Shown: positions 1 through 64,000 of the stretch, piece after piece
Numbering within the stretch: position 1 is the first letter of the stretch
Layout of the letters: every line of letters begins with the position of its first letter
Source: Acidobacteriota bacterium
GTDB lineage: Bacteria > Acidobacteriota > Vicinamibacteria > Vicinamibacterales > 2-12-FULL-66-21
Assembly (NCBI GenBank): GCA_003222675.1
Contig: QHWT01000063.1
Span: 70,456-134,455, forward strand
Reading direction: 5' to 3'
Length of the DNA stretch: 64,000 bases
The notes under the pieces: generated by a model
The model's database searches: none
The model's input: only the letters and a program-made list of their open reading frames with translations
What the model was told of the DNA's origin: nothing
Made by a program: the position numbers and the translations under genes

Positions 1-446
1 ACCCAGTTGTGCGACACCGGGAAGTTGAACTCGACGCCGAATGCCGCCCATGCGCCGCGATATCCGATCAGCGCCTTCTTGATCGTGGTATTCGCGTAGA
101 ACATCTCGCGACCGTCCCGCTTGTCCAGGCAGCTGTAGATATGGCCGCCGAGGTCCGGCAGAACCGTCAGCCGCAGGTACTCGTTCTCGAGATTCAGCGT
201 GCGCCAGCTGACCGGCTCGCGCCGATCGGTGAGCGCATCGCGGATCGGATATGGATAGTTGAATCGGCCGAAGGTAAAGAGATCGAACGGAGGATTCGGG
301 TTGGGTGCGTCCTCCGCGTACGTGGGGATCTGGAGCGACCCGCGCCACACGCGCACGGCGGTTTCAGGCGCGGCAGCCGGGACCGCGAGCGCCAGGGTGA
401 CGAGGACGCCAAACACAGCCGTGCGCGCGATTCGCACGCACGGCAT
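1..446 (-). CDS. DUF5107 domain-containing secreted protein (partial, C-terminus beyond window)
   Basis: Reading from an ATG at 446-444 on the minus strand, the frame stays open to the window edge, so only the first 148 residues are visible. It begins with a signal peptide (MPCVRIARTAVFGVLVTLAL, then AVPAAAPET). The mature part contains LENEYLRLTVLPDLGGHIY and a stretch ending FGVEFNFPVSHNW, which is the usual opening of the DUF5107 beta-sandwich domain. In the family this domain is commonly followed by TPR repeats in proteins of about 1000 residues. A role in carbohydrate binding or hydrolysis is often supposed but not shown. Upstream lies a permease remnant, so it probably has its own promoter. 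Confidence 0.75.
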   Translation of the reverse strand, partial: MPCVRIARTAVFGVLVTLALAVPAAAPETAVRVWRGSLQIPTYAEDAPNPNPPFDLFTFGRFNYPYPIRDALTDRREPVSWRTLNLENEYLRLTVLPDLGGHIYSCLDKRDGREMFYANTTIKKALIGYRGAWAAFGVEFNFPVSHNW

Positions 447-470
447 TCTATCGAGGATGTGGGCGATTCT

Positions 471-660
471 CTATTCGTGGCGCAACGCGACGATGGGTTC
501 GACGCGAATCGAGGCCAACGAGCGTATAGGGCACGTAGACCTGCGGCGCGGGCGGCTCCTGCGGACCCTGGTTGGTGATGTCCGACACGATGCCGACGAT
601 CGTGAAGGTTGGATCTGCAACCGGGAGTGGTTTCAGTGGCGCCCAGCGCACGCTTGTCAC
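471..660 (-). pseudogene. Remnant of an ADOP/MacB-type ABC transporter permease
   Basis: Two pieces of one permease family sit next to each other in different minus-strand frames. The 5' piece reads ADPTFTIVGIVSDITNQG and PPAPQVYVPYT, which matches the periplasmic MacB_PCD region of ADOP permeases. It is followed immediately by RSLASIRVEPIVALRHE and a stop at 473-471, the standard ADOP C-terminus. The roughly 250 or more residues between them, including the last transmembrane helices, are missing, and so is everything upstream. This is a decayed copy left by internal deletion. Compare the nearly complete family member at 7681-10042. Confidence 0.65.
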
Positions 661-1000
661 GTACGATTCACGCAGAGCGCGCGGAGACCGCGGAGGAAAA
701 CCAAGCCACGGATCACTCAGATTTACACGGATTCAGTCACGGCGTCGTCGCAGTTACGCGAAGAAGACAATGAAAGAAGCGTGCTGCCCAGGCGCATTCG
801 CCGCCGCGCTTCGCGCGGCAGGAGGTCACGCGAGACTACGAATACAAGCGGCGCAGAAGAATAGGCCGCTTGTATTCGTATCTCGGGTGACCTCCATTAC
901 GCCCGCCGAAGGCGGGCGCGGCGAATGCGCGGGTGGCAGCATTCTAGGCGCCTTTGCGCCTTTGCACCTGCGCGTGCGATCGTCTTCTCGCGACTCACAC
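656..1000. repeat. Structured intergenic element, copy 1 (cloverleaf core with inverted-repeat ends)
   Basis: No gene lies in this 345-bp stretch. The left end (about 664-700) is approximately the reverse complement of the right end (about 955-992): both are cgcggag/cgcagag-type sequence. The core folds on paper into four stems. A 13-bp outer stem pairs 792-804 with 918-930. Arm A (805-817) has a ttc loop. Arm B pairs about 823-852 with 866-893. Arm C (900-918) has 8 bp and a gaa loop. A second copy at 10071-10418 has the same stems with different bases, and a simpler third copy lies at 43931-44217. Confidence 0.7.
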
Positions 1001-1032
1001 CGCCACGTGCAGGCGCAGTCTGGTTCGACCTC

Positions 1033-2892
1033 TCAGTGTTGTGGAAGCGCGAACGCCACGATTTTGGATCCAGGCGGGGAAACGAGCAGTCCGTCGCCGC
1101 CTGCCGCAATCACGACGTACTGACGATCGTTTCGTCCCATGAACGTCATCGGCGTCGCGTGGGCGCTCGCTTCGAGCGTCGTTTCCCACAGCTGGGCCCC
1201 CGTCTGCGCGGCGAACGCGCGAAAGCGCTTGTCGATGGTTCCACCGATGAAGATGAGCCCGCTCGCGGTAGCGATCGTGCCGCCGATGTTGGGTGTTCCG
1301 GTCTTGGAGAAACCGCGCGCCTTCAGATCATCGAATTCCCCCAGCGGCACTCGCCACACGATCGCGGCGCGGTTGACGTCGACGGCGACCAGCTCGCCGA
1401 ATGGCGGCGCGGAGCATGGCACGCGCGTCTCCGGATTCCAGAATCGTCCGATCGGCCGGCCCCACGGCGTCGTCCGCTTGTAATCGACGCGGCCCGTCTT
1501 CCCATCGGTTCGCCGTTCCATTCTCGCGACCTGGCCGAGATTCATGATGTTCGCGAACACGAGTCCGCGACCCGGATCGTATGACAATCCGCTCCAGTTG
1601 CCGCCGCCAAGCGTGCTCGGAAACATCACCATCGTCCGGTCGACGGTCGGTGGTGTGTACATGCCCTTCGTGAACATCTTATTGGTAGCCCACAGGTCCC
1701 TGCAGTACGCGGCGTGCTCGGCCGTCAGTGAATAGAAATCCCTGGCCGGATCGAAAGTGGTCCGCGAGAGCGGCGGCGGTTGCAGAGGAAACGGCTGCGT
1801 CGGCCACGTCGCTTCACCAGGCACGTCGGTCTGCGGCACCGGGCGTTCTTCGAGACCGAACAGCGGTTCGCCGGTCACGCGATCGAAAATGAACAGCAGG
1901 CTCATCTTCGTGGTTTGCGCAACCGCGGGGATCGTGCGGCCGTCTCGCTTGACGTCGATCAGCGTCGGCGCCGCCGGCAAGTCCCAGTCCCAGATGTCGT
2001 GGTGAACAAGCTGCTGAAACCATTTCAGCTTGCCCGTAGTCGCATCGAGCGCGATCAAACAATTGCCGTACAGGTTCTGCCCCTTCCGATCGGCACCGTA
2101 GAAGTCCGATGTTGGCGATCCCGTTGGCGCGAACACCAGCCCGCGCTCGACGTCGACGGTCATGAAAGACCAGGCGTTCGTGCCCGAACGGTTCTTCCAG
2201 CTCTCCTCGTCCCACGTCTCGACGCCGGGTTCGCCGGCGCGAGGAACGGTGTGAAATGACCAGAGCAGCTTGCCGCTGATCGCGTCCCACCCTCGAATGT
2301 CGCCGTAGAGACCGAGGCTCGGCTCGCCCTCTTCGTTGGCGCCGCCCGTGATGACGATGTCCTTGTAGATGACGGGCGGGGTAATCAACATGAACTTGCC
2401 GTCGACGTCTCCCCGTACGCTGGTCTTCAAGTCGACGAAACCATGCTCGCCGAAGTCGGTGACGAGCGCGCCGGTCCGCGCATCGAGTGCGATCATGCGG
2501 CCATCGCCCGCGGCCGAATACAACCGCGGCCGTACGGTGCCAGTGCCCGGCCAATAGGCCACGCCTCTCCGGCTGACTGCGCCGCTCGCGCTCTTGTATT
2601 TCCAGATTGGTGTGCCGGTTTCCGGCTCGAGCGCATATACGGTCGATCCACCGGTCAGGTACATCATGCCGTCCACGACCAACGGCGTGACTTGAAGATC
2701 CAGGCTGCCCGTGTCGAAGGTCCAGGCCTGCTGTAAGGCCGCGACGTTCCGGGAGTCGATCTGCGTCAGCGGCGAAAAGCGTTGCGCGCCCGGATCGCGT
2801 CCGAACGCATGCCACTCGCCGTCAGTATGCGGCCCGGGCGCCAGGGACGCTGTTGCAAGGAGAAGTCCCGCCAGTACGAGTTTCAGCTTCAT
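1033..2892 (-). CDS. PQQ-dependent dehydrogenase (quinoprotein glucose dehydrogenase-like)
   Basis: A 619-residue secreted quinoprotein. Signal peptide MKLKLVLAGLLLATASLAPG is followed by WHAFGRDPGAQRFSPLTQID, the usual N-terminus of periplasmic PQQ alcohol/glucose dehydrogenases. Repeated propeller-blade motifs (VYALEPETGTPIWKY, MIALDARTGALV, LIALDATTGKLKWFQQ) mark an eight-bladed PQQ-binding propeller; HHDIWDWDLPAAPTLID is characteristic of the glucose-dehydrogenase branch. It lacks the N-terminal membrane helices of E. coli Gcd, so it is probably soluble in the periplasm and passes electrons to quinone or a cytochrome. The substrate (sugar or alcohol) cannot be read from the sequence. The gene stands alone between repeat elements. 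Confidence 0.88.
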   Translation of the reverse strand: MKLKLVLAGLLLATASLAPGPHTDGEWHAFGRDPGAQRFSPLTQIDSRNVAALQQAWTFDTGSLDLQVTPLVVDGMMYLTGGSTVYALEPETGTPIWKYKSASGAVSRRGVAYWPGTGTVRPRLYSAAGDGRMIALDARTGALVTDFGEHGFVDLKTSVRGDVDGKFMLITPPVIYKDIVITGGANEEGEPSLGLYGDIRGWDAISGKLLWSFHTVPRAGEPGVETWDEESWKNRSGTNAWSFMTVDVERGLVFAPTGSPTSDFYGADRKGQNLYGNCLIALDATTGKLKWFQQLVHHDIWDWDLPAAPTLIDVKRDGRTIPAVAQTTKMSLLFIFDRVTGEPLFGLEERPVPQTDVPGEATWPTQPFPLQPPPLSRTTFDPARDFYSLTAEHAAYCRDLWATNKMFTKGMYTPPTVDRTMVMFPSTLGGGNWSGLSYDPGRGLVFANIMNLGQVARMERRTDGKTGRVDYKRTTPWGRPIGRFWNPETRVPCSAPPFGELVAVDVNRAAIVWRVPLGEFDDLKARGFSKTGTPNIGGTIATASGLIFIGGTIDKRFRAFAAQTGAQLWETTLEASAHATPMTFMGRNDRQYVVIAAGGDGLLVSPPGSKIVAFALPQH

Positions 2893-2910
2893 AAGGGGTT
2901 TGCCTTCCAG

Positions 2911-3060
2911 CTAAAGCCGGAAGCCACATGGAACACTACTGGAAGCCACATGGAACACTACTTGTGGCTTCCGCCTTCCGCCTTGGCGCGAAGCGCTTCG
3001 GCGGACCGCCGCAGCCTTGGCGGAGGCTGGTGAGGCGGAAGGACAGCCTGAAGTAAAACT
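2911..3060. repeat. Intergenic repeat with 22-bp tandem duplication and inverted arms
   Basis: The 22-bp unit ggaagccacatggaacacta(ct) occurs twice head to tail (2919-2940 and 2941-2962). The following tgtggcttccgcctt is the inverse of the preceding aaagccggaagccaca, so the segment can form a hairpin. The right part (about 3012-3050) contains ggcggaaggacagcc in inverse orientation to ctgtccttccgcc-type sequence, also found near 40466 and 26335. It separates the quinoprotein gene from the amidohydrolase. Confidence 0.6.
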
Positions 3061-3073
3061 ACAATCTGTGCCG

Positions 3074-4378
3074 ATGCGCAAGCTGTTTCGTCCGGTCGCC
3101 TTTCTCGTCGTCGTCGCGGTCGGTCCGCTCGCTCTGCATGCGCTCGGCGTCCAGCCGCGATCGCTCGTCCTCGACAACGTCCGCATCATCGACGGCACGG
3201 GGGCCGCACCGATCGAGCAGGGACGGTTGGTGATCGAAGCCGATCGGCTCGCTCGAGTAGGGCCCGCCGAGAAGGTTCCGGTGCCTGCGAACGCGGAGCG
3301 TGTCGATCTGTCCGGCCGAACGATCGTGCCAGGCCTCATCGATCTCCACTTTCATATCGAGAACGATCCGAAGCTCGCGCTGCGACAGCTCAGTCATGGG
3401 ATCACCGCGTTTCGCGATCCCGGGCAGTGGGACGAGAAGTTCGTCGAGCTGCGGCGCATGATCGCCGCCGATCACCTCGCCGGGCCTCACATCTTCACCG
3501 CAGGACCGCACATCGATGGTGAACATCCCGCATATCCGGCTGATTCGGTCGTGGCACGGGACCCCGACGAGGCGCGCCGCGAGGCAGAAATCAACGTGCG
3601 CAACGGCGCGTCAGCGCTGAAGATTTACTTCAGGCTTCCGTTCGCGAGCGCGAAGGCGGTCATCGACGTCTGCAACGCCCACCACATCCCGTGCACGGCG
3701 CACCTCGAGATTCTCGAGGCGCGTGAGCTGATCGCCGCGGGCCTCCACGGGATCGAGCACGTCACCTCGTTCGGGACGAGCATCGTGCCGCGCAACCAGG
3801 CGGAAGTCTACCGGCAGGCGGTGCTCGCGGACAACGATGCGCGCCGCGACGGACGCTACAGGCTTTTTGCGAGCGCCAATCTCGACGGCCCGGAGGCGCA
3901 GGCTCTCTACGCCGTCCTCCGCGAGCGGAAGCCGTGGCTCGACGCCACGCTCGCGGTGTTCGAACGACGGGCCGATCATCCTGAAGAAGGGGTGAAGCCC
4001 GAAATGGTGCCGGTGATGGCGGCCGGCTTCGAGAAGATGAAGCAGTTGACGCGACGCGCGGGACTGGAAGGGGCCCGTCTCGTGATGGGTGGGCACTCCA
4101 CCGTGCCGTTTGCGTCGCGTGGCGAGGCGCCCTGGCGCGAGCTGGAGCTGCTCGTCGAAAGCGGGTTGTCTCCGCTCGAAGCCATAACGGCCGCCACGGG
4201 CACGGCAGCCGGCTTCCTCTATCGCAGCGATGAACTCGGAAATTTACGGTCCGGCCTGAAGGCCGATCTCGTCGTGCTCCATGACGATCCGAGCCGTGAC
4301 ATCGCGGCCATGCGGACCGTTGAACGTGTGATGGTCGGCGGCACGTGGGTCGATATCGCGCGGTATCGGACCTATTAA
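3074..4378 (+). CDS. Secreted amidohydrolase family protein
   Basis: A 434-residue metal-dependent hydrolase. I take the ATG at 3074 because it directly precedes a good signal peptide (MRKLFRPVAFLVVVAVGPLA); an upstream in-frame start at 3017 would begin inside the repeat. It contains LVLDNVRIIDGTGAAP (small beta-sandwich), IVPGLIDLHFHIE (the HxH metal pair), CTAHLE and GIEHVTSFG (later histidines), and a C-terminal LGNLRSGLKADLVVL return to the sandwich. The usual final aspartate region (GTDS-like) reads MGGHSTVP here, so the last metal ligand may differ. Substrate unknown; relatives act as imidazolonepropionase-like or dipeptidase-like enzymes. Confidence 0.85.
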   Translation: MRKLFRPVAFLVVVAVGPLALHALGVQPRSLVLDNVRIIDGTGAAPIEQGRLVIEADRLARVGPAEKVPVPANAERVDLSGRTIVPGLIDLHFHIENDPKLALRQLSHGITAFRDPGQWDEKFVELRRMIAADHLAGPHIFTAGPHIDGEHPAYPADSVVARDPDEARREAEINVRNGASALKIYFRLPFASAKAVIDVCNAHHIPCTAHLEILEARELIAAGLHGIEHVTSFGTSIVPRNQAEVYRQAVLADNDARRDGRYRLFASANLDGPEAQALYAVLRERKPWLDATLAVFERRADHPEEGVKPEMVPVMAAGFEKMKQLTRRAGLEGARLVMGGHSTVPFASRGEAPWRELELLVESGLSPLEAITAATGTAAGFLYRSDELGNLRSGLKADLVVLHDDPSRDIAAMRTVERVMVGGTWVDIARYRTY

Positions 4379-4460
4379 CCTTGTATGGCGATGCTTTCGA
4401 GCCGCCATGGCGCCGGGTCTAACGGCCCCGCCTGCATTCGAGAAGCATTGAACATTGGCG

Positions 4461-5504
4461 TTACAGAGCGACCACCTGACCGGTGCGCACCGATTCATCG
4501 GCGGCCATGACGATGCGCAGGCTCTTGACGCCGTCGTTCATGTGCGCGGTGAGATCCAGGTCTTCGTCGATCGCCTTCAACAGGTAGCGCTGCTCGCGCT
4601 CGCAGAGCGCGTCGTGATCGGGCTCGTCCGCCATGTTGATGCGCTCGTCCGGCTTCGACATGTCCGCGTGATGCCACAGGATCTGGTTCGTCTTCGTGTG
4701 CGCGTTGATGTCGTCGGACTTGACCGAGCCGGCGGTCTCCGCCATCACAATCGACACCGATCCCTTCGGGCCGATGACGTCTTTGACGAAGAACGCCGTC
4801 TCGCTCATCATCGGGCCCCATCCGGCCTCGTACCATCCGATCGACCCATCGTCGAACGCGACCTGCAGCATTCCGTAGTTGTAGAGCGGCACCTCGTCGC
4901 TGAGCTGCGCACCCATCGCGTGCACGCGCGTGGGTTTCGCCGGCGTCATCTGGCACATGATGTCGACGTAGTGGACGCCACAGTCGACGATGGGAGGGAA
5001 CGATTCCAGCAGCCGCTTGTGCCACGCCCAGGTCTCGCCGTTTGATTGCTGATTCAAGTTCATGCGGAACACGAGCGGCGTCCCGAGCTGACGGGCGATC
5101 TCCACGAATTTGATCCACGACGGATGCTGGCGGAGGATGTAGCCGATCACCAGCTTTTTGCGCGTCCGCTTCGCGGCGGCCACGACCTGCTCGGCGCTTT
5201 TCACTGTCAAGGCGAGCGGCTTCTCCACGAACACGTCGGCGCCCGCCTCCATTGCTTTCATGGCGTACTCGGCGTGCGTATCCGGCAGCGTGTTCACCGA
5301 CACGACGTCGGGGCGGAGCTCCGTGAGCGCCTGCTCGAACGTCGAGTAGCGGCGGGCGTCAGCGAGGGCTGGCGGCAGTTGCTTGTCGGCAATGTGCCGC
5401 GTACAGACACCAGCGACCTCGAACTCCGGAATGCGCGTGTAGGCGAGCGCGTGCGACATCCCCATGTTGCCAAGTCCGACAACCAGCACACGCTTCTTGT
5501 TCAT
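4461..5504 (-). CDS. Gfo/Idh/MocA family oxidoreductase
   Basis: A 347-residue NAD(P)-dependent sugar dehydrogenase. The start at 5504 (MNKKRVLVVGLGNMGMSHAL) has AGGAG seven bases upstream, better than an in-frame start 15 bases earlier. The Rossmann motif VGLGNMG is at residues 8-14, the EKPLALT motif follows near residue 95, and DCGVHYVDIMCQM lies in the C-terminal alpha/beta domain where the catalytic His sits. Such enzymes oxidise or epimerise sugars, inositols or glycosides. It is the last gene of a minus-strand set with an SDR and a TIM-barrel-like protein, which suggests oxidation of a sugar or polyol, but the substrate is unknown. Confidence 0.88.
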   Translation of the reverse strand: MNKKRVLVVGLGNMGMSHALAYTRIPEFEVAGVCTRHIADKQLPPALADARRYSTFEQALTELRPDVVSVNTLPDTHAEYAMKAMEAGADVFVEKPLALTVKSAEQVVAAAKRTRKKLVIGYILRQHPSWIKFVEIARQLGTPLVFRMNLNQQSNGETWAWHKRLLESFPPIVDCGVHYVDIMCQMTPAKPTRVHAMGAQLSDEVPLYNYGMLQVAFDDGSIGWYEAGWGPMMSETAFFVKDVIGPKGSVSIVMAETAGSVKSDDINAHTKTNQILWHHADMSKPDERINMADEPDHDALCEREQRYLLKAIDEDLDLTAHMNDGVKSLRIVMAADESVRTGQVVAL

Positions 5505-5555
5505 GTAGTCGCTCCTCACGAGCAGCCCGAGCGGCCGCGCTACGAATACGACCTT

Positions 5556-5628
5556 GGATCCGCGAGATCCGTGGGATCCGTGGGATCCGTGGGATCCGTG
5601 GGATCCGTGGGATCCGTGGGATCCGTGG
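5556..5628. repeat. 10-bp tandem repeat (gatccgtggg), about 7 copies
   Basis: The decamer gatccgtggg repeats about seven times with almost no divergence; only the first copy (ggatccgcga) differs. It ends one base before the stop codon of the SDR gene at 5629. Unlike other spacer arrays in this window it has no inverted second arm. The near identity of the units suggests recent expansion by slippage. Confidence 0.9.
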
Positions 5629-6414
5629 TTAGAAATCTTCCAACGTCAGCTCTCGCGCCATCACGATGTTACCGGCGGTCAGCCCGCAATCAACGGGCAG
5701 CACCACGCCGGTGATTGCTGAGGCCGCGTCGGAGGCCAGGAACGCGACGGCGCGCATGACCTCGATCGGCTCGACGATGCGACCGAGCGGATACCAGCGC
5801 GTGAGCTGCGATAGCACCTCCCGGTTGCGGGAGAGGCGCTCGTCCCAGATCGGCGTACGCACGGTGCCGGGGCACACGATATTCGCACGGATGTTATATC
5901 GGCCGAACTCCAGCGCGAGCGCCTTCGTCAGGCTGATCAGACCGGCCTTGCCCGCGCTGTAGGCCGCATCGCCGAGCGCGGCGAGTCCGTTCACCGATCC
6001 GATGTTCACGATCGCGCCGCCACGCCGCGCCCTCATGCCCGGCAGCACCGCGTAGGCACAATTGTACGCGCCATTCAGATTGACGTGGACGTCCTCGTCG
6101 AAACCCTCCGGCGTCGTGTGCTCGAGGCTCGGATGCCTCGTGACGCCGGCGTTGTTGATCAGGATGTCGACGCGGCCGAGCGCGGACGTGGCTTTCGCAA
6201 ACGCCGATCCGACGGCCGTCGCATCTCCGATATCGACGACAGCGGCCTCAATTCTGATTCCGTCGCCTCGGAGTTGTTCGCCGAATGCGGTGACTGCGTG
6301 GCTCTTGTCGAACGCCGCAATCGCCGCGCCCTGCTTGCCGAAGTACTTGCACAGCTCTCGCCCGATGCCGCCCGATGCGCCCGTGATGGCGACGACTTTG
6401 TCTCGGAATTCCAC
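5629..6414 (-). CDS. SDR family NAD(P)-dependent oxidoreductase
   Basis: A 261-residue classical short-chain dehydrogenase. It has the TGASGGIG cofactor motif near residue 11, the NNAG motif, and the catalytic Ser-Tyr-Lys set in IVNIGSVNG and YSAGKAG. I place the start at GTG 6414-6412, six bases after a GGAGG site; the longer reading from TTG 6420 would put that site directly against the start codon. The GTG begins two bases after the stop of the upstream gene at 6417, so the two are very likely co-transcribed and translationally coupled. Substrate probably a sugar, polyol or keto acid, judging from the neighbouring Gfo/Idh/MocA gene. Confidence 0.87.
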   Translation of the reverse strand: MEFRDKVVAITGASGGIGRELCKYFGKQGAAIAAFDKSHAVTAFGEQLRGDGIRIEAAVVDIGDATAVGSAFAKATSALGRVDILINNAGVTRHPSLEHTTPEGFDEDVHVNLNGAYNCAYAVLPGMRARRGGAIVNIGSVNGLAALGDAAYSAGKAGLISLTKALALEFGRYNIRANIVCPGTVRTPIWDERLSRNREVLSQLTRWYPLGRIVEPIEVMRAVAFLASDAASAITGVVLPVDCGLTAGNIVMARELTLEDF

Positions 6415-6416
6415 GA

Positions 6417-7598
6417 TCAACCTCCGAAGACGGCGAGCGCGTCAGCAATCCACGCCAGGTTGTTCCGGCGCACGTGACCGTAGTTGTAGAACGCGATGCC
6501 CGAGACGCCCGCGTCGCGAAGCGCCGTCGCGGCGGCGACAAGTTCGCTGCGGCTCTGCAGATCGGGAAAGCCAGGACGCAGGATGCCACGCAGCGTTCCA
6601 GCGCCCCGCAATCGCCGCCGGATATCGTAAATGTCCGCGCGAACGCGCTCGGCGCTCGGCTCATAGAACGATGCTTCGATAATGCCCGCGGCGTGCGCCA
6701 GCGCGTGAAGATCGCTTCCTTCATACCATGCCCCGCTGGTTGGCCGCGCGACCGACGGGATAACTGCCACGGTCGCATCTGCTCGCACCGCTGCACGGAT
6801 CTCGCGGACAAGCGATGTGACGACGTCGCAGCGCCAGTGGAGAAAGCTCGCCAGCGTTGTGTCAGTGGCGACGTCACTCAACCAGAACGCGTCGGCCATG
6901 TCCTCCGGGAAATCATCAATGGCTTCCAGGTACGTATCGAAGTCCTCACGTACCCGAGCCCTGAGAGGCGCCGCGTCGATTCCGGCAGCCTGCGCGTTCG
7001 TGACGCAATGATCGCAGAAGCAGAGGCCAAGCCTGTTCTCGATCCACCTGTTTGGCTTGACCATCGCGAATTCATGGTGAAAGCCGTGCGCATATGGCAG
7101 GAAGCCGGGCGTTTCGAGCGTGATGCCGGCGACGGGGTAGATGTCGGTCACGTCCTTGCACAAGGCGATCGCGTACTCGCGCGCGTCGGGTGCCGACGGG
7201 CAGAGGCTGTAGACATACCGATCGCCGAACGCGTTTCGGACCGTAGACTGCGGATACGTTTCTCCGAGACGTGAGTTGTGGAGCAGCACGAGCCAGACAT
7301 TGACGGCGACGCGCCCGTCACTCGTCAGCTCGCGGAGAATGTCGCGCTCCCGAGTCAGCTTGCTCACGACGGGTCTAATCGAGCCGTAACGGGAAGAGCC
7401 GGCCGTGAAGTAGACGGTGCCGTCCTCAGGGAAATAGACCTTGCCGGCCGATCCGTGTGGACGCAGGAATTTTCCCGCATGGTAGCTGCCGGCAATCGTC
7501 ATCGTGTCGAGGCCGAGCGCCTTGACCGATTCGATGACCGTCGACACCCCTTCGTCGGCGAGGTCCCACGGATAGGCGTAGAGGGCGCGGTATTTCAT
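6417..7598 (-). CDS. Uncharacterised protein, probable TIM-barrel glycoside hydrolase-like fold
   Basis: A 393-residue cytoplasmic protein. I start it at ATG 7598 (MKYRALYAYPWDLADEGVST); the open frame extends 32 codons further but overlaps the region upstream of the divergent permease. I recognise a conserved but unnamed family through phrases such as SYHAGKFLRPHG, VYFPEDGTVYF, VAGITLETPGFLPYAHGFHH and LGLCFCDHCVTNAQ. Alternating hydrophobic strands with acidic and aromatic ends, and a CxxC pair (FCDHC), resemble family-10-like barrel hydrolases. No catalytic residues can be assigned with confidence. It heads the operon with the SDR and Gfo/Idh/MocA genes. Confidence 0.6.
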   Translation of the reverse strand: MKYRALYAYPWDLADEGVSTVIESVKALGLDTMTIAGSYHAGKFLRPHGSAGKVYFPEDGTVYFTAGSSRYGSIRPVVSKLTRERDILRELTSDGRVAVNVWLVLLHNSRLGETYPQSTVRNAFGDRYVYSLCPSAPDAREYAIALCKDVTDIYPVAGITLETPGFLPYAHGFHHEFAMVKPNRWIENRLGLCFCDHCVTNAQAAGIDAAPLRARVREDFDTYLEAIDDFPEDMADAFWLSDVATDTTLASFLHWRCDVVTSLVREIRAAVRADATVAVIPSVARPTSGAWYEGSDLHALAHAAGIIEASFYEPSAERVRADIYDIRRRLRGAGTLRGILRPGFPDLQSRSELVAAATALRDAGVSGIAFYNYGHVRRNNLAWIADALAVFGG

Positions 7599-7680
7599 CA
7601 GGGCGGCCGGTATGTTACAACCTGCGCCGGCGGCATCAGAAGATGCCAACGCCAGGGCCGTCGGCCCCGTCAAAGACATC

Positions 7681-10042
7681 ATGCTCGCCAACATCAGCCT
7701 CGCGGCCCGTCAACTCGTGAAGTCACCGGGGTTCGCCGCCGTGGCCATCCTCACCCTTGCGCTGGGTATCGGCGCCTGCACGGCGATGTTCGGCATGGTC
7801 AATGCCGTGCTGCTGCGGCCGCTGCCGTTCCGCGATCCCGATCGCCTCGCGTGGATTGAAAATCAGGGCAGGGGCGGCTTGTCGGCGCGTACGACGCGGG
7901 TCGACACCTTCAATGCGTGGCGCGAGCAGAACAGGAGCTTCGAGGCGCTGGCCGCGTATTTCGCGTTCTTCGACTTCGGACGGCGGGGCCGTGGGCGGCT
8001 CCGGCAATTTCTTCGAGGTGCTCGGCGTGCCGCTCGCGCTCGGCAGGAACTTCACCGGCGACGAGTGCCGGTTCAACGGCCCTCACGTCGCAATCCTGAG
8101 CGACGCGTTCTGGCGGCGACGCTTCGCCGGCGATCCCACGGTCGTCGGGCGCGCGTTGACGTTGAACGACGAACCCACGACGATCGTCGGCGTACTGCCG
8201 TCGGCATTCGACTTCGACGCCATCTTCTCGCCAGGAAACGAGATCGATCTGATCACGCCGTTTCCGCTGACCGCGGAGACGGCGCGGTGGGGCAATACGC
8301 TCTTCGGCATCGGCCGTCTGAAGCCGGGCATCACCGTGCAGCAAGCGGAGGCGGACCTTCGGGTGGTCAGCGATCGGTTCAAGCAGACGATCAACTACGG
8401 CGGAACGCTCGGCGCGCGCGTGAGCCCGTTGAACGATGCGCTGCGCGGAAGCTTCCGGCAGCCGTTCTACGTGCTCGCCGGCGCGGTCGTGTGCGTTCTC
8501 GCGATCGCGTGCGTCAATCTCTCGAACCTGCTGCTCGCGCGCATCAACGCTCGCCGCCAGGAGTTCGCGGTGCGCGTGGCGCTCGGCGCCCGCACGCGAC
8601 ACCTCGTGCAACAGGCGCTGGCGGAGAGCCTGTTGCTCGCCTTCGCCGGATCCGTCATCGGCGTACCCGTGGCGGTCTGGGCGACGCGGGCGCTCGCGGG
8701 CCTGCAAACGTTCGGCGTACCGCTCTTGCAGAACGCGTCGATCGATCCCCTCGCGCTCGCCGTGACGATCGCGCTCACCGGCCTCGCCGGGATTGCCTGC
8801 GGCGTGCTGCCGGCGTTCCACCTCTCACGCGGCGAGGGTGCGCAGCAGCAGGCCACACACCAGCGGAGCGCGGGCCGCGCCTCTGTGAGCGCCCGCAACA
8901 CGCTGGTCGTGGTGGAGGTCGCCCTTGCCTGCATGCTGCTCGTGGGCGCCGGCCTGCTGTTCCGCAGCTTCACGGCCCTGCTGCGCGTCGATCTCGGATT
9001 TCAGCCGCAGCATGCCATGGCGTGGCGTGTTGATCCGCCTCGACAGTTCAAGAACGCCGCAGAAGGCAATCAATATCTCGACGGGGTCGTCCGCAGCGTT
9101 GCGGCCATTCCTGGCGTTGACGCGGTCGGCCTGAGCGACGTGCTGCCGCTCGGCCGCAATCGGACCTGGGGTGTGCGCGCGAAGGGCGTCCTGTATCGTC
9201 CCGGCGAAGGCGCCTCGGTTTATCCACGCATCGTCGAGCAGCACTACCTGCAGGCGATGCAGATCCCACTGCGCGGCGGACGCTACTTCGACGAACGCGA
9301 CAAGGCGACCGGGCCAAAGAGCGTCATCATCAACGAGAATCTGGCGCGGGCGTTGTGGCCGGACCGCGATGCCGTGGGGCAGTCGATCACTCAAGATGGC
9401 GGGAGGGTCGTCGTTGGTGTGGTCGGCAACGTGCGTCACGGCTCGCTGGAAGAGGCCGGCCGCAACGAGATGTACCTCGACTACCGCCAGACCGACGACT
9501 GGTCTGGCATGGAGATGGTCGTGCGGAGCAGTCGTCCGCCGGAATCGCTCGCACGCGACGTGCGCGCCGCGTTGGCGACGTACGATTCCAGCCTTCCGAG
9601 CGGGGACTTCTACGAGCTCGAACGCCTCATCGACAACGCGGTCGCTCCGCGCCGGCTCACGACGCGGCTGCTCGGATTCTTCTCCGCGCTCGCGCTGACG
9701 CTCGCCGCGCTGGGACTCTATGGACTGATCGCGTACTCGGTCGTGCAGCGGACGCAGGAGATAGGCATCCGCATGGCGATCGGCGCACAACGTCGTGACG
9801 TGCTCGCGCTCATCATCGCCGGGGGCCTTCGGCTCGTCGTTGTCGGCGTCGCGCTGGGGCTCACCGGCGCGTTCATCCTGAGCCGTGTCCTCGGGACGTT
9901 GCTGTTCGGCGTGACGGCGCACGATCCGCTCGTCTTCGCCGGCAACGCCGCGCTCCTCGTCGCGATCGCGGCGGCCGCGTGCCTCGTGCCCGCGCTGCGC
10001 GCGACGCGCGTGAACCCGATCATCGCGCTGCGCGCGGAATAG
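7681..10042 (+). pseudogene. ABC transporter permease, ADOP/MacB type, disrupted by an out-of-frame deletion
   Basis: Starts at ATG 7681 with the family N-terminus (LVKSPGFAAVAILTLALGIG, first transmembrane helix). The frame breaks at about 7978-7995: before it, SFEALAAYFAFFDFG; after it, in another frame, GNFFEVLGVPLALGRNF. Relatives have about 15 to 20 residues between these blocks, so a small deletion, not a single-base error, is the simpler reading. Downstream everything is intact to the end: MacB periplasmic domain, helices near FYVLAGAVVCVLAIACVNLS, the second FtsX-like unit and the C-terminus VNPIIALRAE. A start at 7757 in the downstream frame has no support as a protein N-terminus. 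No ATPase gene is adjacent. Confidence 0.8.
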
Positions 10043-10070
10043 AGGGGATCTAAACGGGAGAGTACGCTTG

Positions 10071-10418
10071 CCACGGACGAATTCACGCGTAAGGCGCGGA
10101 GGCGCAGAGGAAACCAAGCCACAGATCACACGGATTACACCGATTCCTGTTACGCCGTCATCGCACGCGCGCGGAGAAGACCACTGAAAGAAGCGGCTGC
10201 GCTGTGGTGTTCCGCCGAAGCCGGCCTGCGGCCGGCGTCTGAGGTCACGCGATTTGCAGATACAAGCAGCCGGTGCGACCGATGGCTGCTTGTATCTGAC
10301 GGATCGCGTGACCTCCAGCCCGCGCGAAGCGCGGGTTCGGCGGAACGTCTTCGGGCAGCCTTCTCAGCAGCCTTTGCGCCTCGGCGCCTTCGCGTGAGAT
10401 CGTCTCCGCGCGACACAC
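10071..10418. repeat. Structured intergenic element, copy 2 (best-formed cloverleaf)
   Basis: This gene-free spacer has ends that are near inverse copies (about 10079-10108 against 10376-10405). Inside, an 11-bp outer stem pairs 10209-10219 with 10336-10346. Arm A is 10220-10236 (7 bp, tgc loop). Arm B pairs 10242-10271 with 10284-10313 with a 12-base loop. Arm C is 10319-10335 (7 bp, gaa loop). Compared with copy 1 the stems keep position and loop type while most paired bases differ on both strands. Flanks also match copy 1 (ccaagccac.gatcac and a gaaagaagcg block left, gcctttgcgcct right). Confidence 0.72.
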
Positions 10419-10463
10419 CCACTCGATGGAATCGTTCGAAGATCGGACTGACCGCGTCATCGA

Positions 10464-11105
10464 CTACGTGCCGACGCGGAAGGTGATGGACGACAGCGTC
10501 TTGTCCCACGAGACCGCCATCGCGCCGCTGTTCGGCGTCATGTCGAGGAATTCCCACGTCAATTCCTCGCGCGCATGGGGCAGTGTTTCAACCTTCATCG
10601 GCGCACGCAGGACGTCCTTGTCGGGCGTGTAGTTGTAGGACCCCCAGAGTGCGTCCTTGTTGTTGGGGTCGTACTTCTCCTGCGCGGGCCAGGTCGAGAC
10701 CACGAACGTCCAGTTGTTTTCCTTGAGATCCACGAACAGGCTGTACTCACCTGGCGCGATCGTCTTGCCGTTGACGATCAGCGGCACCTCCGTCTTGAGG
10801 CGTGTCGTGACGTCGGCACCGGCGCGCCAGATCGGCGCACCGATCAGCGTCGCCTTGCCGTAGTCCGGGCCGGAGCCGAAGATGTCGCGTCCGCGTTTCA
10901 ACGGGCGGCCGTACGAGATGTCGATCCATTTGCCGCCTTCGTACTTTCCGCCGCCGACCGCGAACGAGCGTTCCGCCTTCACCCACGTGCCGAGCACCTG
11001 CGCGGACGCGGTCCCTCTCGGGCTCATGGGCCGGCCATCCTGGGCCAGGGCCAACGCGGTCATTACAATCGCCACGGCCGCCGTGCTGATCAATCGTCGT
11101 CTCAT
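10464..11105 (-). CDS. DUF2911 domain-containing secreted protein
   Basis: A 213-residue protein with signal peptide MRRRLISTAAVAIVMTALAL. The mature region carries the DUF2911 signature: WIDISYGRPLKRGRDIFG, GAPIWRAGADVTT, NGKTIAPGEYSLFVDLKENN, WGSYNYTPDKDVLR and the closing TPNSGAMAVSWDKTLSSITF. The domain is common in secreted proteins of Acidobacteriota and Bacteroidota and has no established activity. The full family length is present. It is transcribed alone, with repeat copy 2 downstream of its stop. Confidence 0.9.
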   Translation of the reverse strand: MRRRLISTAAVAIVMTALALAQDGRPMSPRGTASAQVLGTWVKAERSFAVGGGKYEGGKWIDISYGRPLKRGRDIFGSGPDYGKATLIGAPIWRAGADVTTRLKTEVPLIVNGKTIAPGEYSLFVDLKENNWTFVVSTWPAQEKYDPNNKDALWGSYNYTPDKDVLRAPMKVETLPHAREELTWEFLDMTPNSGAMAVSWDKTLSSITFRVGT

Positions 11106-11435
11106 GGAATGCTCCTCTATTAGTTCACTCCGTTCGGTGGGGCCCCTTCACATTCCCCGCCTCCCGCCTTCGCTCGCCAAGCGTGTTGAGCGAGCTACGG
11201 CGCGGCAGGCCACTGCGCGCGTCATCTTCAGCCGAAGGCTGTCGCGCCGAAGCGCATTTACGCGAAGGCGGACGGCGCTCGCTTGCGAGTAGATGGCCGC
11301 GCGCCGGCACGACTCTATGTGGGAAATGGGGCGTTCGCCAACATCGGGATGTCCGACTGCCAGATTCGAGGGACGAACGGCCCCCCCGCGTGGTGGTGTT
11401 TCGCCGCGCCGCTTTGCTATAGTCCGCGCGCCAGC

Positions 11436-12155
11436 ATGCTCGGTCTGTTCTATCCCTACGGTATCTTCCTGCAGGCGCTCGCGATCGCCCATTTCGTGCG
11501 TCGCCGGCCCGACACCTACTGGCTCTGGATCATCCTGATGGGCGGCGGTGTCGGCGCGCTCGTCTACATCATGGTCGAAGTCATCCCGGACGCACGTCTT
11601 CTTCGCGGCACGTTCCAGGTCTTTCCGCGCCGCAAGCGCATCAGACAGCTCGAAGCAATGGTGATCGACAATCCGTCGGTCGGCAACTACGAGGAGCTCG
11701 GCGATCTCTATCTGGACGACGGGCAGTTCGTGCGGGCGCGCGAGTGCTTCGACCGCGTCATCGCCACGAGTGACCAGATCGATCCCCGGTATCGGCGCGC
11801 GCTCGCCGCCCTCGCGTTGAACGACTTCAAATCCGCGGCCGTCGATCTCGAACAGGTCGTCGCGCGTGACGCGAAGTACGATTACCAGCGCGCGGCGGGT
11901 CTCTTCGCGCACGCCTACGCGAAGCTCGGCGAACGTGAGAAAGCGGACGCGCTGTTCGCGAGCGTCACAGAGACGTCGACCTTGTCGGAGACGCAATACA
12001 ACTACGCGTGTTTTCTTGCGGCTGAAGGCCGGGCGGCGGAGGCCCGCGAGTGGGCGGAACGGATCCTCCGGAAGAAAGCCACGATGCCCGACTACATCCG
12101 CCGGCGGGAGCGGCCCTGGTTTCGAAAGGCGCGCGCGCTGCTGAAGCGCGTCTGA
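11436..12155 (+). CDS. TPR-repeat membrane-anchored protein
   Basis: A 239-residue protein from ATG 11436 (MLGLFYPYGIFLQALAIAHF); an upstream extension of the frame has no coding character. Two hydrophobic helices occupy about residues 2-20 and 27-45, like the PLDc_N-type anchors of small membrane proteins. A basic linker (FPRRKRIRQLE) follows, then TPR-like helices: NYEELGDLYLDDGQFVRARE, YRRALAALALNDFKSAAVDL, AGLFAHAYAKLGEREKADAL and NYACFLAAEGRAAEAREWAE. Probably a scaffold on the inner membrane; no enzymatic motif. The lipoprotein gene begins 21 bases after the stop and may be co-transcribed. Confidence 0.72.
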   Translation: MLGLFYPYGIFLQALAIAHFVRRRPDTYWLWIILMGGGVGALVYIMVEVIPDARLLRGTFQVFPRRKRIRQLEAMVIDNPSVGNYEELGDLYLDDGQFVRARECFDRVIATSDQIDPRYRRALAALALNDFKSAAVDLEQVVARDAKYDYQRAAGLFAHAYAKLGEREKADALFASVTETSTLSETQYNYACFLAAEGRAAEAREWAERILRKKATMPDYIRRRERPWFRKARALLKRV

Positions 12156-12176
12156 CATTCGGTGTAACCTACCCGC

Positions 12177-12560
12177 ATGATGAGGCTCTTACACATTGCG
12201 CTGGGCGTCGGACTCCTGGCATCACTGGCGTGTCACCCGGGCCCGAAGATTGGCGGCGGACCGAAGCAGCCGGTGGGGGGCACGATCGCGGGCATCGTCT
12301 CGACGCAGGGGAATGCCCCGGTGGCGGGCCGCAAGGTGACGGCCGTCAACACAGCGACGGGAACGCGGTACGACGCGACGACAGGACCCAATGGGGGCTA
12401 CACCATTCAGGTTCCGGAAGGGAGCTATCGCCTCGAGGTCCAGCTGCAGCCGGGCGAGACGGTGACGAAGCAACCGGGTGAAACCAAGATCAACAAATCC
12501 GATCTCGATCCGCACCGTGATTTCGTCATCACCGCGGGGCGCGCGGGCGGCGATCACTGA
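12177..12560 (+). CDS. Lipoprotein with carboxypeptidase-regulatory-like domain
   Basis: A 127-residue secreted protein. The signal region ends in LLASLAC, a plausible lipobox with Cys at residue 19, so the protein is likely lipid-anchored. The rest is a single transthyretin-like (CarboxypepD_reg-like) fold: GTIAGIVSTQGNAPVAGRKV, NTATGTRYDATTGPNGGYTI and VPEGSYRLEVQLQPGE. Such domains act as small structural modules; no partner is evident. It closely follows the TPR protein gene, and two longer genes with the same domain type lie downstream beyond a repeat array. Confidence 0.75.
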   Translation: MMRLLHIALGVGLLASLACHPGPKIGGGPKQPVGGTIAGIVSTQGNAPVAGRKVTAVNTATGTRYDATTGPNGGYTIQVPEGSYRLEVQLQPGETVTKQPGETKINKSDLDPHRDFVITAGRAGGDH

Positions 12561-12569
12561 AGAATGGCA

Positions 12570-12733
12570 ATTGCAGACTGCAGATTCACGGATTGGCGAT
12601 TGAACAATGTCGACTGGAATATCCAAATCGACAATCGTCAACCCAAATCGACAATCGTCAATCCGAATCGGCCATCGTCAATCGGCAATCCGTGAATCAG
12701 CAATCTGCGGTCGGCAATCCGCAATCAGTCAAC
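12570..12733. repeat. Mirrored degenerate tandem array (aatcgrcaatc unit)
   Basis: The left arm (12572-12604) reads gcagattcacggattggcga and the right arm (about 12678-12710) carries its near-exact inverse complement. Between them lie repeated aatcgacaatcgtcaa units. The array ends two bases before the GTG start at 12735, so it makes up the whole leader of the next gene. Confidence 0.75.
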
Positions 12734-12734
12734 G

Positions 12735-14390
12735 GTGTTGACACCTCTTTTATTCGTGGTGCTCGCGGCCGTCCAGTCGCAAGCGGTCTCCACGCCGCGC
12801 GTCGCGCCGGTGCCGGCGCGCGCGACGTGCGCAATTTCCGGACGTATCACCGAGCAAGGCTCCGGACGCCCGCTTGCACGAGCGATCGTCAGGCTGGTCT
12901 CGCCATCGCAGCGACTCGAGGCGATCGCCGGCGCGGACGGACACTACGAATTCACCGGCGTCGAGGCGGGTGAGTATGCCTTGTGGGCGGGACCCGGTGA
13001 GTTGACGGCGACGCACCTTGCCGAGGCGTTCAGCGCGACCGCGCCGCTCGAGTTCTTCCAGCCTCCGCCCAATCTGACGCTGAAAGCCGGTGAGGTTCTC
13101 AGTAATGTGAACTTCGCGCTGGCCCGGGCGCTCGCGATCGAGGGACGCATTTTGGATCCCTCGGGCGAAACGATGGCTAACGTCTCAATGCACATCACGC
13201 ATGCAGACGGCACATCGGTCCAGGCGCTATCGAGTGAATCTGACGATCGCGGCGAGTTCCGCGTGTATGGCCTTGCGCCTGGCCGCTATCGCGTTTGCGC
13301 AGATCCGGGATCGTTCTGGGGCAACCCGTCCGAGGACAGATTGCGCTTCGTTCGGACCTGTCACCTTGCCTCGATCTCAGAATCGAATGCCGCCGACGTC
13401 GTGCTCGACACCGAAGATGCCACCGGTATCGATATCCGGGTTCAGCGCAGCGCGACGTACTCCGTGTCGGGGTCGGTGCTCGATGCCATCGGCGCTCCCG
13501 CCGATGGCGTGATGATTGGGGCCATGCGCGACGATCACTCGGCAGGCACGCACGCGACGAGCCGCGGCGGACAATTCGTCTTGAATGGACTCACACCCGG
13601 CCGCTACGCGGTGTGGGGATCCATTGGCGGACCGGAGAATCCGCGCGACAAGCGGCCACCGGCTCGTGAACGCGAGTTCGGATACGGCATGGTCGACATC
13701 GACAGCAGCGATGCGTCCGGGATCGTGTTGTCGCTATCGAAGCCGGTGAAGATTGCCGGACGCGTGCGGTTCGAGGGCGGCGCGAAGGCGCCCCGTCCGG
13801 TGCGCATGCTTGTGCACACGCGAGCGCCGGAAGCGGGATTGGACTGGATCGATCGTCAGCCGCTGTCCGCGGTGGACCACGATTTCAATTTCGAATTGGC
13901 CGAAGTGTACCGCTTGCCGGTGATCGTTGCGATTCATGATTTGCCGGACGGCTGGGTCGTCAGGTCGATTGCATTCGATGGGCGCGATAACACCGGCGTG
14001 GCAACCGATCTTGGCGCGTCGCCCGGGCGCCGGCTGGAGATCCGTCTGACGAATCACGTCGCGAGACCGAGAACGCGGGTGACCGACGCGTCCGGCCAAC
14101 CCGTCACCTCCTATGTGGTCTTTCTCCTTCCGGCAGATCCCGCACGCTGGAAGGCTGCGTTCTGGGACACGACCGGCGCGCCGTCACGCGACGGCGTGCT
14201 GGAGGTCGGCGCCAGGCTTCCTGGCGATTACCTCATCGCTGCCGTGAGGTCGAGTGACGGAGAACTCCTGATGCGCGATCAATCTCGTATCGAGGACCTC
14301 GCATCCGTCAGCCGACGCGTGACGCTCGCGGAAGGCGACGATCGACTGCTCGAGCTGCCGCTCACCCGATTACCGCCAGCACGCCAATGA
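12735..14390 (+). CDS. Secreted carboxypeptidase-regulatory-like domain protein
   Basis: A 551-residue secreted protein beginning at GTG 12735, with signal peptide MLTPLLFVVLAAVQSQAVST. A succession of transthyretin-like beta-sandwich modules follows: CAISGRITEQGSGRPLARAI with HYEFTGVEAGEYALWA, then LAIEGRILDPSGETMANVS with FRVYGLAPGRYRVCADP, then YSVSGSVLDAIGAPADGVM and later KIAGRVRFEGGAKAPRPV. No catalytic domain is present. Such multi-module proteins are abundant in Acidobacteriota; their role (surface scaffold or adhesin) is unproven. Its stop overlaps the start of a paralogous gene by four bases (ATGA), so the two are one operon. Confidence 0.78.
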   Translation: MLTPLLFVVLAAVQSQAVSTPRVAPVPARATCAISGRITEQGSGRPLARAIVRLVSPSQRLEAIAGADGHYEFTGVEAGEYALWAGPGELTATHLAEAFSATAPLEFFQPPPNLTLKAGEVLSNVNFALARALAIEGRILDPSGETMANVSMHITHADGTSVQALSSESDDRGEFRVYGLAPGRYRVCADPGSFWGNPSEDRLRFVRTCHLASISESNAADVVLDTEDATGIDIRVQRSATYSVSGSVLDAIGAPADGVMIGAMRDDHSAGTHATSRGGQFVLNGLTPGRYAVWGSIGGPENPRDKRPPAREREFGYGMVDIDSSDASGIVLSLSKPVKIAGRVRFEGGAKAPRPVRMLVHTRAPEAGLDWIDRQPLSAVDHDFNFELAEVYRLPVIVAIHDLPDGWVVRSIAFDGRDNTGVATDLGASPGRRLEIRLTNHVARPRTRVTDASGQPVTSYVVFLLPADPARWKAAFWDTTGAPSRDGVLEVGARLPGDYLIAAVRSSDGELLMRDQSRIEDLASVSRRVTLAEGDDRLLELPLTRLPPARQ

Positions 14391-15981
14391 TCCTGCTGCC
14401 GCTCGCGTTTGCCGTTGCGCTCGCGCAGGCGCCCGAGCCACCGCTGGCACCGCGGCCCTCCAGCGACACGTGCGAGATCCGCGGTCGTGTGACGGACAAG
14501 GAGACCGGACGCGGCATCGCGCGGGCACTGGTCCGTCTCAACAAGGCCGGTGAATCGGACGCGCTGATGACCGGCACGGACGACGACGGCAAGTATGAAT
14601 TCAAGGCGCTCGCACCCGGACGATACAGCGGCATCGTCGATGCCGGTCAGTTCCGTACCACGTACATCCCGGCACCACTTGTTCCCTTCGACAGTACGGG
14701 ACGCCCATACGTCGTCTTGAGAGAAGGCGAGAAAGCGGACATCAATGTGGCCCTGCAACGGGCGCTCGCGATCACCGTCCGCGTCGTCAATGAATGGGGA
14801 GAGCCGCTCGCCGCCGTCGGAGTGAGCGCGTATTCCACAACGAATGCAAACATATTTCACCGCCGCGTCACCGACGATCGCGGACGCGTGCGCCTGTTCG
14901 GGATCCCACCGGGACGCTACATCGTCTGCGCCGCATCAGATCGGGTTTCGTCTTCGGCCGATGCGAGCCACGCGCCGCGCGAGCGGTTCCTGCGGACCTG
15001 CTATCCATCCACCGCTGTCGACGCGCAGGCTGAAGTCGTGACGCTCGAGCGTTCGGACATCGAGGGTCTCGAAATCCGAATGCGTCGCGGCCGCACATTC
15101 ACTGTTTCCGGCAGCGTGCTCGACGCATCCGGGGTAAAGGCGCCGGGTGGGTCCGTCAGCTTCGCGCAATTCGATCGCAACATCAGCTCTTCGTTCGGGA
15201 GTCCGCTCGATGCCGAAGGTCGATTCACGATCGTCGACGTGCCAGCGGGGGAATATGCGATCGAAGCGGCGATCGGCGGACCGGGTCGCCCTGAGGATCG
15301 ACGACCCCTCGAGCGCGGCTTTCAGCCAGTGCGGGTGGACGCGTCCGATATCGAAGGCCTCGTGGTGACGATGGCAAAGACCGTTGATGTCACCGGACGC
15401 ATCGTGACCGAAGATCCCGCCGTTCCGCTGCAGCGACCTGCGGGTTACGCGCCGCTTTTCGTATTGGCGCGCACTGCCGGCGAGCAGTTGCCGATGGGAG
15501 AAGGGACGGAAAGTGCCGTCGCCAGCGAGGATGGCGGCTTTGTGTTTACCGGAATATTCGGCCGCCGCATAATCGACGTCGCCAACGTGCCACGTGGATG
15601 GTACGTGAAGTCGATTCGATACCGCGGCGAGGAGATCGTCGACATCCCGACGGAGTTCAAGGCGGGGCAGGATCCATCCGAGCTGGAGGTGATCCTGAGC
15701 ACCCATGGCGCGATCGTCACCGGCCGCGTGCGTTACCCGCGGATCCGTCGCGACGGAGCTTATTTCAAGAGAGCAGCGCAACTTCGTCGCCGTCTGGCGC
15801 ATTCCAAACACGTGCCCACCGCGCCGGCGACTACTTGGTGATTGCGCTCCCGCCCTCGATGTCTTTTCCGGGTGTGAGAGACAAGCCGCGTCTCGCGCAG
15901 CTCGTCGAAGCGGCCGAACGGATTACGCTCGGCAGCGAGGAGCAGCGCACGCTCGACCTGCACGTCGTCAAGGAGCGGTGA
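14387..15981 (+). CDS. Secreted carboxypeptidase-regulatory-like protein, 3' end frameshifted
   Basis: Paralogue of the preceding gene, with signal peptide MILLPLAFAVALAQAPEPPL and modules CEIRGRVTDKETGRGIARAL, YEFKALAPGRYSGIVDAG, FTVSGSVLDASGVKAPGGS and VDVTGRIVTEDPAVPLQRP. The original frame stops at 15841 after a nonsense tail (from about residue 455). A different frame supplies the expected ending, AHRAGDYLVIALPPSMSFPG through LDLHVVKER and a stop at 15981, parallel to GDYLIAAVRSSDGELL in the upstream paralogue. The break lies at about 15740-15790, and short matches in a third frame suggest more than one indel. I therefore give the span to 15981. Confidence 0.68.
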
Positions 15982-15984
15982 GCG

Positions 15985-16105
15985 GCTAGCTATCAGCCGC
16001 AACACCAGCCGCCAGCCGCCAGCCATCAGCCGCCAGCTGTCAGCTAAGCTAGGAGCTGGGTTGAAGCTGGGAGCTGGAAGCTGGAAGCTGGGAGCTGGCA
16101 GCTGC
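15985..16105. repeat. Mirrored degenerate tandem array (gccagcc / agctggg units)
   Basis: The left arm is built of ccagccgccagcc-type units and the right arm of gagctggaagctgg-type units, which are their inverse complements, joined near 16040-16055. It fills the space between two convergent genes and could form a long imperfect hairpin acting as a bidirectional terminator. Confidence 0.72.
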
Positions 16106-17356
16106 CTACGCGCGCGCGAGCAGGCCTGCGAACACCTGGCAGACGATCGCGCCGACGACCACCATCGCGATCCCCCACGCGAGGAGCTGCCTGAAGAGGA
16201 CGCGAGCCTCCGGACCATCGGACACCGCGGCGATACACAACGCGCCGATTGTCGAGAGCGGCGACACATCGACCAGTGACGATCCCACATTGATGCTGAG
16301 GGCCACCGCGAGCGGATCGCCACCTCCAACTTTATGTACCAGCCCAGGCACCGTCGGGAGAAACGCAGGGAGCACGACGCCGGACGTGCTGCTGTAGAGC
16401 GAAATTGCGCCCGTGACGAACGCGATGACGCCGTCGAGCGTCGCTGGCGACGCGAGACGCGCAAGAAGATCGGTGAAGAGCGTCATGCCGCCCGTCGTCT
16501 CGAGCAGGGCGACGAGCGTGCTGACGCCGGTCACCATCAGAATCGCGCCCCATGGAACGCGCGCGATCGCGCGTCCTTCCTCGGCCGTGCTCGTCCCGAG
16601 CAGCAAAACCGCTGCGAGGAATGCGCTGAGGCCGGGGTGTAACCGGAATACGACCACGCCGAAAATCCATCCGACGAGCACGGCGATCGTGAATCGCTGG
16701 CGACCCGAGAACGTCACACGTGGTGCGACCGTTATCCTTGATGGGTCGTCGGCGGCCATCAGCTGTCGGCCCAGAATCACATAGGCCGCAACGGCAACGA
16801 GCGCGCTGGCCGCGAAGTTCGCGAACATCACCTTGCCTGGATGCCCGCCCACGCCGGCTTCTGCCATCTTCGTGTTCGCGATAATGCCGACGGCGCTTAC
16901 GGGCGAAAGATTACCCGCGTTGGCGCCGTTGGCGACCACCAGCGCCGACAGGAACGGCGGCACCCCGGCGCGCGCGCCGATTGCCATGGTCAGCGGCGCG
17001 ACGAGCGCTACGCTCGACACAGCGCCTGGACCGATCATCGAGATGACGAACGCGATGGCGAAGAACATCGGGGGGAGCAGCGCGGCACGGCCGCGCGTGA
17101 CGGCGACGGCGCGGTGCGCGAGTCCTTCAAGCGTGCCGTTCGTCTCTGCGGCCGCGAAGAGCAGCGTCATCCCCGTCAGCGTGAGAAACAGCGCCGAAGG
17201 AAAGCCGCGGACGATGGTGTCGGCGCCGAGATGTGCCACGAACGTGCCGATCAGCCAGGCAAAGACCAGCGCCGCGAGGCCCACGTTGAGGCGCGTCGTC
17301 ATCGACAGCACGATGGCGAGGATCAGCGCGATGAGCGACGCGACCGCCACATTCAT
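16106..17356 (-). CDS. MatC-like/SLC13-type dicarboxylate permease
   Basis: A 416-residue integral membrane protein, starting at ATG 17356 (MNVAVASLIALILAIVLSMT); the longer open frame would run back into the upstream synthetase gene. About ten or more hydrophobic helices are visible, with repeated half-motifs such as SMIGPGAVSSVALVAPLTMA, ANGANAGNLSPVSAVGIIAN and ISLYSSTSGVVLPAFLPTVP that resemble the paired re-entrant substrate loops of ion-coupled dicarboxylate carriers. The start overlaps the stop of the malonyl-CoA synthetase-like gene (ATGA). Import of malonate or a related dicarboxylate is the natural inference; the substrate is not proven. Confidence 0.72.
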   Translation of the reverse strand: MNVAVASLIALILAIVLSMTTRLNVGLAALVFAWLIGTFVAHLGADTIVRGFPSALFLTLTGMTLLFAAAETNGTLEGLAHRAVAVTRGRAALLPPMFFAIAFVISMIGPGAVSSVALVAPLTMAIGARAGVPPFLSALVVANGANAGNLSPVSAVGIIANTKMAEAGVGGHPGKVMFANFAASALVAVAAYVILGRQLMAADDPSRITVAPRVTFSGRQRFTIAVLVGWIFGVVVFRLHPGLSAFLAAVLLLGTSTAEEGRAIARVPWGAILMVTGVSTLVALLETTGGMTLFTDLLARLASPATLDGVIAFVTGAISLYSSTSGVVLPAFLPTVPGLVHKVGGGDPLAVALSINVGSSLVDVSPLSTIGALCIAAVSDGPEARVLFRQLLAWGIAMVVVGAIVCQVFAGLLARA

Positions 17357-18858
17357 GAGTGTCCAGGCGACTTCGCTGCGCCGGACTCGTCCGCTTGCAT
17401 CAGCTTGGCCACTTCCGGTTTCAGGACCTTGCCCATGGCGTTCCTTGGCAGCGACGGCATGCAGTGCAGTTCCCGTGGAATCTTGTATGGTGCGAGACGC
17501 GCCTTTGCCCACGCATGCAGATTTTCGAGCGACAGCGCCGCACGCGCGTGCAGCTCCACCGCGACCGACACGCGCTCGCCCCATTCAGGATCGACGATCC
17601 CGACGACGGCGCAGTCGGATACCGCGGGATGTGCGCGGATCACCTCCTCGACTTCGAGCGCGGACACCTTGTAGCCGCCGGTCTTGATGATGTCCACGCT
17701 CGTGCGTCCGAGCAGTCGATACGCGCCGTGTTCGACGACCGCCACGTCGCCCGTGCGGAACCAGCCGTCGCGAAACGCGCTTCGCGTTTCATCCGGTCTC
17801 CGCCAGTACTCGAGGAACACGCCGGGGCCGCGCACTTCGAGTTCTCCGGCCGTCCCGTCGGCAATCTCGTGTCCCGCGTCATCCACAAGTCGAACGTCGA
17901 CGCCCGGGAGTGGTGAACCAACGCTGCCCGGCCGCCTCTCGCCGAGCAATGGGTTCGACAGCGCCATGCCGATCTCCGTCATACCGTAACGCTCGAGCAG
18001 CGTGTGTCCGCTGATCTCGCGCCAGCGATCGAGCGTCTGCAACGGCAGCGCCGCGGATCCCGACATCATGAGCCGCGCGCGCCGGCAGCCTTCCGATCGC
18101 GCGCGTTGAACGCCTGCCGATGCCGCGTCCCACGAGGCGATAAGCCGGTGATAGATCGTGGGCACCGCGGTGAATACCGTGATCTCGCCGGATGCGAGGC
18201 GCTCCCACGCCGCCTCCGTGTCAAAGGCTGGAAGCATCTCGCAGGTCGCGCCCGAGGACAACGCGCAGCCGACCACATTGACGATCCCGTGCACGTGATG
18301 GAGCGGCAGCACCAGCAGCGTGTGATCGTCACGCGTCCACGCCCACGCATCGATGAGTGATCCGATCTGCGCCGCCAGGTTGCCGTGGGTGGACACGACG
18401 CCCTTCGGCTTGCCGGTCGTGCCGCTGGTGTACACGATCAGCGCGCGACGATCGGGCGCGAACGATGACGAAGAGAACGTCCTCGAGCCCGCACGCGCGA
18501 GGAGATCCGTTGTCAGCGCGAATCGTGCGCCCGCTCGGCGCGCGATGGGCTCCAGCATTGCGGCGCTTATTGGATCGCCAATCACGATCGACGCGTCGGC
18601 GTCGCGAATCACGAACTCGAGCTCCGCGGCTGGGTGCGAAACGGCGAGGGGGACGGCGATGCCGCCGGCGCGCCAGATGCCACGCGTCACCGCGACATGG
18701 GCGAAACTCGGTGGCACGAGGTACGCGACGCGCGCCTCGTTGAGGTTCGACGCACCGTCCGCGAGCGCCGCGCACACGCGCTCGGCCGCCTCGTCGAGGT
18801 TGCGGTAGGTGAAGGTTCCGTCCGGGGCGATTACCGCCGTGCGATCAGCTGCGTGCAT
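17353..18858 (-). CDS. matB: Acyl-CoA synthetase, probable malonyl-CoA synthetase (MatB/ACSF3 type)
   Basis: An ANL-superfamily adenylating enzyme of 501 residues from ATG 18858; an in-frame ATG at 18891 would overlap the divergent gene. Motifs in order: ALIVYTSGTTGKPKGVVSTH (P-loop-like AMP-binding), LLVLPLHHVHGIVNVV, LLERYGMTEIGMALSNPL followed by GERRPGSVGSPLPGV, DGWFRTGDVAVVE, and the C-terminal LPRNAMGKVLK with the catalytic lysine. The LPLHHVHGI and GMTEIGMALSNPL/GERRPGSVG combination is what I recognise from malonyl-CoA synthetases. The overlapping permease gene fits malonate uptake and activation. A generic short/medium-chain acyl-CoA synthetase remains possible. Confidence 0.75.
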   Translation of the reverse strand: MHAADRTAVIAPDGTFTYRNLDEAAERVCAALADGASNLNEARVAYLVPPSFAHVAVTRGIWRAGGIAVPLAVSHPAAELEFVIRDADASIVIGDPISAAMLEPIARRAGARFALTTDLLARAGSRTFSSSSFAPDRRALIVYTSGTTGKPKGVVSTHGNLAAQIGSLIDAWAWTRDDHTLLVLPLHHVHGIVNVVGCALSSGATCEMLPAFDTEAAWERLASGEITVFTAVPTIYHRLIASWDAASAGVQRARSEGCRRARLMMSGSAALPLQTLDRWREISGHTLLERYGMTEIGMALSNPLLGERRPGSVGSPLPGVDVRLVDDAGHEIADGTAGELEVRGPGVFLEYWRRPDETRSAFRDGWFRTGDVAVVEHGAYRLLGRTSVDIIKTGGYKVSALEVEEVIRAHPAVSDCAVVGIVDPEWGERVSVAVELHARAALSLENLHAWAKARLAPYKIPRELHCMPSLPRNAMGKVLKPEVAKLMQADESGAAKSPGHS

Positions 18859-18889
18859 CGGGTGAGAGGTTGTATTATCCGCCGAGAAC

Positions 18890-19688
18890 ATGGGGCACGC
18901 CGTGCCAGCATCGGATGCCTGCTACAACTGCGCCACGCCGCTGTCGGGCGCATACTGCGCCGCGTGCGGACAGAAGGCGCTGCCGCTCAATCCCGGCCTC
19001 CACGATTTCCTGCACGATTTCACCGACGAGATGCTGCACGTGGACGGCAAGATCTTTCAGTCCACACGGAAGCTCCTGACGGCGCCGGGATTCCTGACGC
19101 GGGAACAGTTCGAAGGACGGCGCGCCCGCTGGATTTCGCCCATCCGCCTGTATCTCATTTTCAGCCTCGCGTACTTCGCGATGACGTCACTCGTGCCGGT
19201 CTCAGGCGTGCGCGTGACGATCAAAAGCGAGAGCGATCAGGAGACGGCCGAGGAGTTGCGCAAGCTGGGATTCGGGAGCGAGCAGGACCTGCACGTTGCA
19301 GCACGCCCGGAGCAAATGGGCGCCGCGCGTCATGTTCCTCCTCGTGCCGCTGTTTGCCTGGCTCGTACATCGCGCGTACCGCCGCACCGGCAGGAATTAT
19401 CCGCAGCATCTCTATTTCGCGTTGCACGTGCACGCCGCATGGTTTGCCGCCGGCGCCATCGCCACCGCTGCACGACTGGTGCCCTGGCCGTTGGTGGCGC
19501 AGGCGGTGGCCGCGCTCGCGCTGGCGTACGCAGCCGTCTACGTGGTGCTCGCGTTGCGCAAGGCGTATGACGGAAGCGCGTGGCACGCCGTCGGTCGCGC
19601 GTTCGTCATCGTCGGAGTGTATTGGATTGCGGTGATTGTCGCGTCGGTAGCGCTGGCGCTGCCGGTGATCTTCTGGCGAACCTTGTAG
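18890..19688 (+). pseudogene. DUF3667-like zinc-ribbon membrane protein, frameshifted
   Basis: The first part (from ATG 18890) has a four-cysteine zinc ribbon, CYNCATPLSGAYCAACGQK, then GLHDFLHDFTDEMLHVDGK and a first helix LYLIFSLAYFAMTSLV, as in DUF3667 membrane proteins. The frame breaks at about 19285-19300. The other frame then gives KWAPRVMFLLVPLFAWLVHR, the characteristic YPQHLYFALHVHAAWF, and further helices to a stop at 19688. The two parts together have the family's length and order, so this is one gene with one indel rather than two genes. Function unknown; the family may sense or assemble membrane components. Confidence 0.75.
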
Positions 19689-19703
19689 AGAACAGGAATG
19701 GTC

Positions 19704-20207
19704 ATGCTGACCCGCAGAAACCTGATTGTAACGTTGATGGCCACGCTGGGTTCGCGGATGGCGAGCGCACGCGCACGCCAGCAACCGCCCGCCGGCAGTC
19801 CTCTCCCTCGAAGCCTTCCACCCACAACCGTGCCGGCTCCGACGACCGAGATCATGGGTTCGTCCATCTTCGACTGGACAACGCTGTCCGTGCAGAAGAC
19901 GAAGGTGGGCGAGAGCCGGAAGGTGTGCCAGGCGCCGACGGCAACGCTCGACGAGCTCGAGTGTCACATCACAACGCTGAATCCCGGCGAAACCCCGCAC
20001 CCGCCGCATAAGCACCCCGACGAGGAACTCGTGATCGTCAAGGAAGGGACCGTCGAGTCGCTCGTCAACGGCATGACACGACGCGTGGGTCCGGGCTCGG
20101 TGATCTTCCAGGCGTCGAACCAGATGCACAGCATCAGGAACGTCGGTGAAGGTCCCGCGACGTATCACGTGATCAAGTGGAATTCTCCCGGCATGCTGAA
20201 GAAATAG
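19704..20207 (+). CDS. Secreted cupin domain protein
   Basis: A 167-residue protein. I prefer ATG 19704 (MLTRRNLIVTLMATLGSRMA), with AGGA six bases upstream, to the ATG at 19698, which sits against that site. A Tat-like RR pair precedes the hydrophobic segment. The cupin core has the metal-site pattern PHPPHKHPDEELVIVKEGTV (motif 1, with H-x-H and E) and GPGSVIFQASNQMHSIRNVG (motif 2 histidine). It could be a small metal-dependent enzyme or binding protein. The cytochrome/Vgb-like gene starts 15 bases after its stop, so the two probably form an operon. Confidence 0.82.
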   Translation: MLTRRNLIVTLMATLGSRMASARARQQPPAGSPLPRSLPPTTVPAPTTEIMGSSIFDWTTLSVQKTKVGESRKVCQAPTATLDELECHITTLNPGETPHPPHKHPDEELVIVKEGTVESLVNGMTRRVGPGSVIFQASNQMHSIRNVGEGPATYHVIKWNSPGMLKK

Positions 20208-20222
20208 AGAAGGGGACGAGCG

Positions 20223-22376
20223 ATGAAGTTCATGAGACTGCTCTCTGCCGCGATCGTCGCATACGGATTCGCGGCGGCCGCCGTAACGGTCAACACGAGC
20301 ACACAGCAGGAAACAGGCCAGGCCGTTCGCATCGACCCGGATGACATCGGGGGCGTGGTGAGCGGTCCGCAAGGACCCGAAGCGGGCGTGTGGGTGATTG
20401 CCGAGACCGCCGATCTTCCGACGCGCTTCGTGCGGATCGTCGTCACCGACGATCGCGGCCGATACGTGATCCCCGACCTGCCGAAAGCCATGTACACGGT
20501 GTGGGCCCGTGGATATGGATTGATCGATTCTGCGAAGTCGCACGCGATGCCGGGGCAGACGGTGAACCTGAGAGCGCTCATCGCGCGCGACCCGCGCGGC
20601 GCTGCGCGGTACTATCCCTCGGGCTATTGGTTCTCGCTTCTCAACCCGCCGTCCCCGAAAGAATTTCCCGGCACGGGACCCGACGGCAACGGCATTGCGC
20701 CCGGTCTGAAGACCCAGGCCGAGTGGCTCCGGCTGGTGAAATCGGGCGGCTGCCTTTCGTGTCACGGGCTTGGCACGCCAGGCACGCGCGAGATTCCGGC
20801 GGGCCTCGGTGTCTTCGATTCCTCGTCCGATGCCTGGATGCGCCGCGTTCAGTCCGGCCAGGCGGGCGCAAACATGATGAGCACGCTCAACCAGCTCGGC
20901 GCCAAGCGCACGCTCGCCGTGTTTGCGGACTGGACGGATCGCATCAAGGGCGGCGAAGTGCCGCCGGCGCCGCCGCGTCCGCAGGGGATCGAGCGCAACG
21001 TGGTGATCACCGAGTGGGATTGGGCGGATCCGAAGGCGTACCTGCACGACGAGGTCTCGACGGATCGGCGAAACCCCACGCTCAACCCGAATGGATTGAT
21101 CTACGGCGCGCTCGAATTGAGCGCCGATTATCTGCCCGTCCTGGATCCGGTTCACAACACGATCAGCCAGGTGAAGCTGACGGTGCGCGATGAGGCGACC
21201 GAGCCGGCCCCGGGTTCCGCGATGCTGCAGCCGTCGCCGTATTTCGACAAGGAAGTCATCTGGACGAGCCGCAACAACGTGCACAATCCGATGTTCGACG
21301 AGAAGGGACGCGTCTGGATCACATCGGCGGTACGTCCGCCCGACAATCCGGCGTTCTGCAAGGAAGGCTCGGAGCATCCGTCGGCGAAGCTGACGCCGCT
21401 TCAGCGCGCCAGCCGGCACCTGGCCGTCTACGATCCGAAGACGCAGAAGCTCACGCACATCAGCACGTGTTTCGGCACGCACCACCTGATGTTCGCGGAA
21501 GACGCGAACAACACGCTCTGGACGAGCGGCGGCGGACAGGTCGTCGGCTGGTTGAACCGGAAGATGTTCGACGAGACCGGCGACGAGGAGAAGTCGCAGG
21601 GCTGGACCGTGCTCATCATGGATACCAACGGCAACGGCAAGCGCGACGACTACGTGGAACCGAACGAGCCAGTCGATCCGACGAAGGACAAGCGGCTCGG
21701 CGCCGCCTTCTATTCGGTCGCGCCTGCGCCTGACGGATCCATCTGGGGCTCGGTGCTTGGCTTCCCCGGCGCGATCGTGCGCCTCAATCCCGGAACGAAT
21801 CCTCCGGCGACCGCGCTCGCGGAAGTCTACGAGCCGCCAGTCGACAAGCACGCCTACTCGCCTCGCGGCATGGACATCGATCGCAACGGCGTCGCGTGGG
21901 TCGCGCTCGCCAGCGGCCATATGGCGAGCTTCGATCGGCGGAAGTGCAAGGGGCCGCTGAATGGTCCGTCGGCAACAGGCAAGCAGTGTCCGGAAGGTTG
22001 GACGCTGTATACCGAGCCGCTGCCACAGATGAAAGGGGTGAGCGACCCTGGCAGCGCCGAGTCCAGCTACTACACCTGGGTCGATCAGTTCGACACGCTG
22101 GGTCTCGGCGCGAACACGCCAATCAATACCGGGAACGAATCCGAAGGGCTGCTCGCGTTGAAGGACGGCAAGTTCGTCGTGCTCCGCGTGCCGTATCCGA
22201 CGGGCTATTACACGAAATGGATGGACGGCCGCATCGACGATCCGAAGGGCGGATGGAAAGGCCGCGGGATCTGGTCCACCGTCAGCACGCGCACCCCCTT
22301 CCACATGGAAACCGGCAAGGGGACCACGAGCAAGGTGATTCATTTCCAGATGCGACCGGATCCGCTGGCGCGGTAG
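20223..22376 (+). CDS. Regulatory-like domain / cytochrome c / Vgb-like beta-propeller fusion
   Basis: A 717-residue secreted multidomain protein. Signal peptide (MKFMRLLSAAIVAYGFAAAA), then a carboxypeptidase-regulatory-like module (IGGVVSGPQGPEAGVWV to YVIPDLPKAMYTVWARGYG). A c-type heme site CLSCH is at residues 177-181. From about residue 250 a virginiamycin B lyase-like propeller follows, with blade motifs WTSRNNVHNPMFDEKGRVWI, THHLMFAEDANNTLWTSGG, APDGSIWGSVLGFPGAIVRL and MDIDRNGVAWVALASGHMA. It is probably periplasmic. The architecture recurs in Acidobacteriota, but I know of no assigned function. A heme suggests a redox role, perhaps an oxidation fed by the upstream cupin. Confidence 0.8.
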   Translation: MKFMRLLSAAIVAYGFAAAAVTVNTSTQQETGQAVRIDPDDIGGVVSGPQGPEAGVWVIAETADLPTRFVRIVVTDDRGRYVIPDLPKAMYTVWARGYGLIDSAKSHAMPGQTVNLRALIARDPRGAARYYPSGYWFSLLNPPSPKEFPGTGPDGNGIAPGLKTQAEWLRLVKSGGCLSCHGLGTPGTREIPAGLGVFDSSSDAWMRRVQSGQAGANMMSTLNQLGAKRTLAVFADWTDRIKGGEVPPAPPRPQGIERNVVITEWDWADPKAYLHDEVSTDRRNPTLNPNGLIYGALELSADYLPVLDPVHNTISQVKLTVRDEATEPAPGSAMLQPSPYFDKEVIWTSRNNVHNPMFDEKGRVWITSAVRPPDNPAFCKEGSEHPSAKLTPLQRASRHLAVYDPKTQKLTHISTCFGTHHLMFAEDANNTLWTSGGGQVVGWLNRKMFDETGDEEKSQGWTVLIMDTNGNGKRDDYVEPNEPVDPTKDKRLGAAFYSVAPAPDGSIWGSVLGFPGAIVRLNPGTNPPATALAEVYEPPVDKHAYSPRGMDIDRNGVAWVALASGHMASFDRRKCKGPLNGPSATGKQCPEGWTLYTEPLPQMKGVSDPGSAESSYYTWVDQFDTLGLGANTPINTGNESEGLLALKDGKFVVLRVPYPTGYYTKWMDGRIDDPKGGWKGRGIWSTVSTRTPFHMETGKGTTSKVIHFQMRPDPLAR

Positions 22377-22476
22377 AACGGGGACACTCACAGTTCCGCG
22401 GCATCAGAACGGGGACACTCACAGTTCCGCCGCCAGAAGCGTCCGATTGTGGGAAGAACTGTGAGTGTCCCCGTTC
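22377..22476. repeat. REP-like palindromic repeat (ggggacactcacagttc), three copies
   Basis: The 20-bp word aacggggacactcacagttc occurs at 22377 and again at 22408, and its inverse complement at 22456-22476, giving a hairpin-forming cluster that starts at the base following a stop codon. A diverged second cluster is at 25983-26066. The layout (short G-rich palindromes in pairs behind genes) is that of REP elements mobilised by REP-associated tyrosine transposases; no such transposase is in the window. Confidence 0.75.
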
Positions 22477-22597
22477 TGTGGTATCTTCCCGCGCGTACCT
22501 AGCGGGGCCCATGAACCTAGCCGGGCCCCTACCTGCGCGCTCGCTCTCGCCGAGTTCGTGGACGTAGGCATCAGCGAGCACACAGGACAGGTGTGCG

Positions 22598-22996
22598 ATG
22601 CCTCACGAACTGAAGAAGCTCACTCCCAATCTCGTGGTCTCCAGCGTCGAGCGCAGCATGGCGTTCTATCGCGACGTACTCGGATTCACGGTCACGGCCA
22701 CAGTGCCGGCCGCGTCGCCGCTCGTCTTCGCATCAGTTCAGTCCGGGCCGGTCGAGATCTTCCTGAACGCGCCGGAGCCCGCCATCGCGGAGTATCCTGC
22801 TTTCAAGGGTCGGCCGATCGGTGGGACATTGACGTTGTTCACTGAGGTGACCGCTATCGCGCGGGTGTATGAATCGCTTCAGGCACGCGTGAAGATCGTG
22901 ATGCCGATCGAGAAGAAGTGGTACGGCGTCACCGAGTTCGCCTTCGAAGATCCCGACGGCTACCTTATTACGTATGCGGAGCGCGATCCCGCCTGA
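22598..22996 (+). CDS. VOC family protein (glyoxalase/bleomycin-resistance fold)
   Basis: A 132-residue single-domain vicinal-oxygen-chelate protein. It opens with LTPNLVVSSVERSMAFYRDV and LGFTVTATVP, the standard first beta-alpha-beta-beta-beta unit, and closes with EFAFEDPDGYLITYAERD, which carries the usual C-terminal glutamate position. The first-module histidine of glyoxalase I (HxAL) is replaced (NLVV), so metal binding may be weak or absent. It may detoxify or bind a small molecule. It is followed closely by the TolB-like gene, whose ribosome site begins four bases after its stop. Confidence 0.85.
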   Translation: MPHELKKLTPNLVVSSVERSMAFYRDVLGFTVTATVPAASPLVFASVQSGPVEIFLNAPEPAIAEYPAFKGRPIGGTLTLFTEVTAIARVYESLQARVKIVMPIEKKWYGVTEFAFEDPDGYLITYAERDPA

Positions 22997-23012
22997 CATC
23001 GGGAGGAACGTC

Positions 23013-23999
23013 GTGGCGCGTGTCCTGTGCGCCGTACTGACTCTGGTCTTCACAGCCACGTCGTGCGGTCGCCTTCATGCAGACCAACAGGCTGGAGTCG
23101 CGTCGCGCCCCGCCGCGCCGCAGTACTCCAGCCGGATCATGATCTACGACCTCGCCACGAAGGCATCCACGCTCGTGCACGAAGCCGACGCCGTGTGGGA
23201 AGCACCCAACTGGTCGCGCGATGGGCGCTTCCTGCTCTCGAATTCCGGCGGACACCTTTATCGCGTTCCTGTCGATCGCAGCGCCGCGCCGGAGATGATC
23301 ACTGTCGACCCGTCGCTGCACTGCAACAACGATCACGACTTCTCCCCGGACGGCCGGCAGATCGCGATCTCCGCCTCGTCCGCTTCGTCCCGTCAATCGC
23401 AGGTGTATGTTGCCGACGCGGACGGATCGAATCATCGCCTTGTCGTGTCCGCCGCACCCAGCTACTTTCACGGCTGGTCTCCCGATGGAAAATATCTCTC
23501 CTTCGTCGCGAACCGCGACGGCAAACAGTACGATCTATATCGCGTGCCGAGCGCCGGCGGCCGGGAAGACCGGCTCACCGCCGATCCGGCGTACGACGAT
23601 GGACCGGATTATTCGCGGGACGGGAAATGGATATATTTCAACTCGAACCGCGGGGGAGGCTGGAACATCTGGAGGATGCCGGTGGACGGCGCCGGCCCGG
23701 ACGATCACAAGGCGCAGCGCGTCACCAGCGACGACCTCGAGGACTGGTTTCCGCATCCGTCGCCGGACGGAAGGTCGCTGCTGTTCCTGTCGTTTCCGCA
23801 CGGAACGGAAGGGCACAACGATCGGAACCTTCGGGTGCGGCTCCGCATGATTCCGATGCCGGGCGACTCGATCGATCCCGGGACGCCACAGACGCTGGTG
23901 GAGTTCACGGGCGGACAAGGGACGATCAACGTGAACTCGTGGTCCCCCGACTCCACGCGCTTTGCATACGTCAGCTATGCAGCAAGGATGGGCGAGTGA
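23013..23999 (+). CDS. TolB-like WD40-type (PD40) beta-propeller lipoprotein
   Basis: A 328-residue secreted propeller. I start it at GTG 23013, with GGGAGG at 23001-23006 and a six-base spacer; the open frame begins earlier but inside the VOC gene. The leader ends TATSC, a likely lipobox. PD40 repeats with the family's D-G sequence are clear: NWSRDGRFLLSNSGGHLYRV, DFSPDGRQIAISASSASS, GWSPDGKYLSFVANRDGKQ, DYSRDGKWIYFNSNRGGGWN, HPSPDGRSLLFLSFPHGTEG and SWSPDSTRFAYVSY. It is probably exported, binding or scaffolding; some relatives precede a peptidase domain, absent here. Confidence 0.83.
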   Translation: MARVLCAVLTLVFTATSCGRLHADQQAGVASRPAAPQYSSRIMIYDLATKASTLVHEADAVWEAPNWSRDGRFLLSNSGGHLYRVPVDRSAAPEMITVDPSLHCNNDHDFSPDGRQIAISASSASSRQSQVYVADADGSNHRLVVSAAPSYFHGWSPDGKYLSFVANRDGKQYDLYRVPSAGGREDRLTADPAYDDGPDYSRDGKWIYFNSNRGGGWNIWRMPVDGAGPDDHKAQRVTSDDLEDWFPHPSPDGRSLLFLSFPHGTEGHNDRNLRVRLRMIPMPGDSIDPGTPQTLVEFTGGQGTINVNSWSPDSTRFAYVSYAARMGE

Positions 24000-24240
24000 G
24001 GGCTGCGCGCAGTGATCCTTCGAGTCTCAGGGTCGCTCTGAGCAAAGCTCGAACGGGCAAGGTGGAGAATCGAACGGGCCCACCGGAGATCGCAGAGGCC
24101 GCGAATGCTGCGACGCGGGCGCAACTCCTTGTGCGCGTTGAAGAGCAGGCACGATGGAGCAATTCCAACGCACAGGTCGAGGAACTGGAACGAGCAGCGA
24201 TTCGACCACCGCGCTAAGACGCGAAAGAAAGGAGCCAGCA

Positions 24241-24609
24241 TTGGACGCACTGCATCACGCGTTTTACGCTCGATACCTCTCGGTGGGAGACAAGGCGTAT
24301 GCAGCTGGCAGCAAGACCCGCATCGCAGGCGGCGATCGGCTCGTCCTGCTGATCGGTGAGCTCCAGACGAACGTGAACACGCGCGGCTTTGCGCAGTATC
24401 TCGCCCACAAAGGACGCCGCCGCGCCGAGTCCGCGCTGCGCGCCTTGACGACCGTCGGGGCGACCCAGACCGCCAGCATGCTCTCGGCGGCGCTGGCGCC
24501 CACGGTTTCCTCTTCTCGTTTGAACCTGCTCGACCGCCGGTTCAGCAATTCACGAGAAGATCTGCCGGCGTTGACGATGCGCTACATGGAACGACGCGAA
24601 GCCCCGTAG
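24241..24609 (+). CDS. DMP19/DUF4375 family protein
   Basis: A 122-residue cytoplasmic helical protein. I choose TTG 24241 because AAAGGAG lies at 24228-24234, six bases before it; an ATG at 24154 is in frame, but the intervening 29 residues look non-coding. The core GELQTNVNTRGFAQYLAHKG and ESALRALTTVGATQTASML matches the DUF4375 pattern (V-N-x-G-G-F-x-Q-Y followed by A-x-x-A-L-x-x-I-G-A). DMP19 proteins are suspected DNA-mimic or regulatory proteins, but the activity is not general to the family. The gene stands alone. Confidence 0.72.
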   Translation: MDALHHAFYARYLSVGDKAYAAGSKTRIAGGDRLVLLIGELQTNVNTRGFAQYLAHKGRRRAESALRALTTVGATQTASMLSAALAPTVSSSRLNLLDRRFSNSREDLPALTMRYMERREAP

Positions 24610-24640
24610 CTGATTCGGCGGACCTCGGACCTCGGACCTC
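24379..24640. other. Short ggacctc tandem run in spacer (24619-24650)
   Basis: Within the 95-base spacer after the DMP19 gene, the heptamer ggacctc repeats about four times (24619-24650) with little divergence. A weak opposite-strand match (ctccggtct, near 24666) may be the remnant of a mirrored arm. The coordinates given include flanking coding sequence; the repeat itself is only 24619-24650. Confidence 0.4.
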
Positions 24641-24704
24641 GGACCGCGCCTGCGCCGCTCCGTGCTCCTCCGGTCTGAAGGTGCGCTAGAATGCGCCACA
24701 CGCT

Positions 24705-25430
24705 ATGAAGAAATGGCTCCTGCGCGGCGCCGCCCTGATCATCGTCTGTTACCTCGCGCTCTTCAGCACCGTGATGGCCGCGATGCTGCAGACGCCGGAA
24801 CGGTTCGGCGCGTTCATGAAGCACATGCCCCCGGCCCTCGTCTGGGCCACGCTGCCCGCGCCGCGGATGTGGCTCTGGGCGCGGAAGGGCACGCTCGCCG
24901 AGGGAGAACGTGCACCCGACTTCAACCTGCGCACGGCGAAGGACCGCCACCGGCGCGTCGCGCTCTCGTCGTACGAGGGTCAGCGGCCCGTCGTGCTCGT
25001 GTTCGGCAGCTACACCTGACCGCCGTTTCGCCGGGCGGTGCCCGCGCTCAACAAGCTTTACCGCGACTACCGCGATCGCGTGGCGTTCCACGTCGTGTAT
25101 ATCGAGGAAGCGCACCCGATCGATGCCTGGCAGGTTTCGGACAACAAGAAGGACGCCGTGCTCGTCGCATCTACGAAGACGGCGGACGAGCGCGACAAGG
25201 TCGCGAACGTCTGCGTCGTCAAGCTGGGGATCGAGCTGCCGGCGCTGATCGACGAACCAGACAACCGCGTCGAGCGCGCGTATACGGCATGGCCCGATCG
25301 ACTCTATGTGATTAACCGCGACGGCACGATCGCCTACAAGAGCGCGGCAGGACCCTTTGGATTCAAGCCTGAGGACGTCGAAGCGGCACTCAAGCGGATC
25401 CTGCCGGCGCCTGTTCCCGTTGCACACTAG
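24705..25430 (+). CDS. Deiodinase-like thioredoxin-fold selenoprotein (in-frame TGA = Sec105)
   Basis: Translated straight through the TGA at 25017-25019, this is a 241-residue membrane-anchored protein. Helix 5-27 (LLRGAALIIVCYLALFSTVM) is followed by GERAPDFNLRTAKDR, VVLVFGSYT-U-PPFRRAVPAL and VAFHVVYIEEAHPIDAWQ. The GS-x-T-U-PPF and YIEEAH motifs are those of iodothyronine deiodinases (T4_deiodinase family). The His lies 32 residues after Sec, the spacing of Sec126 and His158 in DIO1. The frame continues uninterrupted and conserved after the TGA, and a bacterial-type SECIS hairpin follows at 25032-25044. Bacterial relatives often have Cys here. It probably works as a thiol/selenol peroxidase-like or reductase enzyme at the membrane; thyroid-hormone chemistry is not implied. 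Confidence 0.85.
25032..25044 (+). promoter_or_regulatory. Candidate bacterial SECIS hairpin for UGA 25017
   Basis: CGGGC (25032-25036), GGU loop (25037-25039), GCCCG (25040-25044): a perfect 5-bp stem. The apical loop begins 18 bases after the UGA and its first base is G. This fits the published description of bacterial SECIS elements (short upper stem, small loop with an early G, loop about 16-37 bases downstream of UGA). A shorter alternative stem (ccgcc/ggcgg) also exists just upstream. Confidence 0.6.
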
Positions 25431-25443
25431 CGCGGGAAACACG

Positions 25444-25914
25444 ATGACCCTGCGCATCCATCTCGTGTTCCCGTTCGTCGTCGCAGGTCTCGCCCTGGCA
25501 TCAGACGCACCGGCACGCGATGGCGCCCGCCCGCAGGCGGCCGCCAGTGCAGTGGCGCGGGTGACGGCTGCGGACGCCGCGCGCTTCCGCGCGATGACCA
25601 GCGGCGACCTCGATGAACTGGGCCGCCTCCTTGCGGACAATCTTGTCTATGTCCACTCGAGCGGGAGGATCGAAACGAAGGTGCAATTTCTGGAGAGCCT
25701 TCGTTCCGGCCAGTTGAAGTACACGAGCATCAGTCCTTCGGACCTTGTCGTCCGCGCGAACGGATCTCTGGGGGTCGTGACCGGCCGCGCGCAAGTGAAG
25801 GTTGTCTCCGGCGGCCAACCGCGGGAGTTCACGATCCGGTATACGGCGGTCTATGCGTTGAACTCCGGCGTCTGGCAACTGTCATCCTGGCAATCGACCA
25901 GGATCGAATCGTAA
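25444..25914 (+). CDS. Secreted NTF2-like (SnoaL/DUF4440-type) protein
   Basis: A 156-residue protein from ATG 25444, 13 bases after the selenoprotein stop, so probably co-transcribed with it. Signal peptide MTLRIHLVFPFVVAGLALAS. The fold is the cone-shaped NTF2-like domain of DUF4440: DAARFRAMTSGDLDELGRLL, DNLVYVHSSGRIETKVQFLE, SLGVVTGRAQVKVVSGGQPR, RYTAVYALNSGVWQLSSWQS. The HSSG histidine and the final W-Q-S segment are typical. Its role is unknown; family members bind small ligands or act as simple isomerases or hydrolases. Confidence 0.82.
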   Translation: MTLRIHLVFPFVVAGLALASDAPARDGARPQAAASAVARVTAADAARFRAMTSGDLDELGRLLADNLVYVHSSGRIETKVQFLESLRSGQLKYTSISPSDLVVRANGSLGVVTGRAQVKVVSGGQPREFTIRYTAVYALNSGVWQLSSWQSTRIES

Positions 25915-25982
25915 GAACGGGTGATGAGTCTGGTTGCTCTGATCGCGTTCCTGGCGTTCGCATCAGAAGGAGAAGCGAAGTG

Positions 25983-26066
25983 AAACGGGGACACTCACAC
26001 TTCGTCCCATTTGTGGAATTAACTGTGAGTGTCCCCGTTTCTGAAGTGTGACTGTCACCGTTTCCC
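25983..26066. repeat. REP-like palindromic repeat, second cluster
   Basis: aaacggggacactcacactt (25983) and its inverse aactgtgagtgtccccgttt (26020-26040) form a hairpin with a 16-base loop. A degraded extra copy (gtgactgtcaccgttt) follows at 26047-26062. The word matches the cluster at 22377-22476, so the two are one dispersed family. Confidence 0.72.
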
Positions 26067-26118
26067 GTTTCGGCCTGTACAGAGATGCCTGTCGACTGCA
26101 GCGGTAGGACGGTGACGG

Positions 26119-26334
26119 TTGGAACAAAGGTCCGGGTCCTCGATCGCCGCCTCGCTGAAACGGGATCTGGCCGCCGATGAGCGCGCGGACCTGGAATCGA
26201 TGGTCGGGGAAACCTTCGAAGTGTACGAGATCGACGAGTATGGCAGCGCTTGGATGGAGAAGGTGTGGACACAGCCAGGCGGGCTGCGCACGCATAGCCT
26301 GGCACTCGCATCGCACGAGATGGAAGTCGTGTAG
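26119..26334 (+). CDS. Small conserved hypothetical protein, possibly frameshifted near its start
   Basis: The 71-residue frame contains LAADERADLESMVGETFEVY and EIDEYGSAWMEKVW, then HSLALASHEMEVV to the stop, a compact acidic domain that I have seen as an uncharacterised family. Relatives begin with a strand like VTVGTKVRVL. That sequence is present here, but in a different frame starting at GTG 26112, so a one-base indel near 26140-26150 may have split the gene. The TTG at 26119 has no ribosome site. Function unknown. Confidence 0.42.
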   Translation: MEQRSGSSIAASLKRDLAADERADLESMVGETFEVYEIDEYGSAWMEKVWTQPGGLRTHSLALASHEMEVV

Positions 26335-26378
26335 GGCTGTCTCTTCCGCTTCAAGGCGGAAGGCAGGAGAACCTGTCG

Positions 26379-26420
26379 CCCCCGCGTCCCGGATCCCGCA
26401 TCCCGCGTCCCGGATACCGG
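26379..26420. repeat. Short degenerate cccgcgtcccggat array
   Basis: cccgcgtcccggatcccgca and cccgcgtcccggataccgg follow one another directly downstream of the convergent stop at 26426. The same unit type forms the right arm of the arrays at 56645-56767 and 61576-61680. A possible first arm is not evident here. Confidence 0.55.
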
Positions 26421-26425
26421 TCTGA

Positions 26426-27535
26426 TCACACCCTCAGCACATTCGCCGCGAGCAACGTCCCACCTTGCACCGAGATTTCGATCGACGGCCACCCCGGCGT
26501 GGACGTGATCAACTCGATGCGGCTCTCGACAACGAGCGCCGTATCCTCGATCTTGGTCCCTCTGATCGATGGATTCCAGGCGAAGGCCTGACGCGCTTGA
26601 ACGATTTCCTGCGATCGCGGGTGCGCGACCCATTCTCGCGCGCGGTACCCGGTCGCGCCGCCTTGATGATGCAGCCTTTCTTCGCCGGGAAATCCTGCCG
26701 CGCGGTACGCATCCGTGGCCGCGTCGAACAGCTGCGCGCCCGTCGTGCCGGGGTGTGTCGCATCGAGCAGACGGCCGAATACCGACGCGGCAGCGCTGGT
26801 GCGCGCCTCCAGGTCGGACGGCGCCTCCTTGGTCGCGACGATGCGTGAGAGGCAGGCGATGAGGCCGTCACGTTCCGCGCAGACGGCGACGAGCACCGCG
26901 CGCTTCCATTGGGAGGCGGTCGGAACGGGATGCCGATATTTCCCGATACGATCATCCGAGCCGACGAGCAGCACGATCGCGCGGGCGTTGATGGCCGTCA
27001 ACGCGAGCATGACGGTGGCGGCGATTTCCCGCTCGTCTTCACCGGGCCTGAGGCGACGGCACACGTCCCCCACCACCATTCCGCAATCGTTCCCGAGCGC
27101 ACGATAGCGATCGATCTCCGCACTCGTCAGCAGCGCGCGTACGCGCGCGACGCGTCCCTCCGAGGGCGTCGTGTCGGGCAGCGGCCAGTCGGCGCCAATT
27201 GGTGACGTGCCGCCGACGATCTTTCGCGCGGCGGCAACGGCGTGCGCAGGATCTTGATCGTCCAGCCATGCGTACTCGACGGGTTCGAAGCCGAGTCCCC
27301 CGAGCACCTCGTTGCGCAGGCGGGGCATCTCGATCGCGTTCGCGAGGATGAAGCGACGCCCGTCCGCGGTCACGAGCAGCCGCTGCGTCCCGGCTTCGCG
27401 GCTCCCGTCGACGCGGTTGCTCCGGCCGCCCGTGAGCCATGCGATGTTGTGATGTGTGGCGAGGAGGATGCCGCCCAGGCCGGCGTCCTTGATGACGGTG
27501 ACGAGGCGCGCCTGCTTCTCGTCGACCTCCGCCAT
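26426..27535 (-). CDS. M24 (aminopeptidase P/creatinase-fold) family protein lacking most metal ligands
   Basis: A 369-residue pita-bread-fold protein. Start ATG 27535 (MAEVDEKQARLVTVIKDAGL); a GTG at 27544 overlapping the upstream stop is possible but its ribosome site is too close. The N-terminal domain reads GILLATHHNIAWLTGGRSNR, the C-terminal domain HHQGGATGYRAREW and RGTKIEDTALVVESRIELIT. Canonical M24 enzymes use D, D, H, E, E. Here the D-x(10)-D region reads VLVAVCAERDGLIACLSRIV, without the two aspartates in their normal context, and the usual T-x-E-P-G is WNPSIRG. Only His and the last Glu remain, so it may be metal-free like creatinase. It lies directly behind the DUF6807 gene, apparently in one transcript. 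Confidence 0.8.
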   Translation of the reverse strand: MAEVDEKQARLVTVIKDAGLGGILLATHHNIAWLTGGRSNRVDGSREAGTQRLLVTADGRRFILANAIEMPRLRNEVLGGLGFEPVEYAWLDDQDPAHAVAAARKIVGGTSPIGADWPLPDTTPSEGRVARVRALLTSAEIDRYRALGNDCGMVVGDVCRRLRPGEDEREIAATVMLALTAINARAIVLLVGSDDRIGKYRHPVPTASQWKRAVLVAVCAERDGLIACLSRIVATKEAPSDLEARTSAAASVFGRLLDATHPGTTGAQLFDAATDAYRAAGFPGEERLHHQGGATGYRAREWVAHPRSQEIVQARQAFAWNPSIRGTKIEDTALVVESRIELITSTPGWPSIEISVQGGTLLAANVLRV

Positions 27536-27540
27536 CGGCG

Positions 27541-28575
27541 TCACGACCCCTGCTGCGCGAATACTTTGTAGCGGTTCTCGATCTCCTGCGGCGTGGCCTT
27601 GCCGCCGAGGATCAGCACGCGATACCGGAACGTCACCGACTTCCCGGGTTCGAGCGTGAGGTCGAGCGACTTCTTGCCGTTGGTGAATACCGATTCGCCA
27701 AGCGGGTTCGCCGCGAACAATCCGTATCCGCGCGCGTGCCAGTAGGTGGGGAAGCCGGGGTTCGACGGGTTGTCGAGAATCGCGAGCGTGACCGGCTCGT
27801 TGTCGACGGTGCCGCCGAGCAGCGTCCATCGTCCGCGCGTCCCCCACACCGCGTCCCCCTTCAACCCTTCGCTGCTGACGTATTCCCCGGTGACGCCGGT
27901 GTTGTCGAGCACAGGCGTGTTGATTGGCTGGCCGGACGCGTCGGTGAGGATTTCCGCCTTGTCCGCCGGCTGCTCGAGCCCGCGCGCGACCCGCATGCCG
28001 ATGAACGCCTCCTTGTTGTCCTTGAACACGACCTTTTCGTCGCCGGCGGTCAACGTCGTGGTGCGATCGATCACGCGCGAGTCGGCGGTGCCGCTGAACA
28101 CGAATAGCGTACGCTCGTGCAGGATGACCTTCTTGTCGAACCGGACCCAGTCGGTCTCGACCGCGAGTTCCCCGGTGTCGCCACTTTTCGCCTCGACGAT
28201 CCTGCGCTGCAGGATCGTGCCCATCTTCGGCGCCTGCTTGATCGGGATCGCGTCGGAGTTGTTCCAGAAGTCGAGGCCATTCACGTCGCCGTGGTTGAGC
28301 CACAGCCCGACGTGATGCGGATGATCGACGCGCTCGCCTTGTCGCGGCTCCAGTGGAAATCCGCGCGTGACGATCGTGCCTTTGGCCGTGCGGAGCGGAT
28401 AGAGTGTAGGTTTCTTGAGGGTGGTCGGCCAGATATACGAGGTGAAGGGCTTGCCGTCGATCGTGACGTCGACCCGCCGCCGGGCTTCGTTCGGCGTCAC
28501 CTGCACACGCGCCTTGTCGGGCGCGCCGCTCATCAGCAGCGGCAGGACGAGGGCGCCAAGTATCGTGATGCGCAT
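27541..28575 (-). CDS. DUF6807 (PmoA-like) family secreted protein
   Basis: A 344-residue secreted protein with signal peptide MRITILGALVLPLLMSGAPD. The family marks are DGKPFTSYIWPTTLKKPTLY, PLRTAKGTIVTRGFPL, GERVDHPHHVGLWLNHGDVN, DFWNNS, FKDNKEAFIGMRVARGLEQP and GRWTLLGGTVDNEPVTLAIL. The DHPHH motif suggests a metal or ligand site on a galactose-mutarotase-like beta-sandwich. It is divergent from the DUF1080 gene across a 61-base spacer that holds a perfect 16-bp palindrome, so both are probably controlled by one carbohydrate-responsive repressor. Confidence 0.85.
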   Translation of the reverse strand: MRITILGALVLPLLMSGAPDKARVQVTPNEARRRVDVTIDGKPFTSYIWPTTLKKPTLYPLRTAKGTIVTRGFPLEPRQGERVDHPHHVGLWLNHGDVNGLDFWNNSDAIPIKQAPKMGTILQRRIVEAKSGDTGELAVETDWVRFDKKVILHERTLFVFSGTADSRVIDRTTTLTAGDEKVVFKDNKEAFIGMRVARGLEQPADKAEILTDASGQPINTPVLDNTGVTGEYVSSEGLKGDAVWGTRGRWTLLGGTVDNEPVTLAILDNPSNPGFPTYWHARGYGLFAANPLGESVFTNGKKSLDLTLEPGKSVTFRYRVLILGGKATPQEIENRYKVFAQQGS

Positions 28576-28599
28576 CGCGTTGGACCCTTTCGATGTGTT

Positions 28600-28615
28600 A
28601 CTTTAGCGCTAAAGT
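28600..28615. promoter_or_regulatory. Palindromic operator ACTTTAGCGCTAAAGT (LacI-type)
   Basis: A perfect 16-bp palindrome with a central CG step lies in the 61-base divergent spacer between DUF6807 (start 28575) and DUF1080 (start 28637). The centre CG and the A/T flanks are typical of LacI-family operators. The same symmetry with a changed inner pair (ACTTTAACGTTAAAGT) is found at 46493-46508. No LacI-family gene is in the window. Confidence 0.65.
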
Positions 28616-28636
28616 TTTACCATTTCCGGAGCGACT

Positions 28637-29386
28637 ATGTCACTACGAACCAGTCTTGCCGTTGCCTCGCTGCTCACCGCCTCCACAGTCATCACGTTGG
28701 CTGCCGGCCGCCAGGCCGCGGCCCCCAATACGCTCACCGATGCGGAAAAGAAAGCCGGCTGGTCGTTGCTCTTCGACGGCAAGTCGCTCGACGGCTGGCG
28801 CGGCTACAAGAAGACCGATGCGTCCGGCACACGGTGGAAGATCGAGAACGGCTGGCTGACGCTGCCGCCCAGCACTGGTGAGGACACGAAGGGCGCGCGC
28901 GACATCATCTCGAAGGACACCTTCGATCAGTTCGATCTCATGTTCGAGTGGAAGATCGCACAGGGCGGCAACAGCGGCGTGAAGTATTTCGTCCTCGAGG
29001 ACCAGGACGCGGCGATCGGCCACGAGTACCAGGTGATCGACGACGAGCGGCATCCCGACGCGAAGATCGGCCCGCACCGCCAGACCGCCGCGTTCTACGA
29101 CGTGTTCCCCGCGTCGAATCGTCCCATCAAGCCCGCCGGTGAACTGAACACGTCACGTATCCTCGTGCAGGGCAACACCGTCGAGCACTATCTGAACGGC
29201 ACGCGCGTGCTGCGGTACACGCTCGACAGCCCGGAGCTCCGCGCGGCGGTCGCGAAGAGCAAGTTCAAGGACGTCCAGCGCTTCGGCAAGCTCCAGAACG
29301 GACACATCCTGCTGCAGGATCACGGCAACCAGGTCTGGTTCCGTAATATCAAGATCCGCCGCACCGGAAACAGCGCGACGCGGTAG
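28637..29386 (+). CDS. DUF1080 protein (3-keto-disaccharide hydrolase family)
   Basis: A 249-residue secreted protein with ribosome site GGAG before ATG 28637 and signal peptide MSLRTSLAVASLLTASTVIT. The concanavalin-like 3-keto-disaccharide hydrolase domain is evident: GWSLLFDGKSLDGWRGYKK, WKIENGWLTLPP, TFDQFDLMFEWKIAQGGNSG, GHEYQVIDDERHPDAK, GELNTSRILVQGNTVEHYLN and GHILLQDHGNQVWFRNIKIR. Known relatives cleave 3-keto-glycosides made by Gfo/Idh-type oxidation. The very next gene, eight bases on, is a Gfo/Idh/MocA oxidoreductase, which fits that scheme. Confidence 0.88.
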   Translation: MSLRTSLAVASLLTASTVITLAAGRQAAAPNTLTDAEKKAGWSLLFDGKSLDGWRGYKKTDASGTRWKIENGWLTLPPSTGEDTKGARDIISKDTFDQFDLMFEWKIAQGGNSGVKYFVLEDQDAAIGHEYQVIDDERHPDAKIGPHRQTAAFYDVFPASNRPIKPAGELNTSRILVQGNTVEHYLNGTRVLRYTLDSPELRAAVAKSKFKDVQRFGKLQNGHILLQDHGNQVWFRNIKIRRTGNSATR

Positions 29387-29393
29387 GCAGCCC

Positions 29394-30404
29394 ATGCGAG
29401 TCGGCCTGCTCGGCGCGGGCAACATCAGCGACACCCACGCCCGCGCCGCGCGGGCCATCCCCGGTGTCGAGATTGCCGCGGTCTGCGGCGCGAACCGCGA
29501 GAAGGTCGCGCGGCTGGCACACGCGCATGGCGGCGTCGCCTACGACGCGATCGACGCGTTCCTCGCCCATCGGCCGATGGACATCGTGGCCATCGGCAGC
29601 CCGTCGGGTCTCCACGCCGACCACACGATCGCCGCGATGCGCCGCGGTCTCCACGTGCTCGTCGAGAAGCCGCTCGACGTGACGAGGGCGAAGGTGGATA
29701 CGGTGATCGCCGAAGCGGCGCGCGCCGGCGTGAAGGTGGGCGTGTTCTTCCAGGATCGGTTGCGGCCCGACGTGGCCGCGATGAAGGAACTCATTGATGC
29801 GGGTCGGCTCGGCAAACCGGTCTTCGCCTCCGGTCGCGTGAAGTGGTACCGCCCGCCCGAGTATTACGGCACGTCGCGCTGGCGCGGGACGTGTGCGCTC
29901 GACGGCGGCGGCGCGCTGATGAACCAGGGAATCCACACCGTCGATTTGCTGCAGTGGCTGTTCGGCCCGGTCGCCCGAGTGTGTGCGCGAACGGCGACGC
30001 GGATTCACGCGATCGAGGCGGAGGACACCGCGGCCGCGGTGCTCGAATTCGAGAGCGGCGCGCTTGGCGTAATCGAGGCGACCACGTCCGTGTTTCCCGG
30101 CTACGCGCGGCGCGTGGAGCTCACGGGCGCGGAGGGCACGCTCATTCTCGAAGGCGATCGGCTCGTCGCGGCCGACTTGAGAAATGCCGTCGACGTCCGG
30201 ACGGCTTCCCCAACCGATCTCGAAAGCACCGCCTCCCCGGTCGTCAGCGACTGCACCCCGCACCAGCGCGTGTTCGAAGACTTCATCCGCGCAATCGAGA
30301 CGAACGGCACGCCGGCCTGCGACGCGCGCGAAGGACGGCACAGCGTCGCGATCGTGGAAGCGATCTATCGATCGGCACGCGACGGAGGATTTCAAGAGCC
30401 ATGA
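29394..30404 (+). CDS. Gfo/Idh/MocA family oxidoreductase
   Basis: A 336-residue NAD(P)-dependent dehydrogenase: MRVGLLGAGNISDTHARAAR (Rossmann GAGNIS), then VAIGSPSGLHADHTIAAMRR, HVLVEKPLDVT (the E-K-P motif), GGGALMNQGIHTVDLLQWLF with the catalytic-region His, and GYARRVELTGAEGTLILEGD. No export signal is seen, so it is cytoplasmic. It sits between the DUF1080 gene (8-base gap) and a cupin gene (ATGA overlap), one operon behind the 28600 operator. Oxidation of glycosides to 3-keto forms, or processing of the released keto sugar, is the likely role. Confidence 0.88.
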   Translation: MRVGLLGAGNISDTHARAARAIPGVEIAAVCGANREKVARLAHAHGGVAYDAIDAFLAHRPMDIVAIGSPSGLHADHTIAAMRRGLHVLVEKPLDVTRAKVDTVIAEAARAGVKVGVFFQDRLRPDVAAMKELIDAGRLGKPVFASGRVKWYRPPEYYGTSRWRGTCALDGGGALMNQGIHTVDLLQWLFGPVARVCARTATRIHAIEAEDTAAAVLEFESGALGVIEATTSVFPGYARRVELTGAEGTLILEGDRLVAADLRNAVDVRTASPTDLESTASPVVSDCTPHQRVFEDFIRAIETNGTPACDAREGRHSVAIVEAIYRSARDGGFQEP

Positions 30405-30832
30405 AAAAACTCGCCTGCGCCCTCGTCTGCATGATCGCCGCTGCCGCGCTGCACGCTGTTGCGATGCAGAAGGCCGCACCCGGCGGCTACATCGTCGAGC
30501 ACGACGCCGAGGTCGCCGTCACCGAGCCGGGGACGCACAACGGCGGCGGTCAGACGGTCGGGTACTCGTTCTTCAAGACGGTGCCGAACCTGAAGCTCGT
30601 GTTCCGCAAACGCGCGCTGAAGCCCGGGTCCGGCATCGGCCTGCACGAGCAGCACGAGGACGAGATCTATTACGTGCTGAGCGGCAAAGGGGTGATGACG
30701 CTGGATGGCAAGACCGTCGAGGTGACGCCCGGCACCGCGGTGCTGACGCGCACCGGCAGCTCCCATAGCTTGAAGCAGACGGGCCAGGAAGATCTCGTGA
30801 TTCTGATAAATTACGAGGCTGCGAGTAAGTAG
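30401..30832 (+). CDS. Secreted cupin domain protein
   Basis: A 143-residue protein with signal peptide MKKLACALVCMIAAAALHAV. The cupin core shows KPGSGIGLHEQHEDEIYYVL (metal motif with H-x-x-H-x-x-E) and TPGTAVLTRTGSSHSLKQTG (second His). It starts inside the stop codon of the Gfo/Idh/MocA gene (ATGA), so translation is coupled. It may be a periplasmic sugar isomerase or a ligand-binding cupin within the same keto-glycoside operon. A repeat array starts directly after its stop. Confidence 0.85.
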   Translation: MKKLACALVCMIAAAALHAVAMQKAAPGGYIVEHDAEVAVTEPGTHNGGGQTVGYSFFKTVPNLKLVFRKRALKPGSGIGLHEQHEDEIYYVLSGKGVMTLDGKTVEVTPGTAVLTRTGSSHSLKQTGQEDLVILINYEAASK

Positions 30833-30985
30833 TTACCAGTTCCCAGTTGCCAGTCACCAGTTTCCAGTAGTTACCAGTCCCGAGTTGCCAGTTCCGAGTT
30901 CAGCTCACGGCAACCGGCTACTCATAACGGCAACCCGGCAACCGGCAACTGCCAACTGGCTACTGGTTACTGCTTTGTACGCTTT
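30833..30985. repeat. Mirrored degenerate tandem array (ccagttg / caactgg units)
   Basis: The left arm is ccagttcccagttgccagtc-like; the right arm, after about 30905, is ggcaaccggcaactgcc-like, its inverse complement. The right arm overlaps the last 19 to 21 codons of the convergent MBL gene. The structure lies between two convergent genes and could terminate both. Confidence 0.78.
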
Positions 30986-31981
30986 CGTTAATCCATTGCG
31001 GTCATTCGTCACCGTGAAGCTGCCGTCGCGTTGCGCGGTGACCTTGATGTTGTGAGCCGTGGACTCGTCGAGATTGGCGATGAACTGCTCGGCGGCGTTG
31101 TGATCCTTGCCGGCATCGACGGCGTAATGAAGCTGCCAGAAATCCTGCAGGCGTGGAGAATCATGGACGGTCTGCCACGCTTCGGCCGAGCCCCCCTTCT
31201 TCGCGCCGTTGTTCATGATCGCCACCCTCGGCTGCACCGCGTTCACGATCACCGGTGCGTTCGACTGGGCGACGCCATGATGCGTGGTCAGGTAGAGATC
31301 GACGGGACCAATCAGGTTGTCGGGGCACACGAGGTCGTGCTCCTTGTTCCACGTCAAATCGCCGAGATCCAGCATGCGGAAACGGCCGAACGCGATCACG
31401 GTACCGACCGACTGCGCGTTTTCACTCGGGTCGGTCTCCTTCGGGCGGAAGGTGCCGCAGAGAGTGTTCTCGGAATCGACGCCGTTGAGGGCCTTCCGTA
31501 GATGAGCGCCGCCGGCCGACACCACGGTCACGTCCATGCCGCCGATCGGCACCTTGTCGTCGGGCTTCACCAGCAGATGCTTTCCTGATTTGCGCGCCGC
31601 GTCGTAGGGTGCCAGCAACTCCTTCGAGTTGGGTTCCACCGTCTCGCCGTGATCGACGAACGTGCCGACCGGCACCTTTGCGGCGAGCGCTGCCGCGTTG
31701 CCGACGTGATCGAGGTGGTAGTGCGTGACGAGCAGATAATCGAGTCGCAAGGCGCCGGCCTGCTTCATCGTCGCGAGGATGCGGTTGAGGTCGCGGTCAC
31801 CGTTGCCCGGGAACCCGGTATCGATCAGCATCGACTGGCCGGCGGGGGTGACGAAGAGCGTGGCCTGCCCTCCCTCCACGTCGATGAAATAGATCTCGAG
31901 CGGCTTGTCCGCGGGCGCTCGCGGCGCCTGCGTTGGCGCCGGGGCCAGCATGACAAGCGCGAGCAGCAGGATGTATCGCAT
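30905..31981 (-). CDS. Secreted metallo-beta-lactamase-fold hydrolase (ComEC C-terminal-like)
   Basis: A 358-residue protein from ATG 31981 (MRYILLLALVMLAPAPTQAP, signal peptide); a GTG one codon earlier is equally possible. The MBL metal motif is TDYLLVTHYHLDHVGN-like (THYHLDHVG), with GGQATLFVTPAGQSMLIDTG before it, and later LDLGDLTWNKEHDL and LTTHHGVAQSNAP, as in ComEC/Rec2-type hydrolase domains. The natural domain ends near GLTKAYKA; the remaining 20 or so residues (SSQLAVAGCRVAVMSSRLP) are encoded by the repeat array and are probably an acquired tail. The start overlaps the stop of the GntR gene by one base (TGATG). Confidence 0.85.
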   Translation of the reverse strand: MRYILLLALVMLAPAPTQAPRAPADKPLEIYFIDVEGGQATLFVTPAGQSMLIDTGFPGNGDRDLNRILATMKQAGALRLDYLLVTHYHLDHVGNAAALAAKVPVGTFVDHGETVEPNSKELLAPYDAARKSGKHLLVKPDDKVPIGGMDVTVVSAGGAHLRKALNGVDSENTLCGTFRPKETDPSENAQSVGTVIAFGRFRMLDLGDLTWNKEHDLVCPDNLIGPVDLYLTTHHGVAQSNAPVIVNAVQPRVAIMNNGAKKGGSAEAWQTVHDSPRLQDFWQLHYAVDAGKDHNAAEQFIANLDESTAHNIKVTAQRDGSFTVTNDRNGLTKAYKAVTSSQLAVAGCRVAVMSSRLP

Positions 31982-32658
31982 CACTCATGCTCCAAATGCG
32001 CGAGGTACGCGGCGAGCGCGCCGCGGTTGTGCGTCCGCACGTGCGCCTCGAGCGTCGGGAAATCCCGCGCGATGATGGCCGCGAGGATGTCGCGATGCTC
32101 GCGCTGGGCGTCGGCCACGCGATGACACAGTACGCCATTGAAATAGTAGCGCCGCACGCGGTCCCACAGGCCGAGCACGCGATCGGTCATTTCGCCGAGC
32201 AGCGGCAGCCCGGTTGATGCGCTGATCGCGTGATGAAAGCGCGTGTTCAAGTCAGCCCATTCTTCGAAGCGCCCCGCGTGGGAGGCGTCGTTCATCACGG
32301 CGACCAATCGCGTCAGCGTTTCGAGCGCCGTCGGCGATCCTTCCAGCGCGACCAGCCGCGTTGCCATCAATTCGAGTCCTTCGAGGACGGTGAAGACGTC
32401 CACGATCGATGCGCGCGAGATAGGCGCCACGGCGGCCCCCACGTGCGGCACGCTGGCGACCAGCCCTTCCGACTGGAGGATCTGCAGCGCCTCGCGCACC
32501 GGAATGATGCTGACGCCAAGGCGTGTCGCCAGATCATCGATGACGAGCCGTTCTCCCGGTTGCAGCTCGCAGGCAAGAATCGCCCGGCGGAGCGTCTGGT
32601 AAGCGAACCCCTGTTTGGTCTGATGTCGCGCGCCGGTTGGGTTGGTCAGAAGTGGCAT
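31981..32658 (-). CDS. GntR family transcriptional regulator, FCD type
   Basis: A 225-residue repressor. The N-terminal winged helix reads QTLRRAILACELQPGERLVI, DDLATRLGVSIIPVREALQI and LQSEGLVASVPHVGAAVAPI. The all-helical FCD ligand domain follows with a likely metal site (LNTRFHHAIS, AQREHRDILAAI, VRTHNRG). Such regulators respond to organic acids or sugar acids. It is co-transcribed with the downstream MBL gene and diverges from the TonB-dependent receptor at 32910, which is a natural target. The spacer contains the near-palindrome catatgatatatg at about 32837-32849, a possible operator. Confidence 0.88.
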   Translation of the reverse strand: MPLLTNPTGARHQTKQGFAYQTLRRAILACELQPGERLVIDDLATRLGVSIIPVREALQILQSEGLVASVPHVGAAVAPISRASIVDVFTVLEGLELMATRLVALEGSPTALETLTRLVAVMNDASHAGRFEEWADLNTRFHHAISASTGLPLLGEMTDRVLGLWDRVRRYYFNGVLCHRVADAQREHRDILAAIIARDFPTLEAHVRTHNRGALAAYLAHLEHE

Positions 32659-32709
32659 ATCGTCAGTTGGTCCGCCTTCGCCGCTGCAGGGCTTCCGCGG
32701 CGGCAGGCG

Positions 32710-32803
32710 GCGGTCGGTTGTCGGTTTGTCGGTCGTCCTGTCTCAATAGACGATTATCGGCTTCACGTGCGTTTCCGTCTGTCCTCCGTCCTCCGACAAC
32801 CGT
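32710..32803. repeat. Mirrored degenerate array (cggttgtcgg / ccgacaaccg)
   Basis: cggtcggttgtcggtttgtc (32711) is matched by inverse-complement sequence gtcctccgacaaccg (32788-32803). It lies in the divergent promoter region of the GntR and TonB-dependent receptor genes, so any hairpin would form in the receptor leader or the regulator leader. Confidence 0.6.
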
Positions 32804-32909
32804 TCGCCGGATATTTAGCATGGCCGCCGCGAACGGCATATGATATATGACGCGCCGCGTCTCGTAAACACCCGTGGATCCTTGATCGATATTCGTTGAA
32901 GGAGGAACC

Positions 32910-35900
32910 ATGAAGAGCGGTGGAACCCTGGGACTCCTGCGGTCGTGGCCTCGTTGCGTGCTCCTTCATCTTCTTATTGTTACGTCCCCGGCGCTCGCGC
33001 TTGCCGGAGCGCAGGCTGTCACAGGGACCATTCTCGGACGCATCACCGATGGCTCGGGCGCCATCGTCCCCGGCGTGACCGTCACGCTGACCAACACCGG
33101 CACGAAGCTCACGCGCGTCGTGACGACCGATACCAACGGCGAATACACTGCGCCTTCGCTGCCGACGGGCGAGTACACGGTCGCTGCCGAAATCTCCGGG
33201 TTCAAGACCGTCACGATGTCCAACGTCGGCCTTGGCGTGGACCAGCACGTGCGCATCGATATCAAGCTGGAAGTCGGTGCGCTGAGCGAGACCGTCACGA
33301 TCGAAGCGACGTCGCCGCTGGTTCAGACGTCTTCATCTGAGCTCGGCACAACCGTAACGAACGAGCAGATTGAAGCGCTGCCCCTCAACGGGCGGAATTT
33401 CGTGAATCTCACGCGGACCGTCCCGGGAGTCCTGCGCGGCATCCCGGGCGCGAATATCGATGGTGCCGGCAGCCTCGCCTGGCGCGCCTCCGCCTCGTTC
33501 TCGGCCAACGGGCAGCGCACGCGCGACAACAACTTCATGCTCGACGGCGTCGACAACAACGAGACGTGGCTGCAGACGGTCGTCATCTTCCCGAGCGTCG
33601 ATGCGCTCGACGAATTCAAGCTGCAGACGTCGACGTATTCGGCCGAATTCGGCCGCTCGCTCGGTGGCGTCGTGAACCTGCAGATCAAGTCGGGCACCAA
33701 CGCGTTTCACGGCAGCGCCTTCGAGTTCCATCGCGACGACGCGTTCGACGCCAACAATTTCTTCAACAACCGCGCGGGGCGGCCGAAACCGGACTTCAAG
33801 CAGAACCAGTTCGGCGGAACCCTCGGCGGTCCTGTGTTCAAGCAGAAGACGTTCTTTTTCGGCAGCTACCAGGGACATCGCGAGTCGCAGGGGCAGACGT
33901 TCCTGTCGACCGTGCCGTCGCTCGCGATGCGTCGCGGCGATTTCTCGGAGCTGACGCGCGTCATCTTCGACCCGGCGAGCGGCCAACCATTTCCCGGCAA
34001 TGTCATTCCAGAGAATCGCATCGACGGCGTCGCGCAAAACATCCTCAGCCAGCTCTATCCCGAGCCGAACACGGCGGGGTCGCGGCAGGCCAACGGACAG
34101 ACGATCAACAACTATTTGATCAATCCGATCAAGCAACGGCAGGACAACCAGTTCGACGTCAAGGTCGACCACAACCTCACGACGAGCAATCGTTTCTTCA
34201 CCAGGTACAGCTTCGAAAAGACGCACCGGCTGCAGCCGGCGACGCTGCCGCACGGCGATGCGGGCGCGACGTTCGGCGCAGGTGACGGCAACATCAAGGC
34301 CCAGAGCGTCGCGTTCAACGACACGCACATGATGGGTCCGAAATGGCTGAACGAGTTCCGCTTCGGATGGTCATCGGTCAAGTTCTTCATGACGTCGATC
34401 GATTACGGGACCAACCCCGCGCAGGCGGTCGGCCTTCCGAACATCAACCTGAATCAGGTCACGTCCGCGATGACGCAGCTCTCCTTCCAGAACATCCGGA
34501 ACCTGGGGGCCAACAGCAATCAGCCGCTCATCACGAACCAGAACGACTTCCAGATCTTCGACAACGTCACGCGCAGCAGCGGCCGTCACACGTTGAAAGC
34601 GGGCGGCAGCCTGACGCTCAGGTCGCGCGAGATCCTCAACGCCGACACAATCGTCGGCAACTTTGCCTTCAACAACAACATGACATCGAACTGCGGCGGG
34701 CAGGGCGCCGGCTGCACCGTCAACAGCAGCACCGGCTTCGATGTCGCCAGCTTCATGCTGGGGCTGACGGCCTCGAAGAACAGAAACCTGTTCGACGCGG
34801 GAACGTACACCGAGAAACGGCCGGAGATTGCCACCTATTTCCAGGACGACTGGCGCACGACGAGCAAGCTGACACTCAACCTCGGTGTGCGGTGGGACGT
34901 GTATCCACCGTGGGTGGAGATCCAGGATCGCCAGTCGAACTTCGACCAGACCACCGGCAAGTTCATCATCGCCTCCGACGATGCGGCGCTCGAGGGCGTG
35001 AAGGTCGGACGGTATCTGCAAACGTATTCGAAGGGAGATGTGGGCCCCAGGTTCGGGTTTGCGTACGACGTGACGGGCAACGGGAAGAACCTGGTGCGCG
35101 GCGGCTTCGGAGTGTTCTGGAACTTCTCGCCCGGTGGCACCTCGTCGTCGAAGGCGCAGAATCCGCCGTTCCTTCAATCGACGTCGCTCACGCCGACGCC
35201 GACCTCGTACGGGGTGAACCTCCTGCTCAAGGACGGCCTGCCACTTCCGCCGGGTGTCGACCCGAACCGGCCCGCCGCCGGAGCGACGCGATCGGTGTTC
35301 GCGAGAGACTTTCGCGACGCGTACGCGCGCCAATGGAACATCAACTACCAGCGCGGCCTCGGCACGAACTACATGGTCGAGACCGCGTACGTTGGATCCC
35401 AGGGGCGTCAGATGGTGATCAAGGTGGACATCAACCAGGCGCCGCCGGTGGTCGGGATCAGCGATGCCAACGTGAATCGTCCGTTCATCACGCTGGCCCC
35501 GCTGGTGCGGTCGCTCAGCCAGTCGCAGAGCATCGGGAAGGTGAACTACAACGGCCTGCTCGTGAAGTTCCAGCGACGCTTCGCCAACAACTTCTCGTTC
35601 CTGAACGCGTACACGTTCGGCAAGTCGATGGACTACGCGTCGGACAACGAGGCCGGCATCACCAATACGTACGATCTCCAGTACAACTGGGGGCCGTCGG
35701 ACTACGACGTGCGCCACACCTTCTCGTCGAGCTGGGTGTATGAGTTGCCGTGGGCGCAGCAGGCGCTGTACGGCGGCTGGCAGGTCAGCGGCATCCTGCT
35801 GCTGCGCGGCGGGCTGCCATTGACGGTCACGCAGACGCAGGGCGTGCAGTCGACGGGAACCGGCAATCGCCCGAACCGGATCTGCGACGGATCGCTGTCG

Positions 35901-36236
35901 AACCCCACGATCGATCGATGGTTCGACACGTCCTGTTTCGTCGCGCCGGGCGACGTGACAGGCACCTACGGCGACGCGGGGCGCAACATCATCCGCGGCC
36001 CCGGATCGTTCAACATCGATGCGTCCGTCATCAAGAACACCAAGTTCGGACACTACAACACCGAGCTCCGGATCGAAGCGTTCAACGTGCTGAACCATCC
36101 GCAGTTTGCCAACCCCAATACGACGGTTGGCAACGCGGCGGCCGGCACCATCTCGGCGATGCTGTCGAGTCCCTCGTGCTCGCTGTGCGGCACGACCGAG
36201 CGGCAAGTACAGCTCGCGTTGAAGGTGAGATTCTGA
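32910..36236 (+). CDS. TonB-dependent receptor with carboxypeptidase-regulatory-like N-terminus
   Basis: A 1108-residue outer-membrane receptor of the Oar-like type. Strong ribosome site AAGGAGG before ATG 32910; signal peptide to about residue 34. The regulatory-like domain is VTGTILGRITDGSGAIVPGV to PSLPTGEYTVAAEISGFKTV. The plug includes TNEQIEALPLNGRNFVNLTR and NNFMLDGVDNNETW; the barrel has long aromatic strands (AFEFHRDDAFDANNFFNNRA, QNQFGGTLGGPVFKQKTFFF) and ends with the outer-membrane signature AGTISAM to RQVQLALKVRF, final residue Phe. It probably imports glycans or large ligands. It is adjacent and divergent to the GntR gene. Confidence 0.92.
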   Translation: MKSGGTLGLLRSWPRCVLLHLLIVTSPALALAGAQAVTGTILGRITDGSGAIVPGVTVTLTNTGTKLTRVVTTDTNGEYTAPSLPTGEYTVAAEISGFKTVTMSNVGLGVDQHVRIDIKLEVGALSETVTIEATSPLVQTSSSELGTTVTNEQIEALPLNGRNFVNLTRTVPGVLRGIPGANIDGAGSLAWRASASFSANGQRTRDNNFMLDGVDNNETWLQTVVIFPSVDALDEFKLQTSTYSAEFGRSLGGVVNLQIKSGTNAFHGSAFEFHRDDAFDANNFFNNRAGRPKPDFKQNQFGGTLGGPVFKQKTFFFGSYQGHRESQGQTFLSTVPSLAMRRGDFSELTRVIFDPASGQPFPGNVIPENRIDGVAQNILSQLYPEPNTAGSRQANGQTINNYLINPIKQRQDNQFDVKVDHNLTTSNRFFTRYSFEKTHRLQPATLPHGDAGATFGAGDGNIKAQSVAFNDTHMMGPKWLNEFRFGWSSVKFFMTSIDYGTNPAQAVGLPNINLNQVTSAMTQLSFQNIRNLGANSNQPLITNQNDFQIFDNVTRSSGRHTLKAGGSLTLRSREILNADTIVGNFAFNNNMTSNCGGQGAGCTVNSSTGFDVASFMLGLTASKNRNLFDAGTYTEKRPEIATYFQDDWRTTSKLTLNLGVRWDVYPPWVEIQDRQSNFDQTTGKFIIASDDAALEGVKVGRYLQTYSKGDVGPRFGFAYDVTGNGKNLVRGGFGVFWNFSPGGTSSSKAQNPPFLQSTSLTPTPTSYGVNLLLKDGLPLPPGVDPNRPAAGATRSVFARDFRDAYARQWNINYQRGLGTNYMVETAYVGSQGRQMVIKVDINQAPPVVGISDANVNRPFITLAPLVRSLSQSQSIGKVNYNGLLVKFQRRFANNFSFLNAYTFGKSMDYASDNEAGITNTYDLQYNWGPSDYDVRHTFSSSWVYELPWAQQALYGGWQVSGILLLRGGLPLTVTQTQGVQSTGTGNRPNRICDGSLSNPTIDRWFDTSCFVAPGDVTGTYGDAGRNIIRGPGSFNIDASVIKNTKFGHYNTELRIEAFNVLNHPQFANPNTTVGNAAAGTISAMLSSPSCSLCGTTERQVQLALKVRF

Positions 36237-36412
36237 ATCGTTAATCCCTGATCCCTGATCCGGGATCCCTGATCGTGAATCGAGGATCGTCGATCGTCGA
36301 TCCAATCCCGGATCGTCCATCAAGGATCCCGGATCGACGATCAGGGATTGGGAGTGAGGATTGGCGATATGGGATCCCGGATCCAGGGATCAGGGATTAA
36401 GGATTGAGTGCA
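36237..36412. repeat. Mirrored degenerate tandem array (gatccct / gggatca units)
   Basis: The left arm consists of atccctgatccctgatccgg units, the middle of gatcgtcgatcgtcgat, and the right arm of ggatcagggattaaggatt, the inverse of the left. It begins right after the receptor stop and reaches the final codons of the convergent DUF2264 gene, whose last residues (LNP and stop) are read from it. Confidence 0.8.
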
Positions 36413-37629
36413 TGGTCGATCGCAAAGCGCTCCCCTGACCACGCGGCCGCAGAGGTCCATGGCTCCGCCGGCGCCGACCAGAAGGGGTCCGCCGGCGGCA
36501 GTCCTAACGGCAGCAGGCCCACCGAGCACAGATATAAACTGCCCGTCGAGATATAGGTCTCTCCAATTCCGGGCTGGTGCCCGCAGAATCCAATCCGCAA
36601 CCAGCCGTCCGCATCGAACGTGCCTGCCGCATCGATTGAGCGACGAATGACGGCCGTCAACGCGGCACGGACCTGTGACGGCGACATACCGTCAGGAAGC
36701 GCGCGGCGGAGCGCCATCTGTGCGAGCAGGTGGAACGCGCCGAACCGATAGGCGAGCGATCGGCCGATTGGCGGAAACGATCCATCCGGCGCGATGAGCC
36801 GTTCCTGCACCGCCGCATAGCGTTGTGCCCGCTGCTCGACGCGCGGCATCATCTGCTTCCACCCGGCGTTTTCGTCGGCGCATGCATCGAGCACGTCGAG
36901 CAGCATCGGATGGATGACAAAGCTGTTGTAATAGTCCCAGTGGAAATCGGGTCCGTCGCCGTACGCGCCGTCTCCCTTGTACCACTGCTCGTGCTGCCGC
37001 AGAGCGTAATCGACCCTCAGGCGATCCCACTCGGCGTCGAGCCGCTTCAGTGCGGCTTCGATCGTCGCGCTGAACAGGAGCCAGTTGTTGTAGCCGGGCA
37101 CGATGGTGCGCGTGGATTCGAGTGCCGCGACGAGATGTCGCTTCGTCGCCTCGTCGAGACTCGCCGACAGCGCGGTCGGTGCGCGCAGGAGCGCCTGCCC
37201 GAGGAACGCGGCGTCGACCAGCGGCTGCCGTTCGCGGGTGAAGTTCAGGAAATCGGCCGACGAGGGGTCGACGGCGTGCGCGATCGCTTCGAGCGCAAGC
37301 GCGCGATATTTCTCGCGCGACTGGCCTTCGACCGTGTCGTCGGCAGCCAGTTCGAGCCACGGCGCCATGCCGGCGAGCAGCCGTCCGAGCGCTTCGAGAT
37401 GGGTGACCGATCGCCGATCTGCACCGGGCGCCTGCTCGACGGGCATGCGCGCCTTCAATCTTCCCTGCGCGAGGTTGGTGAGCACTGGATCCGCCAGTCG
37501 GCGCATCACGTCGACCCAGACCTCGCGATCGCCAGCGCTGCTCGCTGTGCGCTGCCCGCCGGCGCTTGTGTTCGCGACGAGTGCGAATGCGCCAGCGCCC
37601 GCCGCTTTCAGGAACTCGCGTCGCTCCAT
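36397..37629 (-). CDS. DUF2264 domain-containing protein (Tat signal)
   Basis: A 410-residue protein with a Tat-type leader (MERREFLKAAGAGAFALVAN). The (alpha/alpha)6-barrel-like DUF2264 domain is marked by THLEALGRLLAGMAPWLEL, NNWLLFSATIEAALKRLDA, DGAYGDGPDFHWDYYNSFVI, HPMLLDVLDACADEN, IAPDGSFPPIGRSLAYRFGA and GFCGHQPGIGETYISTGSLY. The family is found in carbohydrate-degradation clusters and is suspected to contain polysaccharide lyases or hydrolases acting on uronates. That fits the uronate genes downstream. Full length compared with the family. Confidence 0.87.
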   Translation of the reverse strand: MERREFLKAAGAGAFALVANTSAGGQRTASSAGDREVWVDVMRRLADPVLTNLAQGRLKARMPVEQAPGADRRSVTHLEALGRLLAGMAPWLELAADDTVEGQSREKYRALALEAIAHAVDPSSADFLNFTRERQPLVDAAFLGQALLRAPTALSASLDEATKRHLVAALESTRTIVPGYNNWLLFSATIEAALKRLDAEWDRLRVDYALRQHEQWYKGDGAYGDGPDFHWDYYNSFVIHPMLLDVLDACADENAGWKQMMPRVEQRAQRYAAVQERLIAPDGSFPPIGRSLAYRFGAFHLLAQMALRRALPDGMSPSQVRAALTAVIRRSIDAAGTFDADGWLRIGFCGHQPGIGETYISTGSLYLCSVGLLPLGLPPADPFWSAPAEPWTSAAAWSGERFAIDHALNP

Positions 37630-37675
37630 GCTCGCCTCATTCGCGGGTTCGATGATGACTGCAGTTGCGTACCAC

Positions 37676-37765
37676 GGGACGTACTCACGCCGAGCGCGCT
37701 GAGCTCGCGGAGAACCTCAAAGAACAAAGAGTCCCCGGCGTGCTCCGCGACCTCCGCGTGAGTTC
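37676..37765. repeat. Short inverted-repeat element related to the ends of the structured elements
   Basis: gtactcacgccgagcgcgct (37680) and its inverse gacctccgcgtgagttcgtac (about 37749-37769) bracket a central segment of roughly 45 bases. The end sequences (cgcggag, ccgcgtgag) resemble the ends of the 345-bp elements, but the cloverleaf core is missing. It may be a minimal or decayed relative. Confidence 0.55.
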
Positions 37766-37815
37766 GTACGTGACATGTATCGGCATTGCCGCTGCTCTTG
37801 AACCGAATACTTCCG

Positions 37816-38303
37816 TCAACGAGCGTGCTGTGCGCCGCCGCGCCCCGCCGGCGACGTGCGCTCGATTCGCATCACGAACCCGCCGCGCGGGCGCATCGTG
37901 ACGCCTATCGTGTCGGTCGGCGCGACGGCCTTCGTCTCGCTCGCGAACTCGCGATCCTCTGCCCCGTCCCGCACGATGCTCGCCGTCCAGGATCCTTATC
38001 CATGACCTGGTCGCGCCGCTTGCCGTGAGGCAGCGTATACCGTTCGTCGATCGCTCTCGTGTCGGATGCTCTGACGAACGTCAGGTCGGCGTCGAATGCC
38101 TGGTCGGCGCGGCGGACGCCGAGCGGAGAGTCCGCGAGGATTGGCCCGTTGTCGCGCATCACCCGCCAGAGCAGCCGTCCATCGGCTTGCCGCGCCACGC
38201 TGATGGTCGTACGGCCGTCAGGGGATGTCACCGTCCATGGCGACTGCGCCCACGCAACCGGTGCCGCGGCGATGACGACGAATGCCGCCAGGATCGTTCT
38301 CAT
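37816..38303 (-). pseudogene. Glycoside hydrolase family 97 remnant (N- and C-termini joined)
   Basis: From ATG 38303 the sequence has a signal peptide (MRTILAAFVVIAAAPVAWAQ), WTVTSPDGRTTISVARQADG, LLWRVMRDNGPILADSPLGV and IDERYTLPHGKRRDQV, the GH97 N-terminal domain. After about 110 residues the frame is lost. A second frame gives ASIVRDGAEDREFASETKAV, TIGVTMRPRGGFVMRIER and ends at 37816, which resembles the GH97 C-terminal beta domain. The (beta/alpha)8 catalytic barrel, some 450-500 residues, is absent. This is a deletion remnant of an alpha-glucosidase or alpha-galactosidase gene next to a GntR regulator. Confidence 0.6.
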
Positions 38304-38349
38304 GGGGCCAACTTTACCGCATCGCGCGTCTTGACTTGCAGAAGCCCAT

Positions 38350-39117
38350 TTGCCACGCTTCGACGCGGTGCGAAGAAAGACGACCAGGCACGGACTCAGC
38401 CTCGCCGATGCGGCGTACGACGCCGTCCGCGAAGCGATCCTGCGCGGACAACTGAAGCCCGGTGCGCCGCTGTCGCGGCGGAGGCTCGCCACTGACCTGC
38501 GCATGAGCGTGATTCCGGTCACGGACGCGTTGCGCCGCCTCGAAGAGGACGGCCTCGTCGAGAGCCGGCCGCGCGCCGGCACCCGCGTACGTATTCCGAG
38601 CGAGAGCGACGTCCGGGAGCTTTACGAGCTGCGCGAGGCGCTCGAATCGCAGTCGGCGCGGCTGTTTGCCGAACGCGCGACGCGCGCGGGCCGGGATGAA
38701 GTGCGGCGTCTCGCGCGCGAAGTGGACACGCTGTTCGTCCGACTGGGCGGCGACGAGAGCGGCAAGATAGCCTTTCGCTTCGTCGTCCACACGACGCACG
38801 TGCAGTTTCACATGCGCGTCGCCGAGCTCGCGGGTTCCAGGCTGGTGCGCCAGATGATCGACCGCAAGCACGTCCTCATCCTCAACTGGTTGTTCGACGT
38901 CGTCGGCCGACGCACGCCGTTGCCGCCGCATTTCCACGCGTCGCTCGCCGACGCGCTCGCGTCGGGCGATCCCGTCGCGGCGGATGCCGCCATGCGGGAG
39001 CACGTCCGGTATGGCCTCAACGAAATCTCCAGACGCATCGGCGCGCTGGCCGCCTCCGAATGGAGAGAACGCCGCCGGCCCCAGCGCCGCAAGCGAGCCA
39101 TCAGAAAAACAGCATGA
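38350..39117 (+). CDS. GntR family transcriptional regulator, FCD type
   Basis: A 255-residue regulator. The winged helix reads AAYDAVREAILRGQLKPGAP, SRRRLATDLRMSVIPVTDAL and RRLEEDGLVESRPRAGTRVR. The FCD domain follows (ELYELREALESQSARLFAER, FRFVVHTTHVQFHMRVAELA, AAMREHVRYG), with histidines in the usual metal positions. Start is TTG 38350; GTG 38371 is an alternative and neither has a clear ribosome site. It diverges from the GH97 remnant by 46 bases, so it may have controlled that lost enzyme. Its basic C-terminal tail (RRPQRRKRAIRK) is unusual for the family. Confidence 0.85.
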   Translation: MPRFDAVRRKTTRHGLSLADAAYDAVREAILRGQLKPGAPLSRRRLATDLRMSVIPVTDALRRLEEDGLVESRPRAGTRVRIPSESDVRELYELREALESQSARLFAERATRAGRDEVRRLAREVDTLFVRLGGDESGKIAFRFVVHTTHVQFHMRVAELAGSRLVRQMIDRKHVLILNWLFDVVGRRTPLPPHFHASLADALASGDPVAADAAMREHVRYGLNEISRRIGALAASEWRERRRPQRRKRAIRKTA

Positions 39118-39215
39118 GGAGGCTTCGCGTTGTCAACGGTCAATGCTGAATGCCGAATGGCAAAGAGTGCAGCGATGTGGGTAATCTCGACGGGCCCCTC
39201 CGAGCGAATTGAGAG

Positions 39216-40463
39216 ATGAAGATTCTCGTCGTGGCCCTCGCTGCGCTGCTCCTGCAGTGGCCGCAGTTTCGCGGACCCGACGGGCTTGGCACGTCGGACG
39301 CCACCGGCCTGCCGCTGACGTGGGGAGAAGGGAAGAACGTCCGGTGGAAGACAGCCGTGCACGGACGCGCGTGGTCGTCGCCGGTCATCCTCGGCAATCA
39401 GGTGTGGGTGACGACGGCCACGCCCGAGGGCCGTGAGCTGTTCGTCGTGGCGCTCGACAAGGACACCGGAAAGATCGTCCACGACCTGAGGCTCTTTGAC
39501 GTCCCGAACCCGCAGGCGAAGCATTCGTTCAACTCGTACGCGTCGCCCACGCCGGTGATCGAGCCCGGACGAATCTACGCGACGTTCGGCTCGCCGGGGA
39601 CAGCCGCGGTCGACACCAACACAGGAAAGGTGATCTGGGAACGACGCGATCTCGAGTGCAATCACTTTCGCGGCGCCGGTTCGTCGCCGATTGTCTACCG
39701 CGACCTGCTCATCATGCACTTCGACGGCAGCGACATCCAGTATGTGGTGGCGCTCGACAAACACACCGGCAAGACAGTATGGCGGACGCCGCGCTCCGTC
39801 GATTACCAGGATCTCGGTCCTGACGGCAAGCCGCAGGCGGAGGGCGACTTTCGCAAGGCGTTTGCGACGCCGCACATCGTCATGGCGAATGGCGAGCCGA
39901 TCCTGGTCAGCATCGGATCGAAAGCGACATATGGTTACGATCCGATGACGGGCAAAGAGCTCTGGCGGCTCGAAGAGCGCAGCAGCTTCTCCGGCAGCAC
40001 GCGGCCGGTCGCGGGCAACGGTCTCGTCTTCTATGCGACGGGATTCAACGCCGGCCACATTCTCGCCGTTCGCCCGGACGGGCGCGGCGACGTCACCTCC
40101 ACGCACGTCGTCTGGCGCGTGACGCGGGGCGCGCCAAACAAGCCGTCACTCGTACTCGCCCGCGATCTGCTCTTCATGGTCAACGATACCGGGATCGTCA
40201 CCTGTCTCGACGCGCGCACGGGCAACGAGGTCTGGCGCTCGCGATTGAACGACAGTTATTCCGCGTCGCCGATCTATGCCGACCGACGTGTGTACTTTTT
40301 CAGTGAAGAGGGAAAGGCAACGGTGATCGACGCGGGGCGCACGTTCAAGGTGCTCGCCGAGAATCGTCTGGACGACGGCTTCATGGCGTCGCCGGCGATC
40401 GACGGCCGCGCGCTGTTCCTGCGCACGCGGACGCATTTGTATCGAATTGAGGATAGTAATTAG
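39216..40463 (+). CDS. PQQ-like beta-propeller repeat protein
   Basis: A 415-residue exported propeller without PQQ-enzyme active-site signatures. A short leader (MKILVVALAALLLQ) precedes WPQFRGPDGLGTSDATGLPL and WGEGKNVRWKTAVHGRAWSS, the standard opening of outer-membrane biogenesis-like PQQ propellers of Planctomycetota and Acidobacteriota. Blade motifs: FVVALDKDTGKIVHDL, AAVDTNTGKVIWERRDLECN, VVALDKHTGKTVWRTPRSVD, GYDPMTGKELWRLEERSSFS and CLDARTGNEVWRSRLNDSYS. It is a likely scaffold or ligand-binding protein. No operon partner is evident. Confidence 0.85.
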   Translation: MKILVVALAALLLQWPQFRGPDGLGTSDATGLPLTWGEGKNVRWKTAVHGRAWSSPVILGNQVWVTTATPEGRELFVVALDKDTGKIVHDLRLFDVPNPQAKHSFNSYASPTPVIEPGRIYATFGSPGTAAVDTNTGKVIWERRDLECNHFRGAGSSPIVYRDLLIMHFDGSDIQYVVALDKHTGKTVWRTPRSVDYQDLGPDGKPQAEGDFRKAFATPHIVMANGEPILVSIGSKATYGYDPMTGKELWRLEERSSFSGSTRPVAGNGLVFYATGFNAGHILAVRPDGRGDVTSTHVVWRVTRGAPNKPSLVLARDLLFMVNDTGIVTCLDARTGNEVWRSRLNDSYSASPIYADRRVYFFSEEGKATVIDAGRTFKVLAENRLDDGFMASPAIDGRALFLRTRTHLYRIEDSN

Positions 40464-40465
40464 AG

Positions 40466-40545
40466 TCGCTTGTCCTTCCGCCTGAAGGCGGAAGCCACGA
40501 GCCGTTCCTTAAAATCTTGTGGCTTCCATCTTTAGGTCGAAGAAC
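40466..40545. repeat. Inverted-repeat spacer (ccttccgcctgaaggcggaag, ggaagccac family)
   Basis: A palindrome ccttccgcctgaaggcggaa (40474 on) is followed by gccacgagccg and then by the inverse gtggcttcc. The words match those at 2911-3060 and, in part, near 26335-26360. Lying between convergent genes, it may serve as a terminator. Confidence 0.6.
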
Positions 40546-41328
40546 CTACAGGCGCGGCACGGATAATCCACCGTCGACATTGATAATGGAGCCCGTCGCG
40601 TACGGCAGGTCTCCTCGCACGAGTGCGGCAACAACCCGGCCCACGTCTTCGGGTTGGCCCCACCGCCGCTCGGGGACGAGGCCCTCGGCGATGCGGCGCT
40701 CGTACATTTCCTTGACTGAGGCCGTCATGTCGGTCGCGACAATCCCGGGGCGCACTTCGTACACCGGAATGCCGTGCTCCGCGAGACGCGCGGCAAACAA
40801 CTTCGCCGCCATCGCGAGCCCCGCCTTGGTGACGCAGTAGTCGCCCCGGTTCGTGGACGCCATGTCCGCGGACACCGAGGTGATGAAGACGATGGATGCG
40901 TGGAACGCAGGGTCCTGCGCGCGTCGTGCGAGTTGATCGCGTGCGATGGCCTGCGTCAGGAAGTAGGGTCCCTGCAGGTTCGTGCGCACGAGCTCCTCGA
41001 AGCTTTCCTCTGTCGCTTCGAGCACGTCGGCCCTGACGCGCGGTGCGCGCCCCGCGTTGTTGACGAGCGCGTTGATTGCCCCCAGGCGCACGTGTACCTG
41101 ATCGACGAGCCGGCGGCGTTCGCGCGGGCTCGCCAGATCCGCGGCGATGTAATGGACGGTCCCGCCGCTCTGCCGCAGCGATTCGAGCACCGACACGACG
41201 TCTGCTTCGGGGTGGACACCGCACACCGCGAGATCCCAGCCGTCCCGCGCGAGCGCGCGCGCGATGCCGAGGCCGATCCCGCGCGTGCCGCCAGTGATGA
41301 GCGCGGTCGGGTGCGCGGCGGCGCTCAT
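40546..41328 (-). CDS. SDR family oxidoreductase (3-ketoacyl-ACP reductase-like)
   Basis: A 260-residue classical SDR: ALITGGTRGIGLGIARALA (cofactor motif), VNNAGRAPR, IVFITSVSADMASTNRGDYC followed by VTKAG (Ser, Tyr, Lys), and YEVRPGIVATDM with GSIINVDGGLSVPRL at the end. It is often labelled FabG-like, but it starts inside the stop of a GH88-like gene (ATGA overlap) in a uronate-catabolic neighbourhood. A reductase for the 4-deoxy-5-keto-uronate released by that hydrolase is therefore more likely than fatty-acid synthesis. That is inference from context only. Confidence 0.87.
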   Translation of the reverse strand: MSAAAHPTALITGGTRGIGLGIARALARDGWDLAVCGVHPEADVVSVLESLRQSGGTVHYIAADLASPRERRRLVDQVHVRLGAINALVNNAGRAPRVRADVLEATEESFEELVRTNLQGPYFLTQAIARDQLARRAQDPAFHASIVFITSVSADMASTNRGDYCVTKAGLAMAAKLFAARLAEHGIPVYEVRPGIVATDMTASVKEMYERRIAEGLVPERRWGQPEDVGRVVAALVRGDLPYATGSIINVDGGLSVPRL

Positions 41329-42734
41329 TGATCGGGTGCCTCGTCGCCCTCCAGTTGCTCGGCGGCAAAGAAAGTCAGGTACGGCGCGTGCTCGGCGAGG
41401 CGTTTCACGTACAACGCGGCCTCACGCGCGTGGTAGTCCCCCCACTGGCTCGATTCGCCGCGCGGCGTCGACGCACCCGGCGGCACGTAGTCCCATCCGT
41501 TCGGCCAGTGATAGACCGAGTGCAGCAGCAGCCCCTGGTGATTCGGATCGATGCTGAGATAGGGACCCGTCTCGTCGAACAACGTGTCGAGGATGAAGAG
41601 GCCCGCCTGCTCGTATTGCGAGGCATCCTCGCCGCGTCGGGAAAGAAAATGCGCGAGGCGCAGCAGCCCCTGCGCGGCAATCGCCGCGGCGGAGCTGTCC
41701 ACCGGCTCGTGCTCGTTGAACGGATTGGCGGGTCGCTCGCGGCAGTCGGGCAGCGCCGCCAGGCCTGGCGCGCCGGCATCCCAGTACGGCACACCGTCGG
41801 CCGCCGCGATACTGATGTAGTGATCGCACGTCGCGCGCGCCGCCTCGAGCATCATGGCTTCGACGGAGGCGCGGCCGCCGCACGGTTCCAGCGCCGCCGG
41901 CGGGACGACGTCCAGAAATTCGAGCTGCTCGGCGAAGCCGAGCACCGCCCAGGCCAGTCCGCGCGTCCACGTCGTAAAGGGCGAGTAGCCTTGCTGCGTG
42001 CTCGGGCCGCGATAGGTGCCGCTCGCGACGTTGAACATGCTCTCGTGGGCGGTCCGCCCGCGGACGTCGTAGCGATCGCGTCCATTGCCGTAATACACGT
42101 TGTAGCGCGCGGTCGCGTGGGCGTGCTGCACGAGCCGGACGAGCAGGTTGATTTGCGTGTCCTGCTCGTCGCGCAGCGTGTGGCCCAGGATGAAGGCGAG
42201 CGCGAGCGCACGCAGCGATCGGATCGTATCGACGAACAGCGAATGCGCGCCGTTGAAGGAGTGAATGAAACCGCCGTCGGGTAACGCCGTCCACCGGCGC
42301 GCCTGGACGGCGCCGCTCACCTTCAACGCCAGTTCGTAATAGCGCAGTTCGAATTCGCTCGCTTCGATCCGCTCCTCGACGATGAGCCGCCAGAGGTTGC
42401 CGTAGGTGCTGACGTTGTTGAAGCCGTGGTCGTGCACGCCCATGTGTGTGAGGTGCGGCGCCATGCGTTCGACCGTCCGCAGCCGGCCCAGCTCCAGGAA
42501 CTCGCGCTCGTCGGTGGCGTCGAACTGGAGCAGCGCCGATCCGAACTGGAACCCTTGCGTCCATTCCGTCCAGCCGCGCGTCTGGTACTTGCCCTGCACC
42601 GTGAAAACGGGCGCGCCGTCTTCAGGACGCCACGTGCTTTCGATCGATCGGATCTTCGCGCCGGACAGTTCGAACAGACGGGTGATCTTCGACATCAGAT
42701 CGGCCGGCGTTCTTCGTCGATCGGCTTGAATCAT
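41325..42734 (-). CDS. GH88-like unsaturated glucuronyl hydrolase
   Basis: A 469-residue cytoplasmic (alpha/alpha)6-barrel protein. Motifs HMGVHDHGFNNVSTYGNLWR, FIHSFNGAHSLFVDTIRSLR, RGRTAHESMFNVASGTYRGP, QGYSPFTTWTRGLAWAVLGF, GVPYWDAGAPG and EPVDSSAAAIAAQGLLRLA follow the order seen in family 88/105 unsaturated uronyl hydrolases. The aspartates in HDHGF and FVDTI are candidates for the catalytic pair. These enzymes hydrate the enol ether of oligosaccharides made by polysaccharide lyases and release 4-deoxy-5-keto-uronic acid. The stop overlaps the SDR start by four bases. Confidence 0.78.
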   Translation of the reverse strand: MIQADRRRTPADLMSKITRLFELSGAKIRSIESTWRPEDGAPVFTVQGKYQTRGWTEWTQGFQFGSALLQFDATDEREFLELGRLRTVERMAPHLTHMGVHDHGFNNVSTYGNLWRLIVEERIEASEFELRYYELALKVSGAVQARRWTALPDGGFIHSFNGAHSLFVDTIRSLRALALAFILGHTLRDEQDTQINLLVRLVQHAHATARYNVYYGNGRDRYDVRGRTAHESMFNVASGTYRGPSTQQGYSPFTTWTRGLAWAVLGFAEQLEFLDVVPPAALEPCGGRASVEAMMLEAARATCDHYISIAAADGVPYWDAGAPGLAALPDCRERPANPFNEHEPVDSSAAAIAAQGLLRLAHFLSRRGEDASQYEQAGLFILDTLFDETGPYLSIDPNHQGLLLHSVYHWPNGWDYVPPGASTPRGESSQWGDYHAREAALYVKRLAEHAPYLTFFAAEQLEGDEAPDQ

Positions 42735-42760
42735 CCGGCGTCATGATAGCTCGCCTCCAC

Positions 42761-42898
42761 TGATTTGGTGATTTGGGAATGTGGTGATTTGGGAATTTCG
42801 CACGCGTCGGGGGGAATTCGCACGGCCCTTGAAGCACGCGCGGCAGCGCGAGCGTGCCGAATCACTCAATTACTGGATCGCCAAATCACCGAATCATG
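42761..42898. repeat. Mirrored degenerate tandem array (gatttgg / ccaaatc units)
   Basis: tgatttggtgatttgggaat repeats on the left (42761-42800) and aatcactcaatt, gccaaatcaccgaatca on the right (42861-42897) is its inverse. The middle holds an unrelated GC-rich segment with cacgcg motifs. The array separates the two divergent genes starting at 42734 and 42922, so it occupies their promoter region. Confidence 0.72.
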
Positions 42899-42921
42899 CG
42901 CGGCGCTTATGATTGGTGCCG

Positions 42922-43908
42922 ATGAGGGTTCCGTATCAGCAGATCCATGACGTGCTGCGGCGCGTGCTCGTTGAGAAGGGATTTGAAGGTCCACGCGCCG
43001 ATTTGTGCGCGCGTTTGTTCGCCGAAACCGATAGAGACGGCGTGTATTCGCACGGCTTGAATCGGTTCCCACGATTCATCCGGACGATCGAGAACGGGGT
43101 CGTCGAGGTGCACGCCGAGCCGATACGCGTGGCCGCGCACCACGCGCTGGAACGCTGGGACGGCCAGCGTGGTCCGGGCAATCTCAACGCTCATGCGTCG
43201 ATGGCACGCGCGATCGCGCTCGCACGGGAACACGGTGTCGGATGCGTCGCTCTTGCGAACACGAACCACTGGATGCGCGGCGGCAGCTACGGGTGGCAGG
43301 CGGCGGAGGCGGGCGTCATCGGCATCTGCTGGACCAACACGCTCGCGAACGTCCCGCCGTGGGGCGCGAGCGAGCCGCGGATCGGGAACAATCCGCTCGT
43401 CGTGGCGGTGCCGCGCGCTGACGGGCACGTCGTCCTCGATATCGCGATGTCGCAGTTCTCGGTGGGCGCGCTGCAGACCTATCGCGCGCGGCAGCAGCCG
43501 CTGCCTGTCATGGGTGGCTACGATGCGGAGGGCCGCCTATCGACGGATCCGGCGGCAATCGAGGCATCGCGGCGCCTGCTGCCGATTGGATTCTGGAAAG
43601 GCTCGGGCCTGGCGGTGCTGCTCGACATGGTCGCGGCCATCCTCGCCGGTGGACTCGCAACGCACGAGGTTTCGCGCGATCCTGAACGCGAATCCTCGCT
43701 GTCGCAGGTCTTCATCGCGATTGACCCGTCGCCGCTCGGTGGTCACGAGAACATCGCCGACGCGATCGTGGAGCATCTTCATGCAACGCCGGCTGCGGAT
43801 GCGCCAGTGCGTTATCCGGGTGAACGCACGCTGGAAACGCGCCGCCGCAATTTTCTTGAAGGAATTCCGGTTGACGAGGCGACGTGGCGGTTTGTCTGCG
43901 GGCTCTAG
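42922..43908 (+). CDS. dlgD: 3-dehydro-L-gulonate 2-dehydrogenase (LDH2/YiaK family)
   Basis: A 328-residue NAD(P)-dependent oxidoreductase of the malate/L-lactate dehydrogenase type 2 family. ATG 42922 gives MRVPYQQIHDVLRRVLVEKG, which aligns with the N-terminus of E. coli YiaK as I remember it. Strong matches include GVYSHGLNRFPRFI, NHWMRGGSYGWQAAEAGVIG with ICWTNTLAN, PPWGASEPRIGNNPLVVAVP and LPIGFWKGSGLAVLLDMVAA. YiaK reduces 2,3-diketo-L-gulonate. Here, next to uronate genes, it may interconvert related keto sugar acids. Divergent from the GH88-like gene. Confidence 0.85.
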   Translation: MRVPYQQIHDVLRRVLVEKGFEGPRADLCARLFAETDRDGVYSHGLNRFPRFIRTIENGVVEVHAEPIRVAAHHALERWDGQRGPGNLNAHASMARAIALAREHGVGCVALANTNHWMRGGSYGWQAAEAGVIGICWTNTLANVPPWGASEPRIGNNPLVVAVPRADGHVVLDIAMSQFSVGALQTYRARQQPLPVMGGYDAEGRLSTDPAAIEASRRLLPIGFWKGSGLAVLLDMVAAILAGGLATHEVSRDPERESSLSQVFIAIDPSPLGGHENIADAIVEHLHATPAADAPVRYPGERTLETRRRNFLEGIPVDEATWRFVCGL

Positions 43909-43930
43909 CTCACATCATCGACTGTCACTT

Positions 43931-44217
43931 GTCCACGTACGAATCACGCGGAGAGCGCGGAGGCGCAGAGGAAAGCCGCGGATCACGCTGACAAATGCGG
44001 ATCTTGTCACGCTGTCATCGTGATGGCGCCGAGAAGACAGCTGAACGAAGCGGCTGCTCGACGCGTCCGCTGCGCCGCGCGACGCCCAACGGCCGGCCGA
44101 ACGATCTCCAGGCCGGCCGCAGCGGACGCGTAACGGGCAGCCTTTCTTTCCGCGCTCTTGCGCCTCTTGTATTTTCTCAGCGTGAGATCGTCTTCTCCGC
44201 ACGCACGCGACACGACT
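43931..44217. repeat. Structured intergenic element, copy 3 (reduced core)
   Basis: The ends match copies 1 and 2 (cacgcggagagcgcggaggc left, agcgtgagatcgtcttctcc right). The core has a perfect 14-bp outer stem, 44061-44074 paired with 44118-44131, but inside it only one hairpin (ggccggcc 44091-44098 with 44111-44118) replaces the three arms of the other copies. Left flank cgaagcggctgc and right flank gggcagcctttct are shared with copy 2. No gene is present. Confidence 0.68.
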
Positions 44218-45547
44218 ACGCGCGATGCCGCAAATCCCTTGCGGTCGATGACAGCGATTCTGCAGGCAGCCGCAGCGTGAGCACGAGCAATCCTTCGGCG
44301 ATGAGCGCGCACGAGAGCACCAGCAGGCCGCCTCTATATGCGCCGGTTGACTGGCGCAGCCAGCCCATGACGGATGGACCCACCCACCCGCCGAGATTGC
44401 CGACGGCGTTGATCAACGCGATGCCCGTGGCCGCCGCGGTGCCGCCGAGCAGCCGCTGAGGGATCGCCCAGAACACGCTCATCACCGATCGTTGTCCCGA
44501 CTGCGACAGCGTGAAGCTGAGCACGAGCAGCAACACGTGATCCTGGAACGTGGCGGCCAGGATCAATCCAACCGCTGCCATGGCGGCGCACCCGGCGACG
44601 TGCCAGCGCCGCTCACCCGTCCGATCCGAGTGGCGGCCGATCCACACCATTGCCCCGAGCGCGATGACGAACGGAAACGCGGTCATCGCACTGACGACGA
44701 ACCCTCCCGCGCCGGAGGCATCCTTCAGAATCTTCGGCAGCCACAGAAACACGCCGTACGTCACGATGGTGTTGAGGAAGTACACCAGCGTCAACCGCCA
44801 GAAGGTGCCGCTGCGCAGGCTCGCGGCCACCGACCCGTGTCCTCCGGTGCCTCGCCTGGAGCGTTCCTCGCGCATGGTCGCCACGAGCCACGCGCGATCC
44901 GAGAGAGGCAGCCACGACGCGTCTTCGGGACGATCCGTCAGTGCGCGCAGCGCGATCACCCCGAGCGCCACAGCCGGCACTCCTTCCAGAAGGAACAGCC
45001 ATTGCCAGTTGTGCAGTCCGAGAGTACCGTCTAGTTTCATGATCGCTTCGGACACAGGTGCGCCGACCGCGATTGCAATCGGTGCGGCCATCATGAACAG
45101 GGCATTCGTGCGCGCGCGTTCCGCTTCGGGGATCCAGTACGTCAGGTAGAGCACCATGCCGGGGAAGAACCCCGCCTCGGCGAGGCCGAGCGCGACGCGC
45201 GCGCCGTAGAACGACCAGGTGCCCGTGATCAACACCGTCGCCATCGACACGAGGCCCCAGACAATCATGATTCGCGCGATCCAGCGCCGCGCGCCGATGC
45301 GCTCGAGCAGCAGGTTGCTTGGAATCTCGAACAGGCAGTAGCCGAGGAAGAACAGGCCGGCGCCGAATCCATACGCGGCGTCGCTCAGTCCAAGATCGCG
45401 CTGCAGCGGCGTGGCGACGAATCCGATGTTCACGCGATCGATGTACGCGACAACGTAGCAGATGAACGCAAAGGGGATCAGCCGCCGCGTCACGCGGCGT
45501 ATGACGAGGCGTTGATCGACACGATCAGGTGGTGACGCGATGGCCAT
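44216..45547 (-). CDS. MFS transporter, anion:cation symporter (sugar-acid) type
   Basis: A 443-residue major-facilitator protein with about 12 hydrophobic segments. Start ATG 45547 (MAIASPPDRVDQRLVIRRVT); a longer frame exists but runs into the divergent gene. ACS-family features are RRLIPFAFICYVVAYIDRVN and IGFVATPLQRDLGLSDAAYG, FEIPSNLLLERIGARRWIAR, GLAEAGFFPGMVLYLTYWIP and RARTNALFMMAAPIA. ACS permeases import hexuronates, glucarate, galactonate and similar acids. Its neighbour KdgD degrades 5-keto-4-deoxyglucarate, which supports a sugar-acid substrate. Confidence 0.88.
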   Translation of the reverse strand: MAIASPPDRVDQRLVIRRVTRRLIPFAFICYVVAYIDRVNIGFVATPLQRDLGLSDAAYGFGAGLFFLGYCLFEIPSNLLLERIGARRWIARIMIVWGLVSMATVLITGTWSFYGARVALGLAEAGFFPGMVLYLTYWIPEAERARTNALFMMAAPIAIAVGAPVSEAIMKLDGTLGLHNWQWLFLLEGVPAVALGVIALRALTDRPEDASWLPLSDRAWLVATMREERSRRGTGGHGSVAASLRSGTFWRLTLVYFLNTIVTYGVFLWLPKILKDASGAGGFVVSAMTAFPFVIALGAMVWIGRHSDRTGERRWHVAGCAAMAAVGLILAATFQDHVLLLVLSFTLSQSGQRSVMSVFWAIPQRLLGGTAAATGIALINAVGNLGGWVGPSVMGWLRQSTGAYRGGLLVLSCALIAEGLLVLTLRLPAESLSSTARDLRHRA

Positions 45548-46457
45548 GACACCCCGCGAGCTCCGGTCCCGGCTGCTGGGCCCCATTGGATTTCCGGTGA
45601 CGCCGTTCGATGCGCGGCTCGCGCTGGATCGTGCCGCGCTCCGTACCAACCTGGAGGCGATGCTCCTCGATCCGCCCGCGGCCATCGTGGCCGCAGGCGG
45701 GACCGGGGAACTCTATTCGATCACGCCCGCGGAGCACGCTGAAATCGTGCGCGTGGCGGTCGAGGCATGCCGCGGAAGAGTGCCCGTGATTGCCGGCGTG
45801 GGATTCAATACCGCGCTGGCGACGGAGCTGGCCGCGACCGCCGCGCACCTTGGCGCCGACGGCATTCTCGCGTTTCCGCCGTACTACCCGAACGCGGATG
45901 ACGCAGGGCTGTTCGATTATTACGCTGCGATTGCTTCGGGGACCGAACTCGCGATGCTGATCTACAGCCGGGATTGGTTTCATCCAGGACCGGCGTTCGT
46001 CGAGCGCCTCGTATCGCTGCCGTCGCTCGTGGCGTGGAAGGACGGGCAGGGTGACGTGCGCCGGCTGCAGATCCTCATGTCGAGCCTTGGCGATCGGCTG
46101 ACGTGGGTGGGCGGCGCGGGCGACGACATGGTGCCGGCATATTACGCGGCGGGCGTCCGCAGCTACACGTCGAGCGTCGCGAACGTGGCGCCGCGTCTCG
46201 CGCGCCGGGTGCACGAGCTCGCCTCGTCGGGCGACCGCGATCTGCACGCGGTGATGGCGGAGATGATTGTGCCGCTGTATGCGCTGCGCGCCCGACGGCG
46301 CGGATACGAGGTCAGCGTCATGAAGGCGATGATGGACGAGGTAGGCCTCGTCGGCGGGCCCATCCGTCCGCCGCTGCCGCGGCTGACGGCGGAGGACCTG
46401 GCGGCCGTCCGCCGGCTGGCCCCCGTCTTTCGAAACTGGCATGTCAGTGCTACTTAG
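45540..46457 (+). CDS. kdgD: 5-dehydro-4-deoxyglucarate dehydratase (DHDPS family)
   Basis: A 305-residue class I aldolase-type (DapA/NAL) barrel enzyme. GPIGFPVTPFDARLALD, AGGTGELYSITPAEHAEIVR, GVGFNTALATELAATAAHLG, ADGILAFPPYYPNADDAGLF, IYSRDW and LVAWKDGQGDVRRLQ (Schiff-base Lys) follow the KdgD pattern; the C-terminal RRGYEVSVMKAMMDEVGLVG with IRPPLPRLTAEDL is diagnostic of that subfamily. The product is 2,5-dioxopentanoate, which the aldehyde dehydrogenase at 50174-51622 could oxidise to 2-oxoglutarate. Its ATG at 45540 overlaps the divergent MFS start by eight bases; ATG 45546 is an alternative. Confidence 0.88.
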   Translation: MAMTPRELRSRLLGPIGFPVTPFDARLALDRAALRTNLEAMLLDPPAAIVAAGGTGELYSITPAEHAEIVRVAVEACRGRVPVIAGVGFNTALATELAATAAHLGADGILAFPPYYPNADDAGLFDYYAAIASGTELAMLIYSRDWFHPGPAFVERLVSLPSLVAWKDGQGDVRRLQILMSSLGDRLTWVGGAGDDMVPAYYAAGVRSYTSSVANVAPRLARRVHELASSGDRDLHAVMAEMIVPLYALRARRRGYEVSVMKAMMDEVGLVGGPIRPPLPRLTAEDLAAVRRLAPVFRNWHVSAT

Positions 46458-46477
46458 TGCGATCAGCCAACTGTACC

Positions 46478-46508
46478 GCTAAAGTAAGTTTACTTTAACG
46501 TTAAAGTT
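46478..46508. promoter_or_regulatory. Palindromic operator ACTTTAACGTTAAAGT plus extra half-site
   Basis: A perfect 16-bp palindrome at 46493-46508, 49 bases before the receptor ATG, preceded at 46478-46486 by the half-site cgctaaagt, which equals one half of the operator at 28600. The arrangement suggests cooperative binding of a LacI-family repressor on the receptor promoter. Confidence 0.68.
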
Positions 46509-46557
46509 TGCTATCACCTCCCCGGCGGATCCATCCGGAAGCCGCACAGGAGGGGAG

Positions 46558-49500
46558 ATGTCGAACGGTCTGCGTCTACGTCCGGGCTTGCTTGCACTCC
46601 TTGCGCTGCTCACCATTGCGCTCCCGATTCCCGCGGTCGCACGGCTCGCGGCGCCGCTGCAAAGCGTCACCGGCTCGATCTCCGGAACGGTTGCCGACGA
46701 GCAAGGGCAGGTCATTCCCGGGGCGACCGTCACGGTGATCAACGAGCTCACGAACGATCCGCGTGCCGTGGTCACCAGCGCGAACGGCACGTTTCAGGTC
46801 ACGAACCTTGCGCCGGGGACGTACACGGTGCGGGTCGAGATGCAGAACTTCCGCACCGCTGAGCGCACGCACAACGTGCTCACCGCGGCGGAGCGGCTGC
46901 CGATCGGCACAGTGACCCTCCCGGTCGGCGGCCTCGGGGAGACGGTCGTCGTCGAAGCCGTTGGTACACATGTCAACACGGAGGAGACCCAGCACAGCGG
47001 TCTCATTACGGCGAAGCAAATCGAGCAGATTCAGGTGAAAGGACGCGACGTCACCTCGCTGATGCGGCTCCTTCCAGGTGTGCGGTACGAGGACACGGTG
47101 GAATCGCTCGGCGAGAGCTTCGGGACGCTCGTGCCGCACGTCGGCGGCCAGCGCCGTGACTGGAACACAATCATGATCGACGGCGTGCTCGGCAACGAGA
47201 TCGGTCAGGCCAACCGCATGGCGCAGCAGATCAACCTGGACTCGGTCGCCGAGATCAAGGTGCTGCTGAACACGTATCGGGCCGAGTACGGGCGGACGGG
47301 CGGCGCACAGGTGCAGATCGTCAGCAAGAGCGGCAGCGCGCAATACGCGGGGAACCTTTACTACTACGGCCGCAACGAGCGGTTCAACGCGAACAATTAC
47401 TTCAACATCCTTGCGGGCCGCGACAAGCCGCGCTACCGGTTCAACACCTACGGCTTCAACCTGGGTGGCCCTATTCCGCGGCTGAACGGGCAGGACAAGA
47501 AAACGTTCTTCTTTTATTCGCTCGAGGCGCCGCTCACCGAGCGTCCGGGTCCGCTGCGGCGGTGGACAGTGCCGACGGCGCTCGAACGCGCCGGCGACTT
47601 CTCTCAGACGCTCGACAGCGCGGGCCGGCTGATTGTCATTCGCGATCCGCTGACGGGCCAGCCATTCCCCGGCAACCGGATTCCGAGTAGTCGCATCAAT
47701 CCGAATGGGCTCGCGCTGCTGAACCTGATGCCGCTCCCGAACGCGCCGGACAGGAGCGTGACGCTCGGACAATACAATCTACAGACGCAGGAAACGGCGG
47801 AGAATCCCAAACGTAATCAGATCGTCCGCATCGACTGGAAACCCTCGCTCAGCGACAGCTTCTACTTCACCTACAAAGACTGGTACTCCGACCAGCGCGG
47901 GAGCGAGGTGACGGCGGGACCGAACAAGTGGGGCTGGTTCAACACCCATTACCTCAACACCGATCGCGGCGGCAGCGCCAACTACACGAAGATCGTCCGG
48001 GCGAATCTGGTCAACGATGCGGCATTCGGCATCCGCCAGCAGACCGAGCAGTTCTATCCCGTCACGGATTTTGACTGGCAGCGGATTACCAGATCCGATG
48101 TCGGATTCAACCTGGGGCAGTTCCACCCCGAGTTGAATCCGCACAACGTCCTGCCGAAGGCGACGTTCAACGTGCCCAGCTCACCGAATCTGACCTACGA
48201 CAACCGGTGCTGCCTCGATGAACAGGGGGAGGCGTGGCTTTATTCCTTCCGCGACGATCTGACGTGGATGGCAGGAAGGCACACGTTCAAGGCGGGCACG
48301 TACATCGAACGTCTTCGTAATACCGAAGGCAGAGGGGGCGTTGGCGCCGGCCCATGGGCCGGTCAGTTCAACTTTACCGTTGACACGAACAATCCGTTCG
48401 ACACGCGCCACAGCTTTGCGAATGCGCTCCTCGGATCGTTCCGCGACTACACGGAGGTTGACGGCTTCGCCGAGGTCGAGGCGCGCCGTTCGCTGGCCGA
48501 GTGGTACGCGCAGGACACGTGGAAACCGGCCTCGCGGTGGACAGTCGACTACGGCATGCGTTTTCTGTGGTACGCGCCGTGGTATACGAGCCTCCCGGCA
48601 GCGGTGTTCGTCCCCGAGCGATACGACGCGGCGAAGGCTCCACGCCTCTACCAGCCGGCGGTCGTCAATGGCCAGAACGTTGCGCTCGATGCGGTGACGG
48701 GACAGACGCTGCCAAACATCTTCGTGGGCAGCTTCATTCCCGGCACGGGCGATCCGTTCAATGGGATGGTGACAAACGCCGATCCCAATTACCCTCGGGG
48801 CTTCCGCGATAACCAGGGCATCCACGCGGAGCCGCGCGTCGGCATCGCATGGGACATCTTCGGCAACGCGCGCACCGCGCTGCATGCGAGCGGCGGCGTT
48901 TATCACAACGCGCACATCACGGCCCGCAGCATGGACAGCGCCGCGAGCAATCCGCCTGCGGTGAACACGCCCAGCATCATCTACGGCACAATGGACACGC
49001 TGCTGCAGCAGGCGGCATTCTCGAGCCGGCCCAGCAACGCGTTTGGTCTCGAGCGCGATGCGAAGACCCCGACAAGCTACAACTGGTCGGTTGGCGTTCA
49101 GCGCGAGATCGGGTGGGGCACCGTCGTCGACGTCACGTATGCGGGCAGCGCGTCGCGCCATCTCGAGATCGTGCAGAACATCAACGTCGTTCCCGACGGC
49201 GCGCGATATCTCGACATCAACCCGCAGAACCGCAACCCGCAGAACCCCGGCAGTCCGTTGCCGTCGGAATTCCTGCGTCCGTTCCGCGGCTACCAGGACA
49301 TCAACATCCGGTCGCACTTCGGCACGTCGGATTACAACGCGGTGCAGCTCCAGATCAATCGTCGTTACATTCGCGGCCTGCAGTTCGCGGCGGCCTACAC
49401 CTTCGGAAGAACTCGCGGCATCGCGGACGAAGACGAAGCGGCGATCAGCGCCGTGCGCCCGGTGCACGACTGGAACTACGCGCCGTATTCGTCGAGCCAG

Positions 49501-50103
49501 CAGCACAACCTGGTGATCAATTACACGTGGGATCTGCCGAAGGCGCAGAGCCTCGGAACGAATGCGGTGATCAGGCACGTGTTTGGCGACTGGCAGCTCT
49601 CGGGCGAGAACGCATTCGTCAGCGGCGACTGGACGCCGGTGATTCTCGCGACGACGGATAATTTCGACTTCACGGGAGGCGACGGCGGCAACGGCGGCGA
49701 TATCGGCGGCGGCGTTCGGACCGTGCGTCCGAATATCGCGGGCGATCCGGCGAGCGGGGATCGGAACGCCACGCCTGGCGAGCCGGGCAGCTGGTTCAAC
49801 GTCTCCGCATTCGCGCGTCCCGGCGGCCGCGGCGATTACGGCAATGCGGCGCGCAACGTCTTCCAACTGCCGCCGATCGTGAACTGGAACCTGGCGCTCT
49901 TCAAGAATTTGCCGATGGGCGGCAAACGCCGCCTGCAGTTCCGGTGGGAGGTCTATAACCTCCTCAACTCCGTGCAGTTCGATCTGATCGACAACACCGC
50001 GCGGTTCGATGCCAGCGGCGCGCAGGTGAATCAGAATTTCGGGAAGGCCACGCGCGCGCGCAACGCGCGAATTATGCAGGGGGCGCTGAGACTCGTGTTC
50101 TAG
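46558..50103 (+). CDS. TonB-dependent receptor with carboxypeptidase-regulatory-like N-terminus
   Basis: An 1181-residue outer-membrane receptor. Ribosome site AGGAGG lies four bases before ATG 46558; signal peptide ends near residue 30 (LLALLALLTIALPIPAVARL). The regulatory-like domain is VTGSISGTVADEQGQVIPGA to NLAPGTYTVRVEMQNFRTAE. Plug motifs ITAKQIEQIQVKGRDVTSLM and DWNTIMIDGVLGNEIG are followed by a long barrel (NLYYYGRNERFNANNYFNIL, GFNLGGPIPRLNGQDKKTFF) that ends RNARIMQGALRLVF, with terminal Phe. A palindromic operator lies upstream. It follows kdgD, so it is likely the outer-membrane importer for the uronate cluster. Confidence 0.92.
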   Translation: MSNGLRLRPGLLALLALLTIALPIPAVARLAAPLQSVTGSISGTVADEQGQVIPGATVTVINELTNDPRAVVTSANGTFQVTNLAPGTYTVRVEMQNFRTAERTHNVLTAAERLPIGTVTLPVGGLGETVVVEAVGTHVNTEETQHSGLITAKQIEQIQVKGRDVTSLMRLLPGVRYEDTVESLGESFGTLVPHVGGQRRDWNTIMIDGVLGNEIGQANRMAQQINLDSVAEIKVLLNTYRAEYGRTGGAQVQIVSKSGSAQYAGNLYYYGRNERFNANNYFNILAGRDKPRYRFNTYGFNLGGPIPRLNGQDKKTFFFYSLEAPLTERPGPLRRWTVPTALERAGDFSQTLDSAGRLIVIRDPLTGQPFPGNRIPSSRINPNGLALLNLMPLPNAPDRSVTLGQYNLQTQETAENPKRNQIVRIDWKPSLSDSFYFTYKDWYSDQRGSEVTAGPNKWGWFNTHYLNTDRGGSANYTKIVRANLVNDAAFGIRQQTEQFYPVTDFDWQRITRSDVGFNLGQFHPELNPHNVLPKATFNVPSSPNLTYDNRCCLDEQGEAWLYSFRDDLTWMAGRHTFKAGTYIERLRNTEGRGGVGAGPWAGQFNFTVDTNNPFDTRHSFANALLGSFRDYTEVDGFAEVEARRSLAEWYAQDTWKPASRWTVDYGMRFLWYAPWYTSLPAAVFVPERYDAAKAPRLYQPAVVNGQNVALDAVTGQTLPNIFVGSFIPGTGDPFNGMVTNADPNYPRGFRDNQGIHAEPRVGIAWDIFGNARTALHASGGVYHNAHITARSMDSAASNPPAVNTPSIIYGTMDTLLQQAAFSSRPSNAFGLERDAKTPTSYNWSVGVQREIGWGTVVDVTYAGSASRHLEIVQNINVVPDGARYLDINPQNRNPQNPGSPLPSEFLRPFRGYQDINIRSHFGTSDYNAVQLQINRRYIRGLQFAAAYTFGRTRGIADEDEAAISAVRPVHDWNYAPYSSSQQHNLVINYTWDLPKAQSLGTNAVIRHVFGDWQLSGENAFVSGDWTPVILATTDNFDFTGGDGGNGGDIGGGVRTVRPNIAGDPASGDRNATPGEPGSWFNVSAFARPGGRGDYGNAARNVFQLPPIVNWNLALFKNLPMGGKRRLQFRWEVYNLLNSVQFDLIDNTARFDASGAQVNQNFGKATRARNARIMQGALRLVF

Positions 50104-50106
50104 AAA

Positions 50107-50175
50107 AGCTGCCAGCTGCCAGCTGCCAGCATCCAGCCTCAGCTGCTGGTGGCTGGCGGCTGGTGGCTGGCGGCT
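50107..50175. repeat. Mirrored degenerate tandem array (agctgcc / ggctggt units)
   Basis: ccagctgccagctgccagca on the left and tggtggctggcggctggtgg on the right are inverse complements, with a short turn at about 50141-50148. It lies between two convergent genes and touches the stop codon of the aldehyde dehydrogenase. Confidence 0.75.
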
Positions 50176-51622
50176 ATCTTCGATAAGCCACCAGCTTCAG
50201 CTCCGTCATCTCTTCGATCGCGTAGCGCAGCCCTTCGCGGCCGAAGCCTGAGAGCTTCACGCCGCCGTACGGCATGTGATCGACGCGGAACGTGGGGACG
50301 TCGTTCACCATCAATCCGCCGACCTCAATGCCGTCGATCGCGGCATTGACGACGCGCTCGTCGTGCGTGAAGATGCCGGCCTGCAGTCCGTACTCGCTTC
50401 CGTTCGCGGCCGCGATCGCCTCCTCGACGTCCGCGTAACGCTGAATCGTGAGGACCGGCGCGAACACTTCCTGGCAGTTGACGCGAACGCTCGCCGGCGC
50501 CGCCTCGATGATTGTCGGTTGCCAGAGACGGCCGTCACGGGTGCCCCCCGCGATCACCTTCGCACCGGCCGCCTTCGCTTCATCGATCCACTCACCGATA
50601 CGATCGGCCGCCCCGTCGTCGATGACCGGTCCGAGATCCGTCTCTTCGTTCAGGGGATCGCCGGCCGTGAGCGCCTCGGTTCGCCGGAGCAGCTCCGACA
50701 AGAACGGCTGGTAAATCGTGTCGTGCACGTAGATCCGCTGCGCCGAGATGCACGACTGGCCCGCATAGGTGAAGCCTCCCCACGCGACGCGCTCCGCGGC
50801 GTGAGCCACGTCCGCGTCGTGATGCACGATCACCGCTGCGTTCCCACCAAGTTCGAGCGTCACGCGCTTGCGTCCGACGCGCCGCTTCAAGTCCCAGCCG
50901 ACCGCGGGACTGCCCGTGAAGCTGAGGAGCTTGATCCGCTCGTCCTCGACGAGCGCTGACGCGTCGCGCGTGGTACTCGGAACCACGGCGTAGGCGTCCG
51001 CTGGCCAGCCCGCTTCCACGGCGATGCGACCCAGCGTAATCGCAGACACGGGCGTCTGCGACGCGGGCCGGATGATGACGGGATTTCCCGCCGCGAGCGC
51101 GGGCGCCACTTTGTGCGCTACGAGATTGAGAGGGAAGTTGAACGGGGTGATGCCCGCGATCGGCCCGAGCGCGACGCGGCGCACGTGACCCTCGCGACGC
51201 TCGAGGCCCGGGAGCCAGTCGAGCGGCAGAATCTCGCCGCCAATCCGCCGCGCTTCTTCCGAGGCGACCTTGAACGTGAAGATCGCGCGGTCGACTTCTC
51301 CTCGCGCGGTCTTGATTGGCTTGCCGGCTTCGAGCGCAATCGTGACGGCCAGGTCTTCGCGGCGCGCCGCGATCGCATCGCTGATCGCTTCGAGGACCGC
51401 CGATCGCTTCCATGCCGGCAGCGCGCGAGTGAGCGTAAACGCTCTGGCCGCTGCCGCAATCGCGCGCTCGATCTCGTCCGGTCCGGCCCGGTGGACGACC
51501 GCCACCGTCCGGCCGTCGTACGGGCTCCGCACCTCGAACGTGGCGCCGGTTTCGACTGTGCGGCCCTCGATCAAGGGACCGGCGGCGGCCACGGATTGGA
51601 CGGACTCAGCCACGGATCTCAC
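50174..51622 (-). CDS. Aldehyde dehydrogenase family protein (possible 2,5-dioxovalerate dehydrogenase)
   Basis: A 482-residue NAD(P)-dependent aldehyde dehydrogenase starting at GTG 51622. Catalytic Cys291 is in FTYAGQSCISAQRI and the general base Glu257 in VTLELGGNA; FNFPLNLVAHKVAPALAAGN and the closing YGGVKLSGFGREGLRYAIEE are typical. The cofactor-adenine lysine region reads VIIRPASQTP, with Arg where most families have Lys. In this neighbourhood oxidation of 2,5-dioxopentanoate from KdgD is an attractive role, but lactaldehyde or succinate-semialdehyde dehydrogenase activity cannot be excluded. Confidence 0.87.
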   Translation of the reverse strand: MRSVAESVQSVAAAGPLIEGRTVETGATFEVRSPYDGRTVAVVHRAGPDEIERAIAAAARAFTLTRALPAWKRSAVLEAISDAIAARREDLAVTIALEAGKPIKTARGEVDRAIFTFKVASEEARRIGGEILPLDWLPGLERREGHVRRVALGPIAGITPFNFPLNLVAHKVAPALAAGNPVIIRPASQTPVSAITLGRIAVEAGWPADAYAVVPSTTRDASALVEDERIKLLSFTGSPAVGWDLKRRVGRKRVTLELGGNAAVIVHHDADVAHAAERVAWGGFTYAGQSCISAQRIYVHDTIYQPFLSELLRRTEALTAGDPLNEETDLGPVIDDGAADRIGEWIDEAKAAGAKVIAGGTRDGRLWQPTIIEAAPASVRVNCQEVFAPVLTIQRYADVEEAIAAANGSEYGLQAGIFTHDERVVNAAIDGIEVGGLMVNDVPTFRVDHMPYGGVKLSGFGREGLRYAIEEMTELKLVAYRR

Positions 51623-51695
51623 CGACTATCACCAATCAGAGCAATCGGACAGCGTATGCAGTAGCAGCAGGTGTTGACCGACAACCGGCAACCGC

Positions 51696-53612
51696 CTATG
51701 CCACGATTTGCGCGAGCGTGTCGCGGTTGATCTTGATGTTCATCCGCTTGCGGGCGCCCGCCATGTAGGATGCGTAGAAGCGCTGCTTGCGTTCGTTCAG
51801 CAGCTCCGTCTTGAGCGTTTCCTTCTGCTTCTCGAGCTCTCCGGCTGCCGCGTTGCTCTTTTCGACGACCTTGACGACCGCCGCGCCATTCTCGGTAACG
51901 ATGGGGTCGCTGACTCCATTGACGGGCAGCGCGAACGCCACGGAATCGATCGCGGGACTGACGCCGAGATCAGCAATCGGCGCGCCGCGCGCGACGAGCT
52001 CTGTGGTCTTCACCTGCAGGCCGGCGTCCTTCGCGGCCTTATCCAAATCCCCCGATTTCAGCGTGGCACCGAGCGCCGCCGCCTTCTGCCGCGCTGCCTC
52101 GATCGCCTTGTGTTTGAGCACTTCGTCGCGGACCTTGTTCTTCACTTCGTCGAGCTTCGGCACGGACGGATCCTGCTTCTGCAGCACGGTGATGAACGCG
52201 AAACCCTGGGGTGTGCGGATCGGATCGCTGACCTCGCCTGTCGACATCGTGAACGCCTGCTGTGCGACCGACGGCGCCATGCCGATGCCGGCAATCGGCT
52301 CGTCCTGCTGGAAAAATCCCGATTCCCTGACCTGCAACCCGCGGGCGCGTCCGACCGAATCGAAGTCCGCCGGCTTCTTCAGATCCTTGGCGACATCGTC
52401 GGCGAGCTTCTGCGCCTGGCTCTGCGCCTGGTCCCATTTCAGTTGATCTTCGATTTGAGCGCGGACTTCGGCGAGTGTCCGCTGCGAGGCCGGTTTCTTG
52501 TCGACCAGCTTGATGATGTGGTAGCCGAACTTCGTCTTCACGAGATCGCTGATCTGCCCCGGCTGCAGCGCGAACGCCGCGTCGTCGAACTCCGGCACCA
52601 TCCGTCCGCGGCCGAAGTAATCCAGGTCACCGCCCTTGGACGCGTTCGAGTCGTCCTGCGAGTACTTCTTCGCGAGCTCCGCGAAGTCGGCGCCGCCCTT
52701 CGCCTTGACGAGGATCTCTTCGGCCTGCTTTTTCACCGCCGCATCGTCCTTGCTTTCGGTCTTGAGAAGGATGTGGCTCGCGCGCACCTGCTCGGGGGTC
52801 GAGTACTGCTGGATGTTCTCATTGTACGAGCGCTCGATCTGCTGTCCCGTGACGGTCGCCTTGGCGCGCATCGCTTCCTGGTCGATGGTGAGGAATCGGA
52901 TCCTGCGCTTCTCAGGGATGCGGAACGTGTCCTTGTGCTCGTCGAAGTACTTGCTCACTTCCGCGTCGGAAGCGACGAGCCCTTCGCGGAACTTGTCGGC
53001 TGGAAAGGCAAGGACCGCGAGCTTCACCTTCTCGTTGCGCCGCGCGAACTCGCGCGTGACGTCGCTGTCGCTGATCGTCTGCCAACCCGTCAGCGCCGCC
53101 TGCAGCTTTTCGGAGACAATGCCGCGGCGCACCTGCTCCTCGAATTCATCGGGCCGCATCGGCGGATTCTGCATCCGCAGAAGCTGACGATATCGTGCGT
53201 CTCCAATAAACTGCCCGTTATCCTGGAACGCCGGCAGCGCGAGGATCCGTTCGCGCACTTCCGCGTCGCTGGCCGTGATGCCGAGCCGCTGCGCTTCGGC
53301 GAGCGCCGCCTCCTCTTCGATCAACTGCTGGATGATGCGCTGGTCGACGCCCAGTTGCTTCAGCAGCTTCTCATCGATGTTGCCGCCGTACGATGCGCGG
53401 TACGCCTGCATCTGCTGCTGGTAGACGCGGCGGAAATGCGCGGCCGTAATCTCGCGTCCCTCGACCTGCGCAACGACGGCGTTGTTGGCCGCTCCTTCCG
53501 CGGAATTGCGCATGAAACTCGGGATGTAGAGAAGGATGAAGGAGACGACGACGATTGCCAGGCTCCATTTCAGCCAGCCCTTGTGTCGCCGCATCCGGTC
53601 GAGCATCGTCAT
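51696..53612 (-). CDS. PpiD-like peptidyl-prolyl isomerase (SurA N-terminal and parvulin domains)
   Basis: A 638-residue periplasmic foldase anchored by an N-terminal helix ([20 protein letters not shown]). The SurA_N-type domain reads [20 protein letters not shown] and [20 protein letters not shown]. The parvulin domain reads [60 protein letters not shown] and [15 protein letters not shown] second, degenerate parvulin-like segment follows ([20 protein letters not shown]). It should assist folding of exported proteins such as the large outer-membrane receptors. The start may be either of two ATGs two codons apart (53612 or 53606). Confidence 0.88.
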
Positions 53613-53775
53613 GGGCGTCGAGAACCTCGAAAGCCGGCCCGGTCAGGCGCGGTGGATTGTAACTGACGGAAAATCCAATTATGCCATGACGTTGGATGAC
53701 CTATGCCTGAGCTTGACGCGCGACTGGACCGGGGCGCAAGATTCGGTTCTCGCCACAAAGAGCCCCGGGCCTCAT

Positions 53776-54453
53776 ATGACCAGTCCGTTCCACGAAGCCG
53801 CCGCGGCCGACGCGTTGCCACCCATAGTGCTACTCGTCGAGGACGATTGCGACACGCTGGAGATATATTCGAGCTATTTCGAATCGGCCGGATTGTGGGT
53901 GGCGACTGCGACCAACCCCACGGAGGGACGCGCTCACGCTCGCGAATTGCAGCCCAACCTGGTGGTCACCGACATCGGGTTTGGCGGGGAGCCAACCGGC
54001 GTGGATCTTGTGCGCGCCATCAAGCACGACGTGCAAACGGCGCACATTCCCGTGATGGTGTTGAGCGGGACGGCCGTCGAAGACCTCCCGCCGGACACGC
54101 GGCGTGAAGCGGACCTGGTTCTCCTCAAGCCGGTGATGCCCGATGTGCTGCTGACCCGTGGGCAGGCGCTCATAACGGCCAGCTCCACGCTCCGCGCACG
54201 CAGCAATGCCGCGCTGGAACGCGCCTACTCGCTGTTGGATGAAAACCTGGCCGCCCGCCAGCGTGGACGCGAATTCGTGGAAAAGCTAGGCAAGCGGACG
54301 CGCGCCTGCCCGAAATGTGGATCCGCGCTGGAATGGCTCGAACGCGGCACGATCAGCGGCGTCGAGTACGACTACTACCGCTGGTGCCTCAAGGGTTGCG
54401 GCCTCTACTGTTACGACCGCCGGGCGGGAGATTGGATTAAGCTCGCGGGATAA
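53776..54453 (+). CDS. Response regulator receiver protein with C-terminal zinc ribbon
   Basis: A 225-residue protein if started at ATG 53776; the open frame runs back to 53536 but that part overlaps the PpiD start. The receiver domain has IVLLVEDDCDTLEIYSSYFE (acidic pocket), QPNLVVTDIGFGGEPTGVDL (phospho-acceptor Asp), HIPVMVLSGTAVEDL (Ser/Thr) and ADLVLLKPVMP (Lys). After a helical linker comes RACPKCGSALEWLERGTISG and WCLKGCGLYCYDR, a Cys4 zinc ribbon. There is no DNA-binding helix-turn-helix. It is probably phosphorylated by a distant kinase, with the ribbon as an interaction module; the target is unknown. Confidence 0.8.
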   Translation: MTSPFHEAAAADALPPIVLLVEDDCDTLEIYSSYFESAGLWVATATNPTEGRAHARELQPNLVVTDIGFGGEPTGVDLVRAIKHDVQTAHIPVMVLSGTAVEDLPPDTRREADLVLLKPVMPDVLLTRGQALITASSTLRARSNAALERAYSLLDENLAARQRGREFVEKLGKRTRACPKCGSALEWLERGTISGVEYDYYRWCLKGCGLYCYDRRAGDWIKLAG

Positions 54454-54546
54454 TTCCTAGGTCTGCCGGCGTCCCCTCCTGTGCTATATTTGTGCTGAAC
54501 AGAAGGACTTAGAGGGATCCGGCATTCCAATGGGACGCACAGCCGA

Positions 54547-55662
54547 TTGACCGGGACCGGTCGGCCGTCTCGCCGCCTGTCCGGCACACGTGTGCCGCGC
54601 CGACGACGGGCGACGTCATCGGTGTCTGCGCGCACGGATCTCGCCAGCCGGCTTCGGCCGCTGCAGAGCGGCCTTCGCGCGCGGCTTTCGCGCGCGGATG
54701 TTCTGGCCGGACTGATCCGGGCCGTCAATTCCACGCTGGATCCCGAACGCGTCGCGGATGCGCTGGTCGCGCATGCCGCCGACTGGCTCCCCGCCACAGG
54801 ATGGCTCGTGCTGGCAATTGACGATGCGGGACGGATGCGCGCCATGGGTGCGCGTGGACTGACAGCGGCGCTCGAACCAGGAGCGACCGCGGTCGGCCAA
54901 TGGGTGATCAAGAGTCGCGACCTGTGCTGCACGGCCGATGTGTCGCTCGATCGGCGCTTCGGCGGCGCCGCGCCCGCGGCAGTCGTGGCGTTTCCGCTCG
55001 AATGCCGCGGCCGTACGGTCGGGGCGCTCGTCGGGATGGACCGCGCGCCGGCCTCGCGTGACCCGCGGTTCGCGCCTGCCACGCAGGCGGCGCTCCTCTC
55101 GGCGCTCGAGTCCGGCGCCGTCGCGCTGGATAACGCCTTGCGCGTGCAACGCGCCGAAGCGCTGTCGGTTACCGACGACCTCACGCAGTTGTACAACTCG
55201 CGCTACCTCTCGCAGGTCCTCCGCCGCGAGACCAAGCGTGCGTCGCGCAGTGGACGTCCGCTGTCGCTCCTGTTCATCGACCTCGACGGTTTCAAGGGGA
55301 TCAACGACAGTCACGGCCATCTGTATGGCAGCCGCGCGCTCGTCGAAGCCGCGAGCGTGATCCGACAGAGCGCGCGCGAGACCGACGTGGTCGCGCGGTT
55401 CGGCGGCGACGAGTTCGCGCTGATCCTGCCCGATACTGGCAGCGACGGCGCCTTTGCCGTCGGGGAACGCATCCGGGACCGCATCGCCGCGCACGGATTT
55501 CTGCGCGGCGACGGTCTCGACATTCATCTCACCGTATCGATTGGCGTGGCGACGCTGCCCGATGTGGCGGCGTCGGCCGAAGGGCTGATCCAGGCGGCCG
55601 ACGAAGCCATGTACCACGTCAAGGATCACGGAAAAAACGGGATTTACGTAGCCGGCGGATAG
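54547..55662 (+). CDS. Diguanylate cyclase with GAF-like sensor (GGDEF domain)
   Basis: A 371-residue protein. After a basic N-terminus (start TTG 54547 or possibly GTG 54622) comes a GAF-like sensor of about 150 residues (STLDPERVADALVAHAADWL to AALLSALESGAVALDNALRV), then a GGDEF domain: SVTDDLTQLYNSRYLSQVLR, LLFIDLDGFKGINDSHGHLY, RETDVVARFGGDEFALILPD and SIGVATLPDVAASAEGLIQA. The catalytic GGDEF is intact and RETD five residues before it is the inhibitory site (RxxD). It should make cyclic di-GMP under feedback control. The mreB gene follows within nine bases, so the two may be co-transcribed. Confidence 0.9.
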   Translation: MTGTGRPSRRLSGTRVPRRRRATSSVSARTDLASRLRPLQSGLRARLSRADVLAGLIRAVNSTLDPERVADALVAHAADWLPATGWLVLAIDDAGRMRAMGARGLTAALEPGATAVGQWVIKSRDLCCTADVSLDRRFGGAAPAAVVAFPLECRGRTVGALVGMDRAPASRDPRFAPATQAALLSALESGAVALDNALRVQRAEALSVTDDLTQLYNSRYLSQVLRRETKRASRSGRPLSLLFIDLDGFKGINDSHGHLYGSRALVEAASVIRQSARETDVVARFGGDEFALILPDTGSDGAFAVGERIRDRIAAHGFLRGDGLDIHLTVSIGVATLPDVAASAEGLIQAADEAMYHVKDHGKNGIYVAGG

Positions 55663-55670
55663 GAGCGACT

Positions 55671-56644
<974 letters not shown>

Positions 56645-56767
56645 TGTCGGGGCGCGGGGCGCGGGACGCGGGGCGCGTCTCGGAACGCCGGGCGCCGGAC
56701 CCGGGGCGTATTGCGTGTTCCTTCGTGGCCTTCGTCGCGCCCCGCACCCCGGACTCCGGATCCCGCG
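56645..56767. repeat. Mirrored degenerate array (ggggcgcggg / cccgcaccccgg units)
   Basis: ggggcgcggggcgcgggacg units on the left and cgccccgcaccccggactcc, ggatcccgc on the right are inverse complements around a central segment. It lies inside the mre operon between mreB and mreC, replacing the short spacer usual there, and could attenuate downstream transcription. Confidence 0.7.
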
Positions 56768-57613
56768 ATGTTAGACATCCGCAAACGCACCGGCTGGCTC
56801 TTCTTCGGCGTCATGATGGCGCAGGTCATCCTCGTGTCGGCGCAGGTACAGTCGAAATCGGGCGTGCGCGTGCTGGAGCTGGTGACCTTCGAGCTCTTCT
56901 CGCGCGTCGAGCGCGCGACGTCCTCGGGGGTCAGCGGCGTGCGCGATGTGTGGGGCAATTACGCGTCGCTCCGCGGCGTGCGCGCAGAAAACGAGATGCT
57001 GCGGCGGCAGCTGTCCGAGCTGCAGGTGAAGCTGCAGGAGGAGCACGCGCTCGCGGCGCGGTCGCAGAAGCTGCAGAATCTGATGGATCTGCGATCCCGG
57101 GCCGGCCTGCCGACCGTCGCGGCGGAAGTCATCGGGGGGAATCCGAATCCCGGCATGAAGACCCTTACGATCGACCGCGGGAGCGCCGACGGCGTGCAGG
57201 CCGACATGGCGGTCGTCTCGCCGGGCGGGGTCGTCGGACGGATCATCGGTCAGCCCGCCACGCACGCCGCGCGCGTGCAGCTCCTGATCGATCGCAACGC
57301 CGCGGCCGGGGCGCTCATCGAACGAACGCGCGCCGGGGGCATGGTCGTCGGCCTCGAGTCGGATCCACCGCTCCGAATGGAGCTCGTGGCGAATCTCGCT
57401 GACGTGAAGGACGGCGATAACGTCGTGGCATCCGGGGTGGACGGTATCTATCCGAAAGGCTTTTTAATCGGCCGCGTCGAGCGCTCCGAGCGTGGGACCG
57501 GCCTCTATCGGAACATCACCGTGCGCCCCGCCGTGGACTTCTCGAGCGTCGAGGAAGTGCTCGTCGTGCTGGTGCCGCCGCGGCCGGCAACGCGCGACGA
57601 GGGCGTCCAGTGA
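56768..57613 (+). CDS. mreC: Rod shape-determining protein MreC
   Basis: A 281-residue bitopic periplasmic scaffold. ATG 56768 (MLDIRKRTGWLFFGVMMAQV) leads into the single membrane helix. A coiled-coil follows (VRAENEMLRRQLSELQVKLQ, EEHALAARSQKLQNLMDLRS), then two beta-barrel lobes with VAAEVIGGNPNPGMKTLTID, GVQADMAVVSPGGVVGRIIG, LLIDRNAAAGALIERTRAGG and GDNVVASGVDGIYPKGFLIG. MreC links MreB and MreD to PBP2 and RodA during lateral wall synthesis. Its stop overlaps the GTG start of mreD (GTGA). Confidence 0.95.
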   Translation: MLDIRKRTGWLFFGVMMAQVILVSAQVQSKSGVRVLELVTFELFSRVERATSSGVSGVRDVWGNYASLRGVRAENEMLRRQLSELQVKLQEEHALAARSQKLQNLMDLRSRAGLPTVAAEVIGGNPNPGMKTLTIDRGSADGVQADMAVVSPGGVVGRIIGQPATHAARVQLLIDRNAAAGALIERTRAGGMVVGLESDPPLRMELVANLADVKDGDNVVASGVDGIYPKGFLIGRVERSERGTGLYRNITVRPAVDFSSVEEVLVVLVPPRPATRDEGVQ

Positions 57614-58128
57614 AGACGGCGGTTGTCCTGATTGCGGTCACGGCCGCATTGGCGCTGCAGACGACGTTATCGGGGTTGATGATCGGCGGCCGGATTCCGG
57701 TGAACCTTGTGCTCGTCGCCGTGGTGTACATCGCGCTGGCGTATGGCGCCGTCACCGGCATGCTGGCCGGCACGGCGGCGGGACTGGCGCAGGACGCGCT
57801 CGCGGGATCGATTGTCGGGATCGGCGGCTTGTCGAAGACGCTGGTGGGATTTCTTGTCGGCGTCCTCGGGGCACAGTTCATCGTGTCCCAGACGATTCCG
57901 CGGTTCGTGATGTTCGTCGGCGCGACGCTGCTGCACGAGATCGTGTTCGAGGCGCTCTACGCGCTCGTCGAAGGACGCGCGTTCGCGCTGCAGTTGTCGG
58001 CGGCGCTTGTGCAGGCAGTCGTGAACGCCCTGGTGGGCGTCATCGCCTTCTACATCGTCGAGCAGGGGCCGGGCATCGTGCAACGCAGGCAGATGAGGAG
58101 GGCGTCGTTTTCAAAGAGAAGGTTCTAG
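57610..58128 (+). CDS. mreD: Rod shape-determining protein MreD
   Basis: A 172-residue integral membrane protein beginning at GTG 57610, inside the stop of mreC. Five or six helices are visible: VVLIAVTAALALQTTLSGLM, PVNLVLVAVVYIALAYGAVT, GMLAGTAAGLAQDALAGSIV, GIGGLSKTLVGFLVGVLGAQ and LVQAVVNALVGVIAFYIVE. GTAAGLAQDALAGSIVGIGG with the L-S-K-T-L-V-G stretch is the MreD signature. It completes the MreBCD complex of the elongasome. After it a 400-bp repeat array separates it from mrdA. Confidence 0.93.
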   Translation: MKTAVVLIAVTAALALQTTLSGLMIGGRIPVNLVLVAVVYIALAYGAVTGMLAGTAAGLAQDALAGSIVGIGGLSKTLVGFLVGVLGAQFIVSQTIPRFVMFVGATLLHEIVFEALYALVEGRAFALQLSAALVQAVVNALVGVIAFYIVEQGPGIVQRRQMRRASFSKRRF

Positions 58129-58535
58129 GGTTCCAAGGGTTCCAGCGTTCCTCGGGTTCTGGTTCCCGGGTTCCGAACGTTCTGGGTTCTGAAGTTCTAG
58201 GTTCTGAAGTTCGAGGTTCTGAAGTTAGAGGTTCTGAGGTTCGAGGTTCTGGTGTTCTAGGGTTCTCAGGGTCTGGTTCTGGTTCTGAAAGATCCGGGTT
58301 CGCCGGCTCTCGCCAGTCAGGCTGCCAGCCAACAGGAATCAGGGAAACGGAGAACCTGGGAAACGGCGAACCGAGAACCAGGAACGAGCAACCGACAACC
58401 GAGAACCAGGAACGAGGAACCGAGAACCAGGAACCAGGAACCAGGAACCAGGAACCAGGAACCAGGAACTGAGAACATAGGAACAAGAACCCGGGAACCG
58501 GGGAACTTCGGGAACCCAGGGAACCCTCTTAGGTA
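58129..58535. repeat. Large mirrored tandem array (ggttctg / ccaggaa units), about 400 bp
   Basis: Left arm (58129-58300): about 20 degenerate ttctgagg/ttctagg units. A gene-like turn of about 50 bases follows (caccag, ggctgccagccaac). Right arm (about 58340-58530): aaccagg, aaccgag and aacgagg units, the inverse complement of the left arm, with six near-identical copies of ccaggaa at about 58436-58468. No open frame in it resembles a protein. It lies between mreD and mrdA in an otherwise tight operon and would fold into a hairpin of some 180 bp per arm. Confidence 0.88.
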
Positions 58536-58543
58536 CGAGAAGT

Positions 58544-60463
58544 ATGTCGACCAACTTGATGCCGGATGATCGGCGAAACCTGGCGATGCGGCTGTCGGCG
58601 CTGCAGTACGTTGTCGCGGTTGCGTTTGCGGCCCTGGCCGTCGGGTTCTGGGTCTTCCAGGTCGCGCAGCACCAGAAGTTCCGCGAGATGGCGGAGAACA
58701 ACCATCTTCGCAAGCTGCCGCTGCCGGCGCCGCGCGGCGTGCTGCTCGATCGCAACGGGAAGGTGCTCGTCGAGAACCGGAACATCTTCAACATTGCGCT
58801 GGTCCGCGAGCAGACGAAGAACGTCGACGCCACGCTCAAGACGCTCGCCGCCGCGACCGGCGTCGACGAGGCGCAGCTTCGTGAGACTGTGAGCCGCCGG
58901 CGGCGCGAGCCGACGTACCGTCCGATCGTGCTCATCGAGAACGCGACCCCCGAACAGTACATCGCGGTGAGGGCGCGTCAATGGGAGCTGCCTGGCATCA
59001 TCGGCCAGGAGGTGCCGTCCCGGCGGTATCCGGGGTCGGCGCTGGCCGCGCACCTGTTCGGGTACGTCGCGGAAGTGACGGAAGCGCAGCTGCAGAAGGC
59101 GGACTACCAAGGCGCCGAACCGGGCGTGATCGTCGGACAGGCAGGCATCGAACAGGCATATAACCGGCTGCTGATGGGCACTGAAGGCAACCGGATCATG
59201 ATCGTCAACAGCGTCGGACGCGAGATCCGGGTCCTCGACGAGCAGAGCAGCGCTCCGACCGAAGGGCGCACCATGCAGTTGACCATCGACGCCGACATCC
59301 AGGGGGCGATCGAGGACGGGTTTGCCGCGTCAGGGTTCAACGGCGCCGCCGTCGTCCTGGATCCGCGCGACGGCGAGGTCCTCGGCTTCACGAGCCGCCC
59401 GGCGTTCGATCCGAATTCGTTCGCCGGGGGCATCGATCGCGCGACGTGGGCGTCGCTCAACGTCGACGAGCTCAAGCCGCTGCAGAACCGCGCGCTGCAG
59501 GGCACTTATTCGCCCGGTTCCACCTTCAAGATGGCGGTCGGCCTCGCCGGACTCGAGGAGGGCATCATCACGCCCGAGTTCAGCGTGCACTGCGGCGGAG
59601 GCGCCAACTTCTACGGCCGCTACTTCAGGTGCTGGAAAGCAGGCGGACACGGCACCGTCAAGCTGAAGACCGCGATCGAGCAGTCCTGCGACGTGTACTT
59701 CTATACCGTCGGCAACATGCTCGGCGTGGACAGGATCAACAAGTGGGCGACGCTGTTCGGCCTCGGCGTGAAGTCGAACATCGACCTGCCGAACGAACGC
59801 GTCGGTCTCGTGCCCTCCACCGAGTGGAAGAAGACGCAACGAGAGAAGAAGTGGTACGCCGGTGAGACGATCTCGGTCGCGATCGGACAGGGACAGGTCT
59901 CGGTGACGCCGGTATCGATGGCCGTCTACGCCGCCACGCTCGCGAATGGCGGCTCGCGCGTGACGCCGCATCTGCTCAAGGCGGTGCATGACGGCAAGGC
60001 GTGGAAGCCGGTCGAGGCGCCGCCGCCGCAGTCGAAGGTCGACGTGTCGCCTGAGAAGCTCCAGGCCGTTCGCCAGGGGATGTGGGGCGTCGTCAACGGC
60101 GGCGGGACGGGCGGCCGGGCGCGCATCGAAGGGCACGACGTCTGCGGCAAGACGGGCACCGCGCAGGTGATCTCGAACGCCGGACGCCTGGCGGCCGCGC
60201 GGAGCGGCAAGAATCTGCGCGACCACGGCTGGTTCGTCTTCTTCGCGCCGCGCGACAACCCGACGATTGCCGGAGTGGTCTTCCTCGAGCACGGCCTCCA
60301 CGGTCCGAACGCCGCCTCCGTGGCGCATCACATCCTGGCGACGTATTTCGCGAAGCAGGACGGCAAACCCATGCCGCCGCCGCCCACACACGAGGACCTT
60401 CGCCTCGATTACAAGGACCCGTATGCCCGCGGCGCAGCGCCCGCCGAAGGTGGCGGACAGTAG
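58544..60463 (+). CDS. mrdA: Penicillin-binding protein 2
   Basis: A 639-residue class B PBP, the elongasome transpeptidase. One N-terminal helix (YVVAVAFAALAVGFWVFQVA) anchors it. The pedestal reads PAPRGVLLDRNGKVLVENRN and YPGSALAAHLFGYVAEVTEA; the transpeptidase domain has the nucleophile motif PGSTFKMAVGLAGLE (S-T-F-K), IEQSCDVYFYTVGN (SxN position as S-C-D) and HDVCGKTGTAQVI (K-T-G). VSVAIGQGQVSVTPVSMAVY-like sequence also fits. It cross-links peptidoglycan with RodA, whose gene begins two bases after its stop. Confidence 0.95.
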   Translation: MSTNLMPDDRRNLAMRLSALQYVVAVAFAALAVGFWVFQVAQHQKFREMAENNHLRKLPLPAPRGVLLDRNGKVLVENRNIFNIALVREQTKNVDATLKTLAAATGVDEAQLRETVSRRRREPTYRPIVLIENATPEQYIAVRARQWELPGIIGQEVPSRRYPGSALAAHLFGYVAEVTEAQLQKADYQGAEPGVIVGQAGIEQAYNRLLMGTEGNRIMIVNSVGREIRVLDEQSSAPTEGRTMQLTIDADIQGAIEDGFAASGFNGAAVVLDPRDGEVLGFTSRPAFDPNSFAGGIDRATWASLNVDELKPLQNRALQGTYSPGSTFKMAVGLAGLEEGIITPEFSVHCGGGANFYGRYFRCWKAGGHGTVKLKTAIEQSCDVYFYTVGNMLGVDRINKWATLFGLGVKSNIDLPNERVGLVPSTEWKKTQREKKWYAGETISVAIGQGQVSVTPVSMAVYAATLANGGSRVTPHLLKAVHDGKAWKPVEAPPPQSKVDVSPEKLQAVRQGMWGVVNGGGTGGRARIEGHDVCGKTGTAQVISNAGRLAAARSGKNLRDHGWFVFFAPRDNPTIAGVVFLEHGLHGPNAASVAHHILATYFAKQDGKPMPPPPTHEDLRLDYKDPYARGAAPAEGGGQ

Positions 60464-60465
60464 CC

Positions 60466-61575
60466 ATGTTCGAGCGCCGGCTGTTCTTCCACGTCGACTG
60501 GCTGCTGCTCGGCGCCGTGCTGATGCTGACGGGTATCGGCATTGCGATGATCTACAGCACGACTTACGTCACGCCGCCGAGCGGCGGCGGGCATGCGGGG
60601 CCCCAGGTCTGGACCCAGATGTACGCGCTGACGATCGGCGTGGTCGCGCTGCTCATCTGCCTGATGATCGACTACCGCGTGTTCGCCGAGCACTCGCTGA
60701 TGCTGTTCGGCGGATTGGTCCTGCTGCTCGTCTTCGTCCTCGTCAAGGGCTCGACGCAGATGGGTGCGCAGCGGTGGATCCCGATCGGGCACTTCAACCT
60801 GCAGCCGTCGGAGTTCGGTCGCGTCGGCATCGCGCTGCTCCTCGCGATGTTCTTCGGCGAGAATCGCCGCGGCGCGCGGAACACCAGCGATCTCGTGATC
60901 GGCGGCATCTTCACGCTCGTGCCGCTGCTGCTCATCGCGAAGCAGCCCGACCTCGGCACGGCCATCACGCTGGTTCCGGTGTTCCTGGGCGTCGCATATC
61001 TGGCGGGGCTGCGGCTGCGGCTGCTCGGGATCGTCGCACTGGCGTGCCTGCCGCTCGGATTGTTCGCGTACAAGTTTGCGTTGAAGGACTACCAGCGGCA
61101 ACGCATCGAGACGTTTCTCGATCCGGAAAAGGACCCGCGCGGCGCCGGCTACCAGACGATCCAGGCGCGCGTCACCGTCGGATCCGGCGGGCTGACCGGC
61201 AAGGGATTTCGGCAGGGAACGCAGGGGCAGTACAAGTTCCTGCCGGTCGCGCACAACGATTTCATCTTCTCGGTCCTCGGCGAAGAGCAGGGCTTCATCG
61301 GAGTGCTCGTCGCGCTGGGGCTGTACCTGTTCGTGATCCTGCGCTCTCTCGAGGCGGCACGGCTCGCCAAGGACCGCCTCGGCGCCTATCTGGTGGGAGG
61401 CATCATTTCGGGGTTTGCATTCCAGGTGATTTACAACGTGACGATGTCGGCCGGCCTCGCGCCGGTCAAGGGGATCACGCTGCCGCTCATGAGTTACGGC
61501 GGCTCGTCCCTTATCGCCACGCTCGCAGGCTTTGGCCTCATCCTCAATGTGCGGATGAGACGCTTTACGAATTGA
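60466..61575 (+). CDS. rodA: Rod shape-determining protein RodA (SEDS glycosyltransferase)
   Basis: A 369-residue SEDS polymerase from ATG 60466, two bases after mrdA. About ten helices are visible. Motifs: LGAVLMLTGIGIAMIYSTTY, GAQRWIPIGHFNLQPSEFGR (the W-I-x-x-G and Q-P-S-E hallmark), LIAKQPDLGTAITLVPVFLG, AGYQTIQARVTVGSGGLTGK with GFRQGTQGQYKFLPVAHNDF (catalytic-loop region), FSVLGEEQGFIGVLVALGLY and PLMSYGGSSLIATLAGFGLI. It polymerises lipid II into glycan strands. Full family length. Confidence 0.95.
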   Translation: MFERRLFFHVDWLLLGAVLMLTGIGIAMIYSTTYVTPPSGGGHAGPQVWTQMYALTIGVVALLICLMIDYRVFAEHSLMLFGGLVLLLVFVLVKGSTQMGAQRWIPIGHFNLQPSEFGRVGIALLLAMFFGENRRGARNTSDLVIGGIFTLVPLLLIAKQPDLGTAITLVPVFLGVAYLAGLRLRLLGIVALACLPLGLFAYKFALKDYQRQRIETFLDPEKDPRGAGYQTIQARVTVGSGGLTGKGFRQGTQGQYKFLPVAHNDFIFSVLGEEQGFIGVLVALGLYLFVILRSLEAARLAKDRLGAYLVGGIISGFAFQVIYNVTMSAGLAPVKGITLPLMSYGGSSLIATLAGFGLILNVRMRRFTN

Positions 61576-61680
61576 GGCGGGGCGCGGGTCGCGGGGCGCG
61601 GAAGGCGGGATGTCTTGGGCCATCCCGATTCCGGACCCCGGACCCCCAACCCCGCATCCGGAAAGTGAGACAGGCGGACT
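61576..61680. repeat. Mirrored degenerate array (ggggcgcgg / cccggaccccc units)
   Basis: ggcggggcgcgggtcgcggg on the left and ccggaccccggacccccaac with cccgcatccgg on the right are inverse in composition and partly in sequence, like the array at 56645-56767. It starts directly after the rodA stop. Further on, up to the rng start at 61803, a short hydrophobic frame beginning MTFFVLALFALWLAG is visible but unsupported. Confidence 0.65.
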
Positions 61681-61802
61681 GATGACGTTCTTCGTGCTGG
61701 CGCTCTTCGCGTTGTGGTTGGCCGGACGATGGTCCCGGCCTGGCACGGCGCACGCGTGCGTCTCGCGATCGTCGGATGGCCGCGCATCGCGGAGTCATTT
61801 GC

Positions 61803-63506
61803 ATGAACAAGGAGATGATCATCTCCTCGACGGGCCACGACACGCGCGTGGCCATTCTCGAGGACGACCAGGTCGTCGAGATCTTCATCGAGCGCGAGAA
61901 TCAGCGCGGGGTCGTCGGCAACATCTACAAGGGACGCGTCTCGAAGGTCCTGCCGGGGATGCAGTCGTCGTTCATCGATGTCGGGCTCGAGCGCGACGCG
62001 TTCCTGTACGTTTCTGAGGTCGTCAACACCGTCGAGGAATTCGAACGCCTCGCCGGAGAGGACGAGGACGATTCCGGCGCCGCGGCCATGGAAATCGGCG
62101 GGGGCTCCGGCGAGACACCGCTTCGCGTCGACGAGGAGGAAGAGGCGAGTACGGAACCCGCCTCGGAAGCGCCTCCCAACGGCCGCGTCGAGCGTCGCGG
62201 GCGCGATCGATCCGGCGCGCGCGCCGAACGCGATGCGTCCACAGGCGCCGCGTCGTCGCGAGCGCAGTCGAGAGACGATCGCCCGCCGGCGAAGATCGAG
62301 GACCTGCTGAAAGAAGGGCAGGAGATCCTCGTTCAGGTCGTGAAGGAGCCGCTCGGCACGAAGGGCGCGCGCCTCACGTCTCATGTCACCATGCCCGGGC
62401 GTTTTCTCGTCTTCATGCCGACGGTCGATCACGTCGGCGTCTCCCGCAAGATCGAATCACGCGAAGAGCGCGCACGGCTGCGCGGCATCGTCCGTGAGTT
62501 CCGTGAGCAGCATGGCTTCACCGGCGGCGTGATCATCCGCACGGCCGCCGGCGGCCGCTCCGAACAGGACATCGTCAACGACCTCTCGTACTTCCATCAG
62601 ATCTGGACCGAGGTGCGCCAGAAGATGGAAACGCGGCGTCCGCCCGCAGTGCTGTTCCAGGAGCAGAGCCTCGTCACGAAGCTGCTGCGGGACCTTTTGA
62701 CCGACGACTACACGGCGATCAGGCTCGACGACACGCAGGAGTACCGGCGCGTCGTGGCGCTCGTCGAGCGGATCATGCCGAATCTGCTGCCGCGGGTGAA
62801 GCATTACACGAAGGAGTTCCCGATCTTCGAGGAGTACGGGGTCCAGGCGGAGATCGACAAGGCGTTGCGCAGCAAGGTGTGGCTGAAATCCGGCGGCTAC
62901 CTCGTCATCAACCAGACCGAAGCGCTCGTCGCGATCGACGTCAATACGGGACGCTACGTCGGGAAGAAGTCGAGCGGACGGCTCGAGGACACGATCCTCA
63001 AGACCAACCTCGAGGCGGTCAAGGAAATCGTGCGGCAGATCCGCTTGCGCGACCTCGGCGGCATCATCGTGCTCGACCTGATCGACATGGAGGACAAGAA
63101 GAATCGCCAGAAGGTCTTCCAGGAAGTCGAGAAGGAGCTGCGGAAGGATCGATCGCCGTCAAAGGCGCTGCAGGTGTCGGATTTCGGTCTGGTGATCGTC
63201 ACACGCAAGCGCGTGAAGCAGAGCCTCGAGCGTCAGCTTACCGAGCCGTGCCCGTATTGTTCGGGGTCGGGCACGATCAAGTCGAGCGCGACGATCTGCT
63301 ATGAGATCCTGACCGAGCTGCGGAAGATCGGCCCCGACCTCGACGGACAGGGCGTGATGCTGCGCGTGAATCCCGACATCGCGCGCGCGTTGAAGGAAGA
63401 AGAGAGCGCGATCTTCCGCGACCTGCAGCACACGCTCGGCAAGCCCATCACGCTGCGTCCCGACGCGCATCTGCACCACGAGCAGTTCGACGTGATGGCA
63501 ATCTGA
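61803..63506 (+). CDS. rng: Ribonuclease E/G family protein (RNase G-like)
   Basis: A 567-residue endoribonuclease. ATG 61803 gives MNKEMIISSTGHDTRVAILE, the usual N-terminus. The S1 domain (GNIYKGRVSKVLPGMQSSFI, DVGLERDAFLYVSEV) is interrupted at about residues 80-165 by an acidic then Arg-rich low-complexity insert (RLAGEDEDDSGAAAMEI to SSRAQSRDDRPPAKIEDLL) before resuming GQEILVQVVKEPLGTKGARL. The DNase I-like and RNase H-like parts follow: LVAIDVNTGRYVGKKSSGR with IVLDLIDMED (catalytic Asp pair). The Zn-link is LTEPCPYCSGSGTIKS. It processes rRNA and mRNA. Its position behind the mre-mrd-rodA cluster is a known arrangement. Confidence 0.93.
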   Translation: MNKEMIISSTGHDTRVAILEDDQVVEIFIERENQRGVVGNIYKGRVSKVLPGMQSSFIDVGLERDAFLYVSEVVNTVEEFERLAGEDEDDSGAAAMEIGGGSGETPLRVDEEEEASTEPASEAPPNGRVERRGRDRSGARAERDASTGAASSRAQSRDDRPPAKIEDLLKEGQEILVQVVKEPLGTKGARLTSHVTMPGRFLVFMPTVDHVGVSRKIESREERARLRGIVREFREQHGFTGGVIIRTAAGGRSEQDIVNDLSYFHQIWTEVRQKMETRRPPAVLFQEQSLVTKLLRDLLTDDYTAIRLDDTQEYRRVVALVERIMPNLLPRVKHYTKEFPIFEEYGVQAEIDKALRSKVWLKSGGYLVINQTEALVAIDVNTGRYVGKKSSGRLEDTILKTNLEAVKEIVRQIRLRDLGGIIVLDLIDMEDKKNRQKVFQEVEKELRKDRSPSKALQVSDFGLVIVTRKRVKQSLERQLTEPCPYCSGSGTIKSSATICYEILTELRKIGPDLDGQGVMLRVNPDIARALKEEESAIFRDLQHTLGKPITLRPDAHLHHEQFDVMAI

Positions 63507-63510
63507 CGAG

Positions 63511-63590
63511 GCCGGAGGATGGTTGTCGGAGGACGGTTCTTCGAGGGAGAACGTTCTTCCGTCCTCCATCCTCCATCCTCCGCCCTCCGC
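63511..63590. repeat. Mirrored degenerate array (ggaggat / atcctcc units)
   Basis: gccggaggatggttgtcgga and gaggacggttcttcgaggga on the left; gttcttccgtcctccatcct and ccatcctccgccctccgcc on the right. The arms are inverse complements around 63548-63552 and lie between two convergent genes. Confidence 0.75.
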
Positions 63591-64000
63591 CTACGCAGGC
63601 ACGAGGTGAATCAGATAGTGGTTGCCGCCCTTGTTGATCCAGACACGCATGTAATCATTGCCCTTGAGCATCTGGACCTTTGAGCCGTTGGTCGCCGGCG
63701 GGGTGTCCTTCTGCACGAGTTTGATCTCGGCCTGCGGAACGATCGAGACGACCTCGCGTCCCTTCACGCTGCCCTTCTGCACGAATTCCACCCAGCGTTC
63801 GAGCTTTTCGCTCGCGCCAACGGCATCCGGCTTCGACTCTTCCGGCGTCAGGCGCACCTGATAGCTGCCCGCGGCGAGCGGCTTGCCGTCCGCTTTCACG
63901 GCGCGGGGAATGCGCACGGTGCCGAGCGCCATGGCGGCGTCGCTGGCCGTCGGTTCGGCCGCGGTATTCGGCTGCGCCTTTGGCTCGCGGTGTTCCGCGG
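63591..64000 (-). CDS. Uncharacterised secreted-type protein (partial, N-terminus beyond window)
   Basis: The minus-strand frame is open from the window edge at 64000 to the stop at 63591, at least 136 residues. An internal ATG at 63932 is probably not the start, because the coding-looking sequence AEHREPKAQPNTAAEPTASD continues upstream of it. The readable body is ALGTVRIPRAVKADGKPLAA with GSYQVRLTPEESKPDAVGAS, EFVQKGSVKGREVVSIVPQA, and RVWINKGGNHYLIHLVPA at the end. It is a small beta-rich domain resembling DUF2911-like or transthyretin-like modules, but I do not recognise a named family. Confidence 0.6.
   Translation of the reverse strand, partial: AEHREPKAQPNTAAEPTASDAAMALGTVRIPRAVKADGKPLAAGSYQVRLTPEESKPDAVGASEKLERWVEFVQKGSVKGREVVSIVPQAEIKLVQKDTPPATNGSKVQMLKGNDYMRVWINKGGNHYLIHLVPA

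Follow-up and report, generated by a model that had tools for sequence, protein, structure and literature searches.

The window, a 64,000-nucleotide stretch of an Acidobacteriota genome, carries a gene for a deiodinase-fold protein whose single in-frame TGA codon is, judging from sequence comparison, very likely read as selenocysteine (Sec). Recoding of this codon and the deiodinase fold are together strongly supported. What looks new is an invariant cysteine, Cys170, that replaces the helper cysteines of the animal deiodinases, with sister groups placing theirs elsewhere. The features are listed in Table 1.

Table 1. Features of the deiodinase-fold gene, in window coordinates
Feature	Position	Strand	Remarks
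Deiodinase-fold selenoprotein gene	24705..25430	+	241 residues, Sec at 105, TAG stop
Predicted membrane anchor (N-terminal hydrophobic helix)	24708..24785	+	Residues 2-27; AF2 helix, hydropathy, charge bias
Catalytic Trx/deiodinase domain	24888..25409	+	Residues 62-235
In-frame TGA, putative Sec105 codon	25017..25019	+	Column conservation, sel genes, Cys relatives
Bacterial SECIS-type hairpin	25030..25047	+	Core stem 25032-25036 / 25040-25044; outer pairs 25030-25047 and 25031-25046
Apical loop GGT (GGU)	25037..25039	+	17 nt after the TGA
YIEEAHPIDAW motif (Tyr132, Glu135, His137, Trp142)	25098..25130	+	Proton-relay/loop-D edge, as in Dio2/Dio3
Cys170 codon, candidate resolving cysteine	25212..25214	+	Invariant in alignment A2; Leu in Dio2/Dio3

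The bare existence of a bacterial deiodinase-like selenoprotein is not new, since such proteins, as the preliminary description stated, are already in print from metagenomes. Bacterial deiodinase-like sequences of both Sec and Cys type were reported in 2005, with a guessed redox role, and the table rows of that report, 4 and 6, are taken here as Sec and Cys sequences from marine metagenomes (PMC1088965). A count of 22 bacterial deiodinase-like selenoproteins appears in a 2008 table that gives no motif (PMC2398784); reviews list the prokaryotic motif as UxxC (PMC9312934, PMC13188914), and the functions of such proteins are called largely uncharacterized (PMC13188914). The marine proteins share PF00837, a bacterial SECIS element and the occurrence of Sec and Cys forms with the window family, whereas the window protein combines UxxF (Phe108 at Sec+3, where the reviews list Cys) with the invariant Cys170, a distinction drawn from published descriptions rather than from sequences. 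In the available portions of the open-access literature (including PMC1088965, PMC13188914, PMC9312934, PMC1794560 and PMC2398784), acidobacterial deiodinase selenoproteins, the Cys170 type and a sel-ahpD-deiodinase cassette were not found described.

Gene callers split or mistranslate members of this family. Among the 120 database matches listed, 35 measure no more than 132-144 residues and mostly cover what follows the TGA; the same 120 contribute 39 of the 42 relatives carrying Trp at the Sec column. Because genes are cut in two or mistranslated at this column, a wide bacterial branch of this fold has been under-seen. It offers a comparison group for the animal deiodinases that retains the catalytic core while differing in hormone pocket and helper cysteines; the parts serving selenium chemistry and those serving the hormone thus become testable.

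The interrupted frame and its relatives

From the ATG to the TAG at 25428-25430 the gene forms a single frame, interrupted only by the TGA. Under translation table 11 it falls into 24705-25019 (104 residues) and 25038-25430 (130 residues), the very products that the preliminary description expected from ordinary gene calling. Its proposal of one continuous protein is borne out, as the frame, the Pfam match and the AF2 model all span the TGA. The codon lies at the redox site in the motif FGSYT-U-PPFR, as had been claimed, and YIEEAH follows with His137 at position 105 + 32; counted along the Dio3 chain, Sec170 and His202 are likewise 32 residues apart.

A search of named genomes yielded 171 loci, and in the best 80 of these, which were kept for the count, the TGA column holds TGA in all 80. 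Considering this conservation together with the Pfam match and the AF2 model that span the codon, the split frame is not a product of chance. The records of the best 80 loci name Acidobacteriota groups, save that of L088. This record bears the name Nevskia soli (Pseudomonadota), groups within the acidobacterial clade and is probably mislabelled or contaminated; a Cys-type AhpD-like gene lies upstream of the locus.

Among 396 genomes sampled evenly across the phylum, with relatives called at E 1e-20, the gene is patchy, being present in 18 genomes (the window's counted in). Sixteen of these bear one TGA, G076 bears two and one bears none; the relative in G169 has a TAG besides its one TGA. Two close relatives look damaged: G076/L025 has a second TGA and a broken frame, and L024/L046, which are one gene, show Trp142 replaced by Gly and Cys170 by Trp. 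The damage in L024/L046 and L025 is either decay or assembly error.

Residues at the Sec column were further surveyed in 98 full-length database relatives, selected by the active-site motif, and proved to be Cys in 53, Trp in 42, Arg in 2 and Gly in 1. All 42 Trp rows come from JGI, and TGG occurs at this column in none of the loci compared at the DNA level; judging from the protein rows, Trp most likely represents TGA translated by another code. The JGI-called rows P0003-P0028 and others have Trp, and P0051 has Gly, probably from TGA read with codes 4 and 25. On a tree of 66 rows (64 bacterial sequences plus the Dio chains), built with the Sec column left out, the Cys form with Cys170 requires six changes, at least four of them forced by starred branches. 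The suggested check for Sec/Cys alternation thus came out positive, in 53 of 98 relatives and at no fewer than four places of the tree. Of the refuting conditions named in the preliminary description, those examined, missing selB/selC and homologues without Cys/Sec at the column, did not overturn its reading. The family accordingly displays what is expected of a bacterial selenoprotein, namely a conserved in-frame TGA exchanged with Cys, the Cys forms being known as proteins.

Recoding signal, selenocysteine machinery and gene neighbourhood

For bacterial SECIS (bSECIS) elements, published constraints ask for G at the first two loop positions and a distance of 16-37 nt after the UGA (PMC13188914). 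Such an element, with a GGU loop 17 nt past the TGA, was found as a stem GGG-[A/C] GGU [U/G]-CCC plus neighbouring pairs in a set of 87 subfamily sequences (82 distinct). The complete set of five core pairs is present in 79 of the 82 distinct sequences, and the apical loop is GGT in 79 and GGC in 3. With random synonymous codons, the core pairs formed in a mean of 1.7% and at most 7.3% of sequences (500 draws); swapping codons between sequences, within each amino acid, gave a mean of 85%, and 0 of 2000 shuffles reached the observed value, common descent being uncorrected in this comparison. For the outer pairs the figure is 95% (78 of 82), where shuffled codons average 50% and reached it in 0 of 2000 rounds, again uncorrected for common descent. 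Compensatory change is seen between Glu-Val GAG..GTT (A-U, 73 distinct sequences) and Ala-Val GCG..GTG (C-G, 5), against one mismatched GAG..GTG, and the third base of the Arg109 codon co-varies with the third base five codons on, mostly as G-C/T, or as C-G.

The SECIS-like hairpin that the preliminary description placed at the correct distance therefore holds as a family feature 17 nt after the TGA, but the window stretch taken singly is not unusually stable against shuffled sequence (z 0.04). Plain minimum free energy (MFE) folding recovers the hairpin form in 61 of 83 loci. In a divergent subfamily of 10 sequences the MFE folds differ and no common structure was found. Rfam gave no match at gathering level across the window; within 24900-25200 only a microRNA matched, by chance (E 0.23).

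Selenocysteine machinery is present in the host. The window genome (7.16 Mb in 152 contigs, 99.9% complete) holds one deiodinase gene, a tRNA-Sec with anticodon TCA (61 bits, contig C63), selA (539 bits), selB (335 bits) and selD (344 bits), so that all four genes whose search had been advised were found. The selD gene (G000:C36:78330-79259, L021) has one in-frame TGA and probably encodes a selenoprotein itself. Across the 396-genome sample, selB occurs in 17 of the 18 deiodinase-bearing genomes (the window's included) versus 237 of 378 others (Fisher p 0.003); the one bearing genome that lacks it, G322, is probably that from which L077 comes. In the named set, which overlaps with this sample in a few genomes, 46 of the 49 genomes score above the selB cut-off, L077 has a partial match (209 bits), and L048 and L050 have none. 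A search for Sec-containing formate dehydrogenase gave 10 matches at 1e-60 in 7 of 12 genomes (the window's included), all lacking an in-frame stop.

In this genetic code TGA normally means stop, and the two damaged-looking relatives, L025/G076 and L024/L046, would suit a true stop in a decayed gene, in a misread sequence or between two separate proteins. Such a stop is nevertheless hardly credible, given the TGA in the best 80 loci, where frame, hairpin and codon covariation are kept, and the Sec machinery in the genome.

In the window the gene sits between a DMP19-like gene and a DUF4440 gene. Farther along, at 27541-30404, DUF6807, 3-keto-disaccharide hydrolase and GFO/IDH/MocA oxidoreductase genes adjoin, perhaps as a sugar-breakdown cluster. 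Five of the 80 loci (L100, L105, L110 from Acidicapsa dinghuensis, L122 and L124) are linked to sel genes: three frames upstream fall into clusters recognised as selD, selA and selB, identities confirmed by HMM for L110 and L124, and ARAGORN placed a tRNA-Sec near the cassette in four of the five, with none in L122. Between selB and the deiodinase gene of these cassettes lies an AhpD-like frame with TGA at CxxU (PF02627 for L110), so that the selD-selA-selB genes, the AhpD-like frame and the deiodinase gene of these five acidobacterial loci fit within about 6 kb. In L110:586-6696 the order is tRNA-Sec (on the other strand), selD, selA, selB, AhpD-like frame and deiodinase, with gaps of 18, -14, 108 and 16 nt.

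AhpD-like frames stand beside 12 of the 96 loci with flanks, and 11 of the 12 have TGA at CxxU. Nine share the strand of the deiodinase gene at a distance of no more than 0.9 kb, and six of these nine are of one kind (at least 80% alike). Outside the cassettes, AhpD-like selenoprotein frames (CPFU, CPYU, CVYU) occur near the deiodinase gene in L049, L060, L095, L097 and L106. The window genome has an AhpD-like frame of its own on contig C33, not the contig of the deiodinase gene, near 22077-22229 (L152:1192-1719, minus strand); it carries TGA in CPF-U, matches CMD with 25.4 bits and shares 69% identity with the AhpD-like frame that neighbours the deiodinase gene in L106. Apart from the sel genes and AhpD, nothing widely recurrent was found among neighbouring frames of at least 90 residues, the largest clusters being frames that overlap the deiodinase gene itself. 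Thioredoxin-like frames with TGA in the active site (GSYS-U-PIN, GCLT-U-PPF) in L028, L029 and L031 are possibly further selenoprotein families. A plasmid origin was rejected, with 0 matches in 72,556 plasmid records, as was a phage origin, with no pattern match in viral contigs.

Fold, active site and cysteines

The PF00837 (T4_deiodinase) profile matches across the TGA with 110 bits against a cut-off of 27 (E 1.4e-31), and the predicted model has this fold with the deiodinase insertion. The AF2 model (pLDDT 96.6) finds mouse Dio2 (9h48) and Dio3 (4tr3) as its best PDB matches, over 171-172 aligned residues and about four Z units above AhpE; AhpE and Bcp are among the best folds after Dio, and Pfam AhpC-TSA and Redoxin also match the protein. 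Positions 179-340 of NCBIfam NF038285 ('deiodinase family protein', 347 positions) match window residues 67-229 with 194 bits, below the cut-off of 250, and its first 178 positions are unmatched. In the 66-row tree a branch of length 2.1 separates the animal Dio chains from the 64 bacterial rows, and, compared with animal deiodinases, the window protein has an extra conserved segment at about residues 31-62.

The catalytic core is that of the deiodinases. Ser102, Thr104, Tyr132, Glu135 and His137 correspond to Ser167, Thr169, Tyr197, Glu200 and His202 of Dio3, the full proton-relay core; Trp142 and Arg163 correspond to Trp207 and Arg225, and UPP at the Sec site is common to the window protein and Dio2/Dio3. 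Selection of the bacterial rows required Ser/Thr in the motif but did not involve Tyr/Glu/His. Tyr132, Glu135 and His137 are present in 196 of 196 rows, Trp142 in 192 of 195 and Arg163 in 194 of 195. Ser102, Thr104 and PPF are invariant in these rows, which were partly selected by that motif, and also in alignment A2, which was chosen without a motif filter.

The thyronine pocket is a different matter. Dio3 His219, Phe258 and Arg275 are Thr, Pro and Ala in the window protein. At the Phe258 column, 195 of 195 bacterial rows have Pro and none Phe; at the His219 column, His occurs in 8 of 195; and the Arg275 column is mostly Pro, Arg being outside the five commonest letters of 193 rows. In Dio3, Phe258Pro, Arg275Ala, Glu200Ala, Thr169Ala and Ser167Ala each lower activity (PMC7506546). 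The replaced pocket residues make thyroid hormone unlikely as the substrate. Of the name 'iodothyronine deiodinase' in the preliminary description, fold and catalytic core thus stand, and the thyroid-hormone pocket does not.

Peroxiredoxins carry the motif PxxxT/SxxC. Its Pro, at -7, is absent in 198 of 198 rows (196 bacterial, 2 animal), which have Leu, Met or Val instead, and Sec+3 is Phe in 83 of 83 A2 rows, leaving U-P-P-F without CxxC or UxxC. The window protein therefore differs both from peroxiredoxins such as AhpE and Bcp, in lacking the Pro, and from ResA-type thiol-disulfide oxidoreductases, in lacking CxxC.

Cys170 is present in 83 of 83 A2 rows, at a column where Dio2 and Dio3 have Leu. 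The proximal Cys of the animal enzymes, required in Dio1 (Cys124) for reduction by glutathione (PMC9141512), is Tyr103 in the window protein, and the distal Cys is absent too. Exceptions to Cys170 are L024/L046, with Trp at 170, and the broken L025. Four Sec rows with Phe at -2 have Cys153 rather than Cys170; those with Cys at -2 (three bacterial rows plus Dio3) have neither; L139 has Cys at 192 only, and L141 has two candidate cysteines. In the Phe group, nine Cys-form rows (P0262, P0272, P0290, P0294, P0295, P0301, P0310, P0311 and P0331) are without Cys153 and without any further cysteine across those catalytic-domain columns that they have in common with the window protein, which implies that, over these columns, the helper cysteine is lost along with Sec. 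Cys170 and the cysteines of the sister groups may accordingly be viewed as putative resolving cysteines.

A hydrophobic 19-mer near the N-terminus is found in 171 of 192 bacterial rows, its preceding flank being more positive in 126, less so in 19 and equal in 26; the flanks in the window protein are +3 and +1. By the positive-inside rule this bias predicts a periplasmic catalytic domain. The catalytic domains of DIO1 and DIO2 are cytosolic, so the predicted orientation is opposite to that of the animal deiodinases. The helix that was said to mirror eukaryotic topology is there, but its charge bias points the domain the other way.

Possible function

The reading preferred here, with a somewhat better than even chance of being right, is a membrane-anchored deiodinase-fold enzyme, read with Sec105, that reduces a small molecule through selenium and is reset by Cys170. 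By analogy, a deiodinase-type two-electron reduction with Cys170 resolving the selenium is favoured, since the relay core and loop edge are kept and both the peroxiredoxin Pro and CxxC are lacking. SelB and Sec-tRNA would decode the UGA through the hairpin, and the predicted N-terminal helix would tether the enzyme to the inner membrane, its catalytic domain facing the periplasm. As in the animal deiodinases, the Sec105 selenolate, aided by Ser102, Thr104, Tyr132, Glu135 and His137, might attack the substrate and remove a halogen or similar soft electrophile from a small, probably aromatic molecule, which would then be protonated. Cys170 could next attack the oxidised selenium to form a selenenyl-sulfide, to be reduced by an external thiol system.

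The main rival, unlikely yet deserving weight, is a peroxiredoxin-like enzyme in which Sec105 reduces hydroperoxides by way of a selenenic acid, with Cys170 as the resolving residue and recharging by a partner of AhpD-like or Dsb type. In its favour are the AhpC-TSA and Redoxin matches, the ranking of AhpE and Bcp, and the AhpD-like frames, mostly with TGA at CxxU, beside the deiodinase loci and on contig C33; in mycobacteria, AhpD serves the peroxiredoxin AhpC. However, six of the nine close AhpD neighbours probably represent one clade, and AhpD-like proteins appear by eye to lack an export signal while the deiodinase domain is predicted to be periplasmic. The missing Pro at -7, the retained loop-D edge (Tyr, Glu, His, Trp) and the lead of Dio2/Dio3 over AhpE also count against it.

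A ResA/DsbE-like thiol-disulfide reductase, acting on disulfides of envelope proteins or on mixed disulfides, is considerably less probable, given Phe at +3 in place of CxxC or UxxC and a deiodinase insertion that would cover the site. A true iodothyronine deiodinase, acting on environmental thyroid hormone or iodotyrosine, would agree with the Dio2/Dio3 fold, the catalytic core and UPP but is most improbable, as Arg275, Phe258, His219 and both helper cysteines (proximal and distal) are replaced, in part by the very residues that lower Dio3 activity (PMC7506546), and thyroid hormone is not expected in such bacteria (likewise PMC1088965).

Returning to small-molecule reduction by Sec105, a wider and rather doubtful picture may be sketched. 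The Acidobacteriota deiodinase fold could have become a family of selenoenzymes of the envelope. These would plausibly be reductive dehalogenases acting on natural organohalogens, and among their subfamilies the resolving cysteine would have moved to at least three places (Sec-2, 153 and 170). One clade would keep a compact selC, selD, selA and selB cassette together with two clients, the AhpD-like selenoprotein and the deiodinase-fold enzyme, which might act as a redox pair even where they lie apart, as in the window genome. Acidicapsa dinghuensis, a named strain, holds the gene and the machinery together.
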